Below, piece after piece: positions 1 to 64,000 of a stretch of DNA of 64,000 bases (positions within the stretch are counted from its first letter, which is position 1; each line of letters starts with the position of its first letter). The position numbers were made by a program, and so were the translations under genes. Source of the stretch: Desulfomarina profundi (GTDB lineage Bacteria > Desulfobacterota > Desulfobulbia > Desulfobulbales > Desulfocapsaceae); contig NZ_AP024086.1 in the NCBI RefSeq assembly GCF_019703855.1, positions 2,066,501 through 2,130,500 of the forward strand, written 5' to 3'. Under the pieces are notes generated by a model, which was given only the letters and a program-made list of their open reading frames with translations, was not told the origin of the DNA and made no database searches.

Positions 1-442
1 TCTCAATCCCGCGACGGGCATAATAATAGAGCGGTTTCCCCTTGTGTTTCAGGGCCGAATACACCGGGGGCGCCTGCATTTGTACTCCCCTGAACCGCTG
101 CAGAGAAGCCTCAATATCAGAACCATTCAAGATACCGACTTCCGTTGTCTTTGTTATTTTTCCTTCCGTATCCAAGGTTTCTGTTTCTACGCCAAGACGA
201 AGAGTAGCCAGATATTCTTTCTCCCCCGCCATAAACCTTGAAATCATTTTTGTAGCCGGTCTGCCGACACAGACAATAAGCAGCCCTGTAGCAAAGGGGT
301 CAAGTGTACCCGCATGACCAACCTTTTTTATATCGAGAATACGCCTGACCCTGGCAACAACAGCGAAAGAAGTCATACCTGCTGGTTTATCTACCAGGAA
401 AACTCCTGCAGGAGTCACTCTCCCCTTATTTTTTTTGATCAT
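1..442 (-). CDS. truB: tRNA pseudouridine(55) synthase TruB (3' part cut by window edge)
   Basis: TruB isomerises U55 to pseudouridine in the T-loop of tRNAs. Translating the minus strand from the ATG at 442 gives about 147 residues that continue off the window. The N-terminus holds the family's opening motif VDKPAGMTS (residues 17-25) and the catalytic motif GHAGTLDPFATG, whose Asp is the nucleophile, followed by PPVYSALKHKGKPLYYYAR, also typical of TruB. The start overlaps the end of nrnA by 17 bp in another frame, which suggests translational coupling at the distal end of the rimP-nusA-infB operon. The plus-strand open frames here are antisense shadows. The missing C-terminus is due only to the window boundary. 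Confidence 0.93.
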   Translation of the reverse strand, partial: MIKKNKGRVTPAGVFLVDKPAGMTSFAVVARVRRILDIKKVGHAGTLDPFATGLLIVCVGRPATKMISRFMAGEKEYLATLRLGVETETLDTEGKITKTTEVGILNGSDIEASLQRFRGVQMQAPPVYSALKHKGKPLYYYARRGIE

Positions 443-1439
443 GCAACACCCTGCTCACCTTCTCCTGCACCTGCAGACGAACAGTTTCAATCGAGGTATT
501 GGACAATCTGAACCCGGCTGCATTTCTGTGACCTCCACCATCAAAACCTCTGGCGATGGCAGCCACATCGCACTCTCCCTTTGCCCGCATACTGACAGAA
601 ACCTGTCCGTTTTTCCCTTCTTTTAAAAAGACAGCGATTTTTACTGTCCTCAGGGATCGTGGATAGTCTATAAATCCTTCCACATCCTCCATAGTAGCAC
701 CGCTTTCTCTGAGCATTTGCCGGGTCACATGAATAAAGGCAACCTGATCCGACTCATAAAGATTCATGGTAGCCAGAACAAATTCCATGAGCTTGAGCCT
801 CTCCTTGCTGTAATTATCAAAGAGGTGCCCACCCACTTCTTCGGGCCGTACTCCTTTTTCAACCAGTTCAGCAGCAATATGCAGGGTTCTGGAACCGGTA
901 CAGTCGTAGCGAAAAGACCCTGTATCCGTGCAGATTGCCACATAAAGATTATAGGCTGCCCTGTATGTTATCTCCAGCCCGAGAGCCATGGCCAGCTCAT
1001 AAACCATTTCCCCGGTGGAGGAACGTGATGATTCCACCCAGCGCACGGTACCAAAGTCCCGGTGAGAGAGATGATGATCAATAACAGCAAAGGGGCTGAT
1101 ATTTAGAAATTTTTCCCGATGTACCCCAAGTCTGTCCGCATCTCCGCAATCAAGAGCCAGGGCCACCAGGTCCGTTGAAGCCTCATCCACAAAACTCTCC
1201 AGATCATCAAGAGAACAGTTTGCCAGTTCACAACCTGGGAGAAAATCATAGAGATGGGACACCGGCTCTTCCAGATAACAGAATACTTTTTTCCCTGATG
1301 CCAGCAGCAGATCGGCCAGTCCGAAAAGCGAACCAAGTGCGTCACCGTCCGGGTGAATGTGGGTGAACAGAACAATATTCCCCGCACCCTCAAGAGCCTG
1401 AACAACTGCGTCAGGAACTGTCACGAACTTTTCTTTCAT
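426..1439 (-). CDS. nrnA: DHH-family oligoribonuclease / pAp phosphatase NrnA
   Basis: This 337-residue protein belongs to the DHH/DHHA1 phosphoesterases. NrnA degrades 2-5 nt RNA fragments and dephosphorylates 3'-phosphoadenosine 5'-phosphate, using a Mn-dependent site. Visible motifs are [11 protein letters not shown] near residue 27, DCGDADRLG near residue 98, the signature VIDHHLSH near residue 119, and the DHHA1 glycine-rich loop [10 protein letters not shown] near the C-terminus. Length and motif order fit the family. The ATG at 1439 overlaps the end of rbfA by 29 bp, and the stop overlaps truB, so it is embedded in the operon. Position between rbfA and truB is the usual arrangement in many bacteria. 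Confidence 0.92.
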
Positions 1440-1839
1440 CAGCTATTTCCTGAAATATGGATTCCAGCTCCTCAACCTTTTCCGCCGTGTCATCATATCG
1501 AAACTGCAGGGCAGGGGTAAACCGCAGGTTCAGCGTTCTGGCAATATGAGTTCTCATGAACCCGTTGGCGCGTCGCAGTCCTTTTTCGGCGAGTCTGATA
1601 CCTTTTCTGTTTATTTCATGATCAATAACAGTGAAAAATATTCTGGCAATACTCAAATCATCGGTAACCTCAACCCGGGAAATGGTTACTCCCTGCAGTT
1701 TTGGATCTCTTACCTTGCTTACCAGAAGAGTAGCCAGCTCAACTCGGATCGCATCCGCAACCCTTGCCGAACGTTTTCTTTCCGGTCTTCTGCCAAGTCC
1801 GATGGAATCTAGTGTCTGTTTAGGATCCCAGTTGGTCAC
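1411..1839 (-). CDS. rbfA: 30S ribosome-binding factor RbfA
   Basis: RbfA is a KH-fold factor that binds the immature 30S subunit and helps process the 5' end of 16S rRNA, notably during cold adaptation. The 142-residue product has the family's pattern: an N-terminal helix with [23 protein letters not shown], followed by [21 protein letters not shown] and a C-terminal segment [22 protein letters not shown]. It is slightly longer than the E. coli protein at the N-terminus ([21 protein letters not shown]). It sits downstream of infB after a gap of about 140 bp in which I see no gene, and overlaps nrnA by 29 bp. Confidence 0.92.
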
Positions 1840-1982
1840 AATTTCTTTCTTTCCTTCTTTATATCAAAATCCAGCGACCCAAAATCGTTCTGCCGCAATC
1901 GGATTTTCATCACTTTTTAGTACCCGGGGTACATAAATACCCGGAGGGCATAAATGGTTGAGCCTTAAAGTCCGGCCTTTCT

Positions 1983-3629
1983 TTACAGAGTTGCCTCAAC
2001 TTCGGTCATAACATACGCTTCAAGATTATCACCAACCTTGATATCATTGAATTTCTCAACCCCAATGCCACATTCGTACCCGGAGACAACTTCCTTTACA
2101 TCATCCTTGAACCGCCTCAGGGATTCAATCTTACCGGTGTAGATAACCACTCCCTCCCGCAGGACACGCACACCCGCATTTCTCTGTATCTTTCCGTCCA
2201 CTACAGCACACCCTGCAATGGTTCCAACCTTGGGCACATGAAAGGTTTCACGCACTTCGGCAAGCCCGATGATATCCTCTTTAAAAGTCGGCTCAAGCAT
2301 ACCTACCATGGCTTTCTTGATGTCATCTAAAGCGTGGTAAATAACATCATAAGAACGGACATCAACCGATTCCTTCTGGGCAAGTTCCTTCACCTTGACA
2401 CTCGGTCTCACATTAAAACCGATGATAACGGCGTCCGAGGCTGAAGCAAGCAGGATATCCGATTCAGTGATTGTCCCTGTTCCTTCATGGAGCACCTTAA
2501 CTTTGATTTCATCAGTGGAAAGCTCTTCCGCCGCCTTGGCGAAAGCCTCCAGGGTACCCTGAACATCCGATCTGAGAACAACACGAAGTTCCTGCACTTC
2601 ACCTTCCTGCATCTGCTCAAACAGTTTATCGAGGGAAATTTTAGTGTTCGCGCCAAGCTCCGATTCTCTTGCCTTCAACGCTCTCTTCTGGGACACGCTT
2701 CTGGCCATTTTTTCATCCGTGACCACTATAAATTCGTCTCCGGCACTTGGAACCCCGGAAATACCCTGAACTTCAACCGGAATCGAAGGACCTGCCTCCT
2801 CAATTTTCTGGCCTTTAAAGTCAAGCATGGCCCGAACTTTTCCACTGAACTGACCTACAACAAAATGGTCTCCAGTACGCAGGGTGCCGTCCTGGACAAG
2901 AACAGTGGCAACAGGTCCCCGTCCCTTATGTAATTGTGCTTCGACAACACGTCCCCGTGCCTTGCGCTTTCTATCCGCTTTCAGTTCAAGCATCTCAGCC
3001 TGTAACTGGATCAGTTCCATCAGCTCATCTATACCGATATTCTTCTTGGCTGATGTTTCACAGTACATGGTATCTCCCCCCCAATCCTCAGGGGAAAGGT
3101 CCAGTTCGGCAAGTTCACGCTTGACCCTGTCGATATCTGCATTGTCCTTGTCTATCTTGTTCACAGCCACAATAATCGGAACACCTGCTGCCTGAGAGTG
3201 ACTGATTGCTTCACGGGTCTGATCCATAACACCATCATCCGCCGCCACTACCAGGATGACAATATCAGTCACCTGAGCGCCACGGGAACGCATTTCCGTG
3301 AAAGCCGCATGGCCCGGTGTATCAACAAAGGTCACGTCACCATAATTTGATCGCACGTGGTATGCACCGATATGCTGGGTGATTCCACCCGCCTCACCTT
3401 CAGCCACATCTGTTTTTCTGATGGCATCCAGAATCGATGTTTTACCGTGATCAACATGGCCCATGACAGTGACAACAGGGGAACGAGGCTCCTTCTCACC
3501 GCCGGATTCAGATTCATTCAACATCTGGATCCCGATTTCTTCAGTAATACCCTGCTCAATATCATATCCGAAATCAGCCGCCAGGATGATTGCGGTTTCC
3601 ACATCCACGGACTGGTTGATGGTCGCCAT
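1983..3629 (-). CDS. infB: Translation initiation factor IF-2, GTPase and C-terminal part (downstream of a frameshift)
   Basis: This frame encodes the 548-residue catalytic part of IF-2, which brings fMet-tRNA to the 30S subunit. It contains the GTPase motifs GHVDHGKTS (about residue 57), DTPGHAAF and NKIDKDNAD, then the translation beta-barrels and the C1/C2 domains. It begins at an ATG exactly where a single-base frameshift separates it from the N-terminal half (3518-4738). Reading GLG then V-MATINQSVD needs one extra base in the run CCC at 3632-3634 (GGG on the coding strand). IF-2 is essential, so sequencing error is likeliest. Separate initiation at this ATG is possible, since internal starts are known in E. 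coli infB, but no strong ribosome site is seen. Confidence 0.9.
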   Translation of the reverse strand: MATINQSVDVETAIILAADFGYDIEQGITEEIGIQMLNESESGGEKEPRSPVVTVMGHVDHGKTSILDAIRKTDVAEGEAGGITQHIGAYHVRSNYGDVTFVDTPGHAAFTEMRSRGAQVTDIVILVVAADDGVMDQTREAISHSQAAGVPIIVAVNKIDKDNADIDRVKRELAELDLSPEDWGGDTMYCETSAKKNIGIDELMELIQLQAEMLELKADRKRKARGRVVEAQLHKGRGPVATVLVQDGTLRTGDHFVVGQFSGKVRAMLDFKGQKIEEAGPSIPVEVQGISGVPSAGDEFIVVTDEKMARSVSQKRALKARESELGANTKISLDKLFEQMQEGEVQELRVVLRSDVQGTLEAFAKAAEELSTDEIKVKVLHEGTGTITESDILLASASDAVIIGFNVRPSVKVKELAQKESVDVRSYDVIYHALDDIKKAMVGMLEPTFKEDIIGLAEVRETFHVPKVGTIAGCAVVDGKIQRNAGVRVLREGVVIYTGKIESLRRFKDDVKEVVSGYECGIGVEKFNDIKVGDNLEAYVMTEVEATL

Positions 3630-4738
3630 GACCCGAGTCCCATCAGTTTTGCTATGACGTCACTGGCTTTTACTTTCATACGCTGGGCCAGATCGCCGAC
3701 ACTGATGGAATCATATACCTTGAACCGTTTCTTGCTGGCCTTCATCTCGGAAGGAGGCGCTACCGGTTTGGGTGCCTTCCTGCCACCCTTTCTCCCACGC
3801 TTACCACCTCTCGCCTGGTAATCATTGGCAAAATGGGTGAATTTCAGACCTTTCTTGCCCTTCTTACCTCCCCTGCTGCGATAATCATCACTTTTGCCAT
3901 CGTGTGCACCCTTCTTTCCTTTCTTCCTGCCTCGACTTCCATCATCGCGATCAGCAACGGGAGCCATTGCAGCCGGTGTCGGCCTGGCTCTTCTCTGGGA
4001 TGCAGGTTTACCTCCTTTCTTACGGGGACGTGAAGGTTGAGTTTCCTCTTTCGGCAATTCTATTGTACCAACTACCCGTGCCACATTTTTGCGGATCGGC
4101 TGTTTCTTCTCGACCTTGTTTTTTACTGCAGGAGTTTTTTTGTCAGAAACAGTTTCTTCTGCCTCTTTTCTCTCAGGTTCCTGGGGTTGGGGAGTATCAA
4201 TCTCGGAATCTTTCTCTTCTAAAACACCCTTTTCTTCTTCGATTAATTCTTTGCTTTCAGCAGTTTTCTTCCCAGGGACAGGTTCCGGTTCACCCTGTTT
4301 TTCACCAGACACTTCTTCGGGTACTGTCTTTTTCTCAGGGGGTGTGACCTCACTTTCAACAACAGCTTCTTTTGTTTCTGCAGCTGTCTCAAGATCTTTC
4401 CCGGATGTGCTGTCCAGCTGCGCAGGACTCTCCGGTACTGCTTCCTTTTCCTTCTCTACCACCGGTTCCTCAACCTTTGGTTCAGCTTTCGGCCTCCTGC
4501 GAATAACCGTCGCCCTTCTTCTGATAACCGTTGACTTGCCGCTTTCACTGATCCTTTTTTCAACCAGTTCCGTATCGGTCGATTTCAGAATAGTTTTCCG
4601 GATCTTTTCAGCGGTTTCATCATCAACCGTAGAGCTATGGCCCTTAATGTCATACCCGTGTTCCAGCAATTTATCGGCCAACACCTTACTGCTCATGCCG
4701 GCTTCTTTCGCCAGCTCATAAACCCTAATCCTGCTCAT
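3518..4738 (-). CDS. infB: Translation initiation factor IF-2, N-terminal part (ends in a frameshift)
   Basis: This is the upstream half of the IF-2 gene. Residues 1-50 form the IF2_N subdomain (MSRIRVYELAKEAGMSSKVLADKL). A long low-complexity Lys/Glu/Pro-rich linker follows, including repeated RGGKKGKKG-type basic clusters around residues 265-325, as is usual in proteobacterial IF-2. A second IF2_N-like module starts at KKRFKVYDSISVGDLAQRMKVKASDVIAKLMGLG. The reading frame then shifts; the last 37 or so residues (after MGLG) are out-of-frame junk. Combined with 1983-3629, the repaired protein would be about 918 residues. The gene lies 96 bp downstream of ylxR in the nusA operon. Confidence 0.88.
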   Translation of the reverse strand: MSRIRVYELAKEAGMSSKVLADKLLEHGYDIKGHSSTVDDETAEKIRKTILKSTDTELVEKRISESGKSTVIRRRATVIRRRPKAEPKVEEPVVEKEKEAVPESPAQLDSTSGKDLETAAETKEAVVESEVTPPEKKTVPEEVSGEKQGEPEPVPGKKTAESKELIEEEKGVLEEKDSEIDTPQPQEPERKEAEETVSDKKTPAVKNKVEKKQPIRKNVARVVGTIELPKEETQPSRPRKKGGKPASQRRARPTPAAMAPVADRDDGSRGRKKGKKGAHDGKSDDYRSRGGKKGKKGLKFTHFANDYQARGGKRGRKGGRKAPKPVAPPSEMKASKKRFKVYDSISVGDLAQRMKVKASDVIAKLMGLGSWRPSTSPWMWKPQSSWRLISDMILSRVLLKKSGSRC

Positions 4739-4834
4739 CCTTCACTCCCGTATTACACCGCAACAATTTTCACTCGCCAATACCAACGTCGCCCGCACCA
4801 CCCTTACCGACAAGCTATTATTAATTCTATTTTC

Positions 4835-5074
4835 TCAAAGACGAAACAATCTTTTCCATTTTTTTTTCCGTTTGTACAGCAGTTCAACACACTTTTCATT
4901 CGTGCAGCAATACACTCCACGACCAGGCAGCACCTGATGTTGATCCGCCACTATACCACTGTCCCGCCAGACATACCTGAGCAACCTGTCCTTTTCCTTC
5001 TTTTTTCCGCATGAAGTGCACGTTCGAACAGGCCTGCACTTCTTCCGGTTACCCTGCTCATATTCTTCTTTCAA
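4835..5074 (-). CDS. ylxR: YlxR family (DUF448) RNA-binding protein
   Basis: This 79-residue basic protein is of the YlxR/DUF448 family, encoded almost universally between nusA and infB. Family hallmarks visible are RTCTSCGKKKEKDRLLRYV near residue 17 and the GRGVYCC loop near residue 51, followed by a Lys/Arg-rich C-terminal helix (YKRKKKWKRLFRL). YlxR is reported in other bacteria to bind nucleic acid and to interact with RNase P, but its role here can only be inferred. The ATG overlaps the nusA stop by 4 bp (ATGA), indicating coupled translation. Confidence 0.9.
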   Translation of the reverse strand: MKEEYEQGNRKKCRPVRTCTSCGKKKEKDRLLRYVWRDSGIVADQHQVLPGRGVYCCTNEKCVELLYKRKKKWKRLFRL

Positions 5075-6459
5075 CTGCTCCTGTCATCCTCTTCGGATTC
5101 TTCGTCATCCACCTTCTTCAGGTTCTCCTCTTCTTCCTTTTCCCCGGACAATTCCGTCTCCGGCTGATCTCCATTTCCAGATCCCTTGTCTTCCACCCCA
5201 TTTTTTTCCGCTTCCGGCTCATCATTAAACGGATTGGCTTTTGCCTCCTCAATCAGAGCCTGGGCAAATTCATCATCGATTGCACGCAGGACAGTGAGAT
5301 CTTCAACGGTTTTTTCCGACAGAACTGATGTTGAGGAAATACCTTTTGCAAAAAGCTGATCAGCAAGAGACTCATCAACACCCTCCAGCGCCAGCAGAGA
5401 TTGGTATCCCTCATTTTCAAGATTTGCATAACGCTGTTCACTTTTCACATCAATACGCCATCCGAGCAGCCTGGAGGCAAGTCTGACATTCTGTCCCTGC
5501 CTGCCAATTGCCAGAGAAAGCTGATCGTTTGGAACAACAACCAGAAGAGATTTGGCCTCTTCATCAACCCTTACCATACTGACATGAGCTGGAGCCAGTG
5601 CATTATAAACATATTTTGCAGAATCAGGGCTCCAGGTGACAATATCTATTCGCTCCCCCTGCAATTCCTGAACAACATTCTGTACCCTTGATCCTTTCAT
5701 TCCGACACAGGCGCCCACAGGATCCACATCACTCTCCGATGAACTCACGGCAATTTTAGCACGGAACCCCGGCTCTCTGCTTACACCCATTACCCGTACA
5801 ATACCTTCAGCCATTTCCGGAACTTCCATCTGAAACAATTTTTCCAGAAATTCATCGCAGGTTCTGGAAAGAATAAGCTGGGAATCCCTGGCGGTCTGCC
5901 GCACCTCCTTCAGATAGGCACGAATACGATCCCCCTGTTTGAAAGAGCGTTTGGGAATCTGCTGGTCCTTGGGAAGAATCGCATCGGTTCTTCCGAGGTT
6001 AACAATCATGTTGCCCCGCTCAAAACGCTGAACAATCCCGCTGACAACCTCGCCGACCCTGTCCTTGAACATTTCATAGATAACTTCCCGCTCGGCATCC
6101 TTCATTTTATGGATAATGACCTGTTTGGCTGATTGCGCTGCAATCCGTCCAAGATCAGTAATGTCTTCCATTTTTTCGCCAAGCTCATCACCAAGCTGAA
6201 CTTCAGGGTCAAGTTTCAGGGCCTCCTCCAGGGAGATCTCCATCTGTTCGTCTTCGGGCTCTTCCACCACAATCCTGAATTGAAATATCTCAACTTCACC
6301 ATATTCTTCATTGTAGCGCACCTCTATATCCCTGCGGCTTCCCAGCTTCTTCCTGGCAGCCGAACGCACGGCCTCCTCAATCGCTTCTATCAGCAATGCC
6401 TTGTCGAAACCACGATCTCTGCAGATCTGGTCGATGATGCGTTTTAAATCCGATAGCAT
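5071..6459 (-). CDS. nusA: Transcription termination/antitermination factor NusA
   Basis: NusA binds RNA polymerase and modulates pausing, termination and antitermination. The 462-residue product shows the N-terminal RNAP-binding domain (MLSDLKRIIDQICRDRGFDKALLIEAIEEAVRSAA), an S1 domain beginning near GEVVSGIVQRFERGNMIVNLG, and two KH domains (motifs VGACVGMKGSRVQ and LAIGRQGQNVRLASRLLGW). A helix-hairpin-helix-like segment (LLALEGVDESLADQLFAKGI) follows, and the tail is very acidic (about 35 residues of mostly Glu/Asp). It is shorter than E. coli NusA because only one such C-terminal repeat is seen. It is encoded 89 bp after rimP, with AAGGA just before the ATG at 6459. Confidence 0.95.
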   Translation of the reverse strand: MLSDLKRIIDQICRDRGFDKALLIEAIEEAVRSAARKKLGSRRDIEVRYNEEYGEVEIFQFRIVVEEPEDEQMEISLEEALKLDPEVQLGDELGEKMEDITDLGRIAAQSAKQVIIHKMKDAEREVIYEMFKDRVGEVVSGIVQRFERGNMIVNLGRTDAILPKDQQIPKRSFKQGDRIRAYLKEVRQTARDSQLILSRTCDEFLEKLFQMEVPEMAEGIVRVMGVSREPGFRAKIAVSSSESDVDPVGACVGMKGSRVQNVVQELQGERIDIVTWSPDSAKYVYNALAPAHVSMVRVDEEAKSLLVVVPNDQLSLAIGRQGQNVRLASRLLGWRIDVKSEQRYANLENEGYQSLLALEGVDESLADQLFAKGISSTSVLSEKTVEDLTVLRAIDDEFAQALIEEAKANPFNDEPEAEKNGVEDKGSGNGDQPETELSGEKEEEENLKKVDDEESEEDDRSS

Positions 6460-6548
6460 TTCCTTACCCCATCATTATTACTTTCAGCTCCAATCCATGG
6501 AGAATATCCTGTTTTCAAGGTAATCTTCATCAGTTCCCTGAATAACAC

Positions 6549-7004
6549 TTAAATAGTCAATCTGGCCTTGCTGACCACAGTAAAAGAAAATCTCACACTG
6601 GATTGATCCTCCAGTTTCAGCAAAATATCACTGCCGTCAATTTCCTCAATAATCCCTTCAAAAATCTTTTGTCCATCTCTTTTTTCCGACAGCTTCACCC
6701 TGGCAGTCTTCCCCAGGAAACGGGCAAAATCATCAACTGACCGCAGGGGTCTCTCAAGTCCAGGAGAAGAAACCTCCAGGTGATACGCATGGTCGATAAG
6801 ATCTTCAATATCCAGGTAATGACTCAACTCGCGACTGACTTTGCTGCAGTCTTCGAGTGTCACACCCCTGTCTGCATCAATAAATACCCTCAGGACCCAT
6901 CCGTGACCTTCTCTTCGAAACTGAATATCAAACAGTTCCAGCTCCATTGACGACAACAGCTGCCTTAAAAATACTTCTATAGTTTCCAGTATATATTCAG
7001 ACAT
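6549..7004 (-). CDS. rimP: Ribosome maturation factor RimP
   Basis: RimP is needed for maturation of the 30S subunit. I chose the ATG at 7004, giving 151 residues beginning MSEYILETIEVFLRQLLSSMELELFDIQF, because it has AGGAAGAG about 6 bp upstream and matches the family start. An upstream in-frame extension to 7124 would run through a hairpin leader and is unlikely to be coding. Motifs such as LRVFIDADRGVTLEDCSKVSRELS, LEVSSPGLERPLRS and FSFTVVSKARL fit RimP (old name YhbC, DUF150). It is the first gene of the rimP-nusA-ylxR-infB-rbfA-nrnA-truB operon. Confidence 0.94.
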   Translation of the reverse strand: MSEYILETIEVFLRQLLSSMELELFDIQFRREGHGWVLRVFIDADRGVTLEDCSKVSRELSHYLDIEDLIDHAYHLEVSSPGLERPLRSVDDFARFLGKTARVKLSEKRDGQKIFEGIIEEIDGSDILLKLEDQSSVRFSFTVVSKARLTI

Positions 7005-7080
7005 TTCACTCTTCCTGCAACAATGCACGACAACAGCATGATCTGCAATCCCATTCCTCTGGAAGTCAGAATCCGGACAT

Positions 7081-7103
7081 AAAAAAAAGCGGGCAATGCC
7101 CAC
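7081..7103 (-). terminator. Intrinsic terminator-like hairpin in the rimP leader (putative attenuator)
   Basis: On the minus strand the sequence reads GTGGGC-ATT-GCCCGC followed at once by eight T residues: a 6-bp stem with a 3-nt loop and a U-tract. It lies about 77 nt upstream of the rimP start, inside the likely 5' leader, so it would stop transcription before the operon unless antiterminated. A CTGGAAGT segment upstream of it is exactly complementary to an ACTTCCAG segment downstream, offering an alternative pairing. Attenuator-type leaders before rimP are known as the rimP leader RNA; assignment to that family is inference. Confidence 0.65.
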
Positions 7104-7191
7104 TTCCAAAACGCCTTGCCGCAACTGAGAAACATTACGGAAGGTATAACTTCAACTTCCAGCACCATACCAGACAGTTGAACTGTGCAAC

Positions 7192-7218
7192 ATTATCATA
7201 ACAGCCAAGTCTTGTCAA
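7192..7218 (-). promoter_or_regulatory. Candidate sigma70 promoter of the rimP-nusA-infB operon
   Basis: The minus strand carries a perfect -35 box TTGACA (7213-7218) and a GATAAT hexamer at 7192-7197 with a 15-bp spacer; a TAATGT hexamer at 17 bp is the alternative -10. Transcription would start near 7185 and produce a leader of about 180 nt containing the hairpin at 7081-7103. The boxes were found by eye only. Confidence 0.45.
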
Positions 7219-8059
7219 GCCCAAGAAAGCTGACACTCCCAGTAAAAATCGAAAACATGCTCACTTAAACAAATTCTCCAGGTTTTTTTGCACGGTGTTT
7301 TTTAAAAAAAGGTGATTTTTGCAATACACCCGATAAAGCAGGCACAACAACCGGTCTTGTCAACCTGCGCCCAGATATTCAAATATATCCCAAAATGCCT
7401 GATAAAGCAGCGACATCGTCAGCTGTCATGGGTAGCGGAGATAATTATATACGTAATCGAAAAAAAATTCTATTTGACAAACGGTACATGTCTTTTTATT
7501 ACATCGGGCAGTTTATTCGCACCTGAAGGATATTAACGACAGATTCGGAACAATCACCCACTGCATCGTTCAGGTCATACCTAAATCCTGCAATTGGCAA
7601 GTTTTTCGGAGATGCGAGGCATCAAGAGCGCAGACGTATTAACATACTTCAAGCACTTGATAACGAAGCAGATTCGATAAAATTGCCAATCCACCAGGGC
7701 AAGGGAATAAAAAAAAACAATCTCACTCTGATAGTGAGTAGTACAGCCCCTACTGCAATATGATAACTATCTGTTTATACAGTATAAATATTTTTTCCTT
7801 ATTCCCGAAGTGCAGGATTTAGGTCATAATCCTTTTCGAAAAGATAATCGACATTTCCAGCCGGACTCTTGCTTATCTGTCTGATTATATTCGGACGTGT
7901 TTATCGTTTTCCAGCAGACAGTTACTCCAATGCTTTCAGTAAAAAAACGATATTGCCAGCTTATGAATGATTAATATCTTAAACTTGAGGGTACTTTAAA
8001 AAATCAGATTCTTTCATGGTAACCATTAAAATAATCTGAACACCACAGCCCATTTTTTC
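7219..8059. other. Gene-free region between rimP and topB
   Basis: No convincing gene is seen in these 841 bases; open frames are short and lack ribosome sites or recognisable residues. The only structured content is the inverted-end repeat at 7579-7824. The remainder is A/T-rich and presumably holds the topB promoter, which I could not identify clearly. Confidence 0.6.
7579..7824. repeat. 246-bp MITE-like element with 14-bp terminal inverted repeats
   Basis: The left end reads ACCTAAATCCTGCA and the right end is its exact reverse complement, TGCAGGATTTAGGT. The left end continues CAATTGGCAAG, the right (inward) CTTCGGGAATAAGG, so the two ends are distinguishable. The interior has no coding capacity and contains a small hairpin CTCACT-CTGAT-AGTGAG. 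CAT flanks the element on both sides, possibly a 3-bp target duplication. The right 87 bp recur in inverted orientation at 63915-64000, and the left end recurs at 53572-53615 and, more diverged, at 52041-52076. A non-autonomous transposable element is the best explanation; no transposase of the family is in the window. Confidence 0.75.
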
Positions 8060-10522
8060 ATGACAGACAAGACTCTAATAATTGCGGAAAAGCCCAGTGT
8101 GGCAAGTGATCTGGCGAAAATACTGCCCGACAGATTTAAAAAAACCAAGACCCATTTTGAAGGACAGAAGTACGTTGTTTCCTACGCTATCGGCCACCTG
8201 GTTTCCATCTGTTATCCAGAAGAAATTGATCCCGCCTACCAGAAATGGGATATCAACAAGCTCCCCATCCTGCCGGAAAGTTTCCCCCTGAAAGGACTGG
8301 ACGGCACAAAAAGTCAGCTGAATGCCCTGCAGAAACTCATCCGCCGAAAGGACATTACAGAAATCGTCAATGCCTGTGATGCCGGTCGTGAAGGAGAACT
8401 GATTTTCAAATACATTATAAAATATGTATGGAACAAGTCTGTAGCCAAAAAAACATTTAAACGCCTCTGGCTGCAGTCCATGACCGCAGATGCGATCAAG
8501 TCAGGCTTTGCCAATCTCAGGGACAGTGAAGAAATGCTCCCCCTTGAAGACACAGCTCTCTGCAGGTCCGAATCCGACTGGCTGATCGGGATCAACGCAA
8601 CCAGAGCACTGACCGGCTTCAATTCGCGTAACGGTGGTTTTTTTCTTACACCCTGCGGCAGGGTACAGACTCCGACGCTGTCACTTCTGGTCCAGCGGGA
8701 GCGATACAGGATGAATTTTATCCCCAAACCGTACTGCACCCTCCATGCTGATTTTGTATTCGACAATATTACGTACAACGGTAAATGGATTGACCCGTCC
8801 TTTAAAAAAGATCCGAATGATTCCTATAAACGTGCAGACAGAATATGGGATCCTGAAAAAGCGGCTGCAATCATCGCCAAGTGTACAGGTCAGCCGGCAA
8901 CCGTAGAGGAAAAAAGCAAACAGACCAGCCAACGTTCCGCCCCTCTGTACGACCTCACCCTGCTCCAGCGTGAGGCCAACTCCCGTTTCGGCTTCTCCGC
9001 CAAGAACACCCTGTCCATCGCCCAGGCTCTCTATGAAAGACACAAGGTCCTCACCTACCCCAGAACGGACAGCAAACACCTGCCGGAAGATTACCTGCCC
9101 ACGGTGAAAAAAACCGTGCAGAGCCAGACCCGGTGGCAACTTGCCGAATTTGCCGAAACAGCCCTGAGAAAAGGCTACCTGAAACTCGAAAAACGCATTT
9201 TCAACAACAGGAAAATTTCCGACCATCATGCCATTATCCCCACCACACTGATACCGAAAAATCTCTCGGAAGCAGAGCTCAAAATTTACAGAATGGTGGC
9301 ACAGCGTTTTCTCGCTGTATTTTTCCCACCTGCACTTTTTTTAAATACAAAACGATTCTCCCATGTCATGGATGAGACCTTCCTGACGGAGGGCAAAATA
9401 CTCAAGGAACCTGGCTGGAAAATTATCTACGGAGCAGGTAGCGTAGACAAAAAGGAGAAAATGCTCACTCCCGTACCTGACTCTGCTGACATCTCCTGCA
9501 AGAAAATCACCAGGGAGGATCTGGAAACGGTTCCCCCACCCAGGTACAACGAAGCAACACTGCTCTCGGCCATGGAAAATTCCGATAAACTCGTAGAAGA
9601 CGAGGAACTGGCCGATGCCATGAAGGAACGAGGCCTGGGAACCCCCGCCACCAGGGCCTCTATCATTGAAAAACTGATCAAGGAAAAATATGTGGTCAGA
9701 GAGGGTAAGGACCTTACTCCCACCGGTAAAGCGTTTGAGCTTCTGGCTCTTCTGGAGGCTATGAAGATCGATGTCCTGGCTTCTCCAGAGCTGACAGGAG
9801 AGTGGGAGCATAAATTGAACCAGATCCTCAAGGGGACGTTTACCAGGGCCAAATTCATGGATGAAATACGGGCAATGACCATCCATATTATCAACCAGGT
9901 CAAAAACTTCGAGAAAACAGAAGTCAGGGCGGAGGCCCCTTTCAGTCCCGTCAATAATATCCGCTTCTTTTCCTCTCCCACTGCTTATGTTTCTGAGGAC
10001 CAGAAGATTTCCATCAGAAAAATCCTAGGCGGCAGAGTTATGACCAATGATGAAATCGTCGCTCTGCTGGAGGGTAAAACAATCGGCCCGTTCAGTGACT
10101 TCAGGTCAAAAAAGGGAAAACCGTTTTCAGCCTCACTTCGGTTTACCAACGGAAAAATAGAATTTCTCTTTGAAAAATCAACCGCCGACCTGGACATCGA
10201 TGCCATCAAAAAGGGCGAGGTTCTCGGCATTTCTCCGGTGGACAACACAAAAGTTTATGAAACTCCGGCTGCTTTCATGTCTGAATCGGCACTTGACGGA
10301 GACGAGAAAAATGGTCTTAGAATTGGCAAGATAATCCTTTCAAAAACGCTGGACACCACTCATATCCGACAGTTGTTGAAAGACGGAAAAACAGAACTGA
10401 TCAAAGGGTTTATTTCAAAGAAACGAAGGCCGTTCGATGCCTATCTGCTCCTGAACAAAAATGGCAGAATCAGCTTTGAATTTCCTCCACGTAAATCCAG
10501 AAAAAAAGAACAAAAAAATTGA
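8060..10522 (+). CDS. topB: DNA topoisomerase III (type IA)
   Basis: Type IA topoisomerase that relaxes negative supercoils and decatenates DNA via a 5'-phosphotyrosine. The 820-residue protein opens with the Toprim domain (TLIIAEKPSVASDLAK, then NACDAGREGELIFKYI near residue 110). The catalytic tyrosine lies in VLTYPRTDSKHLP near residue 335. The C-terminal 200 residues carry two copies of the topoisomerase C-terminal repeat: NIRFFSSPTAYVSEDQKISIRKILGGRVM...FTNGKIEFLFE and VYETPAAFMSESALDGDEKNGLRIGKIILSKTL...NKNGRISFEFP. These replace the zinc fingers seen in topoisomerase I. It precedes rsfS by 30 bp on the same strand. Whether it belongs to the housekeeping or the mobile-element class of topB cannot be told, but the context looks chromosomal. 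Confidence 0.93.
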   Translation: MTDKTLIIAEKPSVASDLAKILPDRFKKTKTHFEGQKYVVSYAIGHLVSICYPEEIDPAYQKWDINKLPILPESFPLKGLDGTKSQLNALQKLIRRKDITEIVNACDAGREGELIFKYIIKYVWNKSVAKKTFKRLWLQSMTADAIKSGFANLRDSEEMLPLEDTALCRSESDWLIGINATRALTGFNSRNGGFFLTPCGRVQTPTLSLLVQRERYRMNFIPKPYCTLHADFVFDNITYNGKWIDPSFKKDPNDSYKRADRIWDPEKAAAIIAKCTGQPATVEEKSKQTSQRSAPLYDLTLLQREANSRFGFSAKNTLSIAQALYERHKVLTYPRTDSKHLPEDYLPTVKKTVQSQTRWQLAEFAETALRKGYLKLEKRIFNNRKISDHHAIIPTTLIPKNLSEAELKIYRMVAQRFLAVFFPPALFLNTKRFSHVMDETFLTEGKILKEPGWKIIYGAGSVDKKEKMLTPVPDSADISCKKITREDLETVPPPRYNEATLLSAMENSDKLVEDEELADAMKERGLGTPATRASIIEKLIKEKYVVREGKDLTPTGKAFELLALLEAMKIDVLASPELTGEWEHKLNQILKGTFTRAKFMDEIRAMTIHIINQVKNFEKTEVRAEAPFSPVNNIRFFSSPTAYVSEDQKISIRKILGGRVMTNDEIVALLEGKTIGPFSDFRSKKGKPFSASLRFTNGKIEFLFEKSTADLDIDAIKKGEVLGISPVDNTKVYETPAAFMSESALDGDEKNGLRIGKIILSKTLDTTHIRQLLKDGKTELIKGFISKKRRPFDAYLLLNKNGRISFEFPPRKSRKKEQKN

Positions 10523-10552
10523 CAGCCCTCACAGAAAAGGGCACAAGTAATT

Positions 10553-10930
10553 ATGAAACAGATTAAAAAAGAATACCGTGATAAAACCGGAGAGGAACTG
10601 GCCAGGGTCTGCGCGACAGCGGCTCTTGACACAAAGGCTGAAGATCTTGTCATCCTGGATGTTCGTGGACTCACTACTTTTACTGAATATTTTGTCATCA
10701 TGAGCGGCAGATCGACCCGACACGTCCAGGGATTGGCCGAAGCGATTGAAGGAGAGCTCCGTTCAAAAAGAGTTAAGGCATCAAAGGCGGAAGGACTTCA
10801 GGACGGCATGTGGGTTCTACTTGATTTCGACGACGTGGTTGTTCATATTTTCTATCATGAACAGCGAAAATTCTACGATCTGGAAGGATTGTGGCATGAG
10901 GCCGAAAAAGTAGAAATCCAGGCACCTTGA
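10553..10930 (+). CDS. rsfS: Ribosomal silencing factor RsfS
   Basis: RsfS (YbeB/Iojap) binds uL14 on the 50S subunit and blocks subunit joining when nutrients are short. The 125-residue product has the characteristic sequence DLVILDVRGLTTFTEYFVIMSGRSTRHVQGLAEAIE, followed by the C-terminal signature GMWVLLDFDDVVVHIFYHEQRKFYDLEGLW. Length is typical. It starts 30 bp after the topB stop, so the two may be cotranscribed. A 137-bp palindromic-ended repeat starts 7 bp after its stop. Confidence 0.95.
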   Translation: MKQIKKEYRDKTGEELARVCATAALDTKAEDLVILDVRGLTTFTEYFVIMSGRSTRHVQGLAEAIEGELRSKRVKASKAEGLQDGMWVLLDFDDVVVHIFYHEQRKFYDLEGLWHEAEKVEIQAP

Positions 10931-10936
10931 ACTGAT

Positions 10937-11073
10937 ACCTGTCCAGAAATGAGCAGTTTTGTTCTGAATAAAGACACCAGGAAATTTTTATTACGGACAT
11001 CTATGTGATATCCCAAAAATAGAATCTCCACAGCAACGACGATTCAGAAAAAAAACCTTTTCCGGACAGGCAC
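10937..11073. repeat. 137-bp element with inverted ends CCTGTCC(A/G)GAAA, copy 1
   Basis: The left end reads ACCTGTCCAGAAATGAG; the right end, reverse complemented, reads GTGCCTGTCCGGAAAAGG, so the element has imperfect terminal inverted repeats. A second, diverged copy of similar length and layout is at 21635-21776, and both share the internal TTCxGA and ACGA-CTCAGAAA segments. The right end is only 23 bp from the thrC start codon, so the element probably influences thrC expression. No open frame is seen inside. Confidence 0.65.
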
Positions 11074-11096
11074 AAATTGAACACCTGATAAAAGCC

Positions 11097-12505
11097 ATGC
11101 AATATCTCAGCACCAGGGGTGGGGTCGCCCCCTGTCCTTTACAGCAGCAGTCATGATGGGACTTGCCGAAGACGGCGGACTCCTTCTTCCCAGAACAATT
11201 CCAAGAGTAGGGTGCGAAACACTGGCATCCTGGCAAAACCTGACTTATCCTGAACTCGCCTTCGAAATCATGAGTCGTTTTATTGATGATATTCCGGCAA
11301 ATGATCTCAAGGATATCATAGCCCGCTCTTATGACACCTTTACCCGGAATGAAATAACTCCTCTTGCCCATGTGGGAGAGTATCATATACTTGAGCTGTT
11401 CCATGGCCCAACCCTTGCTTTCAAAGATATAGCACTGCAGTTTCTCGGCAATCTTTTTGAATATCTGCTGGACAAAAATAAATCAACCCTCAATATCCTC
11501 GGGGCAACTTCCGGGGACACCGGGAGCGCAGCAATATACGGGGTGAGAGGAAAAGAACGGATAAAGATCTTCATTCTCCATCCCCATGGAAGAGTCAGCA
11601 AAGTCCAGGAAAAGCAGATGACAACCGTGGTGGACGATAATGTTTTCAACATCGCCATCAGGGGGTCTTTTGATGATGCCCAGGCTATCGTGAAAAAGAT
11701 TTTCAGTGATGTCGATTTTAAAGCGGAAAACAATCTCGGCGCCATCAATTCCATTAACTGGGCCCGTGTTCTCGCCCAGGTTGTCTATTATGTTTACAGC
11801 TGTCTCCATATCATAGACCACGAAAAGGATTCTTCCCTGGATTTCGCTATTCCCACAGGCAATTTCGGCGATATATTCGCAGGCTTTATCGCCAGAAGAA
11901 TGTTGCCAGAGGGAACAATCAGACAACTGGTCCTGGCAACTAATTCGAATGATATCCTCAGTCGACTGGTCAACAGGGGAGACTACTCCCTTGGAGAGGT
12001 CAGGATAACGTCCAGCCCCTCCATGGATATCCAGGCCGCTTCCAATTTTGAGAGGTATCTTTACTACCTGGTCGACAGCGATGCCACCCGTACCGGAGAA
12101 TTAATGGAAGAATTCTTAAAGAACGGCTCTCTTGATCTGAAGAGTTATCAGGAACAGATCAAAAGAGATTTTACAGCAGCCTCCGTAGCTGAAGATGAGG
12201 TTCTCAAAACTATAGCCCATTATCATGCAGAATACGGTTATCTGCTTGACCCCCATACAGCCGTTGGAGTCAGGGCGGCAGAACAGTATAAAACCACTGG
12301 CATTCCCATGATCTGCCTTGCAACTGCCCATCCGGCTAAATTCGGCGAAGTAGTTGCAGAAGCAGTAAACACTGAACCGGAACTTCCAGAAAACATTTCA
12401 GCAATTTTAACAGCTGAATCACGATGCGAAATCATGGAAGCAAACGCAAATGACATCCGCGAGTATATATCCACGCATGCTCACGGTAAAGATGAGGGAA
12501 AATAA
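11097..12505 (+). CDS. thrC: Threonine synthase (one-base frameshift near the 5' end)
   Basis: Threonine synthase converts O-phosphohomoserine to threonine with pyridoxal phosphate. The PLP lysine lies in HGPTLAFKDIALQFLG, and the phosphate-binding region in GATSGDTGSAAIYGVRG. The family start MQYLSTRGGVAPCP is present from the ATG at 11097, but this frame stops after 19 codons. Adding one T to the run at 11138-11140 joins it to FTAAVMMGLAEDGGLLLP, the expected continuation, giving about 470 residues. Without repair, translation could start only at the Met at 11153 and would lack conserved N-terminal residues. The gene follows repeat copy 1 and is monocistronic as far as can be seen. Confidence 0.92.
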
Positions 12506-12635
12506 CAGGATCCACCGAGGAACTTGACTTTCTCGGCAGACTGCTCTAATGTCACTTGCACGATAATTGTTCAGGCAGTTGTATTCTTTTTGACTGTTTT
12601 TCAATCATATTTATTTACTATTTTGAGGTATCTTT

Positions 12636-12824
12636 ATGTTTGGTCTTGGTATGCCGGAACTCATAGTTATTCTGGTTATTATTGTCATCATTTTCGGAGC
12701 GGGCAAACTCCCTGAAATCGGCTCAGGCATTGGTAAAGGCATTAAAAATTTCAAAGACGCGACCAAAAAAGAAGAAGAACAAAAAAAAATTGATGATGAT
12801 CAGGAACCTGATAACAAAGCCTGA
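12636..12824 (+). CDS. tatA: Sec-independent translocase subunit TatA (first of two)
   Basis: TatA forms the pore-like oligomer for export of folded proteins. The 62-residue product has the typical layout: [40 protein letters not shown], that is an N-terminal membrane helix, the FGxxKLPE hinge and an amphipathic helix, followed by a short charged tail ([19 protein letters not shown]). An AGG-type ribosome site is 9 bp upstream. It lies 41 bp before a second tatA; no tatC is found in this window, so the translocase must be completed elsewhere. Confidence 0.93.
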
Positions 12825-12865
12825 TCTTCAGATAATTATCTCTTAAACTGAGAGGGGACCATATA

Positions 12866-13120
12866 ATGTTTGGACTGGGAACACCTGAATTAATAGTCAT
12901 TCTTGCAATTGCTTTCCTCGTCTTCGGCGGTAAAAAACTGCCGGAAATAGGTTCCGGCCTCGGTAAGGCAATCTCTTCTTTCAAAAAAGGTATTCAGGGA
13001 GTTGAAGAAGAGGGGCGGGAAATAATCAATGATATCCCCGGAGTCAAGGAAGCTGCGGATGTCAAGGAAAAGGTTGATCAGGTAAAGAACCTGGGGAAAA
13101 TTGGGAACATATTGAAATAA
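12866..13120 (+). CDS. tatA: Sec-independent translocase subunit TatA (second of two)
   Basis: An 84-residue paralogue of the preceding gene, starting [43 protein letters not shown]. The membrane helix, the FGGKKLPE hinge and the amphipathic helix are intact; the tail is longer (to about residue 84) and rich in Lys/Glu/Val. GAGGGG lies upstream of the ATG. The pair could represent TatA plus a TatB-like or TatE-like partner, but the sequence fits TatA/E better than TatB. Tandem tatA genes are common in Desulfobacterota (family knowledge, not proven here). Confidence 0.92.
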
Positions 13121-13128
13121 TCAACCAT

Positions 13129-13155
13129 ACAGGGAGTCCCCATCCTGCTCCCTGT
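13129..13155 (+). terminator. Stem-loop after the tatA pair
   Basis: ACAGGGAG and CTCCCTGT form a perfect 8-bp stem around an 11-nt loop, 8 bp after the second tatA stop. There is no T-run after it, so it may be a processing or stabilising hairpin rather than an intrinsic terminator. Confidence 0.4.
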
Positions 13156-13542
13156 AGAATTCCAGACCTGGAAGAGTCTTTATTTTCTCACAATAATCTT
13201 TTTATCCATTTGCCTGGACTCATTCGAAAATCTCCTCTACGAATGATCTTTTTTCACCACAGGTAGGATTTTCATCACAGCGAAACGATGTCAATCCTTC
13301 GCCCACAGGACACAAATGGCTGTGCTTTATGATCCAGCCATGCTGTATCGTTTGCATTCTTACTTTTCTTTCTTTTTTTTCTCTTTTCACGCTTTTCATT
13401 TCTGAGAATTATCAATTACCTCTCTCTTTTTCTGCTGTAAGATTTCTCCAGGTCAGCCTGGGTTTCATGGATAACCGAAAAATAAACTACCTCAACCATT
13501 TATTCCCAGGCCAAGGCAATATTCTTGACTTTTTTGTAATAA
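13156..13542. other. Gene-free region before the glutamate synthase genes
   Basis: I see no gene here. A plus-strand open frame at 13329-13550 is T-rich, lacks a ribosome site and resembles nothing known. The region leads into the candidate promoter at 13543-13571. Confidence 0.5.
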
Positions 13543-13571
13543 TTGTTTAAAAAGAACGACTCAATTATACT
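13543..13571 (+). promoter_or_regulatory. Candidate sigma70 promoter of the glutamate synthase operon
   Basis: TTGTTT (13543-13548) and TATACT (13566-13571) are separated by 17 bp, a good sigma70 pair. The predicted start near 13578 lies about 97 nt upstream of the ATG I chose for the first gene, and it argues against the longer open frame beginning at 13543. Confidence 0.5.
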
Positions 13572-13674
13572 TTTTTGTCTAATTTTGTCCGGCAGGATCC
13601 CGCCTGGTTCTCATCAGATCGACGTCCACATCTTGCCCACAGGCAATTTTACCTATTCTTATCAGGAGAGAGAC

Positions 13675-14814
13675 ATGTGTCGTTTAGCCCTGAAAACCGC
13701 CAACAGGCCCTTTTCACCCTACGAGGTTCTGACTGCCATGGAGGCCATGCAGGAAGGATATGACGGCTCCGGCCTTGGTCTGCTTCTTCGTGGCATGGAA
13801 TTTGAAGATTTCAAATACAATCCCAAATTTCCCATTCTGTCGGGAATCGCCCACACCGAAAAAGGCTGGCATCAGATGACCAGTTTCATGGAAGACCGCG
13901 GGTATGAGTTAAAATACGACCATCGGTTTTCAATGCACCCGGAACTGATCGAGGCGAATGACCGCTATCGATATTTCGTGAGGGCCTACAGAATGCCCGA
14001 GAGATTCAGGGGTATTGCCAAAGAAAAACAAGAAGCGGAACTTCTGAAAACACGGCTGGCTTTAAGAAAAATAGGTGAAGAGAATAATGATCTCTCGGTC
14101 TTCTCTTTCTGGCCGGATGTGGCGATGATAAAGGAAGTAGGCTGGCCCCTGCAGATTGGAGATGCTCTTTGTCTGCATGACGGTCAGATAAAATCGAGGG
14201 TCTGTATGGCCCAGGGCCGTCAGAATACCAATTACGGCATCAACCTGTATGCCTGCCATCCTTTCTTCATCCAGGGCATCTCCACCATGACTAATGGAGA
14301 AAATACCGCTTTTGTCCCCATCAAAGAATGGTTGCTGGGAAAAAACATTACCGGCTACATGGGTTACCAGAGTGACAGTGAGGTCTTTGCCCACATCCTC
14401 CACTATACACTAAAGAAACTGAAACTCCCTCTGGCCGCTTATAAGCATATTATTACTCCTTTGAGTACTTCGGAACTGAACAGCCACCCCCAGGGTGACT
14501 TCCTCAAAGGGTTGCGAGACGCCTGCAAACGTCTGGTCATAGATGGACCGAATGCAGTAATTGGCACCCTGCCCGATGAAACATGCCTGCTGGTCATGGA
14601 TCAGAAAAAACTGCGGCCTGCGACAGTTGGCGGTAAAAAGGGTATGTGGGCCATTGCATCAGAGATCTGTGGTGTCGATGCAATGATCCCAGACCGTGAC
14701 CCCTCACTTGATTTCCAGCCAATGCGCGAACATACAGTAATTGTCCCCCCAGACAGAAAGGAACTTTTAATATGGTCTCAACACGATCAGCTGCCGTTAC
14801 CCCTGGCAGCCTAA
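13675..14814 (+). CDS. Glutamate synthase, glutamine amidotransferase subunit
   Basis: This 379-residue class II glutamine amidotransferase is the N-terminal domain of GltB encoded as a separate subunit. I chose the ATG at 13675 because it places Cys directly after Met (MCRLALKT), the expected N-terminal nucleophile, and because AGGAG is about 8 bp upstream. The further upstream frame would bury this Cys. Motifs include GYDGSGLGLLLRG and NTNYGINLYACHPFFIQG. It releases ammonia from glutamine for the FMN subunit encoded next (overlap 43 bp). The split into separate domain genes resembles archaeal-type glutamate synthases found also in anaerobic bacteria. Confidence 0.87.
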   Translation: MCRLALKTANRPFSPYEVLTAMEAMQEGYDGSGLGLLLRGMEFEDFKYNPKFPILSGIAHTEKGWHQMTSFMEDRGYELKYDHRFSMHPELIEANDRYRYFVRAYRMPERFRGIAKEKQEAELLKTRLALRKIGEENNDLSVFSFWPDVAMIKEVGWPLQIGDALCLHDGQIKSRVCMAQGRQNTNYGINLYACHPFFIQGISTMTNGENTAFVPIKEWLLGKNITGYMGYQSDSEVFAHILHYTLKKLKLPLAAYKHIITPLSTSELNSHPQGDFLKGLRDACKRLVIDGPNAVIGTLPDETCLLVMDQKKLRPATVGGKKGMWAIASEICGVDAMIPDRDPSLDFQPMREHTVIVPPDRKELLIWSQHDQLPLPLAA

Positions 14815-16412
14815 CTTATACTGATTTTCCCTGGATTATCGAACACCGTGAAGACAGGTGTACACTCTGCGGCCAGTGTACTGCAGTCTGCCCCAAGGAA
14901 GCTATTCGTCTCTCCCATATGAGGCAACGACTTCCAAAACTTGACGTGATGGGAAAGAAAAGGGGCAGCGATTACAGAACATTTACTGGGATCCGCCAGC
15001 AGACCGATATGGCCCATGCCTGCATCGGCTGTGGCATGTGCTCAATGGTCTGTCCCAATGATGCCATAACCCCTGTTCCTGGCACAAACGAAAACCGTAC
15101 CACTTTTTTTGACAACCAAAAAGGTGAGCCAAGGAAACGGGGGGGACGACGCAATGTCTCCGGCCCTACTCTGCTTGATCGAATTGTCTTCGATAGAATC
15201 TCCATGTTGACCGATCCGGCCCTGGATGCCGGTCGGCATGAGTTTACCATCACAACAACCCTGGGCCGGATTCTCTCTCCCGAGGATTATCTGGACAGGA
15301 AAATCAATGGTGGCTGGATCCCGGCAACCAGGGAAATTTTCCCTTTTGTCATTGGATCCATGTCCTTTGGAGCCCTCTCACCCAATATGTGGCTGGGTCT
15401 GTTGCAGGGAGTTGCGTACTGCAATGAGGTCCTTGGAATTCCGGTCGTGATGTGCACCGGTGAAGGCGGCTGTCCCCCATGGGTATTGAAAAGCCCCTAC
15501 CTGAAATATATCATCCTGCAAATTGCCTCCGGTTATTTTGGCTGGGACGAAATAATCAGAGCCATTCCGGACATGCAATGTGATCCTGCGGCCATTGAGA
15601 TAAAATATGGTCAGGGTGCCAAACCCGGGGATGGTGGTCTGCTGATGTGGTATAAGGTTTCAAAACTTATCGCCCGCCTCCGTGGTGTTCCTGAAGGTGT
15701 GGATCTTCCCTCCCCGCCTGTTCACCAGACACTCTACTCCATTGAGGAAAGTGTCATGAAGATGATCCAGACTCTTTCCATGGCTTTTGGTCATAAGGTA
15801 CCGATTTATCCAAAAATTTCTGCTTCAACTTCGGCCAAATCCGTACTGAACAACCTGGTGCGCAACCCCTATGCTGCCGGTCTCATGATTGATGGAATTG
15901 ACGGCGGTACCGGGGCCGCATACAATGTTTCCATGGATGCTACAGGGCATCCCATCGCTTCCTGTGTCCGGGAATGTTATCTTGACCTCGCGGCCCAGGG
16001 GAAACAGAACGAAATACCAATTTTTGCAGCCGGCGGTATCGGCAAAAACGGTAATGTGGCCCAGAACGGTATGGCCCTTATCATGCTTGGTGCTTCAGGA
16101 GTGCATATCGGCAAATATATCATGCAGGCTACGGCAGGATGCCTTGGCAATGAAAAAAATCGATGCAATGTCTGCAATATAGGTATCTGCCCCAAGGGCA
16201 TCACCAGCCAAAATGCCAAGCTTTACAGAAGACTTGATCCAGATCTGGTTGCAGAAAGGGTTGCCGATACCTTTATGTCCATAAGTACCGAGGTAAAAAA
16301 GATCATGGCTCCTCTCGGCCGATCCCAGAGTCTGCCAATCGGCATGTCGGATGCACTGGGTATTGCGGACAAGGCAGCCGCCGACAGGCTGCAGATCAAG
16401 TACGTCTGCTAA
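14772..16412 (+). CDS. Glutamate synthase, FMN-binding synthase subunit with N-terminal ferredoxin domain
   Basis: This 546-residue protein corresponds to the central FMN (glutamate synthase) domain of GltB. Residues 20-110 hold two 4Fe-4S cluster motifs of the ferredoxin type (CTLCGQCTAVCPKEA and CIGCGMCSMVCPNDA). The synthase barrel follows, with PKISASTSAKSVLNNLVRNPYAAGLMIDGIDGGTGAAY near residue 350 and the Cys-rich CNVCNIGICPKGITSQ near residue 465, which binds the 3Fe-4S cluster in classical enzymes. It converts 2-oxoglutarate and ammonia to glutamate. It overlaps the amidotransferase gene by 43 bp, and AAGGAA precedes the ATG. Confidence 0.9.
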   Translation: MVSTRSAAVTPGSLTYTDFPWIIEHREDRCTLCGQCTAVCPKEAIRLSHMRQRLPKLDVMGKKRGSDYRTFTGIRQQTDMAHACIGCGMCSMVCPNDAITPVPGTNENRTTFFDNQKGEPRKRGGRRNVSGPTLLDRIVFDRISMLTDPALDAGRHEFTITTTLGRILSPEDYLDRKINGGWIPATREIFPFVIGSMSFGALSPNMWLGLLQGVAYCNEVLGIPVVMCTGEGGCPPWVLKSPYLKYIILQIASGYFGWDEIIRAIPDMQCDPAAIEIKYGQGAKPGDGGLLMWYKVSKLIARLRGVPEGVDLPSPPVHQTLYSIEESVMKMIQTLSMAFGHKVPIYPKISASTSAKSVLNNLVRNPYAAGLMIDGIDGGTGAAYNVSMDATGHPIASCVRECYLDLAAQGKQNEIPIFAAGGIGKNGNVAQNGMALIMLGASGVHIGKYIMQATAGCLGNEKNRCNVCNIGICPKGITSQNAKLYRRLDPDLVAERVADTFMSISTEVKKIMAPLGRSQSLPIGMSDALGIADKAAADRLQIKYVC

Positions 16413-16477
16413 CCCGGCAGCACCAGGAAATAGATTTCAATATGCAATAGTATTTGTAATAATTTAAGGAGTTTGCA

Positions 16478-18817
16478 GTGATAAAAACAGTTGTGAAAGG
16501 TCGCGATGAAAACGGCAGGCGTATCAGCTCAATGCAGTTTGAAAAGCTGGTGCGCGAAGCCGCAGAATTGCCCAGGGCCTCTGAACTCGTCCTTGAATCC
16601 TACGGGCAGCATAATATAGGTATCAGGCTGCAGAGAAAAGGGGGCATCCACCTGACTGTCAAGGGACCTTCAGGACAGCGACTGGGCTGTATGGGGATGC
16701 CGGGTACAACTATCCGCTGCGAAGGTGCAACATCTGATGATGTCGGTTATCTCAACATTGGCGCAGAAATAACGGTCCTCGGTGACGCTACCAATGGTGC
16801 CTGCAATGCCATGGCCAACGGTAAGGTATTTATTGCCGGTTCCATCGGTGCCCGTGGATTGACCATGACCAAATGGAATCCCGATTATGAAAGGCCAGAA
16901 CTCTGGGTTCTCGGTTCCACCGGTGACTCCTTTGCTGAATTCAACTGTGGCGGTATTGCCGTTGTCTGCGGTATTGATCCCAAAAACCCGGAAAATATCC
17001 TCGGCTATCGCCCCTGTGTGGGAATGGTTGGTGGATCCATCTATTTCAGAGGGAAAATAGACAATTCCTTTCCACCGCAAAATGCCAAACTGGTCGATCC
17101 CGACGATGAACAATGGCAATGGCTGATGGATAATATGGTCGGTTTTCTCGAAAACATAAACCGTACTGACCTCCTGAAAACCCTGTCTGTCAGGGAAGAG
17201 TGGCGGATGTTACTCACAGTTACCCCCCAGGAAAGGGCTTTAATGTGGTCCGGCCCCATGCCCATGGCGGAGTTCCGGAATAACTACTGGAACAAGGCAT
17301 TCGGAGGAGATCCGCTGAGAGATCTCGCTCCGGGACTGGAGCGTTCTCCCATTGACACCATTGTAACCGGTGATCTTCGTCGCAGAAAACCATACTGGGC
17401 CAACTGTGAGTCAGCCGCGCCCTGTACATATTATTGTCCAATTCATATTCCCACCGTGGACAGACTCAGGTTGATACGGGAGGGACGGATAGATGAAGCC
17501 TATGAAATGATCCTGCAGTATACACCGCTGCCGGCCTCGGTCTGTGGCGCTGTCTGCCCGAACCTCTGCATGGAAAACTGCAGCCGTCAAAACGTCGACA
17601 CTTCCATTGATGTCCAGGTCCTTGGACAATCTGTCAACACATCAAAAACTCCGGAAGCGCAGCCTCCCACCGGAACAAAAGTTGCCGTAATCGGTGGGGG
17701 TCCCGCAGGTATGAATGTTGCCTGGCAGCTGGCTCTTAACGGTATTGAAACCACTATTTTTGAACAGGACAACCAGATCGGAGGCAAACTGGCCCAGGTT
17801 ATCCCCTGGGAGCGCCTTCCCCAGGCCATCTGGGATCAGGAAATCAAAAGATTCCTTGAAACTCCCAATATATCAGTCAATCTCAACACATCCCTGACCC
17901 GGGAAAAGTTTGAAGAACTGCAGAAAAAATACGATTACGTTGTTGTCGCCGTGGGAACACACGAGCCTCGCAGAATCCAGTTTCCCGGCAACGAAAAAGT
18001 CATTCCGGCCCTCGATTTCCTGAAATCAGCTAAAAGCGAAAAGCCCATGACCGTGGGGAGAGAAGTTGTCGTCATAGGAGCCGGTAATGTGGGCTGCGAT
18101 GTTGCCTGTGAAGCATACCGACTTGGTGCAGAAAAAGTCACCCTGGTAGACATCCAGAAGCCCCTGGCCTTTGGTAAGGAAAAAGAGGCGGCAGAAGCGC
18201 TCGGCGCTCAATTCAGATGGCCCGTGAGCACAAAAGAGGTCACGGAAGAAGGTCTCGTCACCGACGAAGGAGAACTGATCCCAGCCCAGACTGTTATTAT
18301 CTCCATTGGAGACGTTCCTGCCCTTTCTTTTTTACCGAAAACTGTTGAAACAATAACAGTTGGAGGTGCGTCATGGATTACCACAGATAAATCCCATGTG
18401 ACCTCCGATGCCAGGATTCTTGCCGTGGGTGATGTGGAAAAACCAGGCCTTGCAACCAATGCCCTGGGCGCAGGTAAAACCGCTGCGGAATATATCATTG
18501 CCACCGAAAAAGGAGTTGAATACCATCCTTTTGACCGACAGCTTATACCGCAGCAGGCGTTGACCATCACCCATTATATACCTGAAGAAAGGGGTGAGAC
18601 AGAAAATGACCAGGCAGACCGCTGTCTTTCCTGTGGTTCCTGCCGGGACTGCCATCTCTGTGAAACAATCTGTCCAACCGGTGCTATTACCCGCAGGGAC
18701 CTGGGAACAGGACAGGAGAATGGCTATGAATATATCTCTGATGATACAAAGTGTATTGCCTGTGGCTTCTGTGCTGATACCTGCCCATGTGGCATCTGGG
18801 CCATGAATACATTCTGA
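16478..18817 (+). CDS. Glutamate synthase, GXGXG domain fused to NAD(P)H oxidoreductase and ferredoxin domains
   Basis: This 779-residue protein starts at GTG 16478 with AAGGAG about 6 bp upstream. Residues 1-245 match the GltB C-terminal GXGXG beta-helix (repeats such as GYLNIGAEITVLGDATNGACNAMANGKVFIAGSIGARGLTM). Residues 300-390 carry the Cys-rich entry domain of GltD-type proteins (ANCESAAPCTYYCPIHIPT, ASVCGAVCPNLCMENCSRQ). Two dinucleotide folds follow, GGGPAGMNVAWQLALNG for FAD and VVIGAGNVGCDVACEAYRLG for NAD(P)H. The end has two ferredoxin motifs (CLSCGSCRDCHLCETICP, CIACGFCADTCPCG). It joins in one chain what E. coli keeps in GltB and GltD, and supplies electrons to the FMN subunit. 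Confidence 0.9.
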   Translation: MIKTVVKGRDENGRRISSMQFEKLVREAAELPRASELVLESYGQHNIGIRLQRKGGIHLTVKGPSGQRLGCMGMPGTTIRCEGATSDDVGYLNIGAEITVLGDATNGACNAMANGKVFIAGSIGARGLTMTKWNPDYERPELWVLGSTGDSFAEFNCGGIAVVCGIDPKNPENILGYRPCVGMVGGSIYFRGKIDNSFPPQNAKLVDPDDEQWQWLMDNMVGFLENINRTDLLKTLSVREEWRMLLTVTPQERALMWSGPMPMAEFRNNYWNKAFGGDPLRDLAPGLERSPIDTIVTGDLRRRKPYWANCESAAPCTYYCPIHIPTVDRLRLIREGRIDEAYEMILQYTPLPASVCGAVCPNLCMENCSRQNVDTSIDVQVLGQSVNTSKTPEAQPPTGTKVAVIGGGPAGMNVAWQLALNGIETTIFEQDNQIGGKLAQVIPWERLPQAIWDQEIKRFLETPNISVNLNTSLTREKFEELQKKYDYVVVAVGTHEPRRIQFPGNEKVIPALDFLKSAKSEKPMTVGREVVVIGAGNVGCDVACEAYRLGAEKVTLVDIQKPLAFGKEKEAAEALGAQFRWPVSTKEVTEEGLVTDEGELIPAQTVIISIGDVPALSFLPKTVETITVGGASWITTDKSHVTSDARILAVGDVEKPGLATNALGAGKTAAEYIIATEKGVEYHPFDRQLIPQQALTITHYIPEERGETENDQADRCLSCGSCRDCHLCETICPTGAITRRDLGTGQENGYEYISDDTKCIACGFCADTCPCGIWAMNTF

Positions 18818-18819
18818 TG

Positions 18820-18865
18820 TAACTGGTCACAGGATTTGTAACTCTGTATTTTCATCCATATTAAA
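18820..18865 (+). repeat. 45-bp dispersed repeat, copy 1
   Basis: The segment TAACTG(G/A)TCACAG(G/A)(A/G)TTTGTAACTCTGT(A/G)TTTTCATCCA(T/C)ATT occurs here directly after the glutamate synthase stop codon and again in the same orientation at 54462-54507, with about five differences. It contains no coding capacity. Its nature (repetitive extragenic element or remnant of a larger one) is unknown. Confidence 0.55.
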
Positions 18866-18904
18866 CCTGTAAGTGATCAGGAACGCAGCATGAAAGGGCA
18901 CAAA

Positions 18905-19180
18905 TTATGATCGGCGTATCAGCCGAATACTCACATCATATCTGGCTGTGTCAATATCTGCAGGGAGCAGGCGTGCATCCGGAACCATTATTGTCAGAAC
19001 CCTGCCCCGCTTCGGGTCTTTTGCCTGTTTGGTTCTGCGCTCCATACCCGAGGGACCGGCAACACCTTTTCGGGGTGGACGAACATGGAGCAGTTGGGCT
19101 TCAATAGACTGGGTTGCGGCCGGCGGCAGTTTTTTTCCTTCCGCTTTCAGGGGAGGAATTGAGCCAATTATTATTTCCAT
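18905..19180 (-). CDS. Small basic protein of unknown function
   Basis: An open frame of 91 residues on the minus strand, between the glutamate synthase operon and the kinase-phosphatase fusion gene. I accept it because AAGGAG lies 7 bp upstream of the ATG at 19180 and no other gene explains this stretch. The product is Lys/Arg/Pro-rich (MEIIIGSIPPLKAEGKKLPP at the start, ERRTKQAKDPKRGRVLTIMVPDARLLPADIDTARYDVSIRLIRRS at the end), with no signal peptide, no Cys motif and no membrane helix. I do not recognise a family. It is oriented opposite to both neighbours. Confidence 0.55.
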   Translation of the reverse strand: MEIIIGSIPPLKAEGKKLPPAATQSIEAQLLHVRPPRKGVAGPSGMERRTKQAKDPKRGRVLTIMVPDARLLPADIDTARYDVSIRLIRRS

Positions 19181-19428
19181 TTTCCCGCTCCTTTCTCAGG
19201 ATTCTTCCTCATGTTGCCCAGATCCGTTTTATCACCTGTGCTCTTTTAAACAATAATCTATCTTCTCTATTAACATACCGCTTTTCTGTACTTTTTCAAT
19301 GTTTTCTCTCTTACATTCACAGTAATAGAGAGAGGGACGTTCTTTTTTCCTGGCAATGCATTCTCTTTTGCAGGTAAATTGCATGCATTACCCGGAACAA
19401 ATTTAAATCGCCATCATGAATCACTGCA

Positions 19429-21510
19429 ATGAAAGACCCACTGAAGAAAATTCTCACACCAATAAGTGAACTGCAGAACATCAGGGGAGTTGACCTGCCC
19501 ATTGGCCTTGAATTTCTTCAGCTGGTGGTAACGGGCCCGCCAGGTGCAGGTAAATCACACTATATTGACCAGATACGAGGATGGCCCAATGAGGGATTTC
19601 TTGATCTGACAAAAAAAGGCTGGTGGAAAGACCAGTCACTGCTGTACAGGCCACGGGAAGTCCACCTGGGCCTGCCTTTTAAAGGCTACAGCGAGTCACT
19701 GACCGTGTTTGACAAGGAATGGCTTGATGCCATTCCTTTGCCTGTCCTTGAGCCTGCCAGAATCAAAATACCCCCCAACAAGGAACTTCCCTTTCATACC
19801 AACTGGCGAAATCGCTACATCTTTGAGTTTCTCATTCCTGATGCAGCAACCATATTTCAACAACGGCTGTCAAGGCAGAACGAAGGGTATTTCCCGGTCG
19901 ACGAAAACCTGTCAATGGAAATGGTTGAACAGCAGGTCGCAGTCTACAGGGAAGTCGCTCTCTATCTTCATCGGGCGGGGCTCAATGTCTACATTCGCCA
20001 GGGACTTGATTATCCCCCCATGAGAATTGCGGAAAAAGGCATCTCCAATGTACCACGCTGGGCGTTTGACAGGAAACCGGACCGCCCCAGTCTGAAAAGT
20101 CTGGCAGGATGGAAATGGCTCTTCCTCAGGCGATATCCCATCAAATGGCTGACAATTACTCATGAGGAACAGAAAATAACGACCGCCAGTCGGATTGCCC
20201 ATGACGGTAAGACTTTTGAGCTTATTCTTGGAAGTACAGGACTGCGCTTTCATCCTGAAATCCCCCTGGGTGTCAAGAAAAAGATGATCAGGAAAAACTG
20301 GATCATCAACACTGAGCAGGCCTGTTCCACGAAGCAGATAAGCGGCTTTGCGCGAATACGTGTAGGAGAAACAGTTATTATTGGACGAGACAACCGGGAA
20401 TACGACGACCTCTTTCATTTTAAAAAGAACGTAGCCAAACGCCACGTGAGTGTCACAAACAGAAAAGGTGATCTGGTCATCACACCGCTTGATATGGACT
20501 CCGAAGTCCGCATAGTCCGTTTTGACAACCTCGATTACCGGGAACGGATGGCATCAAACCGCTACCACTCACTGCTGAAAATAAAAGAGTTATTCCGTGG
20601 TCCCGTGGGTATTCTTGCTGACGACAAGGCCTTGGAACTCATTCGAAAAGTCAACAAACTGCTTGTAGAAGAACCTCTACGCCCCCGCAACAAAGAAAAG
20701 AAGGTCGGCGGACTTGTCGAACTCACCGGCAAAACAACACCCGTTATTGTCGGCGATCTCCATGGACAAGTGGATAATATACTGAAAATACTCTCAGAAA
20801 ACTGCCTGTTTGACTGTCTCAGGCTGAAAACAGCAACACTGGTCATCCTGGGAGATGCCATTCATTCTGAAAATGCTAACGAAATGGATGATTTCGACAG
20901 TTCCATACTGATGATGGATCTGCTTTTTCTTTTAAAACTGCGTTTTCCTGAAAATTTTTATTACCTGCGTGGAAACCACGACAGTTTCTCCCCGACCATC
21001 AGTAAAAACGGTATTCCCCAGGGCACTCTTATGAAAAAACGTCTCCTTGAACTGAGGGGAGAAGAGTATATTATAGAAATGGAAAAGTTCTATTCCCTGC
21101 TTCCCCTGGTCATCAGCTCAAAAAAATTCGTGGCCTGTCATGCGGGTCCTCCGAGGACAAAGGTAACCAGGAAAATGCTGATCAATATAGCTGATCATCC
21201 TGAACTTGCCCAGGACCTGATAACAAACAGGCTCCAGCGCCCTCATTTTCCTGGAGGTTACAACAAGGGAGACGTAAAAAAATTCCGCAAAGGTCTTCAT
21301 CTTCCGAAAAAAACTGCATTTATCGTTGGCCATACTCCCCTTGATCCTTTTGGAAGCATATGGAGGGATGTGGGGGCAATAAAGAACCATCACATCATCT
21401 ATTCTGCCCACACTGAGGGCCCAAGCCTTTTTGTCGGCCTGGACAACAAAGTTGTGCCTATTACTTTCCCGGCTGAACCCTTGACAAAACTGATAAACAA
21501 ACTGAAATAG
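19429..21510 (+). CDS. Fusion protein: P-loop kinase, FHA-like domain and PPP-type metallophosphatase
   Basis: A 693-residue cytoplasmic protein with three recognisable parts. Residues 36-43 (GPPGAGKS) are a Walker A motif within a compact kinase-like domain. Residues 305-365 resemble an FHA phosphopeptide-binding domain (IIGRD at 317-321, VAKRHV at 335-340), with Ala in place of the usual Ser before KRH. Residues 438-690 have calcineurin-like phosphatase motifs in order: GDLHGQ (442), GDAIHS (475), GNHD (515), HAGPP (571) and GHTP (634), the metal and phosphate ligands of the PPP family. The combination recalls bacterial Pnkp (kinase plus PPP phosphatase) but lacks the ligase, and the FHA segment is inference. 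Its substrate is unknown. DUF47 and pit genes follow after a 311-bp gap. Confidence 0.72.
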   Translation: MKDPLKKILTPISELQNIRGVDLPIGLEFLQLVVTGPPGAGKSHYIDQIRGWPNEGFLDLTKKGWWKDQSLLYRPREVHLGLPFKGYSESLTVFDKEWLDAIPLPVLEPARIKIPPNKELPFHTNWRNRYIFEFLIPDAATIFQQRLSRQNEGYFPVDENLSMEMVEQQVAVYREVALYLHRAGLNVYIRQGLDYPPMRIAEKGISNVPRWAFDRKPDRPSLKSLAGWKWLFLRRYPIKWLTITHEEQKITTASRIAHDGKTFELILGSTGLRFHPEIPLGVKKKMIRKNWIINTEQACSTKQISGFARIRVGETVIIGRDNREYDDLFHFKKNVAKRHVSVTNRKGDLVITPLDMDSEVRIVRFDNLDYRERMASNRYHSLLKIKELFRGPVGILADDKALELIRKVNKLLVEEPLRPRNKEKKVGGLVELTGKTTPVIVGDLHGQVDNILKILSENCLFDCLRLKTATLVILGDAIHSENANEMDDFDSSILMMDLLFLLKLRFPENFYYLRGNHDSFSPTISKNGIPQGTLMKKRLLELRGEEYIIEMEKFYSLLPLVISSKKFVACHAGPPRTKVTRKMLINIADHPELAQDLITNRLQRPHFPGGYNKGDVKKFRKGLHLPKKTAFIVGHTPLDPFGSIWRDVGAIKNHHIIYSAHTEGPSLFVGLDNKVVPITFPAEPLTKLINKLK

Positions 21511-21634
21511 TTCTCTGATATGAAAATCTGAGACAAGAGTTAATTATTGACATTCTGTCAAAAGTTGTTAATCACAGCGTGCAAAGACAGAACAGTTCCC
21601 ATGAAGGTCTGTACTGCTGATCATAAATTACCTT

Positions 21635-21776
21635 GTGTCTGTCCAGAAATGAGATTTTTGTTCGAGTTCAGGAAGCATAGGAAAATAAAAAGCGCAGCAT
21701 ATTAGGCATATGTGAGCATTTTTATTTTTCGTAACGACTCAGAAATCGGGCAAAAAGGCCATTTATGGACAGGCAC
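21635..21776. repeat. 142-bp element with inverted ends, copy 2 of the CCTGTCC family
   Basis: The left end reads GTGTCTGTCCAGAAATGAG and the reverse complement of the right end reads GTGCCTGTCCATAAATGGC, giving about 18-bp imperfect terminal inverted repeats. It matches the layout of 10937-11073. It fills the gap between the kinase-phosphatase fusion gene and the DUF47 gene and ends 46 bp before the latter's start codon. No open frame inside. Confidence 0.68.
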
Positions 21777-21822
21777 TACCTTAAAATCCCGGCTTTAAAA
21801 AGTTTCATCAGGAGGTTGCAGA

Positions 21823-22509
21823 ATGGCTTTTTTACCCAACAGTCCACTTTCCGGACTCTTGCGCGGATCACCTTTTAAACCGATACAGGAACATATGCAG
21901 GTTGTTTTTTCCTGTGTCTGCCTTGTCCCGCCACTTTTTGACGCACTGTACAAGAAAGATTCGAAACAACTCTCTGAGGTGGCGGAGCAGATAAAATCCC
22001 TGGAAACCGATGCCGACAAACTCAAATCCACTTTCCGGCTCAACATGCCGAAATCCCTCTTTCTACCTGTGGACAGAAAAGATCTTCTCAGTCTTATCGG
22101 CGATCAGGATCATATTGCCGACACTGCAGAAGAAATCTGTAAAATTCTTACCTATCGTCAGATGGAAGTCCCGGAAGCGATAAAGGAGCTGCTTGATGAA
22201 CTACTCGAAGGGACCATGGAAATCGCTTCCGAAGCCAAGGCCATGATCGAGCAACTGGACGAACTGCTCGAACTTGGTTTTGGTGGACGTGAATTCGACA
22301 AAGTCTCGCAGATGATATCGGGGGTGCGCCGCAGCGAACATAATATCGATGCCATTCTCCACCGTACGAGAACGGCACTGTTTGCAATCGAAAATGACCT
22401 CACGCCAGTCTCTGTCATCTTCTGGTACAAGTTGATTGACCTTCTCGGAAATATTTCCGATCAATGTGAAAACCTGGCTGACCGCCTGCTGCTTTTTCTG
22501 TCAAAATAA
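21823..22509 (+). CDS. DUF47 / PhoU-like protein partnered with the phosphate transporter
   Basis: A 228-residue all-helical protein of the TIGR00153/DUF47 family, distantly PhoU-like. Features are PLSGLLRGSPFKPIQEHMQVVFSCV at the start, then long amphipathic helices with SLETDADKLKSTFRLNMPKSLFLPVDRKDLLSLIGDQDHIADTAEEI, which is the diagnostic block. Such proteins are usually encoded immediately before Pit transporters and are thought to regulate phosphate uptake. That arrangement is seen here, with the pit start 22 bp downstream. AGGAGG lies 7 bp before the ATG. Confidence 0.9.
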   Translation: MAFLPNSPLSGLLRGSPFKPIQEHMQVVFSCVCLVPPLFDALYKKDSKQLSEVAEQIKSLETDADKLKSTFRLNMPKSLFLPVDRKDLLSLIGDQDHIADTAEEICKILTYRQMEVPEAIKELLDELLEGTMEIASEAKAMIEQLDELLELGFGGREFDKVSQMISGVRRSEHNIDAILHRTRTALFAIENDLTPVSVIFWYKLIDLLGNISDQCENLADRLLLFLSK

Positions 22510-22531
22510 TTTTACCATAAGGAACAATCAG

Positions 22532-23797
22532 ATGGAAATTATTGCTGCATACGGCACTACCATGATCATTCTGGCCGTTATTTTCGGACTCTACATGACA
22601 TGGGGAATAGGTGCGAATGATCTGGCAAACGCCATGGGAACTTCCGTCGGAGCCGGAGCTGTCTCTGTAAAACAGGCCATCATCATCGCCATTATTTTTG
22701 AATTTTTAGGGGCAATCCTTGCTGGAGGACATGTCACTAAAACCATCAGAAAAGGTATCATTGATCCCAGTGGAATTATCAATAACCCCGAAATTCTCGT
22801 TTACGGCATGCTGGCATCCCTGCTTGCCGCCGCGGTCTGGTTGATGGTTGCTTCCGCCAAGGGGTGGCCTGTCTCCACTACCCACTCTATCATAGGAGCT
22901 CTCATCGGTTTTGCCATCGTCGGTATAGGGCCTGATTCCGTGAAATGGACCAAGGTGGCCAGTGTTGTGCTCAGCTGGATTGTCTCTCCGATCATGGGAG
23001 GAACAATAGCTTTTCTCCTGGTCATGAGCACCAGAAAACTGATTTTCAATACTGACAATCCCCTGAAAAACGCCAAAAAATATGCCCCCGTCTATATCTT
23101 CCTCGTGGGTTTTATTATCTCTCTTGTCACCATGTTCAAAGGTCTGAAACATCTTCATATCAGCATGAGCACCGGACAAAGTTTTGGCTTTGCTGTCTTG
23201 TTCGGAGCCCTCACCGCCTCGGTTGGCTGGTATTTTATCAGAAATGTCAAGGAAGATATCAGTGCCAACCGTGAATTCAGTTATGCAAGTGTGGAAAAAG
23301 TTTTTACTCCCATGATGCTGTTCACTGCCTGTTCCATGGCCTTTGCCCATGGATCAAATGATGTGGCAAACGGTATTGGGCCTCTGGCGGCAGTTTACAG
23401 TATCGTCAGCTCCGGTGGGGAGGTCATGCAGAAATCCGACCTGCCATTCTGGATACTTCTCCTTGGTGGCGCCGGAATTGTCATTGGCCTTATTACCCTC
23501 GGTTACAGAGTTATGCTCACCGTCGGCAAAAAAATCACTGAACTCACTCCTTCCCGTGGTTTCTGCGCAGAACTTGCCGCAGCAACCACGGTTGTCATAG
23601 CATCAAGGACAGGACTTCCTGTATCCACAACCCATATCCTTGTCGGCTCCGTTCTGGGTGTAGGACTGGCCAGGGGCGTGGGAGCACTGGATCTTCGTGT
23701 GGTTCTGAATATCGTCATTTCCTGGGTCGTAACCCTGCCGGCAGGTGCAATTATGGCGATGCTCTTCTTTTTTACCCTCAAGGGTATATTCAGCTGA
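22532..23797 (+). CDS. pit: Low-affinity inorganic phosphate transporter, PiT/PHO4 family
   Basis: A 421-residue multi-helix inner-membrane symporter for phosphate (as metal-phosphate or with cations). The two family signature repeats are visible, TWGIGANDLANAMGTSVGAGAVSVKQA near residue 24 and AHGSNDVANGIGPLAAVY near residue 270. Each is paired with a GxPVSTTH motif (AKGWPVSTTHSIIGALIGFA, RTGLPVSTTHILVGSVLGVG). I chose the ATG at 22532 (AAGGAAC upstream) over the longer frame starting inside the DUF47 gene. It ends at a clear terminator shared with the convergent gene downstream. Confidence 0.94.
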   Translation: MEIIAAYGTTMIILAVIFGLYMTWGIGANDLANAMGTSVGAGAVSVKQAIIIAIIFEFLGAILAGGHVTKTIRKGIIDPSGIINNPEILVYGMLASLLAAAVWLMVASAKGWPVSTTHSIIGALIGFAIVGIGPDSVKWTKVASVVLSWIVSPIMGGTIAFLLVMSTRKLIFNTDNPLKNAKKYAPVYIFLVGFIISLVTMFKGLKHLHISMSTGQSFGFAVLFGALTASVGWYFIRNVKEDISANREFSYASVEKVFTPMMLFTACSMAFAHGSNDVANGIGPLAAVYSIVSSGGEVMQKSDLPFWILLLGGAGIVIGLITLGYRVMLTVGKKITELTPSRGFCAELAAATTVVIASRTGLPVSTTHILVGSVLGVGLARGVGALDLRVVLNIVISWVVTLPAGAIMAMLFFFTLKGIFS

Positions 23798-23840
23798 AAA
23801 AGAACCCCGGAAGCCAAAACGGAGCTTACGGGGTTCTTTT
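23797..23840. terminator. Bidirectional intrinsic terminator between pit and the PKD-protein gene
   Basis: AAAAAGAACCCCG and CGGGGTTCTTTT form a stem of about 12 bp around a 19-nt loop; the flanking A- and T-runs make it function-like on both strands. It lies just after the pit stop (plus) and 36 bp beyond the stop of the convergent gene (minus). Confidence 0.8.
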
Positions 23841-23875
23841 GATAATTCTTCTGTTTTAGCTGACATTAATAAAAG

Positions 23876-24610
23876 TTACTCCTCAGCAAGGGTGAAACTC
23901 CGCGACCGACTCTCTCCCGTCAACTCCCCTGTTTCGTTAAATCCCCGCACTCGAAAACTGTATCTTTTACCTGGAGAAAACTTCATGGAAAGAACTTTTT
24001 GGGACAGGTAATAACTCCCCTTTTTTGTATAAGCCGTAAAAAACGGCTCCTTCATTTCCTTTTGATAAAATTCAATATGATATATTGAAACAGCAGAGGT
24101 TCCCGACCACTCAATCTTTTGACCACTCATGTGAATTTCAGTTTTATTTTCAGGCAATTCTATCAGCAACCCAACAACGGTCTCCGCTTTTTTAGCCTCC
24201 ACATGGTAGATAGCTTCAGGAAAATCAATTTTCTGAAACGCCGATTCAGGTTCTGTTATAATGAACTGCAACTTATGTGCCCCTTCCGAATAGGTAGGCA
24301 GCCGTGGTGCACTCGGTGTTTTCAGGGTCAACACCTTTCCGTAATACAGATTCTTCTGGACGCGTTGGATAATTCTCCTGTCCACTTTCCAGTACCCTTT
24401 GAATATACCTGACCCGTTATAATGGATCTCTACTACTCCCCTGAGGTTCCGGGAATTTCTCGTCACCAGAATAAGCGGCCGATTATTTTCTTCAAAAAAG
24501 ACCCTCATCCTGGTAATTCTCAACCTGCCGGCTGCGACAGAACGCAGGTTAACCTTTGTGGCGCCGCTTCCGGATCGAAAATTCTGTGCCGTGAAATTCC
24601 TTCTGTACAC
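23876..24610 (-). CDS. C-terminal part of the secreted PKD/putative-Ig protein (after a frameshift)
   Basis: This 244-residue frame continues the gene at 24697-25494. It stays open back to about 24756, where one extra base in the CCCCC run at 24757-24761 (GGGGG on the coding strand) would join the two. The joined text reads STRGEFLAGGRVLGYNNTPLNISLNKSQPSVSETVAIPPSVLSF and runs without a stop into this part. The product is beta-rich, and its last 90 residues look like a fibronectin-type domain (YHIEFYQKEMKEPFFTAYTKKGSYYL...GKRYSFRVRGFNETGELTGESRSRSFTL). It has no signal of its own, consistent with being only the distal part. Function unknown. Confidence 0.7.
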   Translation of the reverse strand: MYRRNFTAQNFRSGSGATKVNLRSVAAGRLRITRMRVFFEENNRPLILVTRNSRNLRGVVEIHYNGSGIFKGYWKVDRRIIQRVQKNLYYGKVLTLKTPSAPRLPTYSEGAHKLQFIITEPESAFQKIDFPEAIYHVEAKKAETVVGLLIELPENKTEIHMSGQKIEWSGTSAVSIYHIEFYQKEMKEPFFTAYTKKGSYYLSQKVLSMKFSPGKRYSFRVRGFNETGELTGESRSRSFTLAEE

Positions 24611-24696
24611 TATTTTTGATGACCCTGCATTTTTCCCGAAACTGAGAACAGAAGGTGGAATAGCAACCGTTTCTGAAACAGACGGTTGGGATTTAT

Positions 24697-25494
24697 TCAG
24701 AGAAATATTGAGAGGCGTGTTGTTATAGCCGAGAACACGACCTCCGGCCAGAAACTCCCCCGGGTCGACCGAATGGTTTCATTCACAGCCACCGCCGGAG
24801 AAACAACCGTAAATGTAACTTTCTGCCTCGTCCCGGCTCCCCTGCCCACATCTATCTCCGCAGGAGAAACTCTTACCACAAGCTGACCAGGATCAATAAA
24901 AATAGTGAGGGTCTGTATTGTTTTTTTTCCGGATCGGGTTACAACCTGAACAGTGGACACAAACTTGCCCTTCCGGGTAGGTATTCCCACAATACGCCCA
25001 TATTTTTCCAATACCAATCCCGGTGGCAGCTGACCACGGATCTTTCTGTACCGACTTAATTTTGCGGAAGATGTTGCTGCAAGATCGTATTCATATTCTT
25101 TACCGACCGTGCCGCGGGGAGGCTCACCTATAGAGTCAACCACCGTTATAGTTTTCGTTTCAACAATGGGGGGAGGTGGAGTTGCGGCAGCAATAAAAGT
25201 TGTTGTGCCGGTAACTGTATAGGTTCCGATTTTTCTATATGAATGTACTGCCGTAAAAGTATAAGTGCCAGGCACAGTATAAGTGGAAGAGGTTGCAACC
25301 GCACTGCCGTCACCAAAACTCAGGCTTAGAATCATTGTCACGCCATTCGGTACTGCCAATGTACCGGTAACCGATGCTGTTACTGTTTCTCCGGCTGCGG
25401 TGGTAGTCGGATTTACATCAAGGGCTGCGTTAGCTGCTTCTGCAGAAAACAAGACCAGGATAAACAGCATCAGGTTCATTATTATTCTTTGCAT
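24697..25494 (-). CDS. Secreted protein with PKD-like and putative-Ig domains, N-terminal part (frameshifted)
   Basis: From the ATG at 25494 (AGGAGG 6 bp upstream) the protein begins with a signal peptide, MQRIIMNLMLFILVLFSAEAANA. A PKD-like domain follows (GDGSAVATSSTYTVPGTYTFTAVHSYRKIGTYTVTGT). Next comes a putative-Ig segment of the He_PIG type (YEYDLAATSSAKLSRYRKIRGQLPPGLVLEKYGRIVGIPTRKGKFVSTVQV). The frame is lost after NETIRSTRG. With 23876-24610 the repaired protein would be about 540 residues. These domains are typical of extracellular binding or structural proteins; no enzymatic motif is seen. It ends at the shared terminator after pit and begins the accessory block of exported proteins. 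Confidence 0.75.
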   Translation of the reverse strand: MQRIIMNLMLFILVLFSAEAANAALDVNPTTTAAGETVTASVTGTLAVPNGVTMILSLSFGDGSAVATSSTYTVPGTYTFTAVHSYRKIGTYTVTGTTTFIAAATPPPPIVETKTITVVDSIGEPPRGTVGKEYEYDLAATSSAKLSRYRKIRGQLPPGLVLEKYGRIVGIPTRKGKFVSTVQVVTRSGKKTIQTLTIFIDPGQLVVRVSPAEIDVGRGAGTRQKVTFTVVSPAVAVNETIRSTRGSFWPEVVFSAITTRLSIFL

Positions 25495-25664
25495 TCTGTC
25501 CTCCTGACCTGTACCAGACAACTCAGATACAGGCTATTGGGAAAAAACAGTGATTGTATAACCGACATCTTTTCCTGATTATTCTTAAAGCACAACAACT
25601 GAAACAACGATATTTTTAGAACTGTCCTATCATGTATTTTAATTACTCCTGTCCTCTCTGCCAG

Positions 25665-27623
25665 TTAAAAGGAATAAGGAAGAGCGGTTGACAGAACCAG
25701 TGTCAATATGTTTTCCCTTGTTGTTGAATCTCCTATTTCATCTTTTTGACGATTGTAGTGATATTCAAGGGCAATGGTCGGATCTTCCAGCCACCACAAC
25801 TGTTCCATCCTGTAATTCAACCTGCTGTATGCTGCACTGTTCTTTGTATCGACACTGTCATCATCAGTCCTGGTTATGTCATATGTGCCACCAATTTCAA
25901 AGATGATCGTATCATTAAAGAAACTAGTATAAATATCCAGGGCTAAAGTGTTCGTATCCGTCCGGACATCGGTGGTCAAATCTGTTGAACTGTTCAGCGT
26001 CCATGAAGGCATAATTGAAAAATAGGAAGAAGAATAAGAAGGAACCGCAGACACGGTAAAAAGTCGGGTATCATTATCAGTCGTGCTGTGATCATCCTGC
26101 TCGGAATAACTGGATCTCAACTCAATACCCCAGGCATCTTTATTATAACCAACAGTTCCCGTCAATGTGTTCGTATCCATGGAGACAGGCTCAGTTCCAG
26201 CCGGCTCATCTGCTGATCGCTGGCTGTTATGCTCAAAAAGTACGCTTGCCGGAAACCTTTCCCACCCCACATACTGATAATCAATACTGCCGGAAAAAGA
26301 GTAAACTCTTGCAAAAAGATCATCTCCCTCAACATTATCCCAAGAATAATTCAACATTAACCGCACAGATTGATCCGGATAAGTCACTCCTCCACTGAAA
26401 TCCGCACCCGCCCAGTCTTTGACGATGGACTGATTCCCGACCACATCATACTGCGGCCCCGTATATTTATAACCAAGCTCAAAATCGTATTTCTCTATGA
26501 GACCACCAATCTGAATACGGTATGCCTTATCATATGTTTCCTTTTCATTATCCCCCGTATCTCCATCATAGTTGACAGTATCAAACTCAAAATCCGATGT
26601 CAGCATCTGGTCGAAAAAATCGCTCTGCAACAGAATACCGGTGACATCTCCCTTTCGCCCTCCTCCTTCTGACCAGTTTCCCAGTGAATTTCCACTTTCA
26701 CCACCTCTTACATATATTCCCTTGAGTGTCAGCTGCTGTTCAAAAAAATTGACTTCAGCAGAAGTGCCCATGATATGATCATTTGAATTAAAACCGAATC
26801 CCATACCGTCTATCTCATAGCTGCTCTCAGTGCTGAGCGTACCAAAGCCACTCAAGGTAATATTTCCCATGGTAATACTTGCCTTACCTCCTCGCCTGGT
26901 CAGATAGTCAACAGTGTTCTTTGATTCTTCAATAGTGGTATCCCCGATTTCAGTTCTGGCAGAATAACTTTCAGCCTGATATTCTCCGGAAAAAAGAAAA
27001 TCTATGAGACTGATCCCCTTTTTCTCCGGCCTGGCCAGGGCCGCATTCTGATCATAATATCTCGCATTTGCCCTGAACGATGCATTCCACCCCCCTTCAC
27101 GCACAGTCGATTCACTGGTCAAATAAGTATCAAACGTCGTGTAAGGCGTATCAGTGGAAAAATCTCCAGAGGAATCATCCCCGGTGGAACTGTCTTTTTT
27201 CAGAGTTGTTTTCAGGGTGGATGAGATACGATTGGTTGAATAAATCTCCTCAAAAGGTGCACTGTGGCGGGAAGAGAAAAGAAGTTCCTCTTCAAATGGT
27301 TCACCATTTTCAAAAAAACCAAGTACCTGGAGGGAATGATTACCAGCAGGCAGAGGATCAACGGGGGTATAAGTGTATAGACCCTGTTCAGCAGTTACCA
27401 GGCCCGTGATATCGTCACCATCCAGAAGTACAAGCAATCCCTCATCAAGTACTGGTAACATACTGCGAAAAGAAACAACCGGTTTTCTCGCAATAACAAT
27501 GGATTCAGGAACTGGAGACACCAGTATCAGCTCATTACCCGAAGCTTCGACCGTGTTTCCGGACAGCAGTAAAAATGGAAAAGAAAAATAGAAGAAAAAC
27601 AGAACGGAGGGGAATCTTTTCAT
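25665..27623 (-). CDS. Outer-membrane beta-barrel protein of unknown function
   Basis: A 652-residue exported protein. I chose the ATG at 27623, which gives MKRFPSVLFFFYFSFPFLLLSGNTVEA, a clean signal peptide with GGAG upstream. Residues 30-130 look like a beta-sandwich (ILVSPVPESIVIARKPVVSFRSMLPV...YTYTPVDPLPAGNHSLQVLGFFENGE). The remainder has alternating polar/hydrophobic strands rich in Tyr, Ser, Asp and Thr, ending ALPYSF with a C-terminal Phe, the usual signal for barrel assembly. An integral outer-membrane barrel is therefore likely, perhaps 20 or more strands. No TonB box or plug domain is seen. It is divergent from the next two genes, with which it shares an upstream region. Confidence 0.75.
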   Translation of the reverse strand: MKRFPSVLFFFYFSFPFLLLSGNTVEASGNELILVSPVPESIVIARKPVVSFRSMLPVLDEGLLVLLDGDDITGLVTAEQGLYTYTPVDPLPAGNHSLQVLGFFENGEPFEEELLFSSRHSAPFEEIYSTNRISSTLKTTLKKDSSTGDDSSGDFSTDTPYTTFDTYLTSESTVREGGWNASFRANARYYDQNAALARPEKKGISLIDFLFSGEYQAESYSARTEIGDTTIEESKNTVDYLTRRGGKASITMGNITLSGFGTLSTESSYEIDGMGFGFNSNDHIMGTSAEVNFFEQQLTLKGIYVRGGESGNSLGNWSEGGGRKGDVTGILLQSDFFDQMLTSDFEFDTVNYDGDTGDNEKETYDKAYRIQIGGLIEKYDFELGYKYTGPQYDVVGNQSIVKDWAGADFSGGVTYPDQSVRLMLNYSWDNVEGDDLFARVYSFSGSIDYQYVGWERFPASVLFEHNSQRSADEPAGTEPVSMDTNTLTGTVGYNKDAWGIELRSSYSEQDDHSTTDNDTRLFTVSAVPSYSSSYFSIMPSWTLNSSTDLTTDVRTDTNTLALDIYTSFFNDTIIFEIGGTYDITRTDDDSVDTKNSAAYSRLNYRMEQLWWLEDPTIALEYHYNRQKDEIGDSTTRENILTLVLSTALPYSF

Positions 27624-27725
27624 GGTTCTCCACGGTAGAGAGAAAGTGAACACGACCCGTGGGACCTGTACTGCAACCAATGTAACACAAAATGATTTAC
27701 AGCAGAACAGATCCACTTTCGCATT

Positions 27726-27753
27726 TTGACATTCATTGACAAAACCATAGAAT
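27726..27753 (+). promoter_or_regulatory. Candidate sigma70 promoter for the two-gene secreted-protein unit
   Basis: TTGACA (27726-27731) and TAGAAT (27748-27753) are spaced by 16 bp, a strong match to sigma70. It points toward the gene starting at 27948 and leaves a leader of nearly 190 nt. The rest of the 324-bp divergent region (27624-27947) holds no gene that I can see. Confidence 0.5.
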
Positions 27754-27947
27754 AATGTTCTACCCTACCATAAGAATGATGTAAACTACAGAGAAAAGTA
27801 CGACAGTTCAGCTTGATCCGACGCTCTTTGAATTATTTTATTTTCACTCAACTCACCGGCACCAGTGACCTCATAATCACTGATCAATCCAAAGGAATAT
27901 TGTATCGAACACACTTACATATGACAAAAAAACGATGAGGAGAACAA

Positions 27948-28742
27948 ATGGCTTCTTTACATCTCAGGCTGACCGCGGGCACGGGAAAGAGGACTGTATG
28001 TAATTCGACATGTCGTAACCACCTTTTTTTAAAGATTTATTTGGAAAAATCATTTTCCCTGACGGGTGCAGCTTTTCTTGTCATATTGCCACTGTTGTTT
28101 TTCCCCCTTCAGGTAAACGCCGCCAAATCATTTCAACCGGCAAAGCTGTCCACCAAAGACAACATTCTTCAACTTTCCCCCGGAACATCTGGGGCGACCC
28201 TCGCCCGTATCAAAAATACAGATTATGTCAGACTTCCCAGCGGACGGATTATTCAGATGAAACATATCCGTGATGCTGCCAAACTGTCAAAGAGACTGCA
28301 TAACATCAGCATCAAAAAAAGTTCTCTTCCTGCATCTCTGCGCCTGAAACCTGCAGCGACAGGCGGCATCCCAGTCAAAAACATCTATGAGCTCAGTACA
28401 GTACTGGAGACGGCAAAAGATGGAGATACTATCCAACTGCCTTCAGGCAGACGGGTCACGGCTGCTCAACTCAGGTTTATCCAACCGGAGCTTGAAAAAA
28501 GACTGGGTAAAAAACTCTCCCAGTTCAAGCAGAAAAACAAAGGAGCAAAATCCATTAAAATAATTGCTTCCACAGAGAAACAATATTGGGAGAAGATACT
28601 GAAAAAACCGGATGACACAGTACTGGAAACGGAGGATGGCAAGTTTTTTACCGTCGGTGAACTGAAAAAGACACTGTCTCGTGGATACCTCACCATGAAA
28701 CCATCTGCCAACACGTCGAAAAAGGAGGTTCACAATGACTGA
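27948..28742 (+). CDS. Exported protein with three LPSGR-type repeats
   Basis: A 264-residue protein of no family that I recognise. A GAGGAG ribosome site precedes the ATG. The N-terminus has about 38 residues of positively charged lead, then a hydrophobic segment (LTGAAFLVILPLLFFPLQVNAA), probably a long signal peptide or membrane anchor. The mature part is Lys-rich and contains three related units: DYVRLPSGRIIQMKHIRDA, DTIQLPSGRRVTAAQLRFI and DTVLETEDGKFFTVGELKK. Each fits D-x-(I/V)-x-L-x-(S/D)-G-(R/K) followed by a short helix. The stop overlaps the next gene by 8 bp, so the two products are likely to act together. Confidence 0.65.
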   Translation: MASLHLRLTAGTGKRTVCNSTCRNHLFLKIYLEKSFSLTGAAFLVILPLLFFPLQVNAAKSFQPAKLSTKDNILQLSPGTSGATLARIKNTDYVRLPSGRIIQMKHIRDAAKLSKRLHNISIKKSSLPASLRLKPAATGGIPVKNIYELSTVLETAKDGDTIQLPSGRRVTAAQLRFIQPELEKRLGKKLSQFKQKNKGAKSIKIIASTEKQYWEKILKKPDDTVLETEDGKFFTVGELKKTLSRGYLTMKPSANTSKKEVHND

Positions 28743-31599
28743 ACTCACCTTTTTCAAAAGCAAATTTATGACCCTCACCATAGTGTTTATTGTTCTTCTG
28801 TTCAATTCCACGACACCTGTCCCAGTACAGGCAGACGATTTTGACGATTTTATCGGTTTCCTCAAAGACGTTGAAGATGAGACGGGGATGCCGCTGGATA
28901 AGATGGGAGTTCCTTTCAATGCAACCCAGCTTGAACAGTCAAAAGGGGTTATAACCTGTCTTTCCAATGCCAATGGCGACACATATGAAACCGCTGTCTG
29001 TATTGATGATTTCCACGATACATCAGCCGGTCAACAACTTGCAGAGCAGGCAGACCTGCCTTCATGGGTCTGGGATGTTATAGACAGTTATATTCTTTAT
29101 ATGGAAAAGGACTACATGGGACTTGCCTGGAGCCTGGGAGAAGCAGTGGTCTGCGCGGTTATCAATGTCTGGACGGGAACAGATATCTGCGGCCTCATTG
29201 AAGAACTTGCACAACTTGCGGAAGATGTCCTGGATATAGGTAAAGTCCTCATTGAATGGTTGGGGGAACTGGGAGAAGCTGTTGTCGGTGCTATAAAAGA
29301 TGCAGCCTGCGCCATTGGGATTGGTGGCTGTGATGATTCACCACCCATTCCTCCAGAGGTGGTTCTCTACGAAATGATGGCTCCCGAAATACAGGCCGGG
29401 CTGGATAAAAGAGAGGAAAAATACAGTGGAGCCTTTGCCGCATTTCTTGCAGATCTGAAAAACAGGGTTCTGGGAAAGGTAAATGCTGAAATAAAAAATT
29501 TTAATGATCAGGTATCATCAACCTGGATTCCCCAGCTCGACTACTACACTCAGGCTGATGTGGACAAAGCCGGAGCCCGTTTTGTCGATACGGTCAATGT
29601 CAGATGGAGTAATGACATCATTCAGCGTGTGGACAAAGAAAGACATAACAGAATAAAAATTTATGGAAATCCTGCCAATATAGACTCTCTGACTAGAGAG
29701 GTTCTCAATAAATATATTCCTGAAGGATCCGATTTCAAATGGATGCTCATTGATGAATGCACCTCTGACTTTAAAAATGACTTCGGGTATGACCATATCG
29801 ACCGCTGGAAAATCATGCATCTTGCAGTTGAAAATATTGGGATTATGCAGGATTCAGTACAGTCAAACAGGGAGCTCTGCACCACATTCTACGACCAGAA
29901 CAAAACAGCCTTCACCGCCTCAGCGATCGGCTATGTTCAGGACAAAGTAAATTGTGTCGATACGGGAAAAGACCTGTTCTGTTATTCGCTCACTGCATAT
30001 GATAAATGCGTAACAGTGATGGGCGCTTTTAACAGGAAAGACATCTGCCGAATAAACATGACAAATGCATCCCTGGAAGCAAAGAAAAAAATAGAAGCCA
30101 TGTTCAGGCAAGACGGAAGCAGATTCTATAAACTGCCGATACGGGAACAAAACAATACCCTGTCGGAAATGCAGCACTCTCAGGCGGCAACGGCAATTCT
30201 CCCCGCAAGCCAGGAACCGTTAATATTCACCTGTTACCGCCCCACCCATCTTTATTTCTTCAATCTGTTTTACCAGGCACTCTATGGCGGGCTGCCACAA
30301 AAGCTCCTGAAACCTGAACTGCAGGAGGGTACTACCTATCACCAGTTGAAAATAGCGGTTGAAAATGCAGTAAAACAAATCAATAAAAGGCAATATCCAG
30401 AAATAAACTGTACAGTAATGGCTACAGTCGATCCATTGCTTCTGGAAGTCATTGATCCTCTATGCTTTCAGAATCTGCAGGACAAAAATCCCTCGTTCGA
30501 CTTTCAAGCTCCCAGTAAAAAACCGGGGTTCTCCTATTCCCAGAAAAAATTAAATCTCTCCATTGACGGACTGGAAACACCAACGATATTTATCGATATG
30601 GCAGGCTACTGGGGAAATCTAATCAAGAATAAAATACGTAAAACCGAGATAACAGCAGACAGCATCAGAATAGAAAAAATCCACCCTCTTGATCCTGTTA
30701 CAAGAAACAAACTAGACCGTAACAGCCTCAGGCAGAATACTCTCTCCGGGCTACAGGCCTCTGCAACAGGAGCACAGCTCAAGAAGAATGTCAATCAGGC
30801 CATAAGAACTGGCTCTAACCAAAAGGCCATGAGCGGTACCTTGCCATCCGACAGCAAAATCCCTGTATTTTTTTCTCTAAAAACATCCTTCAGAGCACAT
30901 CAGCCTGTCAGGTTTAAAATACAGACCACATCAAAGCGTAAGGTACTTTTTGAATTGCGACATCGGTCGGGCAAAGGACGACAATACAGACCTGTAAAAA
31001 ATATTGCCCACACTTTCAAGCAGCAGGGAACCATGGCCATATTGACACTCTCTCCCGGGATGGGAGGTGAATTCCAGATCAGAATTCGAGCGAATCGCAC
31101 CTCCCCGTGGGGCAAATGGCATACTTTCCGGGTTGTCGGCAAACCAACCCGGGGATCCGAGGTGTCCATCAATCCTCAACCTGAACCTCCGGGGAAACCG
31201 TCTGTTTCAAAACAACTCGTCAAAAAAACCCTGCCTGTTATCAAAGAACCACATAATAATCAGACATTCCTGTTCTCCGGCAGGAATGTTTCCATCAATA
31301 GCAGAATCGCCCATGCACCAGGTGTAAAACTTGTTGTAAAGCTGCAACATAAGAAACGGGGCCATTTTATCGATGTACCCCTGCAAATCAATAAGCGTCA
31401 CGACCGCCAGGGAACTCTTCTTAATTTTACGCTTGATCTGACAGGATCTTACCGGCTGAAAGTTAAACTTTCGGATCCCGGTGCACAATGGACAAGGTGG
31501 ACCGTGTTCAACATTGACAAAAAAGCCCGGGCTCGCCTGAAAAATAAACGACCGGGAACGCACTTTCAGCCAACTCCTTTGAAACCCTCATTCAAATAA
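28735..31599 (+). CDS. Large secreted protein with two C-terminal beta-sandwich repeats
   Basis: A 954-residue protein, translationally coupled to the preceding gene (8-bp overlap). It begins with a signal peptide ending near VPVQADD. Residues 30-560 are helical and contain many Cys residues (ITCLSNANGD, AVCIDD, ICGLIEE, AACAIGIGGCDD, DECTSD, ELCTTF, VNCVDTGKDLFCYS, DKCVTV, DICRIN), suggesting disulfide bonds outside the cytoplasm. The C-terminal 250 residues hold two similar units, one ending GGEFQIRIRANRTSPWGKWHTFRV and the other TGSYRLKVKLSDPGAQWTRWTVFNI, separated by a SINPQPEPPGK linker. I do not recognise the helical domain; the function is unknown. Confidence 0.7.
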   Translation: MTELTFFKSKFMTLTIVFIVLLFNSTTPVPVQADDFDDFIGFLKDVEDETGMPLDKMGVPFNATQLEQSKGVITCLSNANGDTYETAVCIDDFHDTSAGQQLAEQADLPSWVWDVIDSYILYMEKDYMGLAWSLGEAVVCAVINVWTGTDICGLIEELAQLAEDVLDIGKVLIEWLGELGEAVVGAIKDAACAIGIGGCDDSPPIPPEVVLYEMMAPEIQAGLDKREEKYSGAFAAFLADLKNRVLGKVNAEIKNFNDQVSSTWIPQLDYYTQADVDKAGARFVDTVNVRWSNDIIQRVDKERHNRIKIYGNPANIDSLTREVLNKYIPEGSDFKWMLIDECTSDFKNDFGYDHIDRWKIMHLAVENIGIMQDSVQSNRELCTTFYDQNKTAFTASAIGYVQDKVNCVDTGKDLFCYSLTAYDKCVTVMGAFNRKDICRINMTNASLEAKKKIEAMFRQDGSRFYKLPIREQNNTLSEMQHSQAATAILPASQEPLIFTCYRPTHLYFFNLFYQALYGGLPQKLLKPELQEGTTYHQLKIAVENAVKQINKRQYPEINCTVMATVDPLLLEVIDPLCFQNLQDKNPSFDFQAPSKKPGFSYSQKKLNLSIDGLETPTIFIDMAGYWGNLIKNKIRKTEITADSIRIEKIHPLDPVTRNKLDRNSLRQNTLSGLQASATGAQLKKNVNQAIRTGSNQKAMSGTLPSDSKIPVFFSLKTSFRAHQPVRFKIQTTSKRKVLFELRHRSGKGRQYRPVKNIAHTFKQQGTMAILTLSPGMGGEFQIRIRANRTSPWGKWHTFRVVGKPTRGSEVSINPQPEPPGKPSVSKQLVKKTLPVIKEPHNNQTFLFSGRNVSINSRIAHAPGVKLVVKLQHKKRGHFIDVPLQINKRHDRQGTLLNFTLDLTGSYRLKVKLSDPGAQWTRWTVFNIDKKARARLKNKRPGTHFQPTPLKPSFK

Positions 31600-31631
31600 A
31601 TCACACGCCTCTGTGCAGAACATCAGGTCAT

Positions 31632-31663
31632 CCTCCTCTCCCTGACCTGAAAGGGAGAGGAGG
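31632..31663 (+). terminator. Strong stem-loop after the secreted-protein unit
   Basis: CCTCCTCTCCC and GGGAGAGGAGG form a perfect 11-bp stem around a 10-nt loop, 32 bp after the stop of the 954-residue protein gene. The following bases TTATATT are only weakly T-rich, so termination is likely but not certain. Confidence 0.6.
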
Positions 31664-32037
31664 TTATATTGCCAAAGCAAACGATCGAGATAAAATGGAC
31701 ACCATTTTTACAGACATATAACCCAGTTTCCTATCGGCCACAGAAGTTACCTGCCCTTTCTCACAGCACCATCCACAATTTCTCTCCGCCAATTGTCGTG
31801 ATTTAAATAGCTTTGTTCCTCTACCACAACTCCTCTTCTCTGCATCGTTTGTTACTGATTTTGCAACACCTTCTCTATAACACCAGCCAAACAACAGAAA
31901 CCGGTTTTCAGGGCAGGTTTACCAGGAATTTTTATTTTTAGCCCTGATTTCTCATATGAAAATAATTGATACAACGGCTTTGATTTTTTTCACTTTCCCT
32001 CCTGACATTTCTATTCAAATATAAAGGCTATTTTCCT
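31664..32037. other. Gene-free convergent region
   Basis: Between two convergent transcription units. A minus-strand open frame at 31664-31894 has no ribosome site and a Cys-rich random-looking sequence, so I do not count it. Nothing else is seen besides the hairpin just before it. Confidence 0.5.
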
Positions 32038-33786
32038 TTATTCTTCAGCTCGACGGTAAAAGTCGGGGGTTCTGGTTCTATTATTACTTAAAATCGGGTC
32101 ATGAATAGGCTCTCTGTAAACATCCTGGAGCTCGAAAGTCATATAATACTTCCTGTCGGTTGACACCAAACGAGCCGGATCCAGATAAACAAAAATTTCC
32201 ACAGGAACACGGTGCCATTCATTGGAAGCAAGAGGTGGAAATGGACTGATTTCAATGATTCCATCCTTTACGACATGACTTTCACTTAGGAATTGAGGGA
32301 TAGGTGGGGGAGTGGGTGAGTCTATCGTCCCATTCACAGGGGGTAGAAAAGGGTTAACAGATGATTCCAGTAATTTATACCCACATCTTACCCTCGCAAG
32401 TGGTCTGTTGTTCTCTGAATTGTTACGGGTCCGAAGATTGATCTGTAACCTGAAGAGATCACGGTCAAAGGAACTGCTAGCACGTTCAAACCGGACGTCT
32501 TCATCATGGATGGGTCCAAGTTCAAGATCAATTCCGGGGTGTGCATTCATCTGATGTTGTCTATCCATGGGTGCCGGAGGAGGTGCATCAAGCTCTGGCA
32601 TTTCAACCCGGAAGAGAGCACTTCTCCCTTCAACCCCCGACGCGTCTTTCATGACAAGTTGATATGCTCCGGTAGCATTGGCAAATGATGCACCTCGAAA
32701 ATAAATCCTCATTGTCCCATGCCTCGTTCCATTACTTTGGACTGTGCCCCTAAGTCCATCAGCCAGGGTTATTATCCGACTGCCGCTTGCGTTGACTGCG
32801 GTCACTTTAAAAGGAGGTCTTGTTCCTGGTGATGCATACCATCGAAATCTACGTGGTCTGGGATCGACGGTGATAAGATCGTTAGCACGGGGATAGGGTA
32901 TTCCAATTATTTCTCGAGACCGCACAGCATTGCGAGACCGCGCAACATTGTGCAGCGCAAAAGTTCCTTTACTGAACAGTGTTATCTTCTGATCAGAAAG
33001 TGTGGTAATTCTGATCCTGTAATTTTTCCCCGGCGGAACCGGCCTGCCGTTGATAAAACCCGCTTTCCAATTATATTTTCTGCTTAAAATCGGTATGCTG
33101 GCTGCAATATTCCCGATTCTTTTGTTTCCACTGAAAAGAGCCAGACGAATACTTCCGTTAATATCCCCCTTTTTCCAGCGAATCGTAACTTCTTTACCGA
33201 TCTGGATATTTTCGCCTCCCCGGGGACTGGTAATTTCCAGGGATGACTGGGTCTGAACCGTTGTTTTCTTGGACACTCCACTAGTTAAATTATTCGTTTT
33301 GGCAACTTTTCCCTTTTGGAATAACGTAAATGTTCCTTTACTGAAATCTGTTAGTTTCTGGTTCGAGAGTGCTGTGATTTTGATCCTGTATTGTTTCCCA
33401 GGTGGGATTAGCCGACCGTTTATAATACCCGCTTTCCAGTCAAGTTTTCTGTTAGAGGCCGGAATGCTGCCCGCAATATTACCTATTCTTTTGTTGCTGC
33501 TGAAAAGGACAAGGCGAATATTTCCCCTCACTTCCTGTTTTTCCCACCGGATAGTGACTTTTCCACCTATTTGAATTTTTTCATTTCCATTTGGGCTTGT
33601 CAGCTTCAGAAAGGGCTTTTTTGCTACTTTATGTTTACCTGCAATACCAGTCTTTGATTTGGTCTTTTGTTTCGTTATTTCTTTCGTTGGATGTGATGCG
33701 GCACCCGCAGTTGTTATGCTGATACATATTACCAAAAAGAAGAGAAAGAACAGTTTTGCGAAATTGCGGATAGTTTGAATCGTCAT
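32038..33786 (-). CDS. Exported protein with two Kre9/Knh1-like Ig domains
   Basis: A 582-residue exported protein with a signal peptide (MTIQTIRNFAKLFFLFFLVICISITTAGAA). Two near-identical tandem domains follow: LTSPNGNEKIQIGGKVTIRWEKQEVRGNIRLVLFSSNKRIGNIAGSIP...LDWKAGIINGRLIPPGKQYRIKITALSNQKLTDFSKGTFTL (about residues 62-155) and ITSPRGGENIQIGKEVTIRWKKGDINGSIRLALF...ALH (about 186-280). This is the pattern of the Ser-Thr-rich GPI-anchored/Kre9-type Ig-like domain, common in bacterial surface proteins. The C-terminal 300 residues are unassigned beta-rich sequence. It lies 84 bp after the 855-residue protein gene on the same strand and is probably cotranscribed with it. Confidence 0.7.
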   Translation of the reverse strand: MTIQTIRNFAKLFFLFFLVICISITTAGAASHPTKEITKQKTKSKTGIAGKHKVAKKPFLKLTSPNGNEKIQIGGKVTIRWEKQEVRGNIRLVLFSSNKRIGNIAGSIPASNRKLDWKAGIINGRLIPPGKQYRIKITALSNQKLTDFSKGTFTLFQKGKVAKTNNLTSGVSKKTTVQTQSSLEITSPRGGENIQIGKEVTIRWKKGDINGSIRLALFSGNKRIGNIAASIPILSRKYNWKAGFINGRPVPPGKNYRIRITTLSDQKITLFSKGTFALHNVARSRNAVRSREIIGIPYPRANDLITVDPRPRRFRWYASPGTRPPFKVTAVNASGSRIITLADGLRGTVQSNGTRHGTMRIYFRGASFANATGAYQLVMKDASGVEGRSALFRVEMPELDAPPPAPMDRQHQMNAHPGIDLELGPIHDEDVRFERASSSFDRDLFRLQINLRTRNNSENNRPLARVRCGYKLLESSVNPFLPPVNGTIDSPTPPPIPQFLSESHVVKDGIIEISPFPPLASNEWHRVPVEIFVYLDPARLVSTDRKYYMTFELQDVYREPIHDPILSNNRTRTPDFYRRAEE

Positions 33787-33870
33787 AAGATATTCCTCTT
33801 TAAAATATTTTTGGTGTCAGCACAGTAACTGCCAGGGCAAGATTTTCAGAAATACCAAAATTCCAATTTA

Positions 33871-36438
33871 TCAGTGATAATAAATGGTAATTGTATCACC
33901 GACACCTCTTACTCTGACCACATGGGGTACCGGACTCCGACCAAAATTCACCACGGAAGCAAGGCCGGATTTGATCATCGTTTTTACACTGGCACTATTG
34001 AGTATCGTATTTAACTGATTTCTCACTGTATTGGTGACATAGTCCCGCAGAAAAATTCTGATGAATCCATTCAGCCCGTGAAAGCTGCCGGAAACCCGCG
34101 CATCAATGACCGGAACATTAATATCAATTGCACCATAGCTCAGAGTACCACTGGAAACTGTTGGAGTCAGTGCAACATCAACGGAAAATGATTCCAGGTC
34201 TATATCAGGAATAGCTTCGTCATCAAAGTTACCCCCGCTCACCCTGCCAAGTTTTATCTCGGAACTTCCACTGTTGGGAAATTCAATATGTATCACAATC
34301 TTACCATCACGAATTTGAATTACCCCATTGGCCGATGTGATATGGTCGATATATATAGCATACCGACTCTCAATGTTGATTGTATGATGTGTTCCCGAAA
34401 CTCTGCGGCTCTCCCTGACGACATAAACAGGTGACGGAATATCAAAGGTATATTCCCCGCCCCCGGTTATCCCTTCAATTGTAAAATTCATTCTTGAATC
34501 ATCACGAATTTCAGGCAAACCACCGCGCTCGGGAAGATAGTTGTTCAGTTCTATCTCGATGGTTGTTAAAGGAGTCAACAGAGAAAGCAGACTATGGGAG
34601 AGCTCAATGGTTCTGGTTTCCCAGTTATGAAGAAAATGTTGAAGATCTGTACCGGCAATCAGTACCGGATAATGTGGATAATAAAGGCTGACATCTATCT
34701 GCATGGTAGGATAATCAAGGAGAATATCACGAAATTCGTTTAAAGATATTGTTCCAAGCTCCACTGTTTCTCCAGGCGCTATGGCAACAGGTTCACTTGA
34801 AAACACACTGTTTGAGACCTGATTGCTGCTGTGAGGCCTGATAGCACGAATTTCATATCGGACAGAAACAGGGCTTTCCAGAAAATCACCATCACCATCG
34901 TTTCGCGCCAGAATTCGCGCAGTCATTGATTCACTGTCTATCACAGGAGGCAGTACAGTCAGATCCGGCCTGCGCACTCTCACAGTGAATTCCCTGCTCT
35001 CTGTAATTGTTCCGGTCACGTTTGCTGAATTCGATTGGGCCTTGGCAGTCAAGATATATCTTGTATCCTGAGTTGGATGAAAACTGTACTCTCCATCATA
35101 CGTTCTGGTTCCATCCGAAGCCGTGTGATAGGCCCCTGTCCGCACAGGAGAAAGAAGAGAACCACCTTCTATAAAGGTTTCCACGTTGTTAACATCATGA
35201 AGTTCCACCGACCATTTCAGAGGTACTACTTCTCCTGCTACAATAGTCATAGAGTCGGGAGACGAACTATTATCTCCTGGTTGAAAAACAAGACCTGTTG
35301 TATCCTTCTTCTCTTTAAAATAGAGGATTTTCATACCGGGTAACCGATCCAACAGGGAAGATCCAAGAGCAGTTGTCCTGTTATCACCGGTCATTTGATC
35401 AGCTGCAGCTATTGAAGCAGTCGGAAATTTGATACGCTTCTTTGAGGATCTCTTTTTTTTCTGTTGTACAAACGCTTCTCCGGAATCAGGCGTTTCCGGC
35501 AGCCGCATTGAAGGTTTAAGATATACGGAACGCTGAATAGTAAGGCCTCTTCCGGTAATCCTGACCTCTACCTTTGCAGGTTGAGTCAAATGAATGCCGC
35601 TATGGAACTCGACCTGCCCCTGGGGTCCATTCAGGTGACGTAACGACCTGTCAACCTTTACAAATGGCCAGGTTTTATGATTTTTCTGTGCCGATATAAC
35701 AAGCCTGGCAGATGACAGCTGTTCATTTGTCAGCTTTGCCTTACCCTTCTTTTTTATTATTACAATTATTTCGTTGCGTTTTTTCTTAATGGAACTGATC
35801 TCAAGAGGTGGAATTGTCGGGAGTGCTTTGACAGGTTTTATTCCGTCTGACCCGCGGGGAAGAGGATGGGTCCGGGAAGATTTTCCACCGGACTTTTTTT
35901 CGTTTTCTGTTGAACTGTACCTCTGCAGTTTGCTGGTCTCTTTACCAGAACAGACAGGTGTTATTTTTTTTCTCAGTTCATTGTTGATTTCATTGCTTTC
36001 CCTGATGATTTCGGTACTGTCCACAACTGCTGTAAGTGACACGGGTTTTTCAATCAGGATTCCGGTTTTGACTGAAAGTAAACGATCGGGAACCGCCAAC
36101 ACCCCTCTCGGATCGTATTTGGAAACAGGAAGTATTATTTTTTTCTTTCCCATTCGTACAAGCAGTCTGTTCAGGCGAAGATCTGCAGATGATATCCTCT
36201 TTTTACCACTGTTTTTTATAAGTATTGTCAAACGACATTTTGAATCAAGTTTCAGGTCTTTGACCAGTATGTCCGGTAACATTTCCTGTCGTGACATTTT
36301 CTTTTTTTTATCTGATCCATGAGATAATAAGGCTGAAGCCTGTTTTTTTCCTGCCGCTAATAACTGGCCATCTCCTTTTGAGATATTGAACGTAAAAATA
36401 ATAACAGGAATCAAACAACGTATAAGCAGCATAAACAT
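33871..36438 (-). CDS. Large exported protein with CARDB-like segments, function unknown
   Basis: An 855-residue protein with an N-terminal hydrophobic segment (MFMLLIRCLIPVIIFTFNIS) that can serve as signal peptide. Segments such as PDILVKDLKLDSKCRLTILIKNSGKKRISSADLRLNRLLV near residue 55, and a later PDLTVLPPVIDSESMTARILARNDGDGDFLESPVSVRYEI, have the pattern of CARDB-type cell-adhesion domains. A long linker of Lys/Ser/Arg-rich sequence lies between residues 140 and 370. The last 250 residues are beta-rich and end VVRVRGVGDTITIYYH, without recognised motifs. It is upstream of the Kre9-like gene, likely in one operon. The upstream region (36439-36814) has no gene. Confidence 0.62.
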   Translation of the reverse strand: MFMLLIRCLIPVIIFTFNISKGDGQLLAAGKKQASALLSHGSDKKKKMSRQEMLPDILVKDLKLDSKCRLTILIKNSGKKRISSADLRLNRLLVRMGKKKIILPVSKYDPRGVLAVPDRLLSVKTGILIEKPVSLTAVVDSTEIIRESNEINNELRKKITPVCSGKETSKLQRYSSTENEKKSGGKSSRTHPLPRGSDGIKPVKALPTIPPLEISSIKKKRNEIIVIIKKKGKAKLTNEQLSSARLVISAQKNHKTWPFVKVDRSLRHLNGPQGQVEFHSGIHLTQPAKVEVRITGRGLTIQRSVYLKPSMRLPETPDSGEAFVQQKKKRSSKKRIKFPTASIAAADQMTGDNRTTALGSSLLDRLPGMKILYFKEKKDTTGLVFQPGDNSSSPDSMTIVAGEVVPLKWSVELHDVNNVETFIEGGSLLSPVRTGAYHTASDGTRTYDGEYSFHPTQDTRYILTAKAQSNSANVTGTITESREFTVRVRRPDLTVLPPVIDSESMTARILARNDGDGDFLESPVSVRYEIRAIRPHSSNQVSNSVFSSEPVAIAPGETVELGTISLNEFRDILLDYPTMQIDVSLYYPHYPVLIAGTDLQHFLHNWETRTIELSHSLLSLLTPLTTIEIELNNYLPERGGLPEIRDDSRMNFTIEGITGGGEYTFDIPSPVYVVRESRRVSGTHHTINIESRYAIYIDHITSANGVIQIRDGKIVIHIEFPNSGSSEIKLGRVSGGNFDDEAIPDIDLESFSVDVALTPTVSSGTLSYGAIDINVPVIDARVSGSFHGLNGFIRIFLRDYVTNTVRNQLNTILNSASVKTMIKSGLASVVNFGRSPVPHVVRVRGVGDTITIYYH

Positions 36439-36814
36439 GTTTTCCTCCGTAATTTTTTTGGTGTGAACAGTAAATATCCTCCAGCAGAACCGGTACCTTT
36501 AAACTGTGAAGTAACAGACAGTTCATCAAGGTAGAGACTGTTGATGTTGTTGATCGACTTCTCTTTCCGGTAACTTAGTTCGATCCATGTACCTGGAGAT
36601 TTTTTTCTTTTTCAGTAATCTTAAAATGATTATCACTCCCCACAAAACTCGTAGTTACTTGATAAAAAGAAAGGTTATTGCTGAATAGCAAATGGTTGTT
36701 TCATTCAGAGATGACAAAACTGTTTTTATTTGTCAGAATTAACAGACGTTGAAAAAATCTGTGCTGGAATAAGCGGGTGAATTCAGTCAGGGAATGACAA
36801 CATGAAACCTTCAA
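36439..36814. other. Gene-free region upstream of the CARDB-like gene
   Basis: I see no convincing gene in these 376 bases. They are A/T-rich and likely carry the promoter of the minus-strand gene starting at 36438 and the end of the transcript from 36815-37177. Confidence 0.5.
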
Positions 36815-37177
36815 TCAGTCTGGAAGATCAACAACCACCTCCCTACCACCGTAACCATGAATAAGATCATGGGCCCTAACTGTAACTTTCCTGATCTTCG
36901 CGTCTATCTTCACCCCGGTCAGGCTTCGACGAAAAGGCTGTTCATCCACATGTGGATGATAGAGTGTTCTGGTTGCCAGAACATGACCGTCAGGGGCAAC
37001 CACAACCCATTTATCGGCGTAGTGCTTCCAGCCTTCATCGTGGTGAGAAACAGTAACCGCAAAATCATAGACTGTACCCGATCTCTTCACTTCCACCCGA
37101 ACAACATCTGCTTCTCCAGCCATGGCAACTGAAGAACTGAGACAAAAAAGAATTATAATCACCAATATCCTGATCAC
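36815..37177 (-). CDS. Small exported protein, conserved-looking, function unknown
   Basis: A 120-residue product if translation starts at the GTG at 37177, chosen because GGGGAG lies 6 bp upstream and it directly precedes a signal peptide (VIRILVIIILFCLSSSVAMAGEADV). The mature part, about 100 residues, is His- and Asp-rich with the segment VSHHDEGWKHYADKWVVVAPDGHVLATRTLYHPHVDEQPFRRSLTGVKI, whose strands resemble a small beta-sandwich. The ordered His residues could bind a metal, but this is speculation. I recall no named family. A short FG-GAP-like open frame is encoded just upstream on the same strand. Confidence 0.65.
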   Translation of the reverse strand: MIRILVIIILFCLSSSVAMAGEADVVRVEVKRSGTVYDFAVTVSHHDEGWKHYADKWVVVAPDGHVLATRTLYHPHVDEQPFRRSLTGVKIDAKIRKVTVRAHDLIHGYGGREVVVDLPD

Positions 37178-37218
37178 CCTCACCTCCCCGAAAAAAGAAT
37201 CCTGATTAGGCCACATTT

Positions 37219-37362
37219 CTATTCAGCACAGACGGCGCCATCTTCTCCTATTGCCAGATCATCATATCCGTCATTATCAAAATCCCCTGCAGCAAATGCG
37301 GTTGCGAAAAATTCATCTGGTCCCAGAAAAGAGAAACACAACCCGTTTATTGTCTTTTTCAT
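37219..37362 (-). pseudogene. Short FG-GAP (integrin alpha-type) repeat open frame, probable remnant
   Basis: A 47-codon frame starting ATG at 37362 (GAGG upstream) encodes MKKTINGLCFSFLG... followed by ATAFAAGDFDNDGYDDLAIG, an almost perfect FG-GAP calcium-binding repeat, then stops. FG-GAP proteins normally contain several such repeats in a beta-propeller, so a single repeat suggests the remnant of a larger gene. It could also be a real tiny protein. Confidence 0.5.
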
Positions 37363-37592
37363 GACAACCTCACGAAATCAGAAAACCGCAAGAAAGGATC
37401 AATTTTAGAATGTTCAGATATGAACAGCACTGGAAAAACGGAATGAAGAAAGGGTAATACTACAATTATCTCCTTATATCTGCAATGTTTTTTGCAAAAC
37501 GTCAATAATAAATAGAACGGAATCAGAAAAATTTTTTTGGGAAAACAGCCTCAGTCCCTGCTGCATCGACGTCAGGCTGATTCCGTGCAAAA

Positions 37593-38123
37593 TCAGAATG
37601 TCTTTTCTCCCTCCATAACCAGAAAACTCTGCCAGCTGCTCCATTCCATGTTTTTATCTGCCCTGAAACGGATATGGTACAATCCACTCTCAAGCAATGA
37701 AAGATCCAGCAAAACAATTTCATTCTCATGCCTGAAACTGTGACATGGGTTTTTTATTTGTTGAAACATCTGACCAATCCCTGGACGATAGTGGAGTTCA
37801 AAATCGATAATCTGTTCATCATTCCTTTTAAACCCCACGGTAACATCTGATGTTCGCCAGATATGCTTGACAGGCAGAATTGTCACAGACTGTAATGATG
37901 ACAATTCTTCCCGGTTGAAAGCTTCAAGCTCACTGTCCCGGTAATGCAGCTGTAGACCATCAGTACAAATAATTTCACCTGAACTCATTTTCTGATGTTC
38001 ACATATATCTCGATATTTCTGAGCATGAACAATAACGGAGAATAACAGAATTAAAACTGCGGAAAAAAATAATATATAGTGGCCGGCAATGTATTTATCA
38101 GAAGGGTTTCGATCCGTTTTCAT
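37593..38123 (-). CDS. Membrane-anchored or exported protein with one WSxW beta-sandwich unit
   Basis: A 176-residue protein with an N-terminal hydrophobic segment (YILFFSAVLILLFSVIVHA) acting as signal or anchor. Residues 95-172 end in LLDLSLLESGLYHIRFRADKNMEWSSWQSFLV, closely resembling the two C-terminal units of the 954-residue secreted protein (GEFQIRIRA...WGKWHTFRV). Three Cys residues (CEHQK, CTDG, NPCHS) may form disulfides. It lies just beyond the penicillin-binding protein gene on the same strand, 104 bp downstream. Function unknown. Confidence 0.6.
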   Translation of the reverse strand: MKTDRNPSDKYIAGHYILFFSAVLILLFSVIVHAQKYRDICEHQKMSSGEIICTDGLQLHYRDSELEAFNREELSSLQSVTILPVKHIWRTSDVTVGFKRNDEQIIDFELHYRPGIGQMFQQIKNPCHSFRHENEIVLLDLSLLESGLYHIRFRADKNMEWSSWQSFLVMEGEKTF

Positions 38124-38227
38124 TGTTTACTCTCCAGGCAGGTAAATCAGTCCAGGTTATCCCCCCTGCATCATTCCTCTTACCTGTAAGTATCATTCAA
38201 CCTGCGAAAGGTTCAAAAAATCGACTG

Positions 38228-38761
38228 TCAGTTATTCTGTTTCAGAGACAGCATAAAATCCCGCCAAACCGGGGCGGCAGCAGTCCCTCCACTTTCCCCG
38301 TGACCGAGACTCCTGTTGTGATCGTTGCCGAGCCAGACTCCACTGGTCAGTTTACCATCATACCCGATAAACCAGGCATCACGATAATCGTTTGAAGTAC
38401 CTGTTTTTCCTCCTCGCACACCAGGAACAGACCTGACCTTCCGGCCAGTTCCCCGATGAATCACCTCAGCCAACATGGACTGCATCTGATGCAGTTCTTT
38501 CAGGGACATGATTTTCCGTCGAGGTCGTCCATCGGAAAACCGGCGGACTTCTCCGTCTGTCATGACAATCTTATCAATGAAAACAGGAGGTGAACTTGTA
38601 CCGTTTCCGGCAAACACATTATAGGCGGCTGTTATTTCCAGAAGTGAGACATCTCCCGCACCAAGGGCCAGAGAGAGATCAGCTGGCATGGCTGAAGTTA
38701 TGCCGGCCTTTTCGGCAAAAGCCATTACACTCTTCACCCCTGTTTTCTGCAGCAGTCTCAC
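38228..38761 (-). CDS. Class A penicillin-binding protein, C-terminal transpeptidase part (after a frameshift)
   Basis: This frame encodes the last 177 or so residues of the penicillin-binding protein begun at 40113. It continues upstream in frame to about 38860. It carries the KTG motif of the transpeptidase active site (VRGGKTGTSNDYRDAWFIGYDGKLTSGVWLGND) and the typical AYNVFAGNG and LLQKTGVKSVMAFAEKAGI segments. The SxN motif appears as SYN (AYSYNAAAVRLLQ) in the bridging bases. The end lacks extra domains, so this is the true C-terminus. Confidence 0.85.
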   Translation of the reverse strand: MRLLQKTGVKSVMAFAEKAGITSAMPADLSLALGAGDVSLLEITAAYNVFAGNGTSSPPVFIDKIVMTDGEVRRFSDGRPRRKIMSLKELHQMQSMLAEVIHRGTGRKVRSVPGVRGGKTGTSNDYRDAWFIGYDGKLTSGVWLGNDHNRSLGHGESGGTAAAPVWRDFMLSLKQNN

Positions 38762-38796
38762 CGCCGCCGCGTTATAGGAGTATGCCAGGGCTGTTC

Positions 38797-40113
38797 TCAG
38801 GTTAACCCTGCCATGATATTTTCCGGAATAGTTGCCCGGCTGCCACAGTTTTCCATTTCGCCCCTGATTGACACAGGGGAATCATCAATGACTGAATCGG
38901 GTGCCCATCCCTTCTGCAGTGCCGTCGCATACACAAATGGTTTAAAAGTGGATCCGGCCGGCCGCCTCGCCTGAGTTGCCCTATCAAATGGGGATTTAAC
39001 AAAATCAATGCCACCGACAACAGCACGCACACGACCACTGGCAGTTTCAATGGCCACCAATGCACCCTGGGGCTGGATCGCACCCTTTCGACCGGATTTT
39101 TTCTGCCGTTCCAGGGAACGTCTCACACCTTTTCGGAGGGCACCAACGGCTTTAACCTGCATCCTGCTGTCAAGATTTGAGTAAATATGGGCCCCAGCCT
39201 GCTGAAGAGGCATCCCGAGTACAGCTCGGGCCCGCTTCTTCACCACCTGCAGGTAGTAATTGTCCGCTGAAGAAATGACATGTTGTCTTTTCCTGAGATG
39301 TACTGGAGCAAGATATGCATTTTTGGCCGCTCCGGCACTGACATAACCGTCTGCCGCCATCCTGTTGAGGACATATTTCTGCCTTTTTACAGCCCTTGGA
39401 AGATGATTAAAAAGGGAATACCGGCTCGGCGCCTGGGGCAGGCCGGCCAGAAGGGCGCATTCCCCCAGAGTGAGCCGGGATGCCGGTTTATCAAAATAGG
39501 TCCGAGCTGCCGCTTCCACGCCGAAGGCACCTTCACCAAGATAGATCTGGTTCAGATAGATATAGAGGATTTCTTCCTTGCTGAGCAGCCTGTCAATTCT
39601 CCAGGCCAGCACTGCCTCCTTGAATTTTCTCACATAGGTTTTTTCCGGAGAGAGCAGCAATGATTTTGCCACCTGCTGTGTAATTGTGGATCCTCCCTGC
39701 CCCCTGCCCCCTTTACGAAAATTATTGACCGCTGCCCTGAAAACTGAAACAACATCCAGTCCGGGGTGTTCAAAAAACCGTCCATCCTCGGCAGCTACAA
39801 AAGCCTTTGGCAGGTGGGGTGACATGGCTGAAAGGGGAATGACCGTTCTGTTTTCAACAAACATCCGGTCAACAACCCTGCCATACCGGTCATACAGCAC
39901 CGTTGCCTGTGACGGCTGATAATTCGCCACATTACGTATATCCGGGATATGAAGACTGACCAGAACATACAGCAGTCCTCCCAGAAACAGGCTCTGAAGA
40001 AAACAGATCAACAGAAAAAAGGAAAAGATATGCTTCTCATTGTAGATCTTTCTTCGAATCCTGGTTTTTCGAGCCGGAAGCCTGCGATCTGTTTTCTTTT
40101 TTTGAGTTGCCAC
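38797..40113 (-). CDS. Class A penicillin-binding protein, glycosyltransferase and proximal transpeptidase part (frameshifted)
   Basis: A PBP1-type peptidoglycan synthase. It has a cytoplasmic Lys/Arg-rich lead, a membrane anchor (IFSFFLLICFLQSLFLGGLLYVLV), then the GT51 glycosyltransferase domain with EDGRFFEHPG and GGSTITQQVAKSLLLSPEKT. A transpeptidase domain with the SxxK serine in AGSTFKPFVYATALQ follows. The frame breaks after SPVSIRG; adding one base to the CCCC run at 38861-38864 gives SIRGRNGKLWQPGNYSGKYHGRVNLRTALAYS and joins the part at 38228. The repaired protein would be about 629 residues. It is divergent from mutL; the two genes share a short promoter region. Confidence 0.88.
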   Translation of the reverse strand: MATQKKKTDRRLPARKTRIRRKIYNEKHIFSFFLLICFLQSLFLGGLLYVLVSLHIPDIRNVANYQPSQATVLYDRYGRVVDRMFVENRTVIPLSAMSPHLPKAFVAAEDGRFFEHPGLDVVSVFRAAVNNFRKGGRGQGGSTITQQVAKSLLLSPEKTYVRKFKEAVLAWRIDRLLSKEEILYIYLNQIYLGEGAFGVEAAARTYFDKPASRLTLGECALLAGLPQAPSRYSLFNHLPRAVKRQKYVLNRMAADGYVSAGAAKNAYLAPVHLRKRQHVISSADNYYLQVVKKRARAVLGMPLQQAGAHIYSNLDSRMQVKAVGALRKGVRRSLERQKKSGRKGAIQPQGALVAIETASGRVRAVVGGIDFVKSPFDRATQARRPAGSTFKPFVYATALQKGWAPDSVIDDSPVSIRGEMENCGSRATIPENIMAGLT

Positions 40114-40204
40114 TATTGATGTACTGATTGTAATGTTTTAACTTTACATGAAAGCCAAATCCTACCATCTCATTCTTAACTATCAACAAGAATTCACTGT
40201 CATC

Positions 40205-42032
40205 ATGTCAAAAATTCGCATTCTCCCTGAGCAACTGGCAAATCAGATAGCAGCGGGAGAGGTCGTGGAACGGCCTGCTTCCGTAGTCAAGGAACTGGTG
40301 GAAAACAGTCTCGATGCCGGAGCCGACCGTATCGAGATTGAAATTGAAGGCAGCGGTACACGTATGATACGTGTAATTGATAACGGTGAAGGCATGGACG
40401 AAGATGATATTCTTCTCAGTATTGAGCGACACGGCACCTCGAAAATCAATACCGAGAAAGACCTCTCTGCCATAACCACTCTCGGATTCAGGGGAGAAGC
40501 CATCCCCTCCATAGGTTCAGTATCCCGTCTCACGATTATCTCCCGCCCCCATGGAAAAGAACTCGGAACCCGTGTGCTCGTGAATTACGGCAAACTGCTT
40601 GAAGTTACAGAATACGGCAGTCGCTATGGCAGCTCCTTTGAAGTACGAAACCTTTTCGGCAACACTCCGGCCAGGAAAAAATTTCTCAAAACACAACGTA
40701 CTGAGCTGGCTCATATTGATGAAACAGTTAAAAATTATGCTCTCTGCTCACCCGATATCACCTTTATTCTCAGGATAAACAACAGGGAAACATTGCATCT
40801 GAGCAACACCTTGTCTCCCCGGCAGCGTCTGACCCGTCTGATTAATTACCATGGAGAATTCCTGGAAATCAATCACAGTCAGGGACAATCACAGGTCCAG
40901 GGCTACCTCGTTCCCCCGGACAAGGTATCCGCAGGGCCGTCAAAACTACGTGTATTCGTCAATAACCGGGCTGTCAGAGACAGGATGATTGTTCATGGGG
41001 TGGCAGAAGGTCTCAGAAGTTTTCTCATGAAAGGGAAAAATCCGGCTGGTTTCATCCACCTGACCCTGCCTGCAGAAGAAGTTGACGTCAATGTTCACCC
41101 GGCCAAACAGGAAGTCCGCTTCCGCCAGGCTGCCGATGTGCACCGGCTCATCAGCAGCGGGGTCTCCAATGCCATGGAAAAAGAACAGAATCGTCTACGG
41201 GCCCACGTTTTCGGCGGTGAACGACGTGCCGCAACCACCCGCATTCCCATAGGAGTCGAAGAGAGAAAAACTTCCGATTCCCCGGAACCATTTCATATGG
41301 AACCTCTCCCTTTTGAGCGCGTGGAAAAATCAGATGAGCACGAATCATCCATACCACTGCAAGAGAATGGTATAATCACCACCTCGGAACCCGCCCCAAC
41401 CCCGCTACCCCCTGTTGAAAATGAAAAAGTCCTTACGGAAAACGATGTGTCCACAGGGAAAAATGGTCATAATCTTAGAATTATAGGCCAGTTTGATGAT
41501 CTTTTTATTTTCTGCAGAAACAGTGAGGGACTACTGGTCATTGATCAGCATGCGGCCCATGAGCGCCTTCTCTATGAGAAACTGAAAAAGCAATATGTGG
41601 AAAACCGGATCCCGAAACAGAATCTTTTATTTCCTGAAACTGTCGAGCTGTCACTGGTACAGATTCAGCTCGTTGAAAAACATGGAGAACAGATTGAAAA
41701 GATGGGATTTTCCATCCGGGAATTCGGGGAAGCTCCTATATCATCTCTGCCATTCCTGCATTTGCTGTAAACATCAACCCGGCCGCACTGTTCAATGATA
41801 TCCTTGAACAATTCGGGGGGAAGGAAGAGGTGGAGGGCTGGTCGATACCATTCTCGCAACCATGGCCTGCAGGGCTGCCGTCAAGGCAGGTACCGAACTT
41901 TCAGAACCGGAAATCAACAACCTGCTGGATGAAATGGCGGCAGCCGATCTTTTTTCCCATTGTCCCCATGGCAGACCTGTGGTGAAACAGTTCAGTACGT
42001 TGGAGGTAAAAAAATGGTTTCACAGGGCATAA
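40205..42032 (+). CDS. mutL: DNA mismatch repair protein MutL (two one-base frameshifts near the 3' end)
   Basis: MutL couples MutS recognition to strand incision. I use the ATG at 40205, which gives the family start MSKIRILPEQLANQIAAGEVVERPASVVKELVENSLDAGA. The ATPase motifs DNGEGMD and TTLGFRGEAIPSIG are intact. The C-terminal domain has DQHAAHERLLYE, the endonuclease signature DQHAx2Ex4E. The frame stops at 41770 after FGEAPISSLPFLHLL; one extra A near 41730 restores SYIISAIPAFAVNINPAALF. One extra G near 41835 restores GLVDTILATMACRAAVKAG and the zinc-site motif CPHGRPV, ending at 42032. The preserved distal motifs argue that the frameshifts are recent or artefactual. The tail overlaps the next gene by 19 bp. 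Confidence 0.9.
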
Positions 42033-42568
42033 CCATCGGCAGACAAGTTTTTTTCTCCATTCTCTGTCTGCTGTCTCTTTTTTTAACAGGGTGTGCCAAA
42101 CCTCCCGTTGCCAGAATAATGGAAACAACCGCCTATTGCGGCTGTTCCTCCTGCTGCGGCTGGGAAAGAGGCAGTTACCGTTACCTGAAACTCGATTTCT
42201 GGAATAAATATGTGAGCCATGGCCCAGAGGCCGGCAGACCGTACAGTGGGAAAACAGCGTGGGGCACCTTCCCGCGTGAACCGGAGGAAGGACTCTTTTC
42301 CATGGATTCCCTCTACCACCCATGGATGATTCCTGTACGAATACTTCTTTTCCCCTGGTATCTGTTGCCGGAAGACGGTACTATTGCTGCAGATACTCGT
42401 TATTACCCTTTCGGAACACGGATGTATGTCCCCGGCTACGGCTGGGGCAGGGTTGAAGACAGAGGGAGTGCCATCAAAGGTAAGTCCAGAATTGATCTCT
42501 ATTTCGGCTCCCACAATGACGCACTGGCCTGGGGCAGACGCAGAGTCCGGGTTATTATTGAAAAATAA
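42014..42568 (+). CDS. 3D-domain lipoprotein (double-psi barrel cell-wall enzyme-like)
   Basis: A 184-residue lipoprotein. The ATG at 42014 has a perfect GGAGG 7 bp upstream, and the N-terminus is a lipoprotein signal with the lipobox LFLTGC. The rest shows the 3D domain: METTAYCGCSSCCGWERG (Cys-rich variant of the TAY motif), YYPFGTRMYVPGYGWGRVEDRGSAIKG, and RIDLYFGSHNDALAWGRRRVRV, with the three conserved Asp residues (EDRGS, IDLYF, HNDA). Such domains are related to MltA and resuscitation factors and act on peptidoglycan; the exact reaction here is unknown. It overlaps the mutL end and may be cotranscribed. Confidence 0.8.
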   Translation: MVSQGITIGRQVFFSILCLLSLFLTGCAKPPVARIMETTAYCGCSSCCGWERGSYRYLKLDFWNKYVSHGPEAGRPYSGKTAWGTFPREPEEGLFSMDSLYHPWMIPVRILLFPWYLLPEDGTIAADTRYYPFGTRMYVPGYGWGRVEDRGSAIKGKSRIDLYFGSHNDALAWGRRRVRVIIEK

Positions 42569-42609
42569 GGTTCTAAGAGCTAATACAATCTTTTCTTTCA
42601 GCAGGATTT

Positions 42610-43932
42610 ATGACCACGAAACCATCTTTAACAATAATCGGCGGCGGACTTGCCGGCTGTGAAGCTGCCTGGCAGGCTGCATGCAGGAAGTGCAGAGTAA
42701 CACTCATTGACATGAAACCGCATACCTTCAGCCCCGCACATAACAGTGAGGCCCTGGCTGAACTTGTCTGCAGCAACTCTTTCAGATCAAACGACCTCCA
42801 TTCCGCTGTCGGACTGCTGAAGGAAGAAATGCGACGTTGCAACTCTCTTATCATGACTGCAGCCGAAAAAACAGCCGTTCCCGCCGGCAAGGCTTTGGCT
42901 GTTGACCGGGAACAGTTTGCAGGAAAAATCACTGAAGAAATGGAGAAGCATCCTCTTATTGAAATCATCCGGGAAGAAGTAACCAGAATGCCGGAAGAAT
43001 CTTCTTCTGTAACCATTCTGGCAACCGGACCACTGACCAGTGAACCCCTGGCTCAATCCCTTGCGGAACTGACCGGCAGGGAACGTCTGTCATTTTATGA
43101 CGCCATAGCTCCCATTGTCTACGCCGAATCCCTGGACATGAACATCGTCTATTGTAAATCACGTTATGATGATGGCCCGGGCGATTACCTGAACTGCCCC
43201 ATGGACAGGGAGTCCTATCTTCAATTTATTGAAGAACTGGCAAACGGAAAATATGTTCCCCTGAAACAGTTCGAGGAGGCAAAGTATTTTGAAGGATGCC
43301 TGCCGGTGGAGATTATCCTCTCCAGGGGAGTGGACACCCTCCGCTATGGTCCCATGAAACCTGTGGGTCTGGAAGACCCGAAAACAGGGAAAATACCCTA
43401 TGCAGTGGTCCAGCTCCGAAAGGAAAACAGGGAGGGAACAACCTATAACATGGTTGGTTTTCAGACTAAACTGACATACAGGGAACAGAAACGGATTTTT
43501 CGCATGATTCCTGGCATGGAACAGGCTGAATTTGCCAGATACGGCTCCATTCATCGTAATACGTTCATCTGTGCCCCGGAACTTCTGGAACCCACCCTGC
43601 AGTTCAAAAAACGACCGGATCTGCTTCTTGCGGGTCAGCTTTCCGGAGTTGAAGGCTATATTGAATCAGCCGCCATGGGTATGCTTGCGGGAATAAACGG
43701 TGCCCGCCTTTCTACCGGACAGTCTCCGGTTGTACCTCCACCGGAAACCGCCCTGGGAGCCCTTATCAGTCACCTGACGATGAGTGAAGCAGAAAAATTT
43801 CAGCCATCCAACGTCAATTTCGGTCTTTTTCCTCCGTGGAAGAAAAAAGTTCCGAAGAAACTGCGGCCGAAACTGCGCGCCCAGGCCGGACTGGCTGAAC
43901 TGGAGCTCTGGATGCAAAAAGAGAATATATAA
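42610..43932 (+). CDS. trmFO: Methylenetetrahydrofolate-tRNA-(uracil-54-C5)-methyltransferase TrmFO
   Basis: TrmFO makes 5-methyluridine at position 54 of tRNA, using methylenetetrahydrofolate and FAD. The 440-residue product starts with the Rossmann motif [16 protein letters not shown] and the family-specific [33 protein letters not shown]. It continues with [22 protein letters not shown] and the C-terminal [25 protein letters not shown]. Cys residues known to be catalytic in other TrmFO proteins lie in the segments LVCSNSF and FICAPELL. Length and motif order are typical. It is 41 bp after the 3D-domain gene on the same strand. Confidence 0.95.
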
Positions 43933-44024
43933 TTCCCCTGTTCTTTTCTGATCTCCCATGAAACCCGGCTAGGCTGAATTTCTTGGATAACCAGAATATT
44001 TTTATAACCGGAAACCTTATCAAA

Positions 44025-45023
44025 ATGCTAAGAAAAGTTCTTCTCGTAGATGATGATCCTATTTTGCTGACAGCTCTGGAGGCAGGGCTTTCGAGCTTTC
44101 ATCATTCCTTTGAAGTCATCACGGCAAATGACGGTTTTGAAGCAGTCAAAATTCTGGAGGAAATTGCTGTTTCCCTGATAGTCATCGACCTTGTCATGGT
44201 TCGGATGGACGGGATAAGTCTTTTACAGCATGTCCGTGAACACTACCCTGATATCTCTGTAATAATCATATCGGCAATGGAAACAAAGAAGATGCAGGAA
44301 CTGGTATCGGGTGATGATATTGCCGGGTATCTGTCAAAACCTTTTGATATCAACAGCCTTGGCCGGATGATCCTCACTCCCCTCGAGAGTGAAGCCAGGG
44401 ATGGCATCATGCATAATATCACTCCAGCTGTATTTCTCCAACTTATGGAAATGGATGCCAAAACCTGTACAATTCGAATCCTTGATAAAATGTCACAAAA
44501 GGGAGGAATACTCTATTTCCTTGACGGAATTCTACTGGATGTCCGTATTGGCAGACAGACAGGAATCGAGGCAGCCTACACACTTTTTACCTGGGATGAG
44601 GTCACCATCTTTATAAAAAATACATGTGTTCCCCGCGCCAACAATATCAACAGTGGTTTACAGCCGATAATTATGAAAGCCGCCGGAATGAAAGATGAAT
44701 CACTTGTACCGGTTTGTGCACGGGAAGACACTGCTGATACCTCAAGGGAGCCAGCATCGCCTGTATTAAAAAAACTCTCTCAATATTGCGAAGACAGCCT
44801 CCTCCCCATACCTAACAGGGCAACGACAGCTTTGGAACAGATGATAAAGATGGGCGCAGATTATGGCTTTGGCAGTTTTCGAGGGGGATACCTGAAAAAT
44901 GACGGCAAAAATGACAGAGTAATCGCAGTAGAAAAGCAGCCGTTGATGCTCACTGTCAAATCTTCCACTGAAAAAAAGGAAATTGACGCTATTATTTTTG
45001 ATTTAGGGAAAAAACAGAAATAA
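44025..45023 (+). CDS. Response regulator with REC and DUF4388 domains
   Basis: A 332-residue protein from the ATG at 44025, chosen because it places the REC domain at the start (MLRKVLLVDDDPILLTALEAGLS). Acidic pocket DDD, the likely phosphoacceptor Asp in LIVIDLVMVRMDG near residue 57, and the Lys in GYLSKPFD are present. Residues 130-215 match the DUF4388/PATAN type (NITPAVFLQLMEMDAKTCTIRILDKMSQKGGILYFLDGILLDVRIGRQTGIEAAYTLFTW), often found in gliding and signalling systems of Deltaproteobacteria. No DNA-binding output is seen. Its stop is 1 bp from the convergent stop of the cNMP/PilZ gene, suggesting functional or merely compact organisation. Confidence 0.82.
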   Translation: MLRKVLLVDDDPILLTALEAGLSSFHHSFEVITANDGFEAVKILEEIAVSLIVIDLVMVRMDGISLLQHVREHYPDISVIIISAMETKKMQELVSGDDIAGYLSKPFDINSLGRMILTPLESEARDGIMHNITPAVFLQLMEMDAKTCTIRILDKMSQKGGILYFLDGILLDVRIGRQTGIEAAYTLFTWDEVTIFIKNTCVPRANNINSGLQPIIMKAAGMKDESLVPVCAREDTADTSREPASPVLKKLSQYCEDSLLPIPNRATTALEQMIKMGADYGFGSFRGGYLKNDGKNDRVIAVEKQPLMLTVKSSTEKKEIDAIIFDLGKKQK

Positions 45024-45024
45024 G

Positions 45025-46746
45025 CTACTTGCCATATGCAGTTATCACCTGCTGAAGTTCAACCCCCGTCAGAATCTTCTCGAACTCGATATGGAGAGAA
45101 TATTCATTTCCGATCAGATCATGGCCACGGACTGCTACCACGATACCGCTCCTCCTGAAAGATTCCCCGGAAACATCAAAGAAAACCTGTACCTTTTTTT
45201 TCAACAGGGCCGAAGCCTTTTCCTTTTTTGAGACATGCAGGGTAAACGAAACTCCTCCTCTTGAGATATCCAGCAGTTCTCCTTTCACCCGTGCGCCAAT
45301 TACAGAACCATTCTCTGTAAGAATGGCAACTGTGACTCTCCCGGAAATAATCTTCCTGTTATATTGTCTTCGTGATCTTTTTGTAGTTCTGAACACCGTT
45401 TCAGGCGCCTGGAAACCATTACAGTAGCTGAGCAACCTTGATTCAAGAGCGGGACAGCTCTCATTCAGAGCGGTCAGGCCAGAGCGGGGCAACAACGACA
45501 ACCCTGCCCCTCTGCTCCTGGCGTTCATGGTCCAGACAGAGCTTTCAAAAAACGATTCCGCGCCAAAAATTTCCCCCGGCCCCAGGGTTCTCAAAATCAA
45601 TTCCCTGCCTTGGCTGCGGGCAAAGAGCTGGACCCTGCCACTGTTAACAAAAAACAATACGGCAAGATCCTGTCCCTGTTCGGCTATAATCTCTCCCTCG
45701 GAATATTTCCTGGTTTCCATTGCATGGTAGAGAGCAGCAAATTCTTCCCTTGTAAGAAAATCCGCGAGTTTCTGCCAGATGACAATATATTCCTTGCTGA
45801 TGGAGCTGCTTTTTTCTTCTTCTATAATTTCTGCAGCCTGGATAATGGCTGTGATAGCCATCGAATCGATCTCCATCAGCCACTCACGGAATTTTTCTGC
45901 AAGATCGAACCTTTTTTTGCCGGCAGTTATTTTTATCTGCTGCAGAAGAGTTGCAATGGCCTTATCCTTCTTTCCCTGATCCAGATATGTCTGTATTTTT
46001 CCACTTTCAGGTAAGGCTTTCCAGTTTTTGTTGACTGTTTTGCGGACAGAACAACCGGATCCATCAGATACACCTTTAATTTCAGATTTTTCCGGAGGAA
46101 CACTGCCGCCACCACTCCTACTGGTTTTTGCCAATTGCTCCAATGACTGACTGGCCGCTTCAGACACCTCACGATCACTGTCTCCGACACGCCCGATGAC
46201 TTCCCGCAAAACTTCAGTCGCCCCGTCGTACATACAGTATTCAAGGGTTCTGCAGATAAAGAGAAGGAGCATCCTCCCCTCTTTACTCCAAAGCTGGTTT
46301 TCCTTTTTCAATAAAGAAACCAGAGCCCGCCCCACTTCCGCATCTGCGAAAGGTACAAGCTCCCTGACAACCCAGGGTCTTGCGGGGCCGGCAACCTCTA
46401 CCAGCAATTTTAAAAGTATTTTTTTGCAGATCCTGCTATCAGATATCTTTTGCCGGACATTGTCACAGGCATTTTTTATTTTCTCAAGTTGTTCCGTTGA
46501 ATGCATGGTTACAATCACATGCCCGGCGGAAGTTGAACAGAAATAATACAACCCTTTTTCATACCGAAACTCCGCAGATAACGGAGTATCGAATTCGGCA
46601 ATAATTCTGTTCCATACTGCTTTTTTTCTTGAAGATGAGACCTTGTTATCAGCCGAATCAAGAAAGAGAATTTCCCCATGCAGGGAGAGAAGAGCCACCT
46701 CCAGCACCGAATCGAGGCGCGATATATTTTTCAGAAACGTCAACAT
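45025..46746 (-). CDS. Cyclic-nucleotide-binding and PilZ domain protein
   Basis: A 573-residue regulator. Residues 1-80 (ISRLDSVLEVALLSLHGEILFLDS) have a Roadblock-like pattern (inference). Residues 110-210 are helical, possibly HEAT-like. A helical segment follows (AEKFREWLMEIDSMAITAIIQAAEIIEEE), then a cNMP-binding domain near 345-440 (EGEIIAEQGQDLAVLFFVNSGRVQLFARSQGRELILRTLGPGEIFGAESFFESSVWTMNARS). A PilZ-type domain at the end has RRQYNRKIISGRVTV, GELLDISRGGVSF and IEFEKILTG. PilZ domains often bind c-di-GMP. It is the third gene of the operon 51954-45025 and a paralogue of its first. Confidence 0.78.
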   Translation of the reverse strand: MLTFLKNISRLDSVLEVALLSLHGEILFLDSADNKVSSSRKKAVWNRIIAEFDTPLSAEFRYEKGLYYFCSTSAGHVIVTMHSTEQLEKIKNACDNVRQKISDSRICKKILLKLLVEVAGPARPWVVRELVPFADAEVGRALVSLLKKENQLWSKEGRMLLLFICRTLEYCMYDGATEVLREVIGRVGDSDREVSEAASQSLEQLAKTSRSGGGSVPPEKSEIKGVSDGSGCSVRKTVNKNWKALPESGKIQTYLDQGKKDKAIATLLQQIKITAGKKRFDLAEKFREWLMEIDSMAITAIIQAAEIIEEEKSSSISKEYIVIWQKLADFLTREEFAALYHAMETRKYSEGEIIAEQGQDLAVLFFVNSGRVQLFARSQGRELILRTLGPGEIFGAESFFESSVWTMNARSRGAGLSLLPRSGLTALNESCPALESRLLSYCNGFQAPETVFRTTKRSRRQYNRKIISGRVTVAILTENGSVIGARVKGELLDISRGGVSFTLHVSKKEKASALLKKKVQVFFDVSGESFRRSGIVVAVRGHDLIGNEYSLHIEFEKILTGVELQQVITAYGK

Positions 46747-46807
46747 GCAATATATGATAACTCTTTCATTTACCAGAATTCAATGCAATTCAGAAGGAAC
46801 TTACCAT

Positions 46808-48604
46808 TCACTCACACGTCGGAGGCTGCTCCACAAAACCCCAGAAAGGATAATCAGTTCGGTAACCGGCAATAACACCGGGTGAATGTTCCCTGCTGGC
46901 GATCAGCTCAAGGAGATATTTTTTATTCTCTCCACCTTCTCCCTTGCTTTTTAACGAAGACGGATAAAAAACCAGGGCGTTGTCGGCACTGTATTCAATA
47001 TCTCCAGATCCTTTAAAAATACCAAGATGGGGGTTTTGAAAATAATCTCCATCCGTAGTTCTTGACAGTTCCGAAATAACTAAAAATGCAACCTGTGACT
47101 CATCGCGTATCGCCTCAAGCTGACGCAGCCACGCATCAATACCACTCTTTTTTTCAGTGATCCCTTTAAACGGCAGTTTATGCAGACTGTCAATAACAAT
47201 AACCATATGCTCACTACCGGTTTCCTGGCGAATAAAATCTATGTGGCGCCGCATGGTATCCGGTGTCAGCTTCCTGTCGTTGATAACACGCAGGTAAAAA
47301 AGCATTTCCTTCAATGTTGCACGGGCACAATCGTACTGTTTTTTCTCTTCCTCTGTATACCTGCCTTTTTTTATTTCAGCAACGGACAACCTGCTTAACC
47401 TGCTGAAAAGGCGCTGATATATCTTCTGTCTGCCGTTCTCGAAATCGTAGTAAAGAACCGGAACGCGATTGTTCGCCATGTGGGAGGCTATCTGGATCAT
47501 CAATGTCGATTTACCCACTTTGGGAGCACCGCCAACCACATTAAGCCCGTGTATCCCACCGAGAATTTTGTCAAAACGCGTAAATCCGGAAGACAACCTG
47601 AGAGAATCATCCCTTCGCTCTCTGGACAAACTGTCAAGGAAGAGTTCAAATTCCCTTGCCGGGGAAACAAAGGGTGAAAATGCCCTGGCATTTTTCACCA
47701 GACGTCCAACTGCAGACCTGAACTGTTTTCCCGAGTCCTCCGCCAGCCTGAAAAGAGAATAGTTCCCGGGAGAATGTTCTTCCCATTGCAGGATTCTTGC
47801 CCGAAACCCTATACCGGTTGCCAGTGTTCGTGCCGCCAATGCTGATTCTGAACTGTTGACGGGAACTATATAGACAGTACGTAGGCGTGCGAAAAGATCT
47901 GGATCCAGATTTTCAAATTCACGATAATGGGAAACGGCCACTCCGGGAAACCCGAGCTGCTTCAGGGTGAGCAGATTTCTTTCACCTTCACAGACAAACA
48001 GCACCCCTTGCTCACAACGTTGAATATCTCTGAGGTTGAAAAGATTGTATGGCTCCCGGCTGAACTGTTCATTCCCATGCCAGAAATAATCTTCAGGGTT
48101 GTCAGGAAATTCGCATCGGGCAGAATAACAGTTACCGTCTTCCTGAAAACGGGGATAAACAATATATCGGCCATTGAACCCTATTTCCATCTCCTTCAGA
48201 GTTGAAGCTGAAATCCCGGCCCTGCAGAAAATATCGACAACTGCCGGTGAAAGCCTGTCCTGATATTTCCTGATATCATCATTGATATTCTCCACGGGAT
48301 ATCCCCGCAGACCAATTAAAGAAGAATCCTGTAGATCCGGATCAAACCCCGGAACTTCAGACGGAGATATTGAGGCAATTCTGGCAAACCACATGGGAAA
48401 ACCGGAGGGAACACAACGATTCAGACATTGAAAATACCCGAAAAACGAACTTTCGCGATTAAGGAAAACAATGATTGTACCGCTTTTCAGTCCCCGCTTT
48501 GAACAGAAAGGACATGGACCACTGAAGATACCGTCTTCCCGATATTCTCCCTGCAGATATGAATGATAAAAACGAACGATGGCTCCGTCATCACCTTTGA
48601 CCAT
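46808..48604 (-). CDS. Primase-helicase-like protein (zinc finger, Toprim-like, DnaB/KaiC-type RecA core)
   Basis: A 598-residue protein resembling T7 gp4/Twinkle. A zinc-binding segment has Cys31, Cys34, Cys60 and Cys64 (CPFC...CLNRC). A Toprim-like region near 200-265 (VLFVCEGERNLLTLKQLGFPGVAV) keeps the Glu, but the second motif reads VPVNSSES instead of DxD, so primase activity is doubtful. The RecA-type core has Walker A GGAPKVGKST (358-367), a Walker B-like MVIVIDSLH, VISELSR and FKGSGDIEYSADNALVFY, as in DnaB. It sits 4 bp after a cNMP/PilZ gene and 61 bp before its paralogue, and no phage genes are nearby. Its role in this regulatory operon is unknown. Confidence 0.75.
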   Translation of the reverse strand: MVKGDDGAIVRFYHSYLQGEYREDGIFSGPCPFCSKRGLKSGTIIVFLNRESSFFGYFQCLNRCVPSGFPMWFARIASISPSEVPGFDPDLQDSSLIGLRGYPVENINDDIRKYQDRLSPAVVDIFCRAGISASTLKEMEIGFNGRYIVYPRFQEDGNCYSARCEFPDNPEDYFWHGNEQFSREPYNLFNLRDIQRCEQGVLFVCEGERNLLTLKQLGFPGVAVSHYREFENLDPDLFARLRTVYIVPVNSSESALAARTLATGIGFRARILQWEEHSPGNYSLFRLAEDSGKQFRSAVGRLVKNARAFSPFVSPAREFELFLDSLSRERRDDSLRLSSGFTRFDKILGGIHGLNVVGGAPKVGKSTLMIQIASHMANNRVPVLYYDFENGRQKIYQRLFSRLSRLSVAEIKKGRYTEEEKKQYDCARATLKEMLFYLRVINDRKLTPDTMRRHIDFIRQETGSEHMVIVIDSLHKLPFKGITEKKSGIDAWLRQLEAIRDESQVAFLVISELSRTTDGDYFQNPHLGIFKGSGDIEYSADNALVFYPSSLKSKGEGGENKKYLLELIASREHSPGVIAGYRTDYPFWGFVEQPPTCE

Positions 48605-48608
48605 AAAA

Positions 48609-49232
48609 CTACTCCACGATCGCTGACTCTTTCCCAGATTGCTCGATTATTTTCTGAACATGGACAGGATTCAGTTCAGTATCAAAACGAACATGTACGG
48701 AAAAATCACTTTCCGGTCCCGGAACTTCTTTCGCAGCGAGGATATCCCCTTCAAGAACAACGTTTCCGGAAGGTTTGAGGTCGGAAGACAAGGTGACTCT
48801 TACTTTCCTACCTAAGATCAACCGTGCATTCTTCTTTTTCGAAATCCGCTGAAGATAAGAAATCCCACCGGCAGAAATATCAATGAGTTCACCCCGAACC
48901 TTAATTCCACTGCTCATCCCCCGGCTGTCAAGCAACAGGACTTCCGCAGGACCGGAAAGCGTGTAACGTTCATGATGGCGGCGATCATGTGATGATTGCC
49001 TGACCACATCAGCAGTACTTTCAAACCGGCTGCAAAAATCCCTCAATCGGGATTCAAGGCCCGGATATTCATCCTTCCAACGGGCCGTTTTTTCAAATTT
49101 GAGAACTGAAATTTCGGTTATACCCACACCAACCACAGAAATCGTCCAGACCGAAGCGTCGAAAAATGCTCCGGCGCCGATAATTTCCCCGCCCCCAGGG
49201 TCTTTAACAGGACTTTGTCCCCCTGTCATCAT
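48609..49232 (-). CDS. Distal part of the HEAT/cNMP/PilZ regulator (after two frameshifts)
   Basis: This frame encodes the end of the cNMP-binding domain (GGGEIIGAGAFFDASVWTISVVG) and a PilZ-type domain (RRHHERYTLSGPAEVLLLDSRGMSSGIKVRGELIDISAGGISYLQRISKKKNARLILG...VHVRFDTELNPVHVQKIIEQ). It is the continuation of 49204-51954. Adding one base in the CCCCC run at 49219-49223 and one in the C-rich stretch 49187-49196 joins them. The joined text reads DDRGDKVLLKTLGGGEIIGAGAFFD, matching the paralogue's RTLGPGEIFGAESFFE. Confidence 0.75.
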   Translation of the reverse strand: MMTGGQSPVKDPGGGEIIGAGAFFDASVWTISVVGVGITEISVLKFEKTARWKDEYPGLESRLRDFCSRFESTADVVRQSSHDRRHHERYTLSGPAEVLLLDSRGMSSGIKVRGELIDISAGGISYLQRISKKKNARLILGRKVRVTLSSDLKPSGNVVLEGDILAAKEVPGPESDFSVHVRFDTELNPVHVQKIIEQSGKESAIVE

Positions 49233-51954
49233 AATACAGTTTCACTTTTCCTGAATTAATAAAGTAGAGAGCACTCTGCAGGGTCCCCTGGTGCACTATG
49301 ACTTCCTCATCTCTGATTTTCTTATGGTGTAGAGAGTGGTAAAGTTCACTGAATTCCTCTGTTGTTAGAAAATCATAAAGATCATTCCATATTTCAAGGT
49401 GCTCCTGGTCAATGGCTGTCACCTTTTCCTCGGCAATTATTTCCGCCGCCGCAATGATATCAGTTAAAGCTGTACTATCAATTTCAATAAGCCAGTCTCT
49501 CAGCTTCTCCGCCTGAGCAAATTTCTTCATTCTGGCCATGTGACGAATAAATTCAACCAGCTTTTTTCGTGCAGTTTCATTCTCACCCTGGTCAAGGAGG
49601 CTCCTGATGGTGGTTTCTTCCTGCAACCCAGTAATAATCTTCAGGCCCGGCGGAAGATCCCTTTTCCAGACTGTCTGCCTGATTGCCTTTTTTCTCAGTT
49701 GAGTTGCCTGAATATGCTTCTTTTTAAACATCTCCTGATCTTTTTCCAGGAAACGTAACACCTTTTCAGCTTCATGTTTCACCTGGCTCGAGAGTTTTCT
49801 TCCCGATCGACTTCTGAAACCATTGACAAAATTGCGGACAGATTTCAATGCAACAGAACTGGAGCAGCGCCCCAGTGTATCCAGAATCTGCAGGAGCAGG
49901 GCGTTGCGGTTTTTTTCACTGAACAATTCAAAACCATTCAGTAGTTCTGCCAGATGTCCTGCGACCTCTGCATCGCAGAATCGCCCAAGGGCCTTTACTA
50001 CCTGAATCTTAATGAGTTCCGAGGAATCATCAAGCGCGGTAAGCAGTAGTTTTTTTCTCTTCTCGCCGCCAATTTTATATATGCATATCAGCGCCTCACG
50101 CTGCACCCTGAAATCTTCATGATTCAAGTAGGGCAAGACCGATTCGGCGTCCTCTTCTCCACCGGTCTCCGCCAGCAGTTTCACCAGGTTCCGTTTGCCA
50201 TACCATGGCATATGTTCTTGAAGGCGCCCACGCACAATCTCCGGAACAAACCTGCTGTCATAGGTCAGAAGATCTATAATTTTAAATCGATGCTCCGCAT
50301 TCTGCGACATTATCAGCGATTCTACAAGAAACTGCAGAGCTACCGGTCCCTGAAAAACCAGCCTGTAGCCGGCTTCTTTATTTTCCGGATTGAAAAAACA
50401 GGTATTGAGCAACTCGGGAAGACTGCTTCTCCTGATATTTCTATCCTGAATATTGGCCACTATTGCCCGTATTTTTGCAGGTTTCATTATTTTTTCAGTC
50501 CTCACCTCATGAAAAAAGGTGAGAATTTCATCCCCAAAACTTTCCCTGCCCTCTTTCCAGCATTGCTGCATAACCAGCTCAAGAAGAAGAACCACCCGCT
50601 CAAACGGTTCATCACCGTTATCAGTTTTTTTCACCCAGGCAAGCAGAGATCTCAACAATTGTTCTGAAAAACGACAATGGCCATCAACAAAAAGAATTTC
50701 AACAGCGGCTATAGCAGATTTCAGCAGTGTCCGGCTACCGGTGGTCCGTACTTCTTCGGCCAGAAGTTCCACAACTTTTTCGAGACGGTCTGAATCATTT
50801 CTTTCCTTTAATTCCCTGACAACCCCTGGTAATGCTTCTTGAACTTCCACACTTTTCAAAGAAGCAGCGTTTCCTGTAAGCAGCATCTCTATTCCGGCTT
50901 CCACACGCCGCTTTTTCCTGTCTTCCTCGCCTTTTTCAATTATCTCTTTTGCTTTTTCAGTGGCCAGGTATTGTCTCCCTTTTTCCGTTGCAAGAAGCTG
51001 TTCCAGTGTTTTCTGTGCCAGAGCAAAAGAAGTGTCATCTTTTTCGTCCTGCCATTTGACCACCTGGTTCCTGAAAAGAGAGACAATTCTGCCAAAAGAC
51101 TCGGTTGACAGGTTTTTAAGGAGTGCCCTGTAAAAGCTTCTACCAAATCCTTCCGGATATTCCTGGTTCAACAGTACGCAGAGAGTCGGCTCCCTCAGGT
51201 TTTCAGTCAGTATTGCCGCCAGCCGGAATGCAGCATCTTCCAGAGAATCCCTGTCAAACAGATCCTGAACATCCTGAAGCAACCTGTAAAACAGTTCTGT
51301 TCTCCCGACCTCTTTTTTTTCCTTCAGTCCTTTCAGAATATGTCCTATCGCAGCAACCAGTATTTCCACCCCTCTTTCTGTATCTGCAAAACTCTCTGCC
51401 AGTCTTTTTGCAGCAGGATGTCTTTCATTGCCCAAAAGAGCGGAAAGGAGTTCGGCATCAACTTTTAATACTTTTTTCTTTGGCTGCTTCAGGTTTTTTT
51501 CGGGTTCTCCCTCCTCTTCCTTGAGCGGTTCCGGAAAATAACTGACAAGACCGAGGCTGGTAATATATTCAATACCACTACCAGCCTGTCTGATTTTATC
51601 CTTTCCAGCATTAAAAACTGAAAGGATCTGGCTGAAGGCAAACCGATCCATGGAAGGAGTAAGGGAAAGCCGGGAAACACCGAGAAGGGACATCTGCCTG
51701 TAAACAACAAGATTGGAAAAAGACGAGAGAACTTCATCGTCAACCGGCAATCCACAGAGAAAAGGTATCTCCTTTTCCAGCAGAATATCCAGCGTTCCAA
51801 AACTGCGAAGAAAGTCCCGGATTTTTTTATACCCGATATCAACAGCATTGGTTACCTGCGGTGCTGTAGGAGGATAGAGGCGGCCTGTCACAAGGGCATT
51901 ATTGAATGCCCGCAGAGCCATTACACCGTTTTCCTGCAGTTCTTTCTGTTTCAT
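49204..51954 (-). CDS. HEAT-repeat and cyclic-nucleotide-binding regulator, N-terminal part (frameshifted)
   Basis: A 916-residue frame, first gene of the operon. Residues 1-180 have no family assignment (MALRAFNNALVTGRLYPPTAPQVTNAVDIGYKKI). Several hundred helical residues follow, with HEAT-like units near 590-690 (VLPYLNHEDFRVQREALICIYKIGGEKRKKLLLTALDDSSELIKIQVVKALGRF). The segment AEKLRDWLIEIDSTALTDIIAAAEIIAEEK and the start of a cNMP-binding domain (DEEVIVHQGTLQSALYFINSGKVKLYYDDRG) are shared with the paralogue at 45025. The frame then breaks; with 48609-49232 the repaired protein would be about 1115 residues. It is probably one intact protein sensing a cyclic nucleotide and, through PilZ, perhaps c-di-GMP. 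Confidence 0.75.
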   Translation of the reverse strand: MKQKELQENGVMALRAFNNALVTGRLYPPTAPQVTNAVDIGYKKIRDFLRSFGTLDILLEKEIPFLCGLPVDDEVLSSFSNLVVYRQMSLLGVSRLSLTPSMDRFAFSQILSVFNAGKDKIRQAGSGIEYITSLGLVSYFPEPLKEEEGEPEKNLKQPKKKVLKVDAELLSALLGNERHPAAKRLAESFADTERGVEILVAAIGHILKGLKEKKEVGRTELFYRLLQDVQDLFDRDSLEDAAFRLAAILTENLREPTLCVLLNQEYPEGFGRSFYRALLKNLSTESFGRIVSLFRNQVVKWQDEKDDTSFALAQKTLEQLLATEKGRQYLATEKAKEIIEKGEEDRKKRRVEAGIEMLLTGNAASLKSVEVQEALPGVVRELKERNDSDRLEKVVELLAEEVRTTGSRTLLKSAIAAVEILFVDGHCRFSEQLLRSLLAWVKKTDNGDEPFERVVLLLELVMQQCWKEGRESFGDEILTFFHEVRTEKIMKPAKIRAIVANIQDRNIRRSSLPELLNTCFFNPENKEAGYRLVFQGPVALQFLVESLIMSQNAEHRFKIIDLLTYDSRFVPEIVRGRLQEHMPWYGKRNLVKLLAETGGEEDAESVLPYLNHEDFRVQREALICIYKIGGEKRKKLLLTALDDSSELIKIQVVKALGRFCDAEVAGHLAELLNGFELFSEKNRNALLLQILDTLGRCSSSVALKSVRNFVNGFRSRSGRKLSSQVKHEAEKVLRFLEKDQEMFKKKHIQATQLRKKAIRQTVWKRDLPPGLKIITGLQEETTIRSLLDQGENETARKKLVEFIRHMARMKKFAQAEKLRDWLIEIDSTALTDIIAAAEIIAEEKVTAIDQEHLEIWNDLYDFLTTEEFSELYHSLHHKKIRDEEVIVHQGTLQSALYFINSGKVKLYYDDRGTKSC

Positions 51955-52040
51955 TCTTTTTTCCCGTTAGACTGTCTTGACGGCAACCCTTCAAAATACC
52001 GCAAGAAGCTCACATTCTCAGCATTAAATCAATACTCGCG

Positions 52041-52076
52041 CCTGAATCCTGCAATAAGCAGGTTTACCGGAGAGGC
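52041..52076 (+). repeat. Diverged end of the CCTAAATCCTGCA repeat family, left of the sugar transferase gene
   Basis: The segment CCTGAATCCTGCAATAAGCA and its extension match the left end of the element at 7579 in about 29 of 36 positions. It stops directly at the stop codon of the sugar transferase gene and points inward. The partner end at 53572-53615 points in the opposite sense. Confidence 0.5.
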
Positions 52077-53459
52077 TCAGCGGGCACCCACCCGAAAAAG
52101 AACAGTTTTTATTGTTTTGAATATTACGAGCAAATCAAGGGCAATTGACATATTTTTCATATAATACAGATCATATTCAAGTTTTTTCAACGCATCTTCT
52201 TCAGACGCACCGTAGGGATAACAAACCTGTGCCCATCCTGTTACACCTGGCTTTAATTCATGACGAATAGCGTAAAAAGGAATAACTTCCTTCAACCTGT
52301 CAACAAACACCTGCCTTTCCGGTCGCGGACCAACAAGGCTCATTTCTCCCCGTAGAACATTGAAAAGCTGGGGCAACTCATCTATACGCAATTTCCGTAT
52401 GACTTTCCCAACCCTGGTCACCCTGTCATCATTCTCTTGAGCCCATACAGCTCCATTTTTCTCAGCATCAACGCCCATTGACCGAAACTTGATTACATTG
52501 AACTCCTTATTCTTAAATCCAACCCGTTTCTGCAAATAAAAAACAGGACCTGGAGATTCAAATTTGATGAGAAGAGCAGTTAGTATTAAAATCGGCAAAC
52601 TGCAGAATAACAGAGTGAGAGACAGGGAAATATCTATCATTCGCTTCACCTGATACTTCCATCTGCTGACACTGAACCCGTCAGAAAAGATGATCCAGCT
52701 CGGGGCCAGTTTTTCCACCAGTATCTTCCCCGTAACACGTTCATAAAATGTAACACCATTTTCAATTGGAATACCGTGTATTTTATAATCAAGCAATGTG
52801 TTAATCGGCATAACCCCTCTTCGATCATCCAGAGCGATAATAACCCGCTCGATTTCATGATCATCTTCCAGTTCTTCCACAGGTGAGAGTTCCCGGGAAA
52901 CAGAAGCCAGGTTTGGGTTAAATTCCGGTTCCGACTCACCTATAAATCTTATTATTTTATATATGGAATCATGGACGCCTTCAATTTCCCTTGCAATATC
53001 TGAAGCAAACTCCCCTGTACCGACAATGATAACACCCTGAACAAACAATCTCTTCCTCAAGATGAGATAATAGGCGCCACGCCATATTGAAACAGACAGG
53101 CAGATAACTACATAAGCGGCCCAGAATACTCGTCCGGATAACATCATAAAAGGAATTGTATAGTAAACTGTCCCCAGAATAATGCATCCCACCCCAAATG
53201 CCTGGGTCATCCGTGTGATGGTATGGGTCAATGTCAGGTCACTGGCAAGATCATACAGATCAAAAAAATAAAGACAGAGCTGAAAAATCATCGTTACCAG
53301 AAAAGCCTGGAGTAGAATTATCCCTAAATCGAGATAAAAAAGGCCACTGCTGGTAAAAAACCAATCTGTAATCAACAAAGAGAGAAGAATCAACAGACCC
53401 TCGCCAAGAAAAAATACTATCGTCCTTAGAGGGTAATATTTATTAAAAATTATCGGCAT
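52077..53459 (-). CDS. Polyprenyl-phosphate sugar-1-phosphate transferase (EpsB/TIGR03013-like)
   Basis: A 460-residue membrane enzyme that starts exopolysaccharide repeat units by moving a sugar phosphate to undecaprenyl phosphate. Four or five hydrophobic helices span residues 1-145, a nucleotide-fold segment follows (VQGVIIVGTGEFASDIAREIEG), then another helix (MIDISLSLTLLFCSLPILILTALLI). The catalytic domain carries PVFYLQKRVGFKNKEFNVIKFRSMG, KLRIDELPQLFNVLRGEMSLVGPRPE and GVTGWAQVCYPYG, diagnostic for bacterial sugar transferases. The overall type resembles those of exosortase-associated polysaccharide clusters (TIGR03013), but no other polysaccharide genes are nearby. The gene stands alone between two inverted repeat ends. 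Confidence 0.9.
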   Translation of the reverse strand: MPIIFNKYYPLRTIVFFLGEGLLILLSLLITDWFFTSSGLFYLDLGIILLQAFLVTMIFQLCLYFFDLYDLASDLTLTHTITRMTQAFGVGCIILGTVYYTIPFMMLSGRVFWAAYVVICLSVSIWRGAYYLILRKRLFVQGVIIVGTGEFASDIAREIEGVHDSIYKIIRFIGESEPEFNPNLASVSRELSPVEELEDDHEIERVIIALDDRRGVMPINTLLDYKIHGIPIENGVTFYERVTGKILVEKLAPSWIIFSDGFSVSRWKYQVKRMIDISLSLTLLFCSLPILILTALLIKFESPGPVFYLQKRVGFKNKEFNVIKFRSMGVDAEKNGAVWAQENDDRVTRVGKVIRKLRIDELPQLFNVLRGEMSLVGPRPERQVFVDRLKEVIPFYAIRHELKPGVTGWAQVCYPYGASEEDALKKLEYDLYYMKNMSIALDLLVIFKTIKTVLFRVGAR

Positions 53460-53571
53460 CTCTTCTCACCATACTCTGAATTATCCCTGATATCGAAAAC
53501 GACTATATAATTTTTTAAAACCGCATCAACTGGAGATATCAATGATTTTTAACTACAGGCCAGCCTGATGA

Positions 53572-53615
53572 AATTGCCGCATCTTCGACAAACTTGCCAA
53601 TTGCAGGATTTAGGT
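53572..53615 (-). repeat. Left-end copy of the CCTAAATCCTGCA repeat family, right of the sugar transferase gene
   Basis: Reverse complemented, this segment reads ACCTAAATCCTGCAATTGGC and continues AAGTTTGTCGAAGATGCGGC, matching the left end of the 7579 element in nearly all of 36 positions. No matching right end follows, so it is a solo end. It faces the diverged end at 52041. Confidence 0.6.
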
Positions 53616-53621
53616 TGAAAG

Positions 53622-54233
53622 CTATACGTGGTCACAGGTGTTACGCATACCTATTACCTTGTTCTGGAGAAGCATGTTCACCAACTCGCTCAACGGCAGC
53701 CCCACAACATTTGTATATGATCCTTCAATGCTTTCCACCAGAAAAGCCCCTCTGCCCTGAATACCATATGCGCCCGCTTTATCCAAACTCTCACCACTTG
53801 AAATGTATGCCCGGGCCACAGATTCGTCAAAATCTGAAAAAACGACCTTTGTCTCCACGACAGTACATGAAGAGATCCTTTTATCCGCATGCATAAGACA
53901 TATTCCCGTTCGTACGGTATGGGCTCTGCCGGCCAGAGATATTAGCATAGTAAAAGCTTCCGCCTTGTCAAACGGTTTACCGAGAATATTTTGATCAAGA
54001 CAAACCACAGTATCACCTGAAATTATCCAGGAATCTCCGTGTTGCAGCGCTGCAGCCTCACCTTTTTCCGTTGCCATTCTCAGAACAAAATTCCCGGGGC
54101 TTTCATCCGGCAAGGGTGTTTCATTAATTGTCACGGGATAGAGGGAAAAAGTCAGCCCCAGGTCCTCCAGATACTTTTTCCGCCTGGGAGAACCGGAAGC
54201 CAGCACAATTGACTCATTGGTATAAAACATCAT
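53622..54233 (-). CDS. maf: Maf-type nucleoside triphosphate pyrophosphatase
   Basis: Maf proteins hydrolyse dTTP/UTP or modified nucleotides to monophosphates. I start at the ATG 54233 (MMFYTNESIVLASGSPRRKKYLEDLGL). The longer open frame to 54374 runs in frame through a repeated element and its 47 extra codons are not family sequence. Conserved parts include the SGSPRR loop, EKGEAAA, ISGDTVVCLDQNILGKPFDKAEAFTML, HTVRTGICLM, and GAYGIQGRGAFLVESIEGSYTNVVGLPL. Length is about 203 residues, as usual. Only a weak ribosome site (AAAG) is seen, and a 164-bp repeat ends 10 bp upstream. The 162-bp gap to the sugar transferase gene holds a repeat end. Confidence 0.9.
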   Translation of the reverse strand: MMFYTNESIVLASGSPRRKKYLEDLGLTFSLYPVTINETPLPDESPGNFVLRMATEKGEAAALQHGDSWIISGDTVVCLDQNILGKPFDKAEAFTMLISLAGRAHTVRTGICLMHADKRISSCTVVETKVVFSDFDESVARAYISSGESLDKAGAYGIQGRGAFLVESIEGSYTNVVGLPLSELVNMLLQNKVIGMRNTCDHV

Positions 54234-54242
54234 CTTTAATTT

Positions 54243-54406
54243 TGATGATCTCGTAAAAAGTCGTTCAACGTTCTCAGATGGACTCTGGAAAAACTTCGAT
54301 ATACAAGGCGTGGCGGTGTCGTGTAAGCGCAGGCGTACATATAGTACGTCGAGCATTACACGATCACCCCACAACGCAGTAGATCGGAGTTTTTACGAGT
54401 CCATCA
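54243..54406. repeat. 164-bp palindromic element, copy 1 (upstream of maf)
   Basis: The ends are TGATGATCTCGTAAAAAGTC and, reverse complemented, TGATGGACTCGTAAAAACTC. The centre forms a nested hairpin (TCGTGTAA ... CGTAC-ATATA-GTACG ... TTACACGA), and most of the element is an imperfect palindrome. Copy 2 at 62663-62826 differs at only two positions, so spread was recent or the sequence is maintained. The flanking bases extend the palindrome slightly (AATTTTGATG and CATCAATTTTAA). Non-autonomous mobile or REP-like element. Confidence 0.8.
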
Positions 54407-54461
54407 ATTTTAATCCTGAACTCCGTACCAAACTCAAACCTGACGCCTCTGAGCTTGGAGG

Positions 54462-54507
54462 TAACTGATCACAGGGTTTGTAACTCTGTGTTTTCATCCA
54501 CATTGAA
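54462..54507 (+). repeat. 45-bp dispersed repeat, copy 2
   Basis: Second copy of the segment at 18820-18865 (TAACTGATCACAGGGTTTGT...TTTTCATCCACATT), in direct orientation with about five differences. It lies in the 317-bp region 54407-54723 between the palindromic element and the DUF362 gene, in which I see no gene. Confidence 0.5.
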
Positions 54508-54723
54508 AATAATGGAATTCCTGCTTTCATTGAATAATTACAATTCCAATATGATACAAGAAAAACCAATATATTCCTTATATCAAAAATTATACAGAAA
54601 AAACAGGAAAGGTATTCGGGTTCATAGTGCCAAGGAGGCTTTTACCCGGCATGGCATGTTCATCCCGGTAAAGCGGTATGAATAGTCTTCCAGTAGAGGA
54701 TAAATCCGAATAATTTATGCAGG

Positions 54724-55680
54724 TCAGTGTTTTCCCATCAATCTCTTTCCCATCCCCAAAAAAAATCTGAAAGGATTGAATCGAATACCATTCAACGTGG
54801 CTGGTGCCTGAAAACCTGAACCCCGAAAATCGACAGGACTTAATAGAGGAAAGGTGAGTTTATCCGATTGTATCCCCTCAAGTCCCCTTTCGGCCGCAAC
54901 CCGCCAAAGGGGGCTTTTTTTCTTTTCCAGTTCAAGAAGCTCCAGCAGGGCAGTGTCAAGGGCCACCGGATTAAGGGAACCACCGATACAATGAAGAGGC
55001 AAGGCTTCACCGTCCAGAGGGCCGGAACGGTGCATGACTGTAATACCGTCAATACAATGAATGGAAGGGGGCAGGAAATTGAGAAGATCAAGAATAATCT
55101 CTGCAAAACCATCATGGGTAGAGCCATGAAGCATATGGAGAATCGCTTTATTTGCTCCTTTGACAATTCCGAAAATATTCTTCACTGCAAGAGTGACATA
55201 CAACTGGTTGTGAGCTTTTATTTTGGGAAGATTGATCAGCCAGTCACATTCGATAACAGGTGCCGCTATGTTGACACGAATGTTTCCTGATACAATTTTC
55301 TGAACGGAGGAAGAAAAATCAACCAGCTGCACATCAAGATCCGCAATTTCCTCCGCAATACCCATCTGTCTGCAGACTGTGCTGCTACTGCCAAATGCAG
55401 GTGAATCACCGATGGCAACCTGTGCACCCTGCTCATGAAACCAGAGAGCCACAGCAGCGACAAACGTCCTGTGCGTACAGGAGAATTCAGGGCCCTTTCC
55501 ACTTATCAGATTAGGTTTCAGCAAAACTTTTTTATTGTAGAAACAAGGTGTTACTCCCAGGCTTGTAATAACAGCATCTATTATTTCAACTATTTTGATC
55601 CTGTTATACTGAGAACAACGTTGCAACACCACAACAGGTTTACAATGATCCATAATTATTTCCCTGTACGACATTGGCAT
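54724..55680 (-). CDS. DUF362 domain protein
   Basis: A 318-residue protein with the DUF362 pattern: VLLKPNLISGKGPEFSCTHRTFVAAVALWFHEQGAQVAIGDSPAFGSSSTV, LINLPKIKAHNQLYVTLAVKNIFGIVKGANKAILHMLH, and HCIDGITVMHRSGPLDGEALPLHCIGGSLNPVALDTALLELLEL. DUF362 proteins often carry a ferredoxin domain; none is present here, so this is the stand-alone form. The start is uncertain: Met at 55680, or Met at 55653 (MDHCKPVVVL), which sits closer to an AGGGAA site. Biological role unknown; function in the context of redox proteins is only suggested for relatives. A terminator-like hairpin upstream separates it from the serA-like gene. Confidence 0.85.
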   Translation of the reverse strand: MPMSYREIIMDHCKPVVVLQRCSQYNRIKIVEIIDAVITSLGVTPCFYNKKVLLKPNLISGKGPEFSCTHRTFVAAVALWFHEQGAQVAIGDSPAFGSSSTVCRQMGIAEEIADLDVQLVDFSSSVQKIVSGNIRVNIAAPVIECDWLINLPKIKAHNQLYVTLAVKNIFGIVKGANKAILHMLHGSTHDGFAEIILDLLNFLPPSIHCIDGITVMHRSGPLDGEALPLHCIGGSLNPVALDTALLELLELEKKKSPLWRVAAERGLEGIQSDKLTFPLLSPVDFRGSGFQAPATLNGIRFNPFRFFLGMGKRLMGKH

Positions 55681-55737
55681 CTGAACGCGTTTAAAAACGA
55701 ATCATCCCTGTCCCGGAAACAAAAAAGGTTATAACGA

Positions 55738-55774
55738 GAAAAACCGGAGCCACAACAACGTGGTCCGGTTTTCC
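55738..55774 (-). terminator. Intrinsic terminator-like hairpin between the serA-like and DUF362 genes
   Basis: GGAAAACCGGA and TCCGGTTTTT form a long stem, extended by CCAC/GTGG, on the minus strand, followed by TTTCTCG. It likely ends transcription from the serA-like gene, 300 nt downstream of that gene's stop. Confidence 0.65.
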
Positions 55775-56076
55775 AGGAGAAAAGAGAGAAGAGATAAAGC
55801 ATAATTATTTATGCAAAGAGCATACCATCTTCTTTAAAAATAATTACATGTTTAAATTCAACAAGGTACATCGTTTCAGGACAATAAATATAAACTGAAA
55901 TAGTACAAAAATACAAGTTTTTGAACTAACAGCATACAATTATTCAAGTTATTTCACTCTTACCAGAAAAACAACAGGATAAGAGTCTAATTTTTTTAAC
56001 CGCACCTAAAATATAACAGACTGACCAGGAAAACATCCATGCCATTTCTGAATTCGCAAACAGCGATCGATCAGAA
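55775..56076. other. Gene-free, A/T-rich region
   Basis: I see no gene in these 302 bases between the serA-like stop and the hairpin. They are strongly A/T-rich on both strands. Confidence 0.5.
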
Positions 56077-57261
56077 TTATTTTGCAAAAACAATCGTCCG
56101 GGTACGAATGACATCTTTATTTCCATTCAGTTCCTTTACAATGTCACCGGGAATTTCAGATTCAACATCAATAATATTATAACCCACAGTACCATTGGAC
56201 TGGTTTAGATAACTTGCTATATTAAGCGAATATTTCCCGAAAATATTGGAAATCAGAGCAATCATCCCCGGTACATCCCTGTTGATTACTATCAACCGTG
56301 AATGAACATCATCTGTCGGAGTTGATTCAATTGTCGGGAAATTAACACTGTGGACCACATTACCATATTTCAGGTACGTTGAGAGTTCCTTGACTGCCAT
56401 CGTCGCACAGTTTCCTTCAGACTCTGACGTGGATGCTCCCAGATGGGGTGTCATCAGAATCCTGGGATGGCCGATAATTGCCGGTGTCGGAAAATCACAA
56501 AGATATGCCTCAAGAATGCCGCTGTCCAGTGCTTCAAGAATGGCACTCTCGTCCACGATCGGTCCCCTCGCATAGTTAATGAGAACCGCACCTCTTTTCA
56601 ATCTGGACAGAAATTCACTGTTAACAAAATTCCTTGTCCTGTCATTCAAAGGAAGATGAAGACTCACCACGTCAGCATTTTCCACTGCTGCTGTGAGTGA
56701 TCTGCAGAGACGCACTTCCGGGGAAAGCAAATGGATGTTTGCCAGGGCCGGAGCCGGATCAAAACCGTTGACCACCATATGACGATGGACACCACCGTTG
56801 GCCAACCTTACACCAATCTGGCCAAGCCCGACAACTCCCAGTGTTTTTCCTGCAATCTCCACCCCCCTGAAAGCGGCTTTGCGGGCCTCCACCTCAGCAT
56901 TGACCTTATCGGGATCCATTGCCGCCAGTGATTTACAAAATTCAATACCCTTGAAAATATTTCTTTTCCAGACACCTATCATCGGGAATACCAGATCAAC
57001 AACAGCATTGGCATTGGCTCCGGGTGTATTGAAAACACATATGCCTTTTTCGGTAGCTCTTTCCACGTTGATATTATTTGTTCCAGCCCCCGCCCGAGCA
57101 ACTGCCAGGAGTGTAGGATAATCATCCACATTCAACGGAGAACTCCGGATTACAATACCATCCGGTGACTGTTCATCTTCCGAAACATGAAAATTATCGG
57201 TGAACAGCTGAAGTCCTTCTTCCGCAATAGCGTTTATTTTCCTTATCTTAAAATGTGACAT
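56077..57261 (-). CDS. serA: D-3-phosphoglycerate dehydrogenase (SerA-like) with ACT domain
   Basis: Oxidises 3-phosphoglycerate in the first step of serine synthesis. The 394-residue product has the NAD-binding motif TLGVVGLGQIGVRLANGGVHRHM near residue 138, the substrate-binding RAGAGTNNINVERATEKGICVFNTPGANANAV, and the catalytic ARGPIVDE and HLGASTSESEGNCA segments with the active-site Arg, Glu and His. The C-terminal 75 residues (VINRDVPGMIALISNIFGKYSLNIASYLNQSNGTVGYNIIDVES) form an ACT domain, the usual serine-sensing module of the short SerA type. Other 2-hydroxyacid dehydrogenases remain possible, but the ACT domain supports SerA. It is followed (on the minus strand) by the DUF362 gene. 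Confidence 0.88.
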   Translation of the reverse strand: MSHFKIRKINAIAEEGLQLFTDNFHVSEDEQSPDGIVIRSSPLNVDDYPTLLAVARAGAGTNNINVERATEKGICVFNTPGANANAVVDLVFPMIGVWKRNIFKGIEFCKSLAAMDPDKVNAEVEARKAAFRGVEIAGKTLGVVGLGQIGVRLANGGVHRHMVVNGFDPAPALANIHLLSPEVRLCRSLTAAVENADVVSLHLPLNDRTRNFVNSEFLSRLKRGAVLINYARGPIVDESAILEALDSGILEAYLCDFPTPAIIGHPRILMTPHLGASTSESEGNCATMAVKELSTYLKYGNVVHSVNFPTIESTPTDDVHSRLIVINRDVPGMIALISNIFGKYSLNIASYLNQSNGTVGYNIIDVESEIPGDIVKELNGNKDVIRTRTIVFAK

Positions 57262-57303
57262 TTGATTCTTTCCTTCAATAGATATGTCAAACCATTTAAG
57301 GTT

Positions 57304-58734
57304 TCACGGATTCAGGTTCAATATTTTATTCAACCTGTAGAGGCTTTTTTCACGTTCTGGCAGTATGCAGATGCAACCCGATTTACCTTCTCCAGGATAC
57401 CCAAGTTCTTTAAGACTCTCCTCGCTCACGGGAAGGAAATAACTTTTCTTGAAGAAATAGTTCCGGCTTCCCTTTGTATACACCCCCTCCATCTCATCAG
57501 GAAGGTTTTTATATAACTTCCCTTTTATTTCCCGTGGCTGTTCCCTCTTTTGGCTGATTTCAAGACAGTCCGGCAAAAACCTGTGTCCACATCTGAGCCA
57601 GTCCAAGCGGAGCAGGTCACGAATCAGATCCCTGTCCCGCCTGCGGGCAATCACACTCTCTATGATCCCCACCATCAATTCATGGGTTGGTGCAAGCTGA
57701 AAAAAGCCAATTTCAAGGCAACGGGTCAGAACTTCAGAGAAAAAGGTGAAAATATCCTCCTCATATTTTCTCAGGTAATGCCAGAGGGAAACAAAATAGC
57801 GGTTGTTCATGAATTTTTCAACACATTCCGAAAACCAGTACAGTTCACGCAGACAATCATGGTCCATCCAGCTATTTGCCAAAACTGAATAGGGAGGTTC
57901 ACTGGTCCAGAGATAGCCATAAGCATCCCGTGACCTGAAAATAGGTGTATCCGGCAAAATTTTTAATAGTCCCATCTGAATATAATGGGCACCCATGGCA
58001 AAAACATCCCTGAAAGAGGCTGAAAAAGTATCCCGCGTTTCATAGGGAAGACCTAGAATCAGATCCACATGGAGGTGAATATTTTCAAGCGCCGCCAACC
58101 TGGAAACTATCTCGTGTACCTTGGCGTGGTCAATTTTGCGATTAACTGCGGCGAGAGTGGGTTCATGGGTAGACTGGATACCGATTTCAAACTGAAAACA
58201 ACCACACTCAAGAGTTCCCAGGAAATCAAACATCTCTTCGGTAAAACGATCCGGAGCCATCTCGAAATGAAAAAGGCAATCACTCTGCTGTGCCATGAGA
58301 AATTCCCATATTTCAAGGGCTCTTTCCGGGACATCATTGTATGTTCTATCAATAAACCGTATACATTTAGGATGATGCTTGAGAATAGCCTGTAACTCCC
58401 TTTTCACTTTGCCCAGGGGTTTATGACGCAATCCTCTTTCAGCCGAAGAGAGACAATAAGTACAGGAAAATGGGCATCCCCTCGAACTCTCATAATAGAC
58501 ATGTCTGTTCTTCAAGTGTGAAGAAAAATCTTCATCCCTGTATGGAGAGGAAAAATCTATCGCTTTTTTGAGGGAAAAAGAAGTCCCGTAGCAATCTCCC
58601 GGGGAACCTGAAAGCAGATCCCTGAAAAATTGGTCTTCCACCGCTTCAATTTCCCCAAGAACAATTGTACAGTTGTTTCCAGACAGTTTATCACCAAGCA
58701 CTGCTGCCTGCGGCCCCCGATAACAATGGAACAA
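57304..58734 (-). CDS. B12-binding radical SAM protein (DUF4080 type), radical SAM and C-terminal part (after a frameshift)
   Basis: A 476-residue frame containing the radical SAM cluster motif YYESSRGCPFSCTYCLSSAERG (Cys in CxxxCxxC) near residue 82. After it come the usual barrel segments FIDRTYNDVPERALEIWEFL, FEMAPDRFTEEMFDFLG and LHVDLILGLPYETRDTFSASF. A DUF4080 C-terminus follows. The first residues (MFHCYRGPQAAVLGDKLSGNN) belong to the end of the cobalamin-binding domain begun in 58557-59009; one extra base in the CCCCC run at 58714-58718 joins the frames as SIVIGGPQAAVLGD. Enzymes of this type bind SAM and B12 and do methylations or rearrangements; the substrate is unknown. Confidence 0.8.
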   Translation of the reverse strand: MFHCYRGPQAAVLGDKLSGNNCTIVLGEIEAVEDQFFRDLLSGSPGDCYGTSFSLKKAIDFSSPYRDEDFSSHLKNRHVYYESSRGCPFSCTYCLSSAERGLRHKPLGKVKRELQAILKHHPKCIRFIDRTYNDVPERALEIWEFLMAQQSDCLFHFEMAPDRFTEEMFDFLGTLECGCFQFEIGIQSTHEPTLAAVNRKIDHAKVHEIVSRLAALENIHLHVDLILGLPYETRDTFSASFRDVFAMGAHYIQMGLLKILPDTPIFRSRDAYGYLWTSEPPYSVLANSWMDHDCLRELYWFSECVEKFMNNRYFVSLWHYLRKYEEDIFTFFSEVLTRCLEIGFFQLAPTHELMVGIIESVIARRRDRDLIRDLLRLDWLRCGHRFLPDCLEISQKREQPREIKGKLYKNLPDEMEGVYTKGSRNYFFKKSYFLPVSEESLKELGYPGEGKSGCICILPEREKSLYRLNKILNLNP

Positions 58735-59009
58735 TCGGGCAGTGAATGATTCAAATCAATGACCAGCCTTTCGATAAGAGTGGAATTCCAGATCACTGCG
58801 GAAAAAAAGATATAGCGGGGATTGTCTACTGTCAGCCGGAGAAGCATCTCATAGTAGTTGTCATTAATGGTAAACTGCAGGATCTGGCTCGAGAAGTCAG
58901 GACACTTCTGTTCCAGTACATTGCGGACATAAAAAAGGGCCAGACAGGAATGGGTGAAACGTCCGTTTATTCCTGCTATTTTAATCAGATCCTGCGACAT
59001 ATTTCCCAT
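58557..59009 (-). CDS. B12-binding radical SAM protein, N-terminal cobalamin-binding part (frameshifted)
   Basis: This 150-codon frame gives the cobalamin-binding Rossmann domain: IKIAGINGRFTHSCLALFYVRNVLEQ, IFFSAVIWNSTLIERLVIDLNHSLPDCSIVIGG. After that the frame is out of phase and the last 50 or so residues are not real. Start either at 59009 or at the next Met (59000), the latter better spaced from AAGGGG. The repaired protein would be about 568 residues. It is divergent from the M1/ChaN fusion gene, and the 281 bp between them contain no gene and presumably both promoters. Confidence 0.78.
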   Translation of the reverse strand: MGNMSQDLIKIAGINGRFTHSCLALFYVRNVLEQKCPDFSSQILQFTINDNYYEMLLRLTVDNPRYIFFSAVIWNSTLIERLVIDLNHSLPDCSIVIGGRRQQCLVINCLETTVQLFLGKLKRWKTNFSGICFQVPREIATGLLFPSKKR

Positions 59010-59290
59010 TACCCCTTGTTTTCGACCTCTATTTCCATATCTGAAAATGTTTCTTCGCGATTATAAATTTCGTTGCCTGTTGCGGACAGACCTTCAACCT
59101 CCTGGCATGTCCCTGTTACGGAATAAATCCACAACCAGCTATCGCCGGACAAAAAACACAAATTTACACGCGATACTGTTTACCAATATCGATTCAGGTA
59201 CTACAGTATTGGGGAAATTTGATCAATAACTAATCGAATATTCATGCTCCACAGTGGAAACACCTGTGTACGTCAAAAGGAATAATTCAG

Positions 59291-62200
59291 ATGAAAACAC
59301 TCTTTGCAGTCACTCTCAATACACTGCTGCCGATCTTTCTGCTCTCCATCCCCACCTTCACAATGGCAACACAACCTGAGACAGCAACTCCGGAATACAC
59401 CCTGTCGCTCTCTTTTGATCTGGAAAAACATGAAGTAACGGGAACAGCCAGAATCATCCTTGCAACAGGTAAACCATATACCCTTTATCTTGACGGAATA
59501 ACCGTCACCGGCAGCATCCTCAAAGACGAAAAAGGACATGAGCGAGAACTGGTTTTCCGTGAAAAAACCGTTGTAATCCCTGCAGACGATATCAGGCGAA
59601 CTATTTATATATCATACAGTAAAATAGTAGCCGGCAGCCATGAAAACAGGATCGAAACAGATGGAATAACCCTTGTCAGGAACTGGCACCCTACCCTGGA
59701 CAGGCCAATGCTGTTTTCACTGAACGCTACACTTCCCTCCGGATTCACACCGGTCTGTGAGTCGGAAACCTTTCCGCTGGAGACAAGAGGCAGCACCGTC
59801 CATGCTGATTTTTCACATCCCCTCTACGCACTCCATTTCACCGCCGGACCGTATACCCATGAGAAATACAGGGTAAGAGACGGTCTCTTTGTCCACACCC
59901 TTTTCTTTCCAGAGGACAGACAGCTTATTGACAGTTACCTGAAAAAAGCCGCATCCTATCTGAAACGATACGAAAAGGAAATCGGGCCTTTTCCTTATAA
60001 CCAGTACGTCATTGTTGCCAACCGTTTCCCCACAGGTTTCGGTTTTCCCGGCTTTACCCTTATTGGCCAGGCAGTGCTCCGACTTCCCTTTATAAAAGAC
60101 ACCTCTCTCGGCCATGAGATTCTCCACTCCTGGTTTGGAAACAGTGTGGAAGTAAACTACCGGGAAGGAAACTGGTGCGAAGGACTCACAGCTTACCTGT
60201 CTGACCACGCATTCAGAGCAGAAAAAGGTGAGGGTGCTCTGGACAGAAAGGAAATTATCACCAATTACCTCAGCTATGTAAACCATAACAATGCAATTCC
60301 TCTTGGCCGGTTCATTTCCGGAAACCATGACCAGAGCAGTGAAAAAGCCATGCGGGCTGTAGGGTATGGCCGTGGTGCCATGCTGTTTCATGAACTGCGG
60401 AAAAAAACAGGTGACGATATCTTTTTTCGGGCAATTCAATTATTCCATAAAAAAAACAGATGGAGGGAAGCATCATGGTCAGACATTCAGAACGCTTTTG
60501 AAACCAGTTCCGGTATCAAACTGAACACATTTTTTCGGGAAAGGCTTCAACGATCTGAGATTCCGTCTCTTTCTGTTGAAAACAGCCATATCGTGTATAA
60601 AAACGGTGCTCCGATCCTGACCTTTACCCTTGTTCAGCACACCGAAAAACCATTCTCAATCCTCGTTCCCATCAATATCAGGAATACTGCCGGGACAGAT
60701 GTTTTCAAAACTTTTATTGACCAAAAAGAAAACCGGATTGAAATCCCACTCACCAGTCGCCCCCTGGAATTTACCATTGACCCGGAATACTCCTTCATGC
60801 GGGAACTTGACCGGGAGGAAAAATACAGTACCTGGTCCAGGTTTCTGGGGAGTGAAAAAAAACTGGTGGTCCTGGCTTCAGAGCAAAAACGAATCATCTA
60901 CGCCCCCCTCCTGTCGTTGATGGATGGGCCAGGCATCGAGGTAAAACTGTCCTCTGAAGTGACCAACGAGGAACTGGCGAAAAACAACCTTCTTTTCCTC
61001 GGTACAGACCAGAAAGCTGCACGTTCACTTTTCGGCCCTCCTCCAGATCGTTTTAAAGATGATTTCACCCTTGATGCCAGATTCAACCCTCTTAATCAAC
61101 ATCTTGTTGCTGTCCTGCTTTCCTCCCCTTCCAGGGAAACAACTCTCAAGACAGCCAGGCGCCTGACCCATTACAGCAAATACTCCTTTCTTCGTTTTCA
61201 TAACGGAAAAACAGTAGACAAACGTATTAATTCCAGCCAGATGGGCATCAGAACTGTACTGGAATCCCTGCCCGAAGGGGGCAGGACAACGACTCTCACG
61301 TCCTTTGAAAATATTATCAGACAGCTTGACAGAGCAAGGGTCATTTATATCGGGGAAACCCATACTGCCAACAGTGACCACCTCCTCCAACTCCGTGTTA
61401 TCGAGGCTCTTTTTGCAAAAGATAGGAATCTTGCCATTGGTATGGAAATGTTCCCGGCGGACAACCAGCAAGCGCTGGACGATTATATTGTTAACAGGGT
61501 TCATGACGACGAGCGTACTTTCCTCAAACAATCTGAATATTTCAAGGTCTGGCGCTATGATTACCGATTTTTCCGGGATATTATTCAGTTTGCAAGAAAC
61601 AACCGCCTCCATGTCCTTGGCCTGAATCTGAAAAGAAACATCGTCACGGAGGTCTTCCGAAGCGGCAATACTGACGGTCTTGACCAGACTGTTCTGGAGA
61701 AACTGCCCGAAAACAGAAATCTCGATATGCCCGGATATTATAACCGCCTGAACATGGTCCATGCTCTCCACGACCAGACCGGTACCAGAGGAAATATCAG
61801 CGGCTTTATTCAGGCCCAGGGACTGTGGGACGAGACCATGGCCGAAAATATTGCAGACTGGCTACGGAAAAACCCCAGAAAGAAACTGGTTGTTCTCGCC
61901 GGAACACAGCATACCAGGAAGGACTCAGGAATCCCGCCCAGGGTCAAAAGACGAATAAATGTACCCCAGGCATCACTGCTGAATATTTACAGTTCCGCCC
62001 CTTCCGACAACCTTGGGGAGATTGCCGACTATTTCTTTCTTTCCACCGCACCGGATTTACCTGAAAGCCCCAGGATCGGCATTGTTCTTGAGACAGTTCA
62101 AAAAGAAGGACAGTCATTTATGAAAATCACCGGGATCAGCCCCCACGGAAAAGCAGGGAAAGCTGGACTCCAGACAAATGATGTACTTCTTGAAATCAAT

Positions 62201-62368
62201 AATTTCCCTGTCTCCGAAATGAGCGATGTACGAATTGCGATGATTGATACTCAAAATGGGGACAATATTCCTGTGAAAATAGTCAGAGATGTGGATGGAA
62301 AAAAACAGGAGCTGCTTTTTAATGTTGAACTCACAGTTCCACCCGAAGCGATGATGACTCATCCATGA
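59291..62368 (+). CDS. Exported fusion: M1-type metallopeptidase, ChaN-like domain and PDZ domain
   Basis: A 1025-residue exported protein with a signal peptide (MKTLFAVTLNTLLPIFLLSIPTFTMA). Residues 35-430 are an M1 aminopeptidase-like part, with the zinc motif HEILH at 275-279 and the third ligand Glu297 in NWCEGLTAYLSD. The peptidase may lack the M1 exopeptidase GAMEN motif; the equivalent stretch reads GFGFPGF. Residues 680-905 match the ChaN/DUF399 haem-binding type (VIYIGETHTANSDHLLQLRVIEAL near 685, GMEMFP, VVLAGTQHT). Residues 940-1010 are a PDZ domain (ISPHGKAGKAGLQTNDVLLEINNFPVSEM). The combination suggests a periplasmic protease or protein-quality factor that may bind haem; this is inference. 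Confidence 0.8.
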   Translation: MKTLFAVTLNTLLPIFLLSIPTFTMATQPETATPEYTLSLSFDLEKHEVTGTARIILATGKPYTLYLDGITVTGSILKDEKGHERELVFREKTVVIPADDIRRTIYISYSKIVAGSHENRIETDGITLVRNWHPTLDRPMLFSLNATLPSGFTPVCESETFPLETRGSTVHADFSHPLYALHFTAGPYTHEKYRVRDGLFVHTLFFPEDRQLIDSYLKKAASYLKRYEKEIGPFPYNQYVIVANRFPTGFGFPGFTLIGQAVLRLPFIKDTSLGHEILHSWFGNSVEVNYREGNWCEGLTAYLSDHAFRAEKGEGALDRKEIITNYLSYVNHNNAIPLGRFISGNHDQSSEKAMRAVGYGRGAMLFHELRKKTGDDIFFRAIQLFHKKNRWREASWSDIQNAFETSSGIKLNTFFRERLQRSEIPSLSVENSHIVYKNGAPILTFTLVQHTEKPFSILVPINIRNTAGTDVFKTFIDQKENRIEIPLTSRPLEFTIDPEYSFMRELDREEKYSTWSRFLGSEKKLVVLASEQKRIIYAPLLSLMDGPGIEVKLSSEVTNEELAKNNLLFLGTDQKAARSLFGPPPDRFKDDFTLDARFNPLNQHLVAVLLSSPSRETTLKTARRLTHYSKYSFLRFHNGKTVDKRINSSQMGIRTVLESLPEGGRTTTLTSFENIIRQLDRARVIYIGETHTANSDHLLQLRVIEALFAKDRNLAIGMEMFPADNQQALDDYIVNRVHDDERTFLKQSEYFKVWRYDYRFFRDIIQFARNNRLHVLGLNLKRNIVTEVFRSGNTDGLDQTVLEKLPENRNLDMPGYYNRLNMVHALHDQTGTRGNISGFIQAQGLWDETMAENIADWLRKNPRKKLVVLAGTQHTRKDSGIPPRVKRRINVPQASLLNIYSSAPSDNLGEIADYFFLSTAPDLPESPRIGIVLETVQKEGQSFMKITGISPHGKAGKAGLQTNDVLLEINNFPVSEMSDVRIAMIDTQNGDNIPVKIVRDVDGKKQELLFNVELTVPPEAMMTHP

Positions 62369-62662
62369 AACTGAACATTCCCGATATCCCGGTTTCCCCA
62401 TTGAAAAAATACCTGTACCGGGGTACAATTACTGCCTTTTCGCCAGAAACAGGCATCTTCCAACAGGGATGCATCCATAAATTATTTTGACAACAATTCT
62501 GTAAAATAAATACTGATACTCTGCAGAACACAGTCCCGTGATTAAAACACTCTCGATTCTTTATTTCAGAAAACAACATGAATCCGCAGGGTACCTTGAA
62601 AAATTGGAATTTTGGTTCAAGATCAAGGAACAGGAAAATTTAAAAACGCAACATTCTAAGAA
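62369..62662. other. Gene-free region before the palindromic element
   Basis: I see no gene. A TTGACA hexamer near 62489 is followed at 18 bp by TACTGA, a weak promoter candidate. The small open frames here run into the palindromic element and are not supported. Confidence 0.4.
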
Positions 62663-62826
62663 TGATGATCTCGTAAAAAGTCGTTCAACGTTCCCAGATG
62701 GACTCTGGAAAAACTTCGATATACAAGGCGTGGCGGTGTCGTGTAAGCGCAGGCGTACATATAGTACGTCGAGCATTACACGATCACTCCACAACGCAGT
62801 AGATCGGAGTTTTTACGAGTCCATCA
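62663..62826. repeat. 164-bp palindromic element, copy 2 (upstream of the cyclophilin-FKBP gene)
   Basis: Identical to the copy at 54243-54406 except at two positions. Ends 43 bp before the ATG of the cyclophilin-FKBP gene. It has the same orientation in the window, so relative to the neighbouring gene it is inverted compared with the maf copy. A minus-strand frame through it translates to the same spurious peptide as at the other copy (MLDVLYVRLRLHDTATPC). Confidence 0.8.
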
Positions 62827-62868
62827 TGGTTGATTCAAAAAAAATACCTCTTTCCAAAAGGAGAAGTG

Positions 62869-63908
62869 ATGTATAGAATTCTCGTTCCATTGACACTTGT
62901 ACTTACTCTTTTACTCTTAACCCTATCTGGAGAACCAGGAATGGCTAAATCAAAACTGAAAGACGGCTTGTACGCCAAATTTGATACCAGCAAAGGTGAA
63001 ATCCTCTGCGCTCTTGAATTCAAAAAAACCCCTTTGACTGTTGCAAACTTCGTGGGTCTTGCCGAAGGCACCAAGGATCTTGGCGGAGGAGCCAAAGCCA
63101 AAGGTGACAGGTTTTATGATGGACTTACCTTCCACAGGGTAATCCCCGATTTCATGATCCAGGGCGGCTGCCCCCTGGGAACCGGAACCGGCGGGCCGGG
63201 CTATACCTTTCCTGACGAAATAGATCCGAGTCTGAAGCACTCCGGCCCAGGCATCCTCTCCATGGCCAATTCCGGACCGAACACAAATGGCAGCCAGTTT
63301 TTCATTACCCATGTAGCAACTCCCTGGCTGGACGGGAAACACACCGTATTTGGCCACGTGGTTTCCGGACAGGATGTGGTCAATACAATTGAAGGTGGTG
63401 ATATTATCAATTCAGTGGAAATTATCCGGGTTGGAAAAGAGGCAAAAGCTTTTCAAAGTGATCAAAAAGCTTTTGACTCCCTCCTGTCAGGACTTGAAGA
63501 GAGAAGCCGGGAAAAAGAACTGGCGGCAATGGAAGAGACGGCACGAGTGATCGACGAACGGTGGCCCGACGCTGTTACCACACCTTCGGGGTTGAAGTAT
63601 GTTGTTGTAAAAGAGGGTGAAGGTGACACAACACCGAAACCCGGTCAGGTAGTGACCGTCCATTATACGGGAAAGTTGCTGGATGGCAAAAAATTCGACA
63701 GTTCTTATGATCGTGGACAGCCCATTGATTTTCCAGTGGGAAAAGGTCAGGTCATCAAGGGCTGGGAAGAAGCACTTCTCGGAATGAAAAAGGGGGAAAA
63801 ACGAGTGCTGATCATCCCTTCCGATCTTGGATATGGCCCGAACGGCCGTGGACCGATTCCCCCAACGCCACCATGGTATTTGATGTTGAGCTGGTAAACA
63901 TCCAGTAA
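62869..63908 (+). CDS. Exported peptidyl-prolyl isomerase: cyclophilin-FKBP fusion (frameshift at the very end)
   Basis: I choose the ATG at 62869 with AGGAG upstream, which exposes a signal peptide ([26 protein letters not shown]). Residues 25-185 are a cyclophilin ([70 protein letters not shown], with the catalytic Arg in FHRV). Residues 235-345 are an FKBP domain ([65 protein letters not shown]). The open frame ends as [14 protein letters not shown], but one extra base at 63859-63865 restores the family ending [17 protein letters not shown], with the stop at 63908. It likely assists folding of exported proteins. Confidence 0.9.
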
Positions 63909-63914
63909 CCTATA

Positions 63915-64000
63915 CCCTAAATCCTGCACTTCGGGAATAAAGAAAAAATATTTATACTGTACAAACAGATAGTTATCGTATCGCAGTAGGGGCTATACTA
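63915..64000. repeat. Right end of a second CCTAAATCCTGCA element, cut by the window edge
   Basis: The 86 bases are the reverse complement of the right part of the element at 7579-7824, with about five differences. The end CCCTAAATCCTGCA lies 7 bp after the restored stop of the cyclophilin-FKBP gene. The rest of the element continues outside the window. Confidence 0.8.

Follow-up and report, generated by a model that had tools for sequence, protein, structure and literature searches.

A kinase and a phosphatase are joined in one chain in bacterial Pnkp, which is laid out as a P-loop kinase, a PPP phosphatase and a ligase, in mammalian PNKP, which combines an FHA domain, a phosphatase and a P-loop kinase, and in PPIP5K, the eukaryotic inositol pyrophosphate kinase-phosphatase, whose kinase has the ATP-grasp fold. 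In published accounts, bacterial Pnkp is described with its ligase domain and its partner Hen1 (PMC4411300), and PPIP5K (Vip1, Asp1) is described with an N-terminal kinase, a small regulatory domain and a C-terminal phosphatase and with a place in phosphate homeostasis, the phosphatase being a histidine phosphatase inhibited by phosphate and the chain including a GAF domain (PMC11836120). Here we describe KFP, our name for a kinase / FHA-like / phosphatase protein of Desulfomarina profundi, which is an undescribed protein coupling kinase-like and phosphatase-like parts. As in bacterial Pnkp, a single chain runs from a P-loop kinase into a PPP-superfamily phosphatase, but KFP has no ligase, carries a beta-rich insert between the two parts, has a changed second PPP motif and is partnered by transport genes. 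Mammalian PNKP unites the same three kinds of part in a different order, but with a HAD phosphatase and a true phosphothreonine-binding FHA domain. The closest functional parallel is PPIP5K, whose kinase and phosphatase likewise stand around a small domain, with a histidine phosphatase, a GAF domain and an ATP-grasp kinase instead; we draw a parallel in function, not kinship. The two neighbors of KFP form a pair of the DUF47/PhoU_div-Pit type; KFP comes to this pair as a third gene, linked to a single close Pit group. A first reading of the DNA, made from sequence alone (hereafter the sequence-only reading), knew of no described system of this architecture, and the titles and abstract openings listed by searches of an open-access library likewise yielded no description of it.

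The KFP gene is real: within the window, the 64,000-nucleotide stretch of genome that we analyzed, its exactly checked frame runs on the plus strand from an ATG at 19429 to a stop codon ending at 21510 and encodes 693 amino acids plus stop, and its homologs align end to end with the window protein at 53-78% identity. A scan of genome contigs gave 26 loci with KFP matches. A homolog that is complete or almost so stands at 18 of them, in carriers labeled Desulfobulbaceae, Desulfocapsaceae, Desulfopila, Desulforhopalus, Desulfobulbus or only Delta-/Proteobacteria; six belong to spirochaete MAGs (L018-L023) and comprise the phosphatase half alone; and two are fragments at contig edges. KFP occurs in 26 of 58 relatives and in 20 of 146 genomes from its order, where it is spread over two families, the window's own and one other, and a profile of the kinase and FHA-like parts run against 297 genomes of the phylum returned its own gene, three weak and partial matches and nothing else. 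Those that carry KFP are bacteria of a sulfur-cycle group and include the cultured Desulfopila aestuarii DSM 18488, Desulforhopalus singaporensis DSM 12130 and Desulfobulbus rhabdoformis DSM 8777. Phage and plasmid collections held no KFP match, PADLOC returned nothing for KFP, and Rfam found no match over window positions 18000-24500. In one MAG the gene (L016, 8001-10084) is broken across two frames, by error or decay, with DUF47 and Pit still downstream. A full-length structure model built on 35 sequences (pLDDT 83.8, pTM 0.69) places a P-loop fold at residues ~27-205, a beta-rich middle at ~237-366 and a phosphatase at ~385-690, with low confidence at residues 212-221; a second model of residues 1-396 (pLDDT 76.9, pTM 0.52) has nearly the same elements. 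Residue conservation is counted throughout in 38 distinct KFP sequences, the window's own included, two of which are cut at a contig end.

The N-terminal part (window 19507-20043, plus strand; residues ~27-205) is, by model and conservation, predicted to be a P-loop kinase of the NMP/dNMP/polynucleotide-kinase kind, which upholds the Walker A kinase-like domain of the sequence-only reading. Walker A motifs, Walker-B-like aspartates and LID arginines have established roles in P-loop kinases. In KFP the Walker A motif (residues 36-43) reads GPPGxGK[S/T] in 38/38 sequences; D59, the RPRE motif at 74-77 and the LID-like R146 and R149 are likewise found in 38/38, W65 and W66 are invariant as well, and D95 (37/38) sits in an FDxE motif after a short strand. 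Walker A, the Walker-B-like D95, the LID arginines and the fold are the features of NMP/PNK-like P-loop kinases present in the protein, and the conservation of D59, RPRE, W65, W66, D95, R146 and R149 argues that the kinase part would be an active enzyme. Among the matches listed, Foldseek placed an archaeal adenylate kinase first (E 5.7e-4), and VIA-align, for which we treat Z differences under 1 as ties and a Z near 8 as middling, reached at best Z 8.2 (rmsd 3.9, 137 aligned; YorR and OdinAK) with rivals tied; the bacterial polynucleotide kinase 4gp7 scored Z 7.8 (rmsd 4.0, 126 aligned), thymidylate kinases Z about 7 and PPK2 Z 6.4-6.8. When profiles of relatives' proteins were compared, AAA_33 came first (P 5e-5 to 1e-4), followed by shikimate kinase (P about 2e-3), thymidylate kinase (about 4e-3) and PPK2 (0.2-0.3), and with none of these four kinase-family profiles did the alignment extend beyond the P-loop region. 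Family libraries gave weak hints, Pfam AAA_22 in 14 of 16 members (best E 0.049) and a PHROG ATPase in 13 of 16 (best E 0.008), and a PDB sequence search with the kinase profile alone found nothing meaningful (best E 0.62).

Between the enzyme domains lies the beta-rich middle (window 20137-20526, plus strand; residues ~237-366), with an FHA-like core at 308-363 that contains IGR (318-320), VAKRH (335-339) and TNxxGDL (343-349). An FHA module had been proposed for residues 305-365, and about half of it can be recognized: the region is beta-rich in the model, and a profile built on 23 FHA sequences of relatives gave a match, 51 columns long, that places IGR and VxxRH in register, at P 6e-4 to 1.2e-3 and, with the whole protein, in which the same site was best, at P 2e-3. 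One of 150 column shuffles scored as high as the real match, and removing columns 291-375 abolished it (P 0.66). The match spans FHA columns 21-71 of 111, roughly half of the domain, but the last ~40 columns, with the C-terminal strands, have no match in the middle; residues 370-388 are a helix in the model, and a permuted arrangement of the FHA-like part could still be accommodated. Library models barely respond (Pfam FHA, E 0.2 in one of 16 members; an NCBIfam FHA-type model, E 0.16 in one of 16), and an FHA scan of the organism's own genome did not report the KFP gene; that genome has two Pfam FHA matches elsewhere and six Pkinase matches. No FHA chain stood among the best 50 matches listed per fold search, but kinases and phosphatases fill those lists, so this absence says little; a PDB sequence search with the middle alone gave nothing meaningful (best E 1.4). 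In FHA domains, an arginine and a serine contact the phosphate, and a glycine and a histidine are structural (PMC6468809). KFP keeps G319 in 38/38 and H339 in 36/38 sequences; R320 is present in 32/38, the arginine contact thus being lost in 6/38, the phosphothreonine-contacting serine of SxxH is alanine in 29/38 and serine in 4/38, and the FHA Asn-Gly columns hold S358-E359 in the window protein. Conservation is thus higher at the structural positions than at the binding ones, and the middle is probably an FHA-derived or FHA-like scaffold rather than a phosphothreonine reader, contrary to the phosphothreonine binding first suggested for it.

The C-terminal part (window 20581-21498, plus strand; residues ~385-690) carries GDLH (442-445), GDAxHSE (475-481), GNHD (515-518), H571 and GH (634-635). 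Its presumed metal-ligand positions, a role that we carry over from PP1, are D443, H445, D476, N516, H517, H571 and H635, each conserved in 38/38 sequences. Foldseek matched this part to PP2A, PPZ1 and PP5 (E about 3e-12 to 1e-11) and VIA-align to PP5 (Z 28.0, rmsd 3.1, 268 aligned); PP5 and PP1 are its nearest folds among the chains compared. The PPP signature is given as GDXHG, GDXXDRG and GNH(E/D) (PMC535813). In KFP the first motif is GDLH followed by alanine (28) or glycine (10) and the third is GNHD in 38/38, but the second reads GDAxHSE instead of GDxxDRG, with DRG in 0/38, so that the full motif set initially ascribed to the protein is absent although the metal-ligand positions and the fold do hold. 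On this altered motif, KFP phosphatase is predicted to be a divergent branch of the PPP superfamily and no canonical member; its activity we infer. H479, within the altered motif, is invariant in KFP and also in five spirochaete proteins aligned with it. The phosphatase half alone is clearly named by family libraries (Pfam Metallophos, 7e-9; PHROG NinI-like phosphatase, 2e-9), and NCBIfam matches to KFP are weak (PdeM best, E 7e-4). KFP was also considered as a bacterial Pnkp and rejected as such, in agreement with the sequence-only reading: the phosphatase fold reaches residue ~688 of 693, Pfam finds Metallophos only, and the chain has no C-terminal ligase. Of that reading as a whole, the gene and both enzyme folds stand, the complete PPP motif set falls, and the FHA claim survives by half.

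The phosphatases of the Spirochaetota MAGs (L018-L023) are 35-40% identical to KFP residues ~390-690, and in the five of them that were aligned most metal-ligand positions and H479 are invariant; they differ in that the kinase and FHA-like parts are not fused to them and their neighbors are others. Neither DUF47 nor Pit was matched in their loci, so a tie to phosphate uptake does not hold for the phosphatase half in every case. These spirochaete genes lie in a cluster with an unnamed open reading frame directly 3' and several paralogous proteins without a Pfam match (three scanned, in L021). At L021, the sole spirochaete locus scanned, the cluster includes a gene with a Ser/Thr-kinase domain (Pfam PF00069, 8.5e-12), and the frame 3' of the phosphatase (8893-9813) matches no Pfam family and gives the bare impression of a PI4K/HipA-like protein.

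The strongest result of our analysis is the link to phosphate. Downstream of KFP in the window, on the plus strand, lie a DUF47 gene (PhoU_div, PhoU-like; 21823-22509; Pfam PF01865, 1.5e-51), its conserved next neighbor, and a gene for a Pit-type inorganic phosphate transporter (22532-23797; Pfam PF01384, 2.4e-121), whose start we place at the first methionine of the conserved frame, the mechanical open reading frame beginning at 22436. CysP, a sulfate permease, is also a member of the PiT family. An aspartate in both GANDVANA motifs is taken as a sign of phosphate transport (PMC5840216), and the neighboring Pit has both (GANDLANA and GSNDVANG); it stays below the NCBIfam cut-off for both CysP (129 of 400) and PitA (100 of 800). 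We examined 56 loci for neighbors, 41 of them distinct and 39 of these with at least 500 nt downstream, and DUF47 starts on the same strand less than 500 nt downstream of KFP in 36/39. The phosphate link at which the sequence-only reading hinted is far stronger than it supposed. The KFP-DUF47 gaps measure about 45 to 429 nt, so co-transcription is unproven; promoter and terminator scans were uninformative, with no plus-strand terminator-like site listed between the two genes. DUF47-Pit is missing beside full-length KFP at three loci (L003/L047, L017 and L034).

Co-occurrence across 56 genomes, 25 of them KFP-positive when a remnant (G025) and contig-end fragments are counted, ties KFP to one group of transporters. 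Close Pit orthologs (79-100% identity) are found in 20 genomes, all with KFP, that is, in 20/25 KFP-positive genomes versus 0/31 KFP-negative ones (Fisher 7e-11, which ignores phylogeny and overstates the association because the genomes are related). Nine other genomes have a long Pit match at 47-49% identity, and outside the 20 no Pit match in any of the 56 exceeds 49%. Five KFP-positive genomes are without a close Pit (G003, G005, G021, G025 and G020): in the first three, which are 70-88% complete, the contig stops inside KFP, and G020 (locus L034), 99% complete, seems truly without one, having no close Pit or DUF47 anywhere, so KFP can exist without both. DUF47 matches of at least 157 bits within the family occur in 19 genomes, all KFP-positive; a second strong DUF47 copy stands apart from KFP in G031, a match of 159 bits comes from G042, a KFP-negative genome outside the family, and elsewhere in the order DUF47 and Pit occur in genomes that have no KFP.

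The best reading of a chain that unites kinase and phosphatase and is linked to a transporter with its PhoU-like partner is that of a two-way switch, and we tentatively propose, at a little short of an even chance, that KFP is a bifunctional kinase/phosphatase that tunes phosphate uptake by DUF47-Pit through a phosphorylated signal. When ATP and phosphate are plentiful, the N-terminal P-loop kinase would make this signal, which could be a small molecule or a protein; the C-terminal PPP-like phosphatase would take it away; the FHA-like middle would join the two and decide which prevails; and the DUF47 protein, as a PhoU relative, would read the outcome and gate Pit. The DUF47 linkage, including the loci with other genes upstream, the co-occurrence with close Pit, the two Pit aspartates and the invariant or nearly invariant catalytic positions of both domains across 38 distinct sequences favor this proposal, as, in our count, does the Ser/Thr-kinase-domain gene near the L021 phosphatase. 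Counted against it are the middling kinase fold match (Z 8.2, many ties), a profile match confined to the P-loop region, the 3/39 loci without DUF47, the presence of KFP in G020 with neither partner close, the width of the KFP-DUF47 gaps and the spirochaete phosphatase loci without DUF47 or Pit.

Three observations would suit a P-loop domain that is no kinase but a nucleotide or energy sensor, whose binding of ATP would switch the PPP-like phosphatase on a phosphoprotein such as DUF47: known kinase profiles align with the P-loop region only, the spirochaete homologs are phosphatase only, and, of the chains compared, the protein phosphatases PP5 and PP1 come nearest to the phosphatase fold. This we consider unlikely, since the conservation of D59, RPRE, R146 and R149 (38/38) and of D95 (37/38) is more than ATP binding alone needs. 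In favor of a nucleic-acid role, polynucleotide kinases are among the tied folds (4gp7, Z 7.8), and at L182 and L184 the mismatch-repair gene mutL is the direct neighbor of KFP, the two genes being arranged head to head. KFP would then be a Pnkp-like end-healing enzyme, a 5'-kinase with a 3'-phosphatase, coupling kinase and PPP phosphatase as bacterial Pnkp does, and AAA_33, which we take to be the Pfam family holding polynucleotide kinases, is the best of the four kinase profiles (P 5e-5, P-loop only). Polynucleotide kinases carry a DxxR motif; if D59 is matched to its aspartate by strand order, the position three residues on holds an arginine in 14/38 sequences, but this is not conserved (Q15, R14, K6 and L1 are among the commonest). 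Against end healing stand also the missing ligase domain and conserved neighbors that are a transporter pair; mutL lies four genes downstream of KFP in several other loci, and the stretches of L176-L179 contain no mutL match. We therefore regard this role as quite improbable, and the repair function raised at the outset finds little support.

It is very doubtful that KFP is a polyphosphate enzyme, with a kinase half that makes or uses polyphosphate and a PPP-like half that hydrolyzes it. Structural alignments with PPK2 extend to as many as 170 residues (Z 6.4, rmsd 4.9), PPK2 genes are present in the genome, the neighbor is a phosphate transporter and the PPP superfamily does include endopolyphosphatases; but the PPK2 profile comparison finds nothing (P 0.2-0.3), the KFP Walker A GPPGAGK lacks the aspartate of PPK2 GxDxxGK (GRDAAGKG in the PPK2 compared), and the fit of several other kinases is equal or better. 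That KFP-DUF47-Pit is an inherited neighborhood around a household protein unrelated to phosphate uptake is likewise highly improbable: gltB-type genes lie upstream in 20 of 29 loci compared, so wide synteny is conserved, and three loci are without DUF47-Pit, but the triplet persists at seven loci without gltB-type genes upstream (L016, L176-L179, L182 and L184; in L012 and L015 the sequence upstream is too short to judge), and KFP and close Pit are jointly absent from 31/56 genomes. L182 and L184 are rearranged relative to the window, with KFP-DUF47-Pit staying together. Between gltB3 and KFP the window also has a minus-strand frame of ~90 amino acids (18905-19180, beginning MEIIIGSIPPL), found in 17 of 29 loci at 53-79% identity; the window copy has no Pfam or NCBIfam match.

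The bifunctional reading extends to a bolder one, that a single chain makes and destroys a messenger of phosphate status that DUF47 senses in gating Pit, a bacterial counterpart of PPIP5K assembled from unrelated parts. We think this a long shot, but if true it would be a bacterial nutrient-messenger system for phosphate independent of PhoR-PhoB. To our knowledge, the mechanism by which PhoU-like DUF47 proteins control Pit transporters is not settled, and a conserved KFP tied to one DUF47-Pit group would offer a direct way to test control by a phosphorylated signal.
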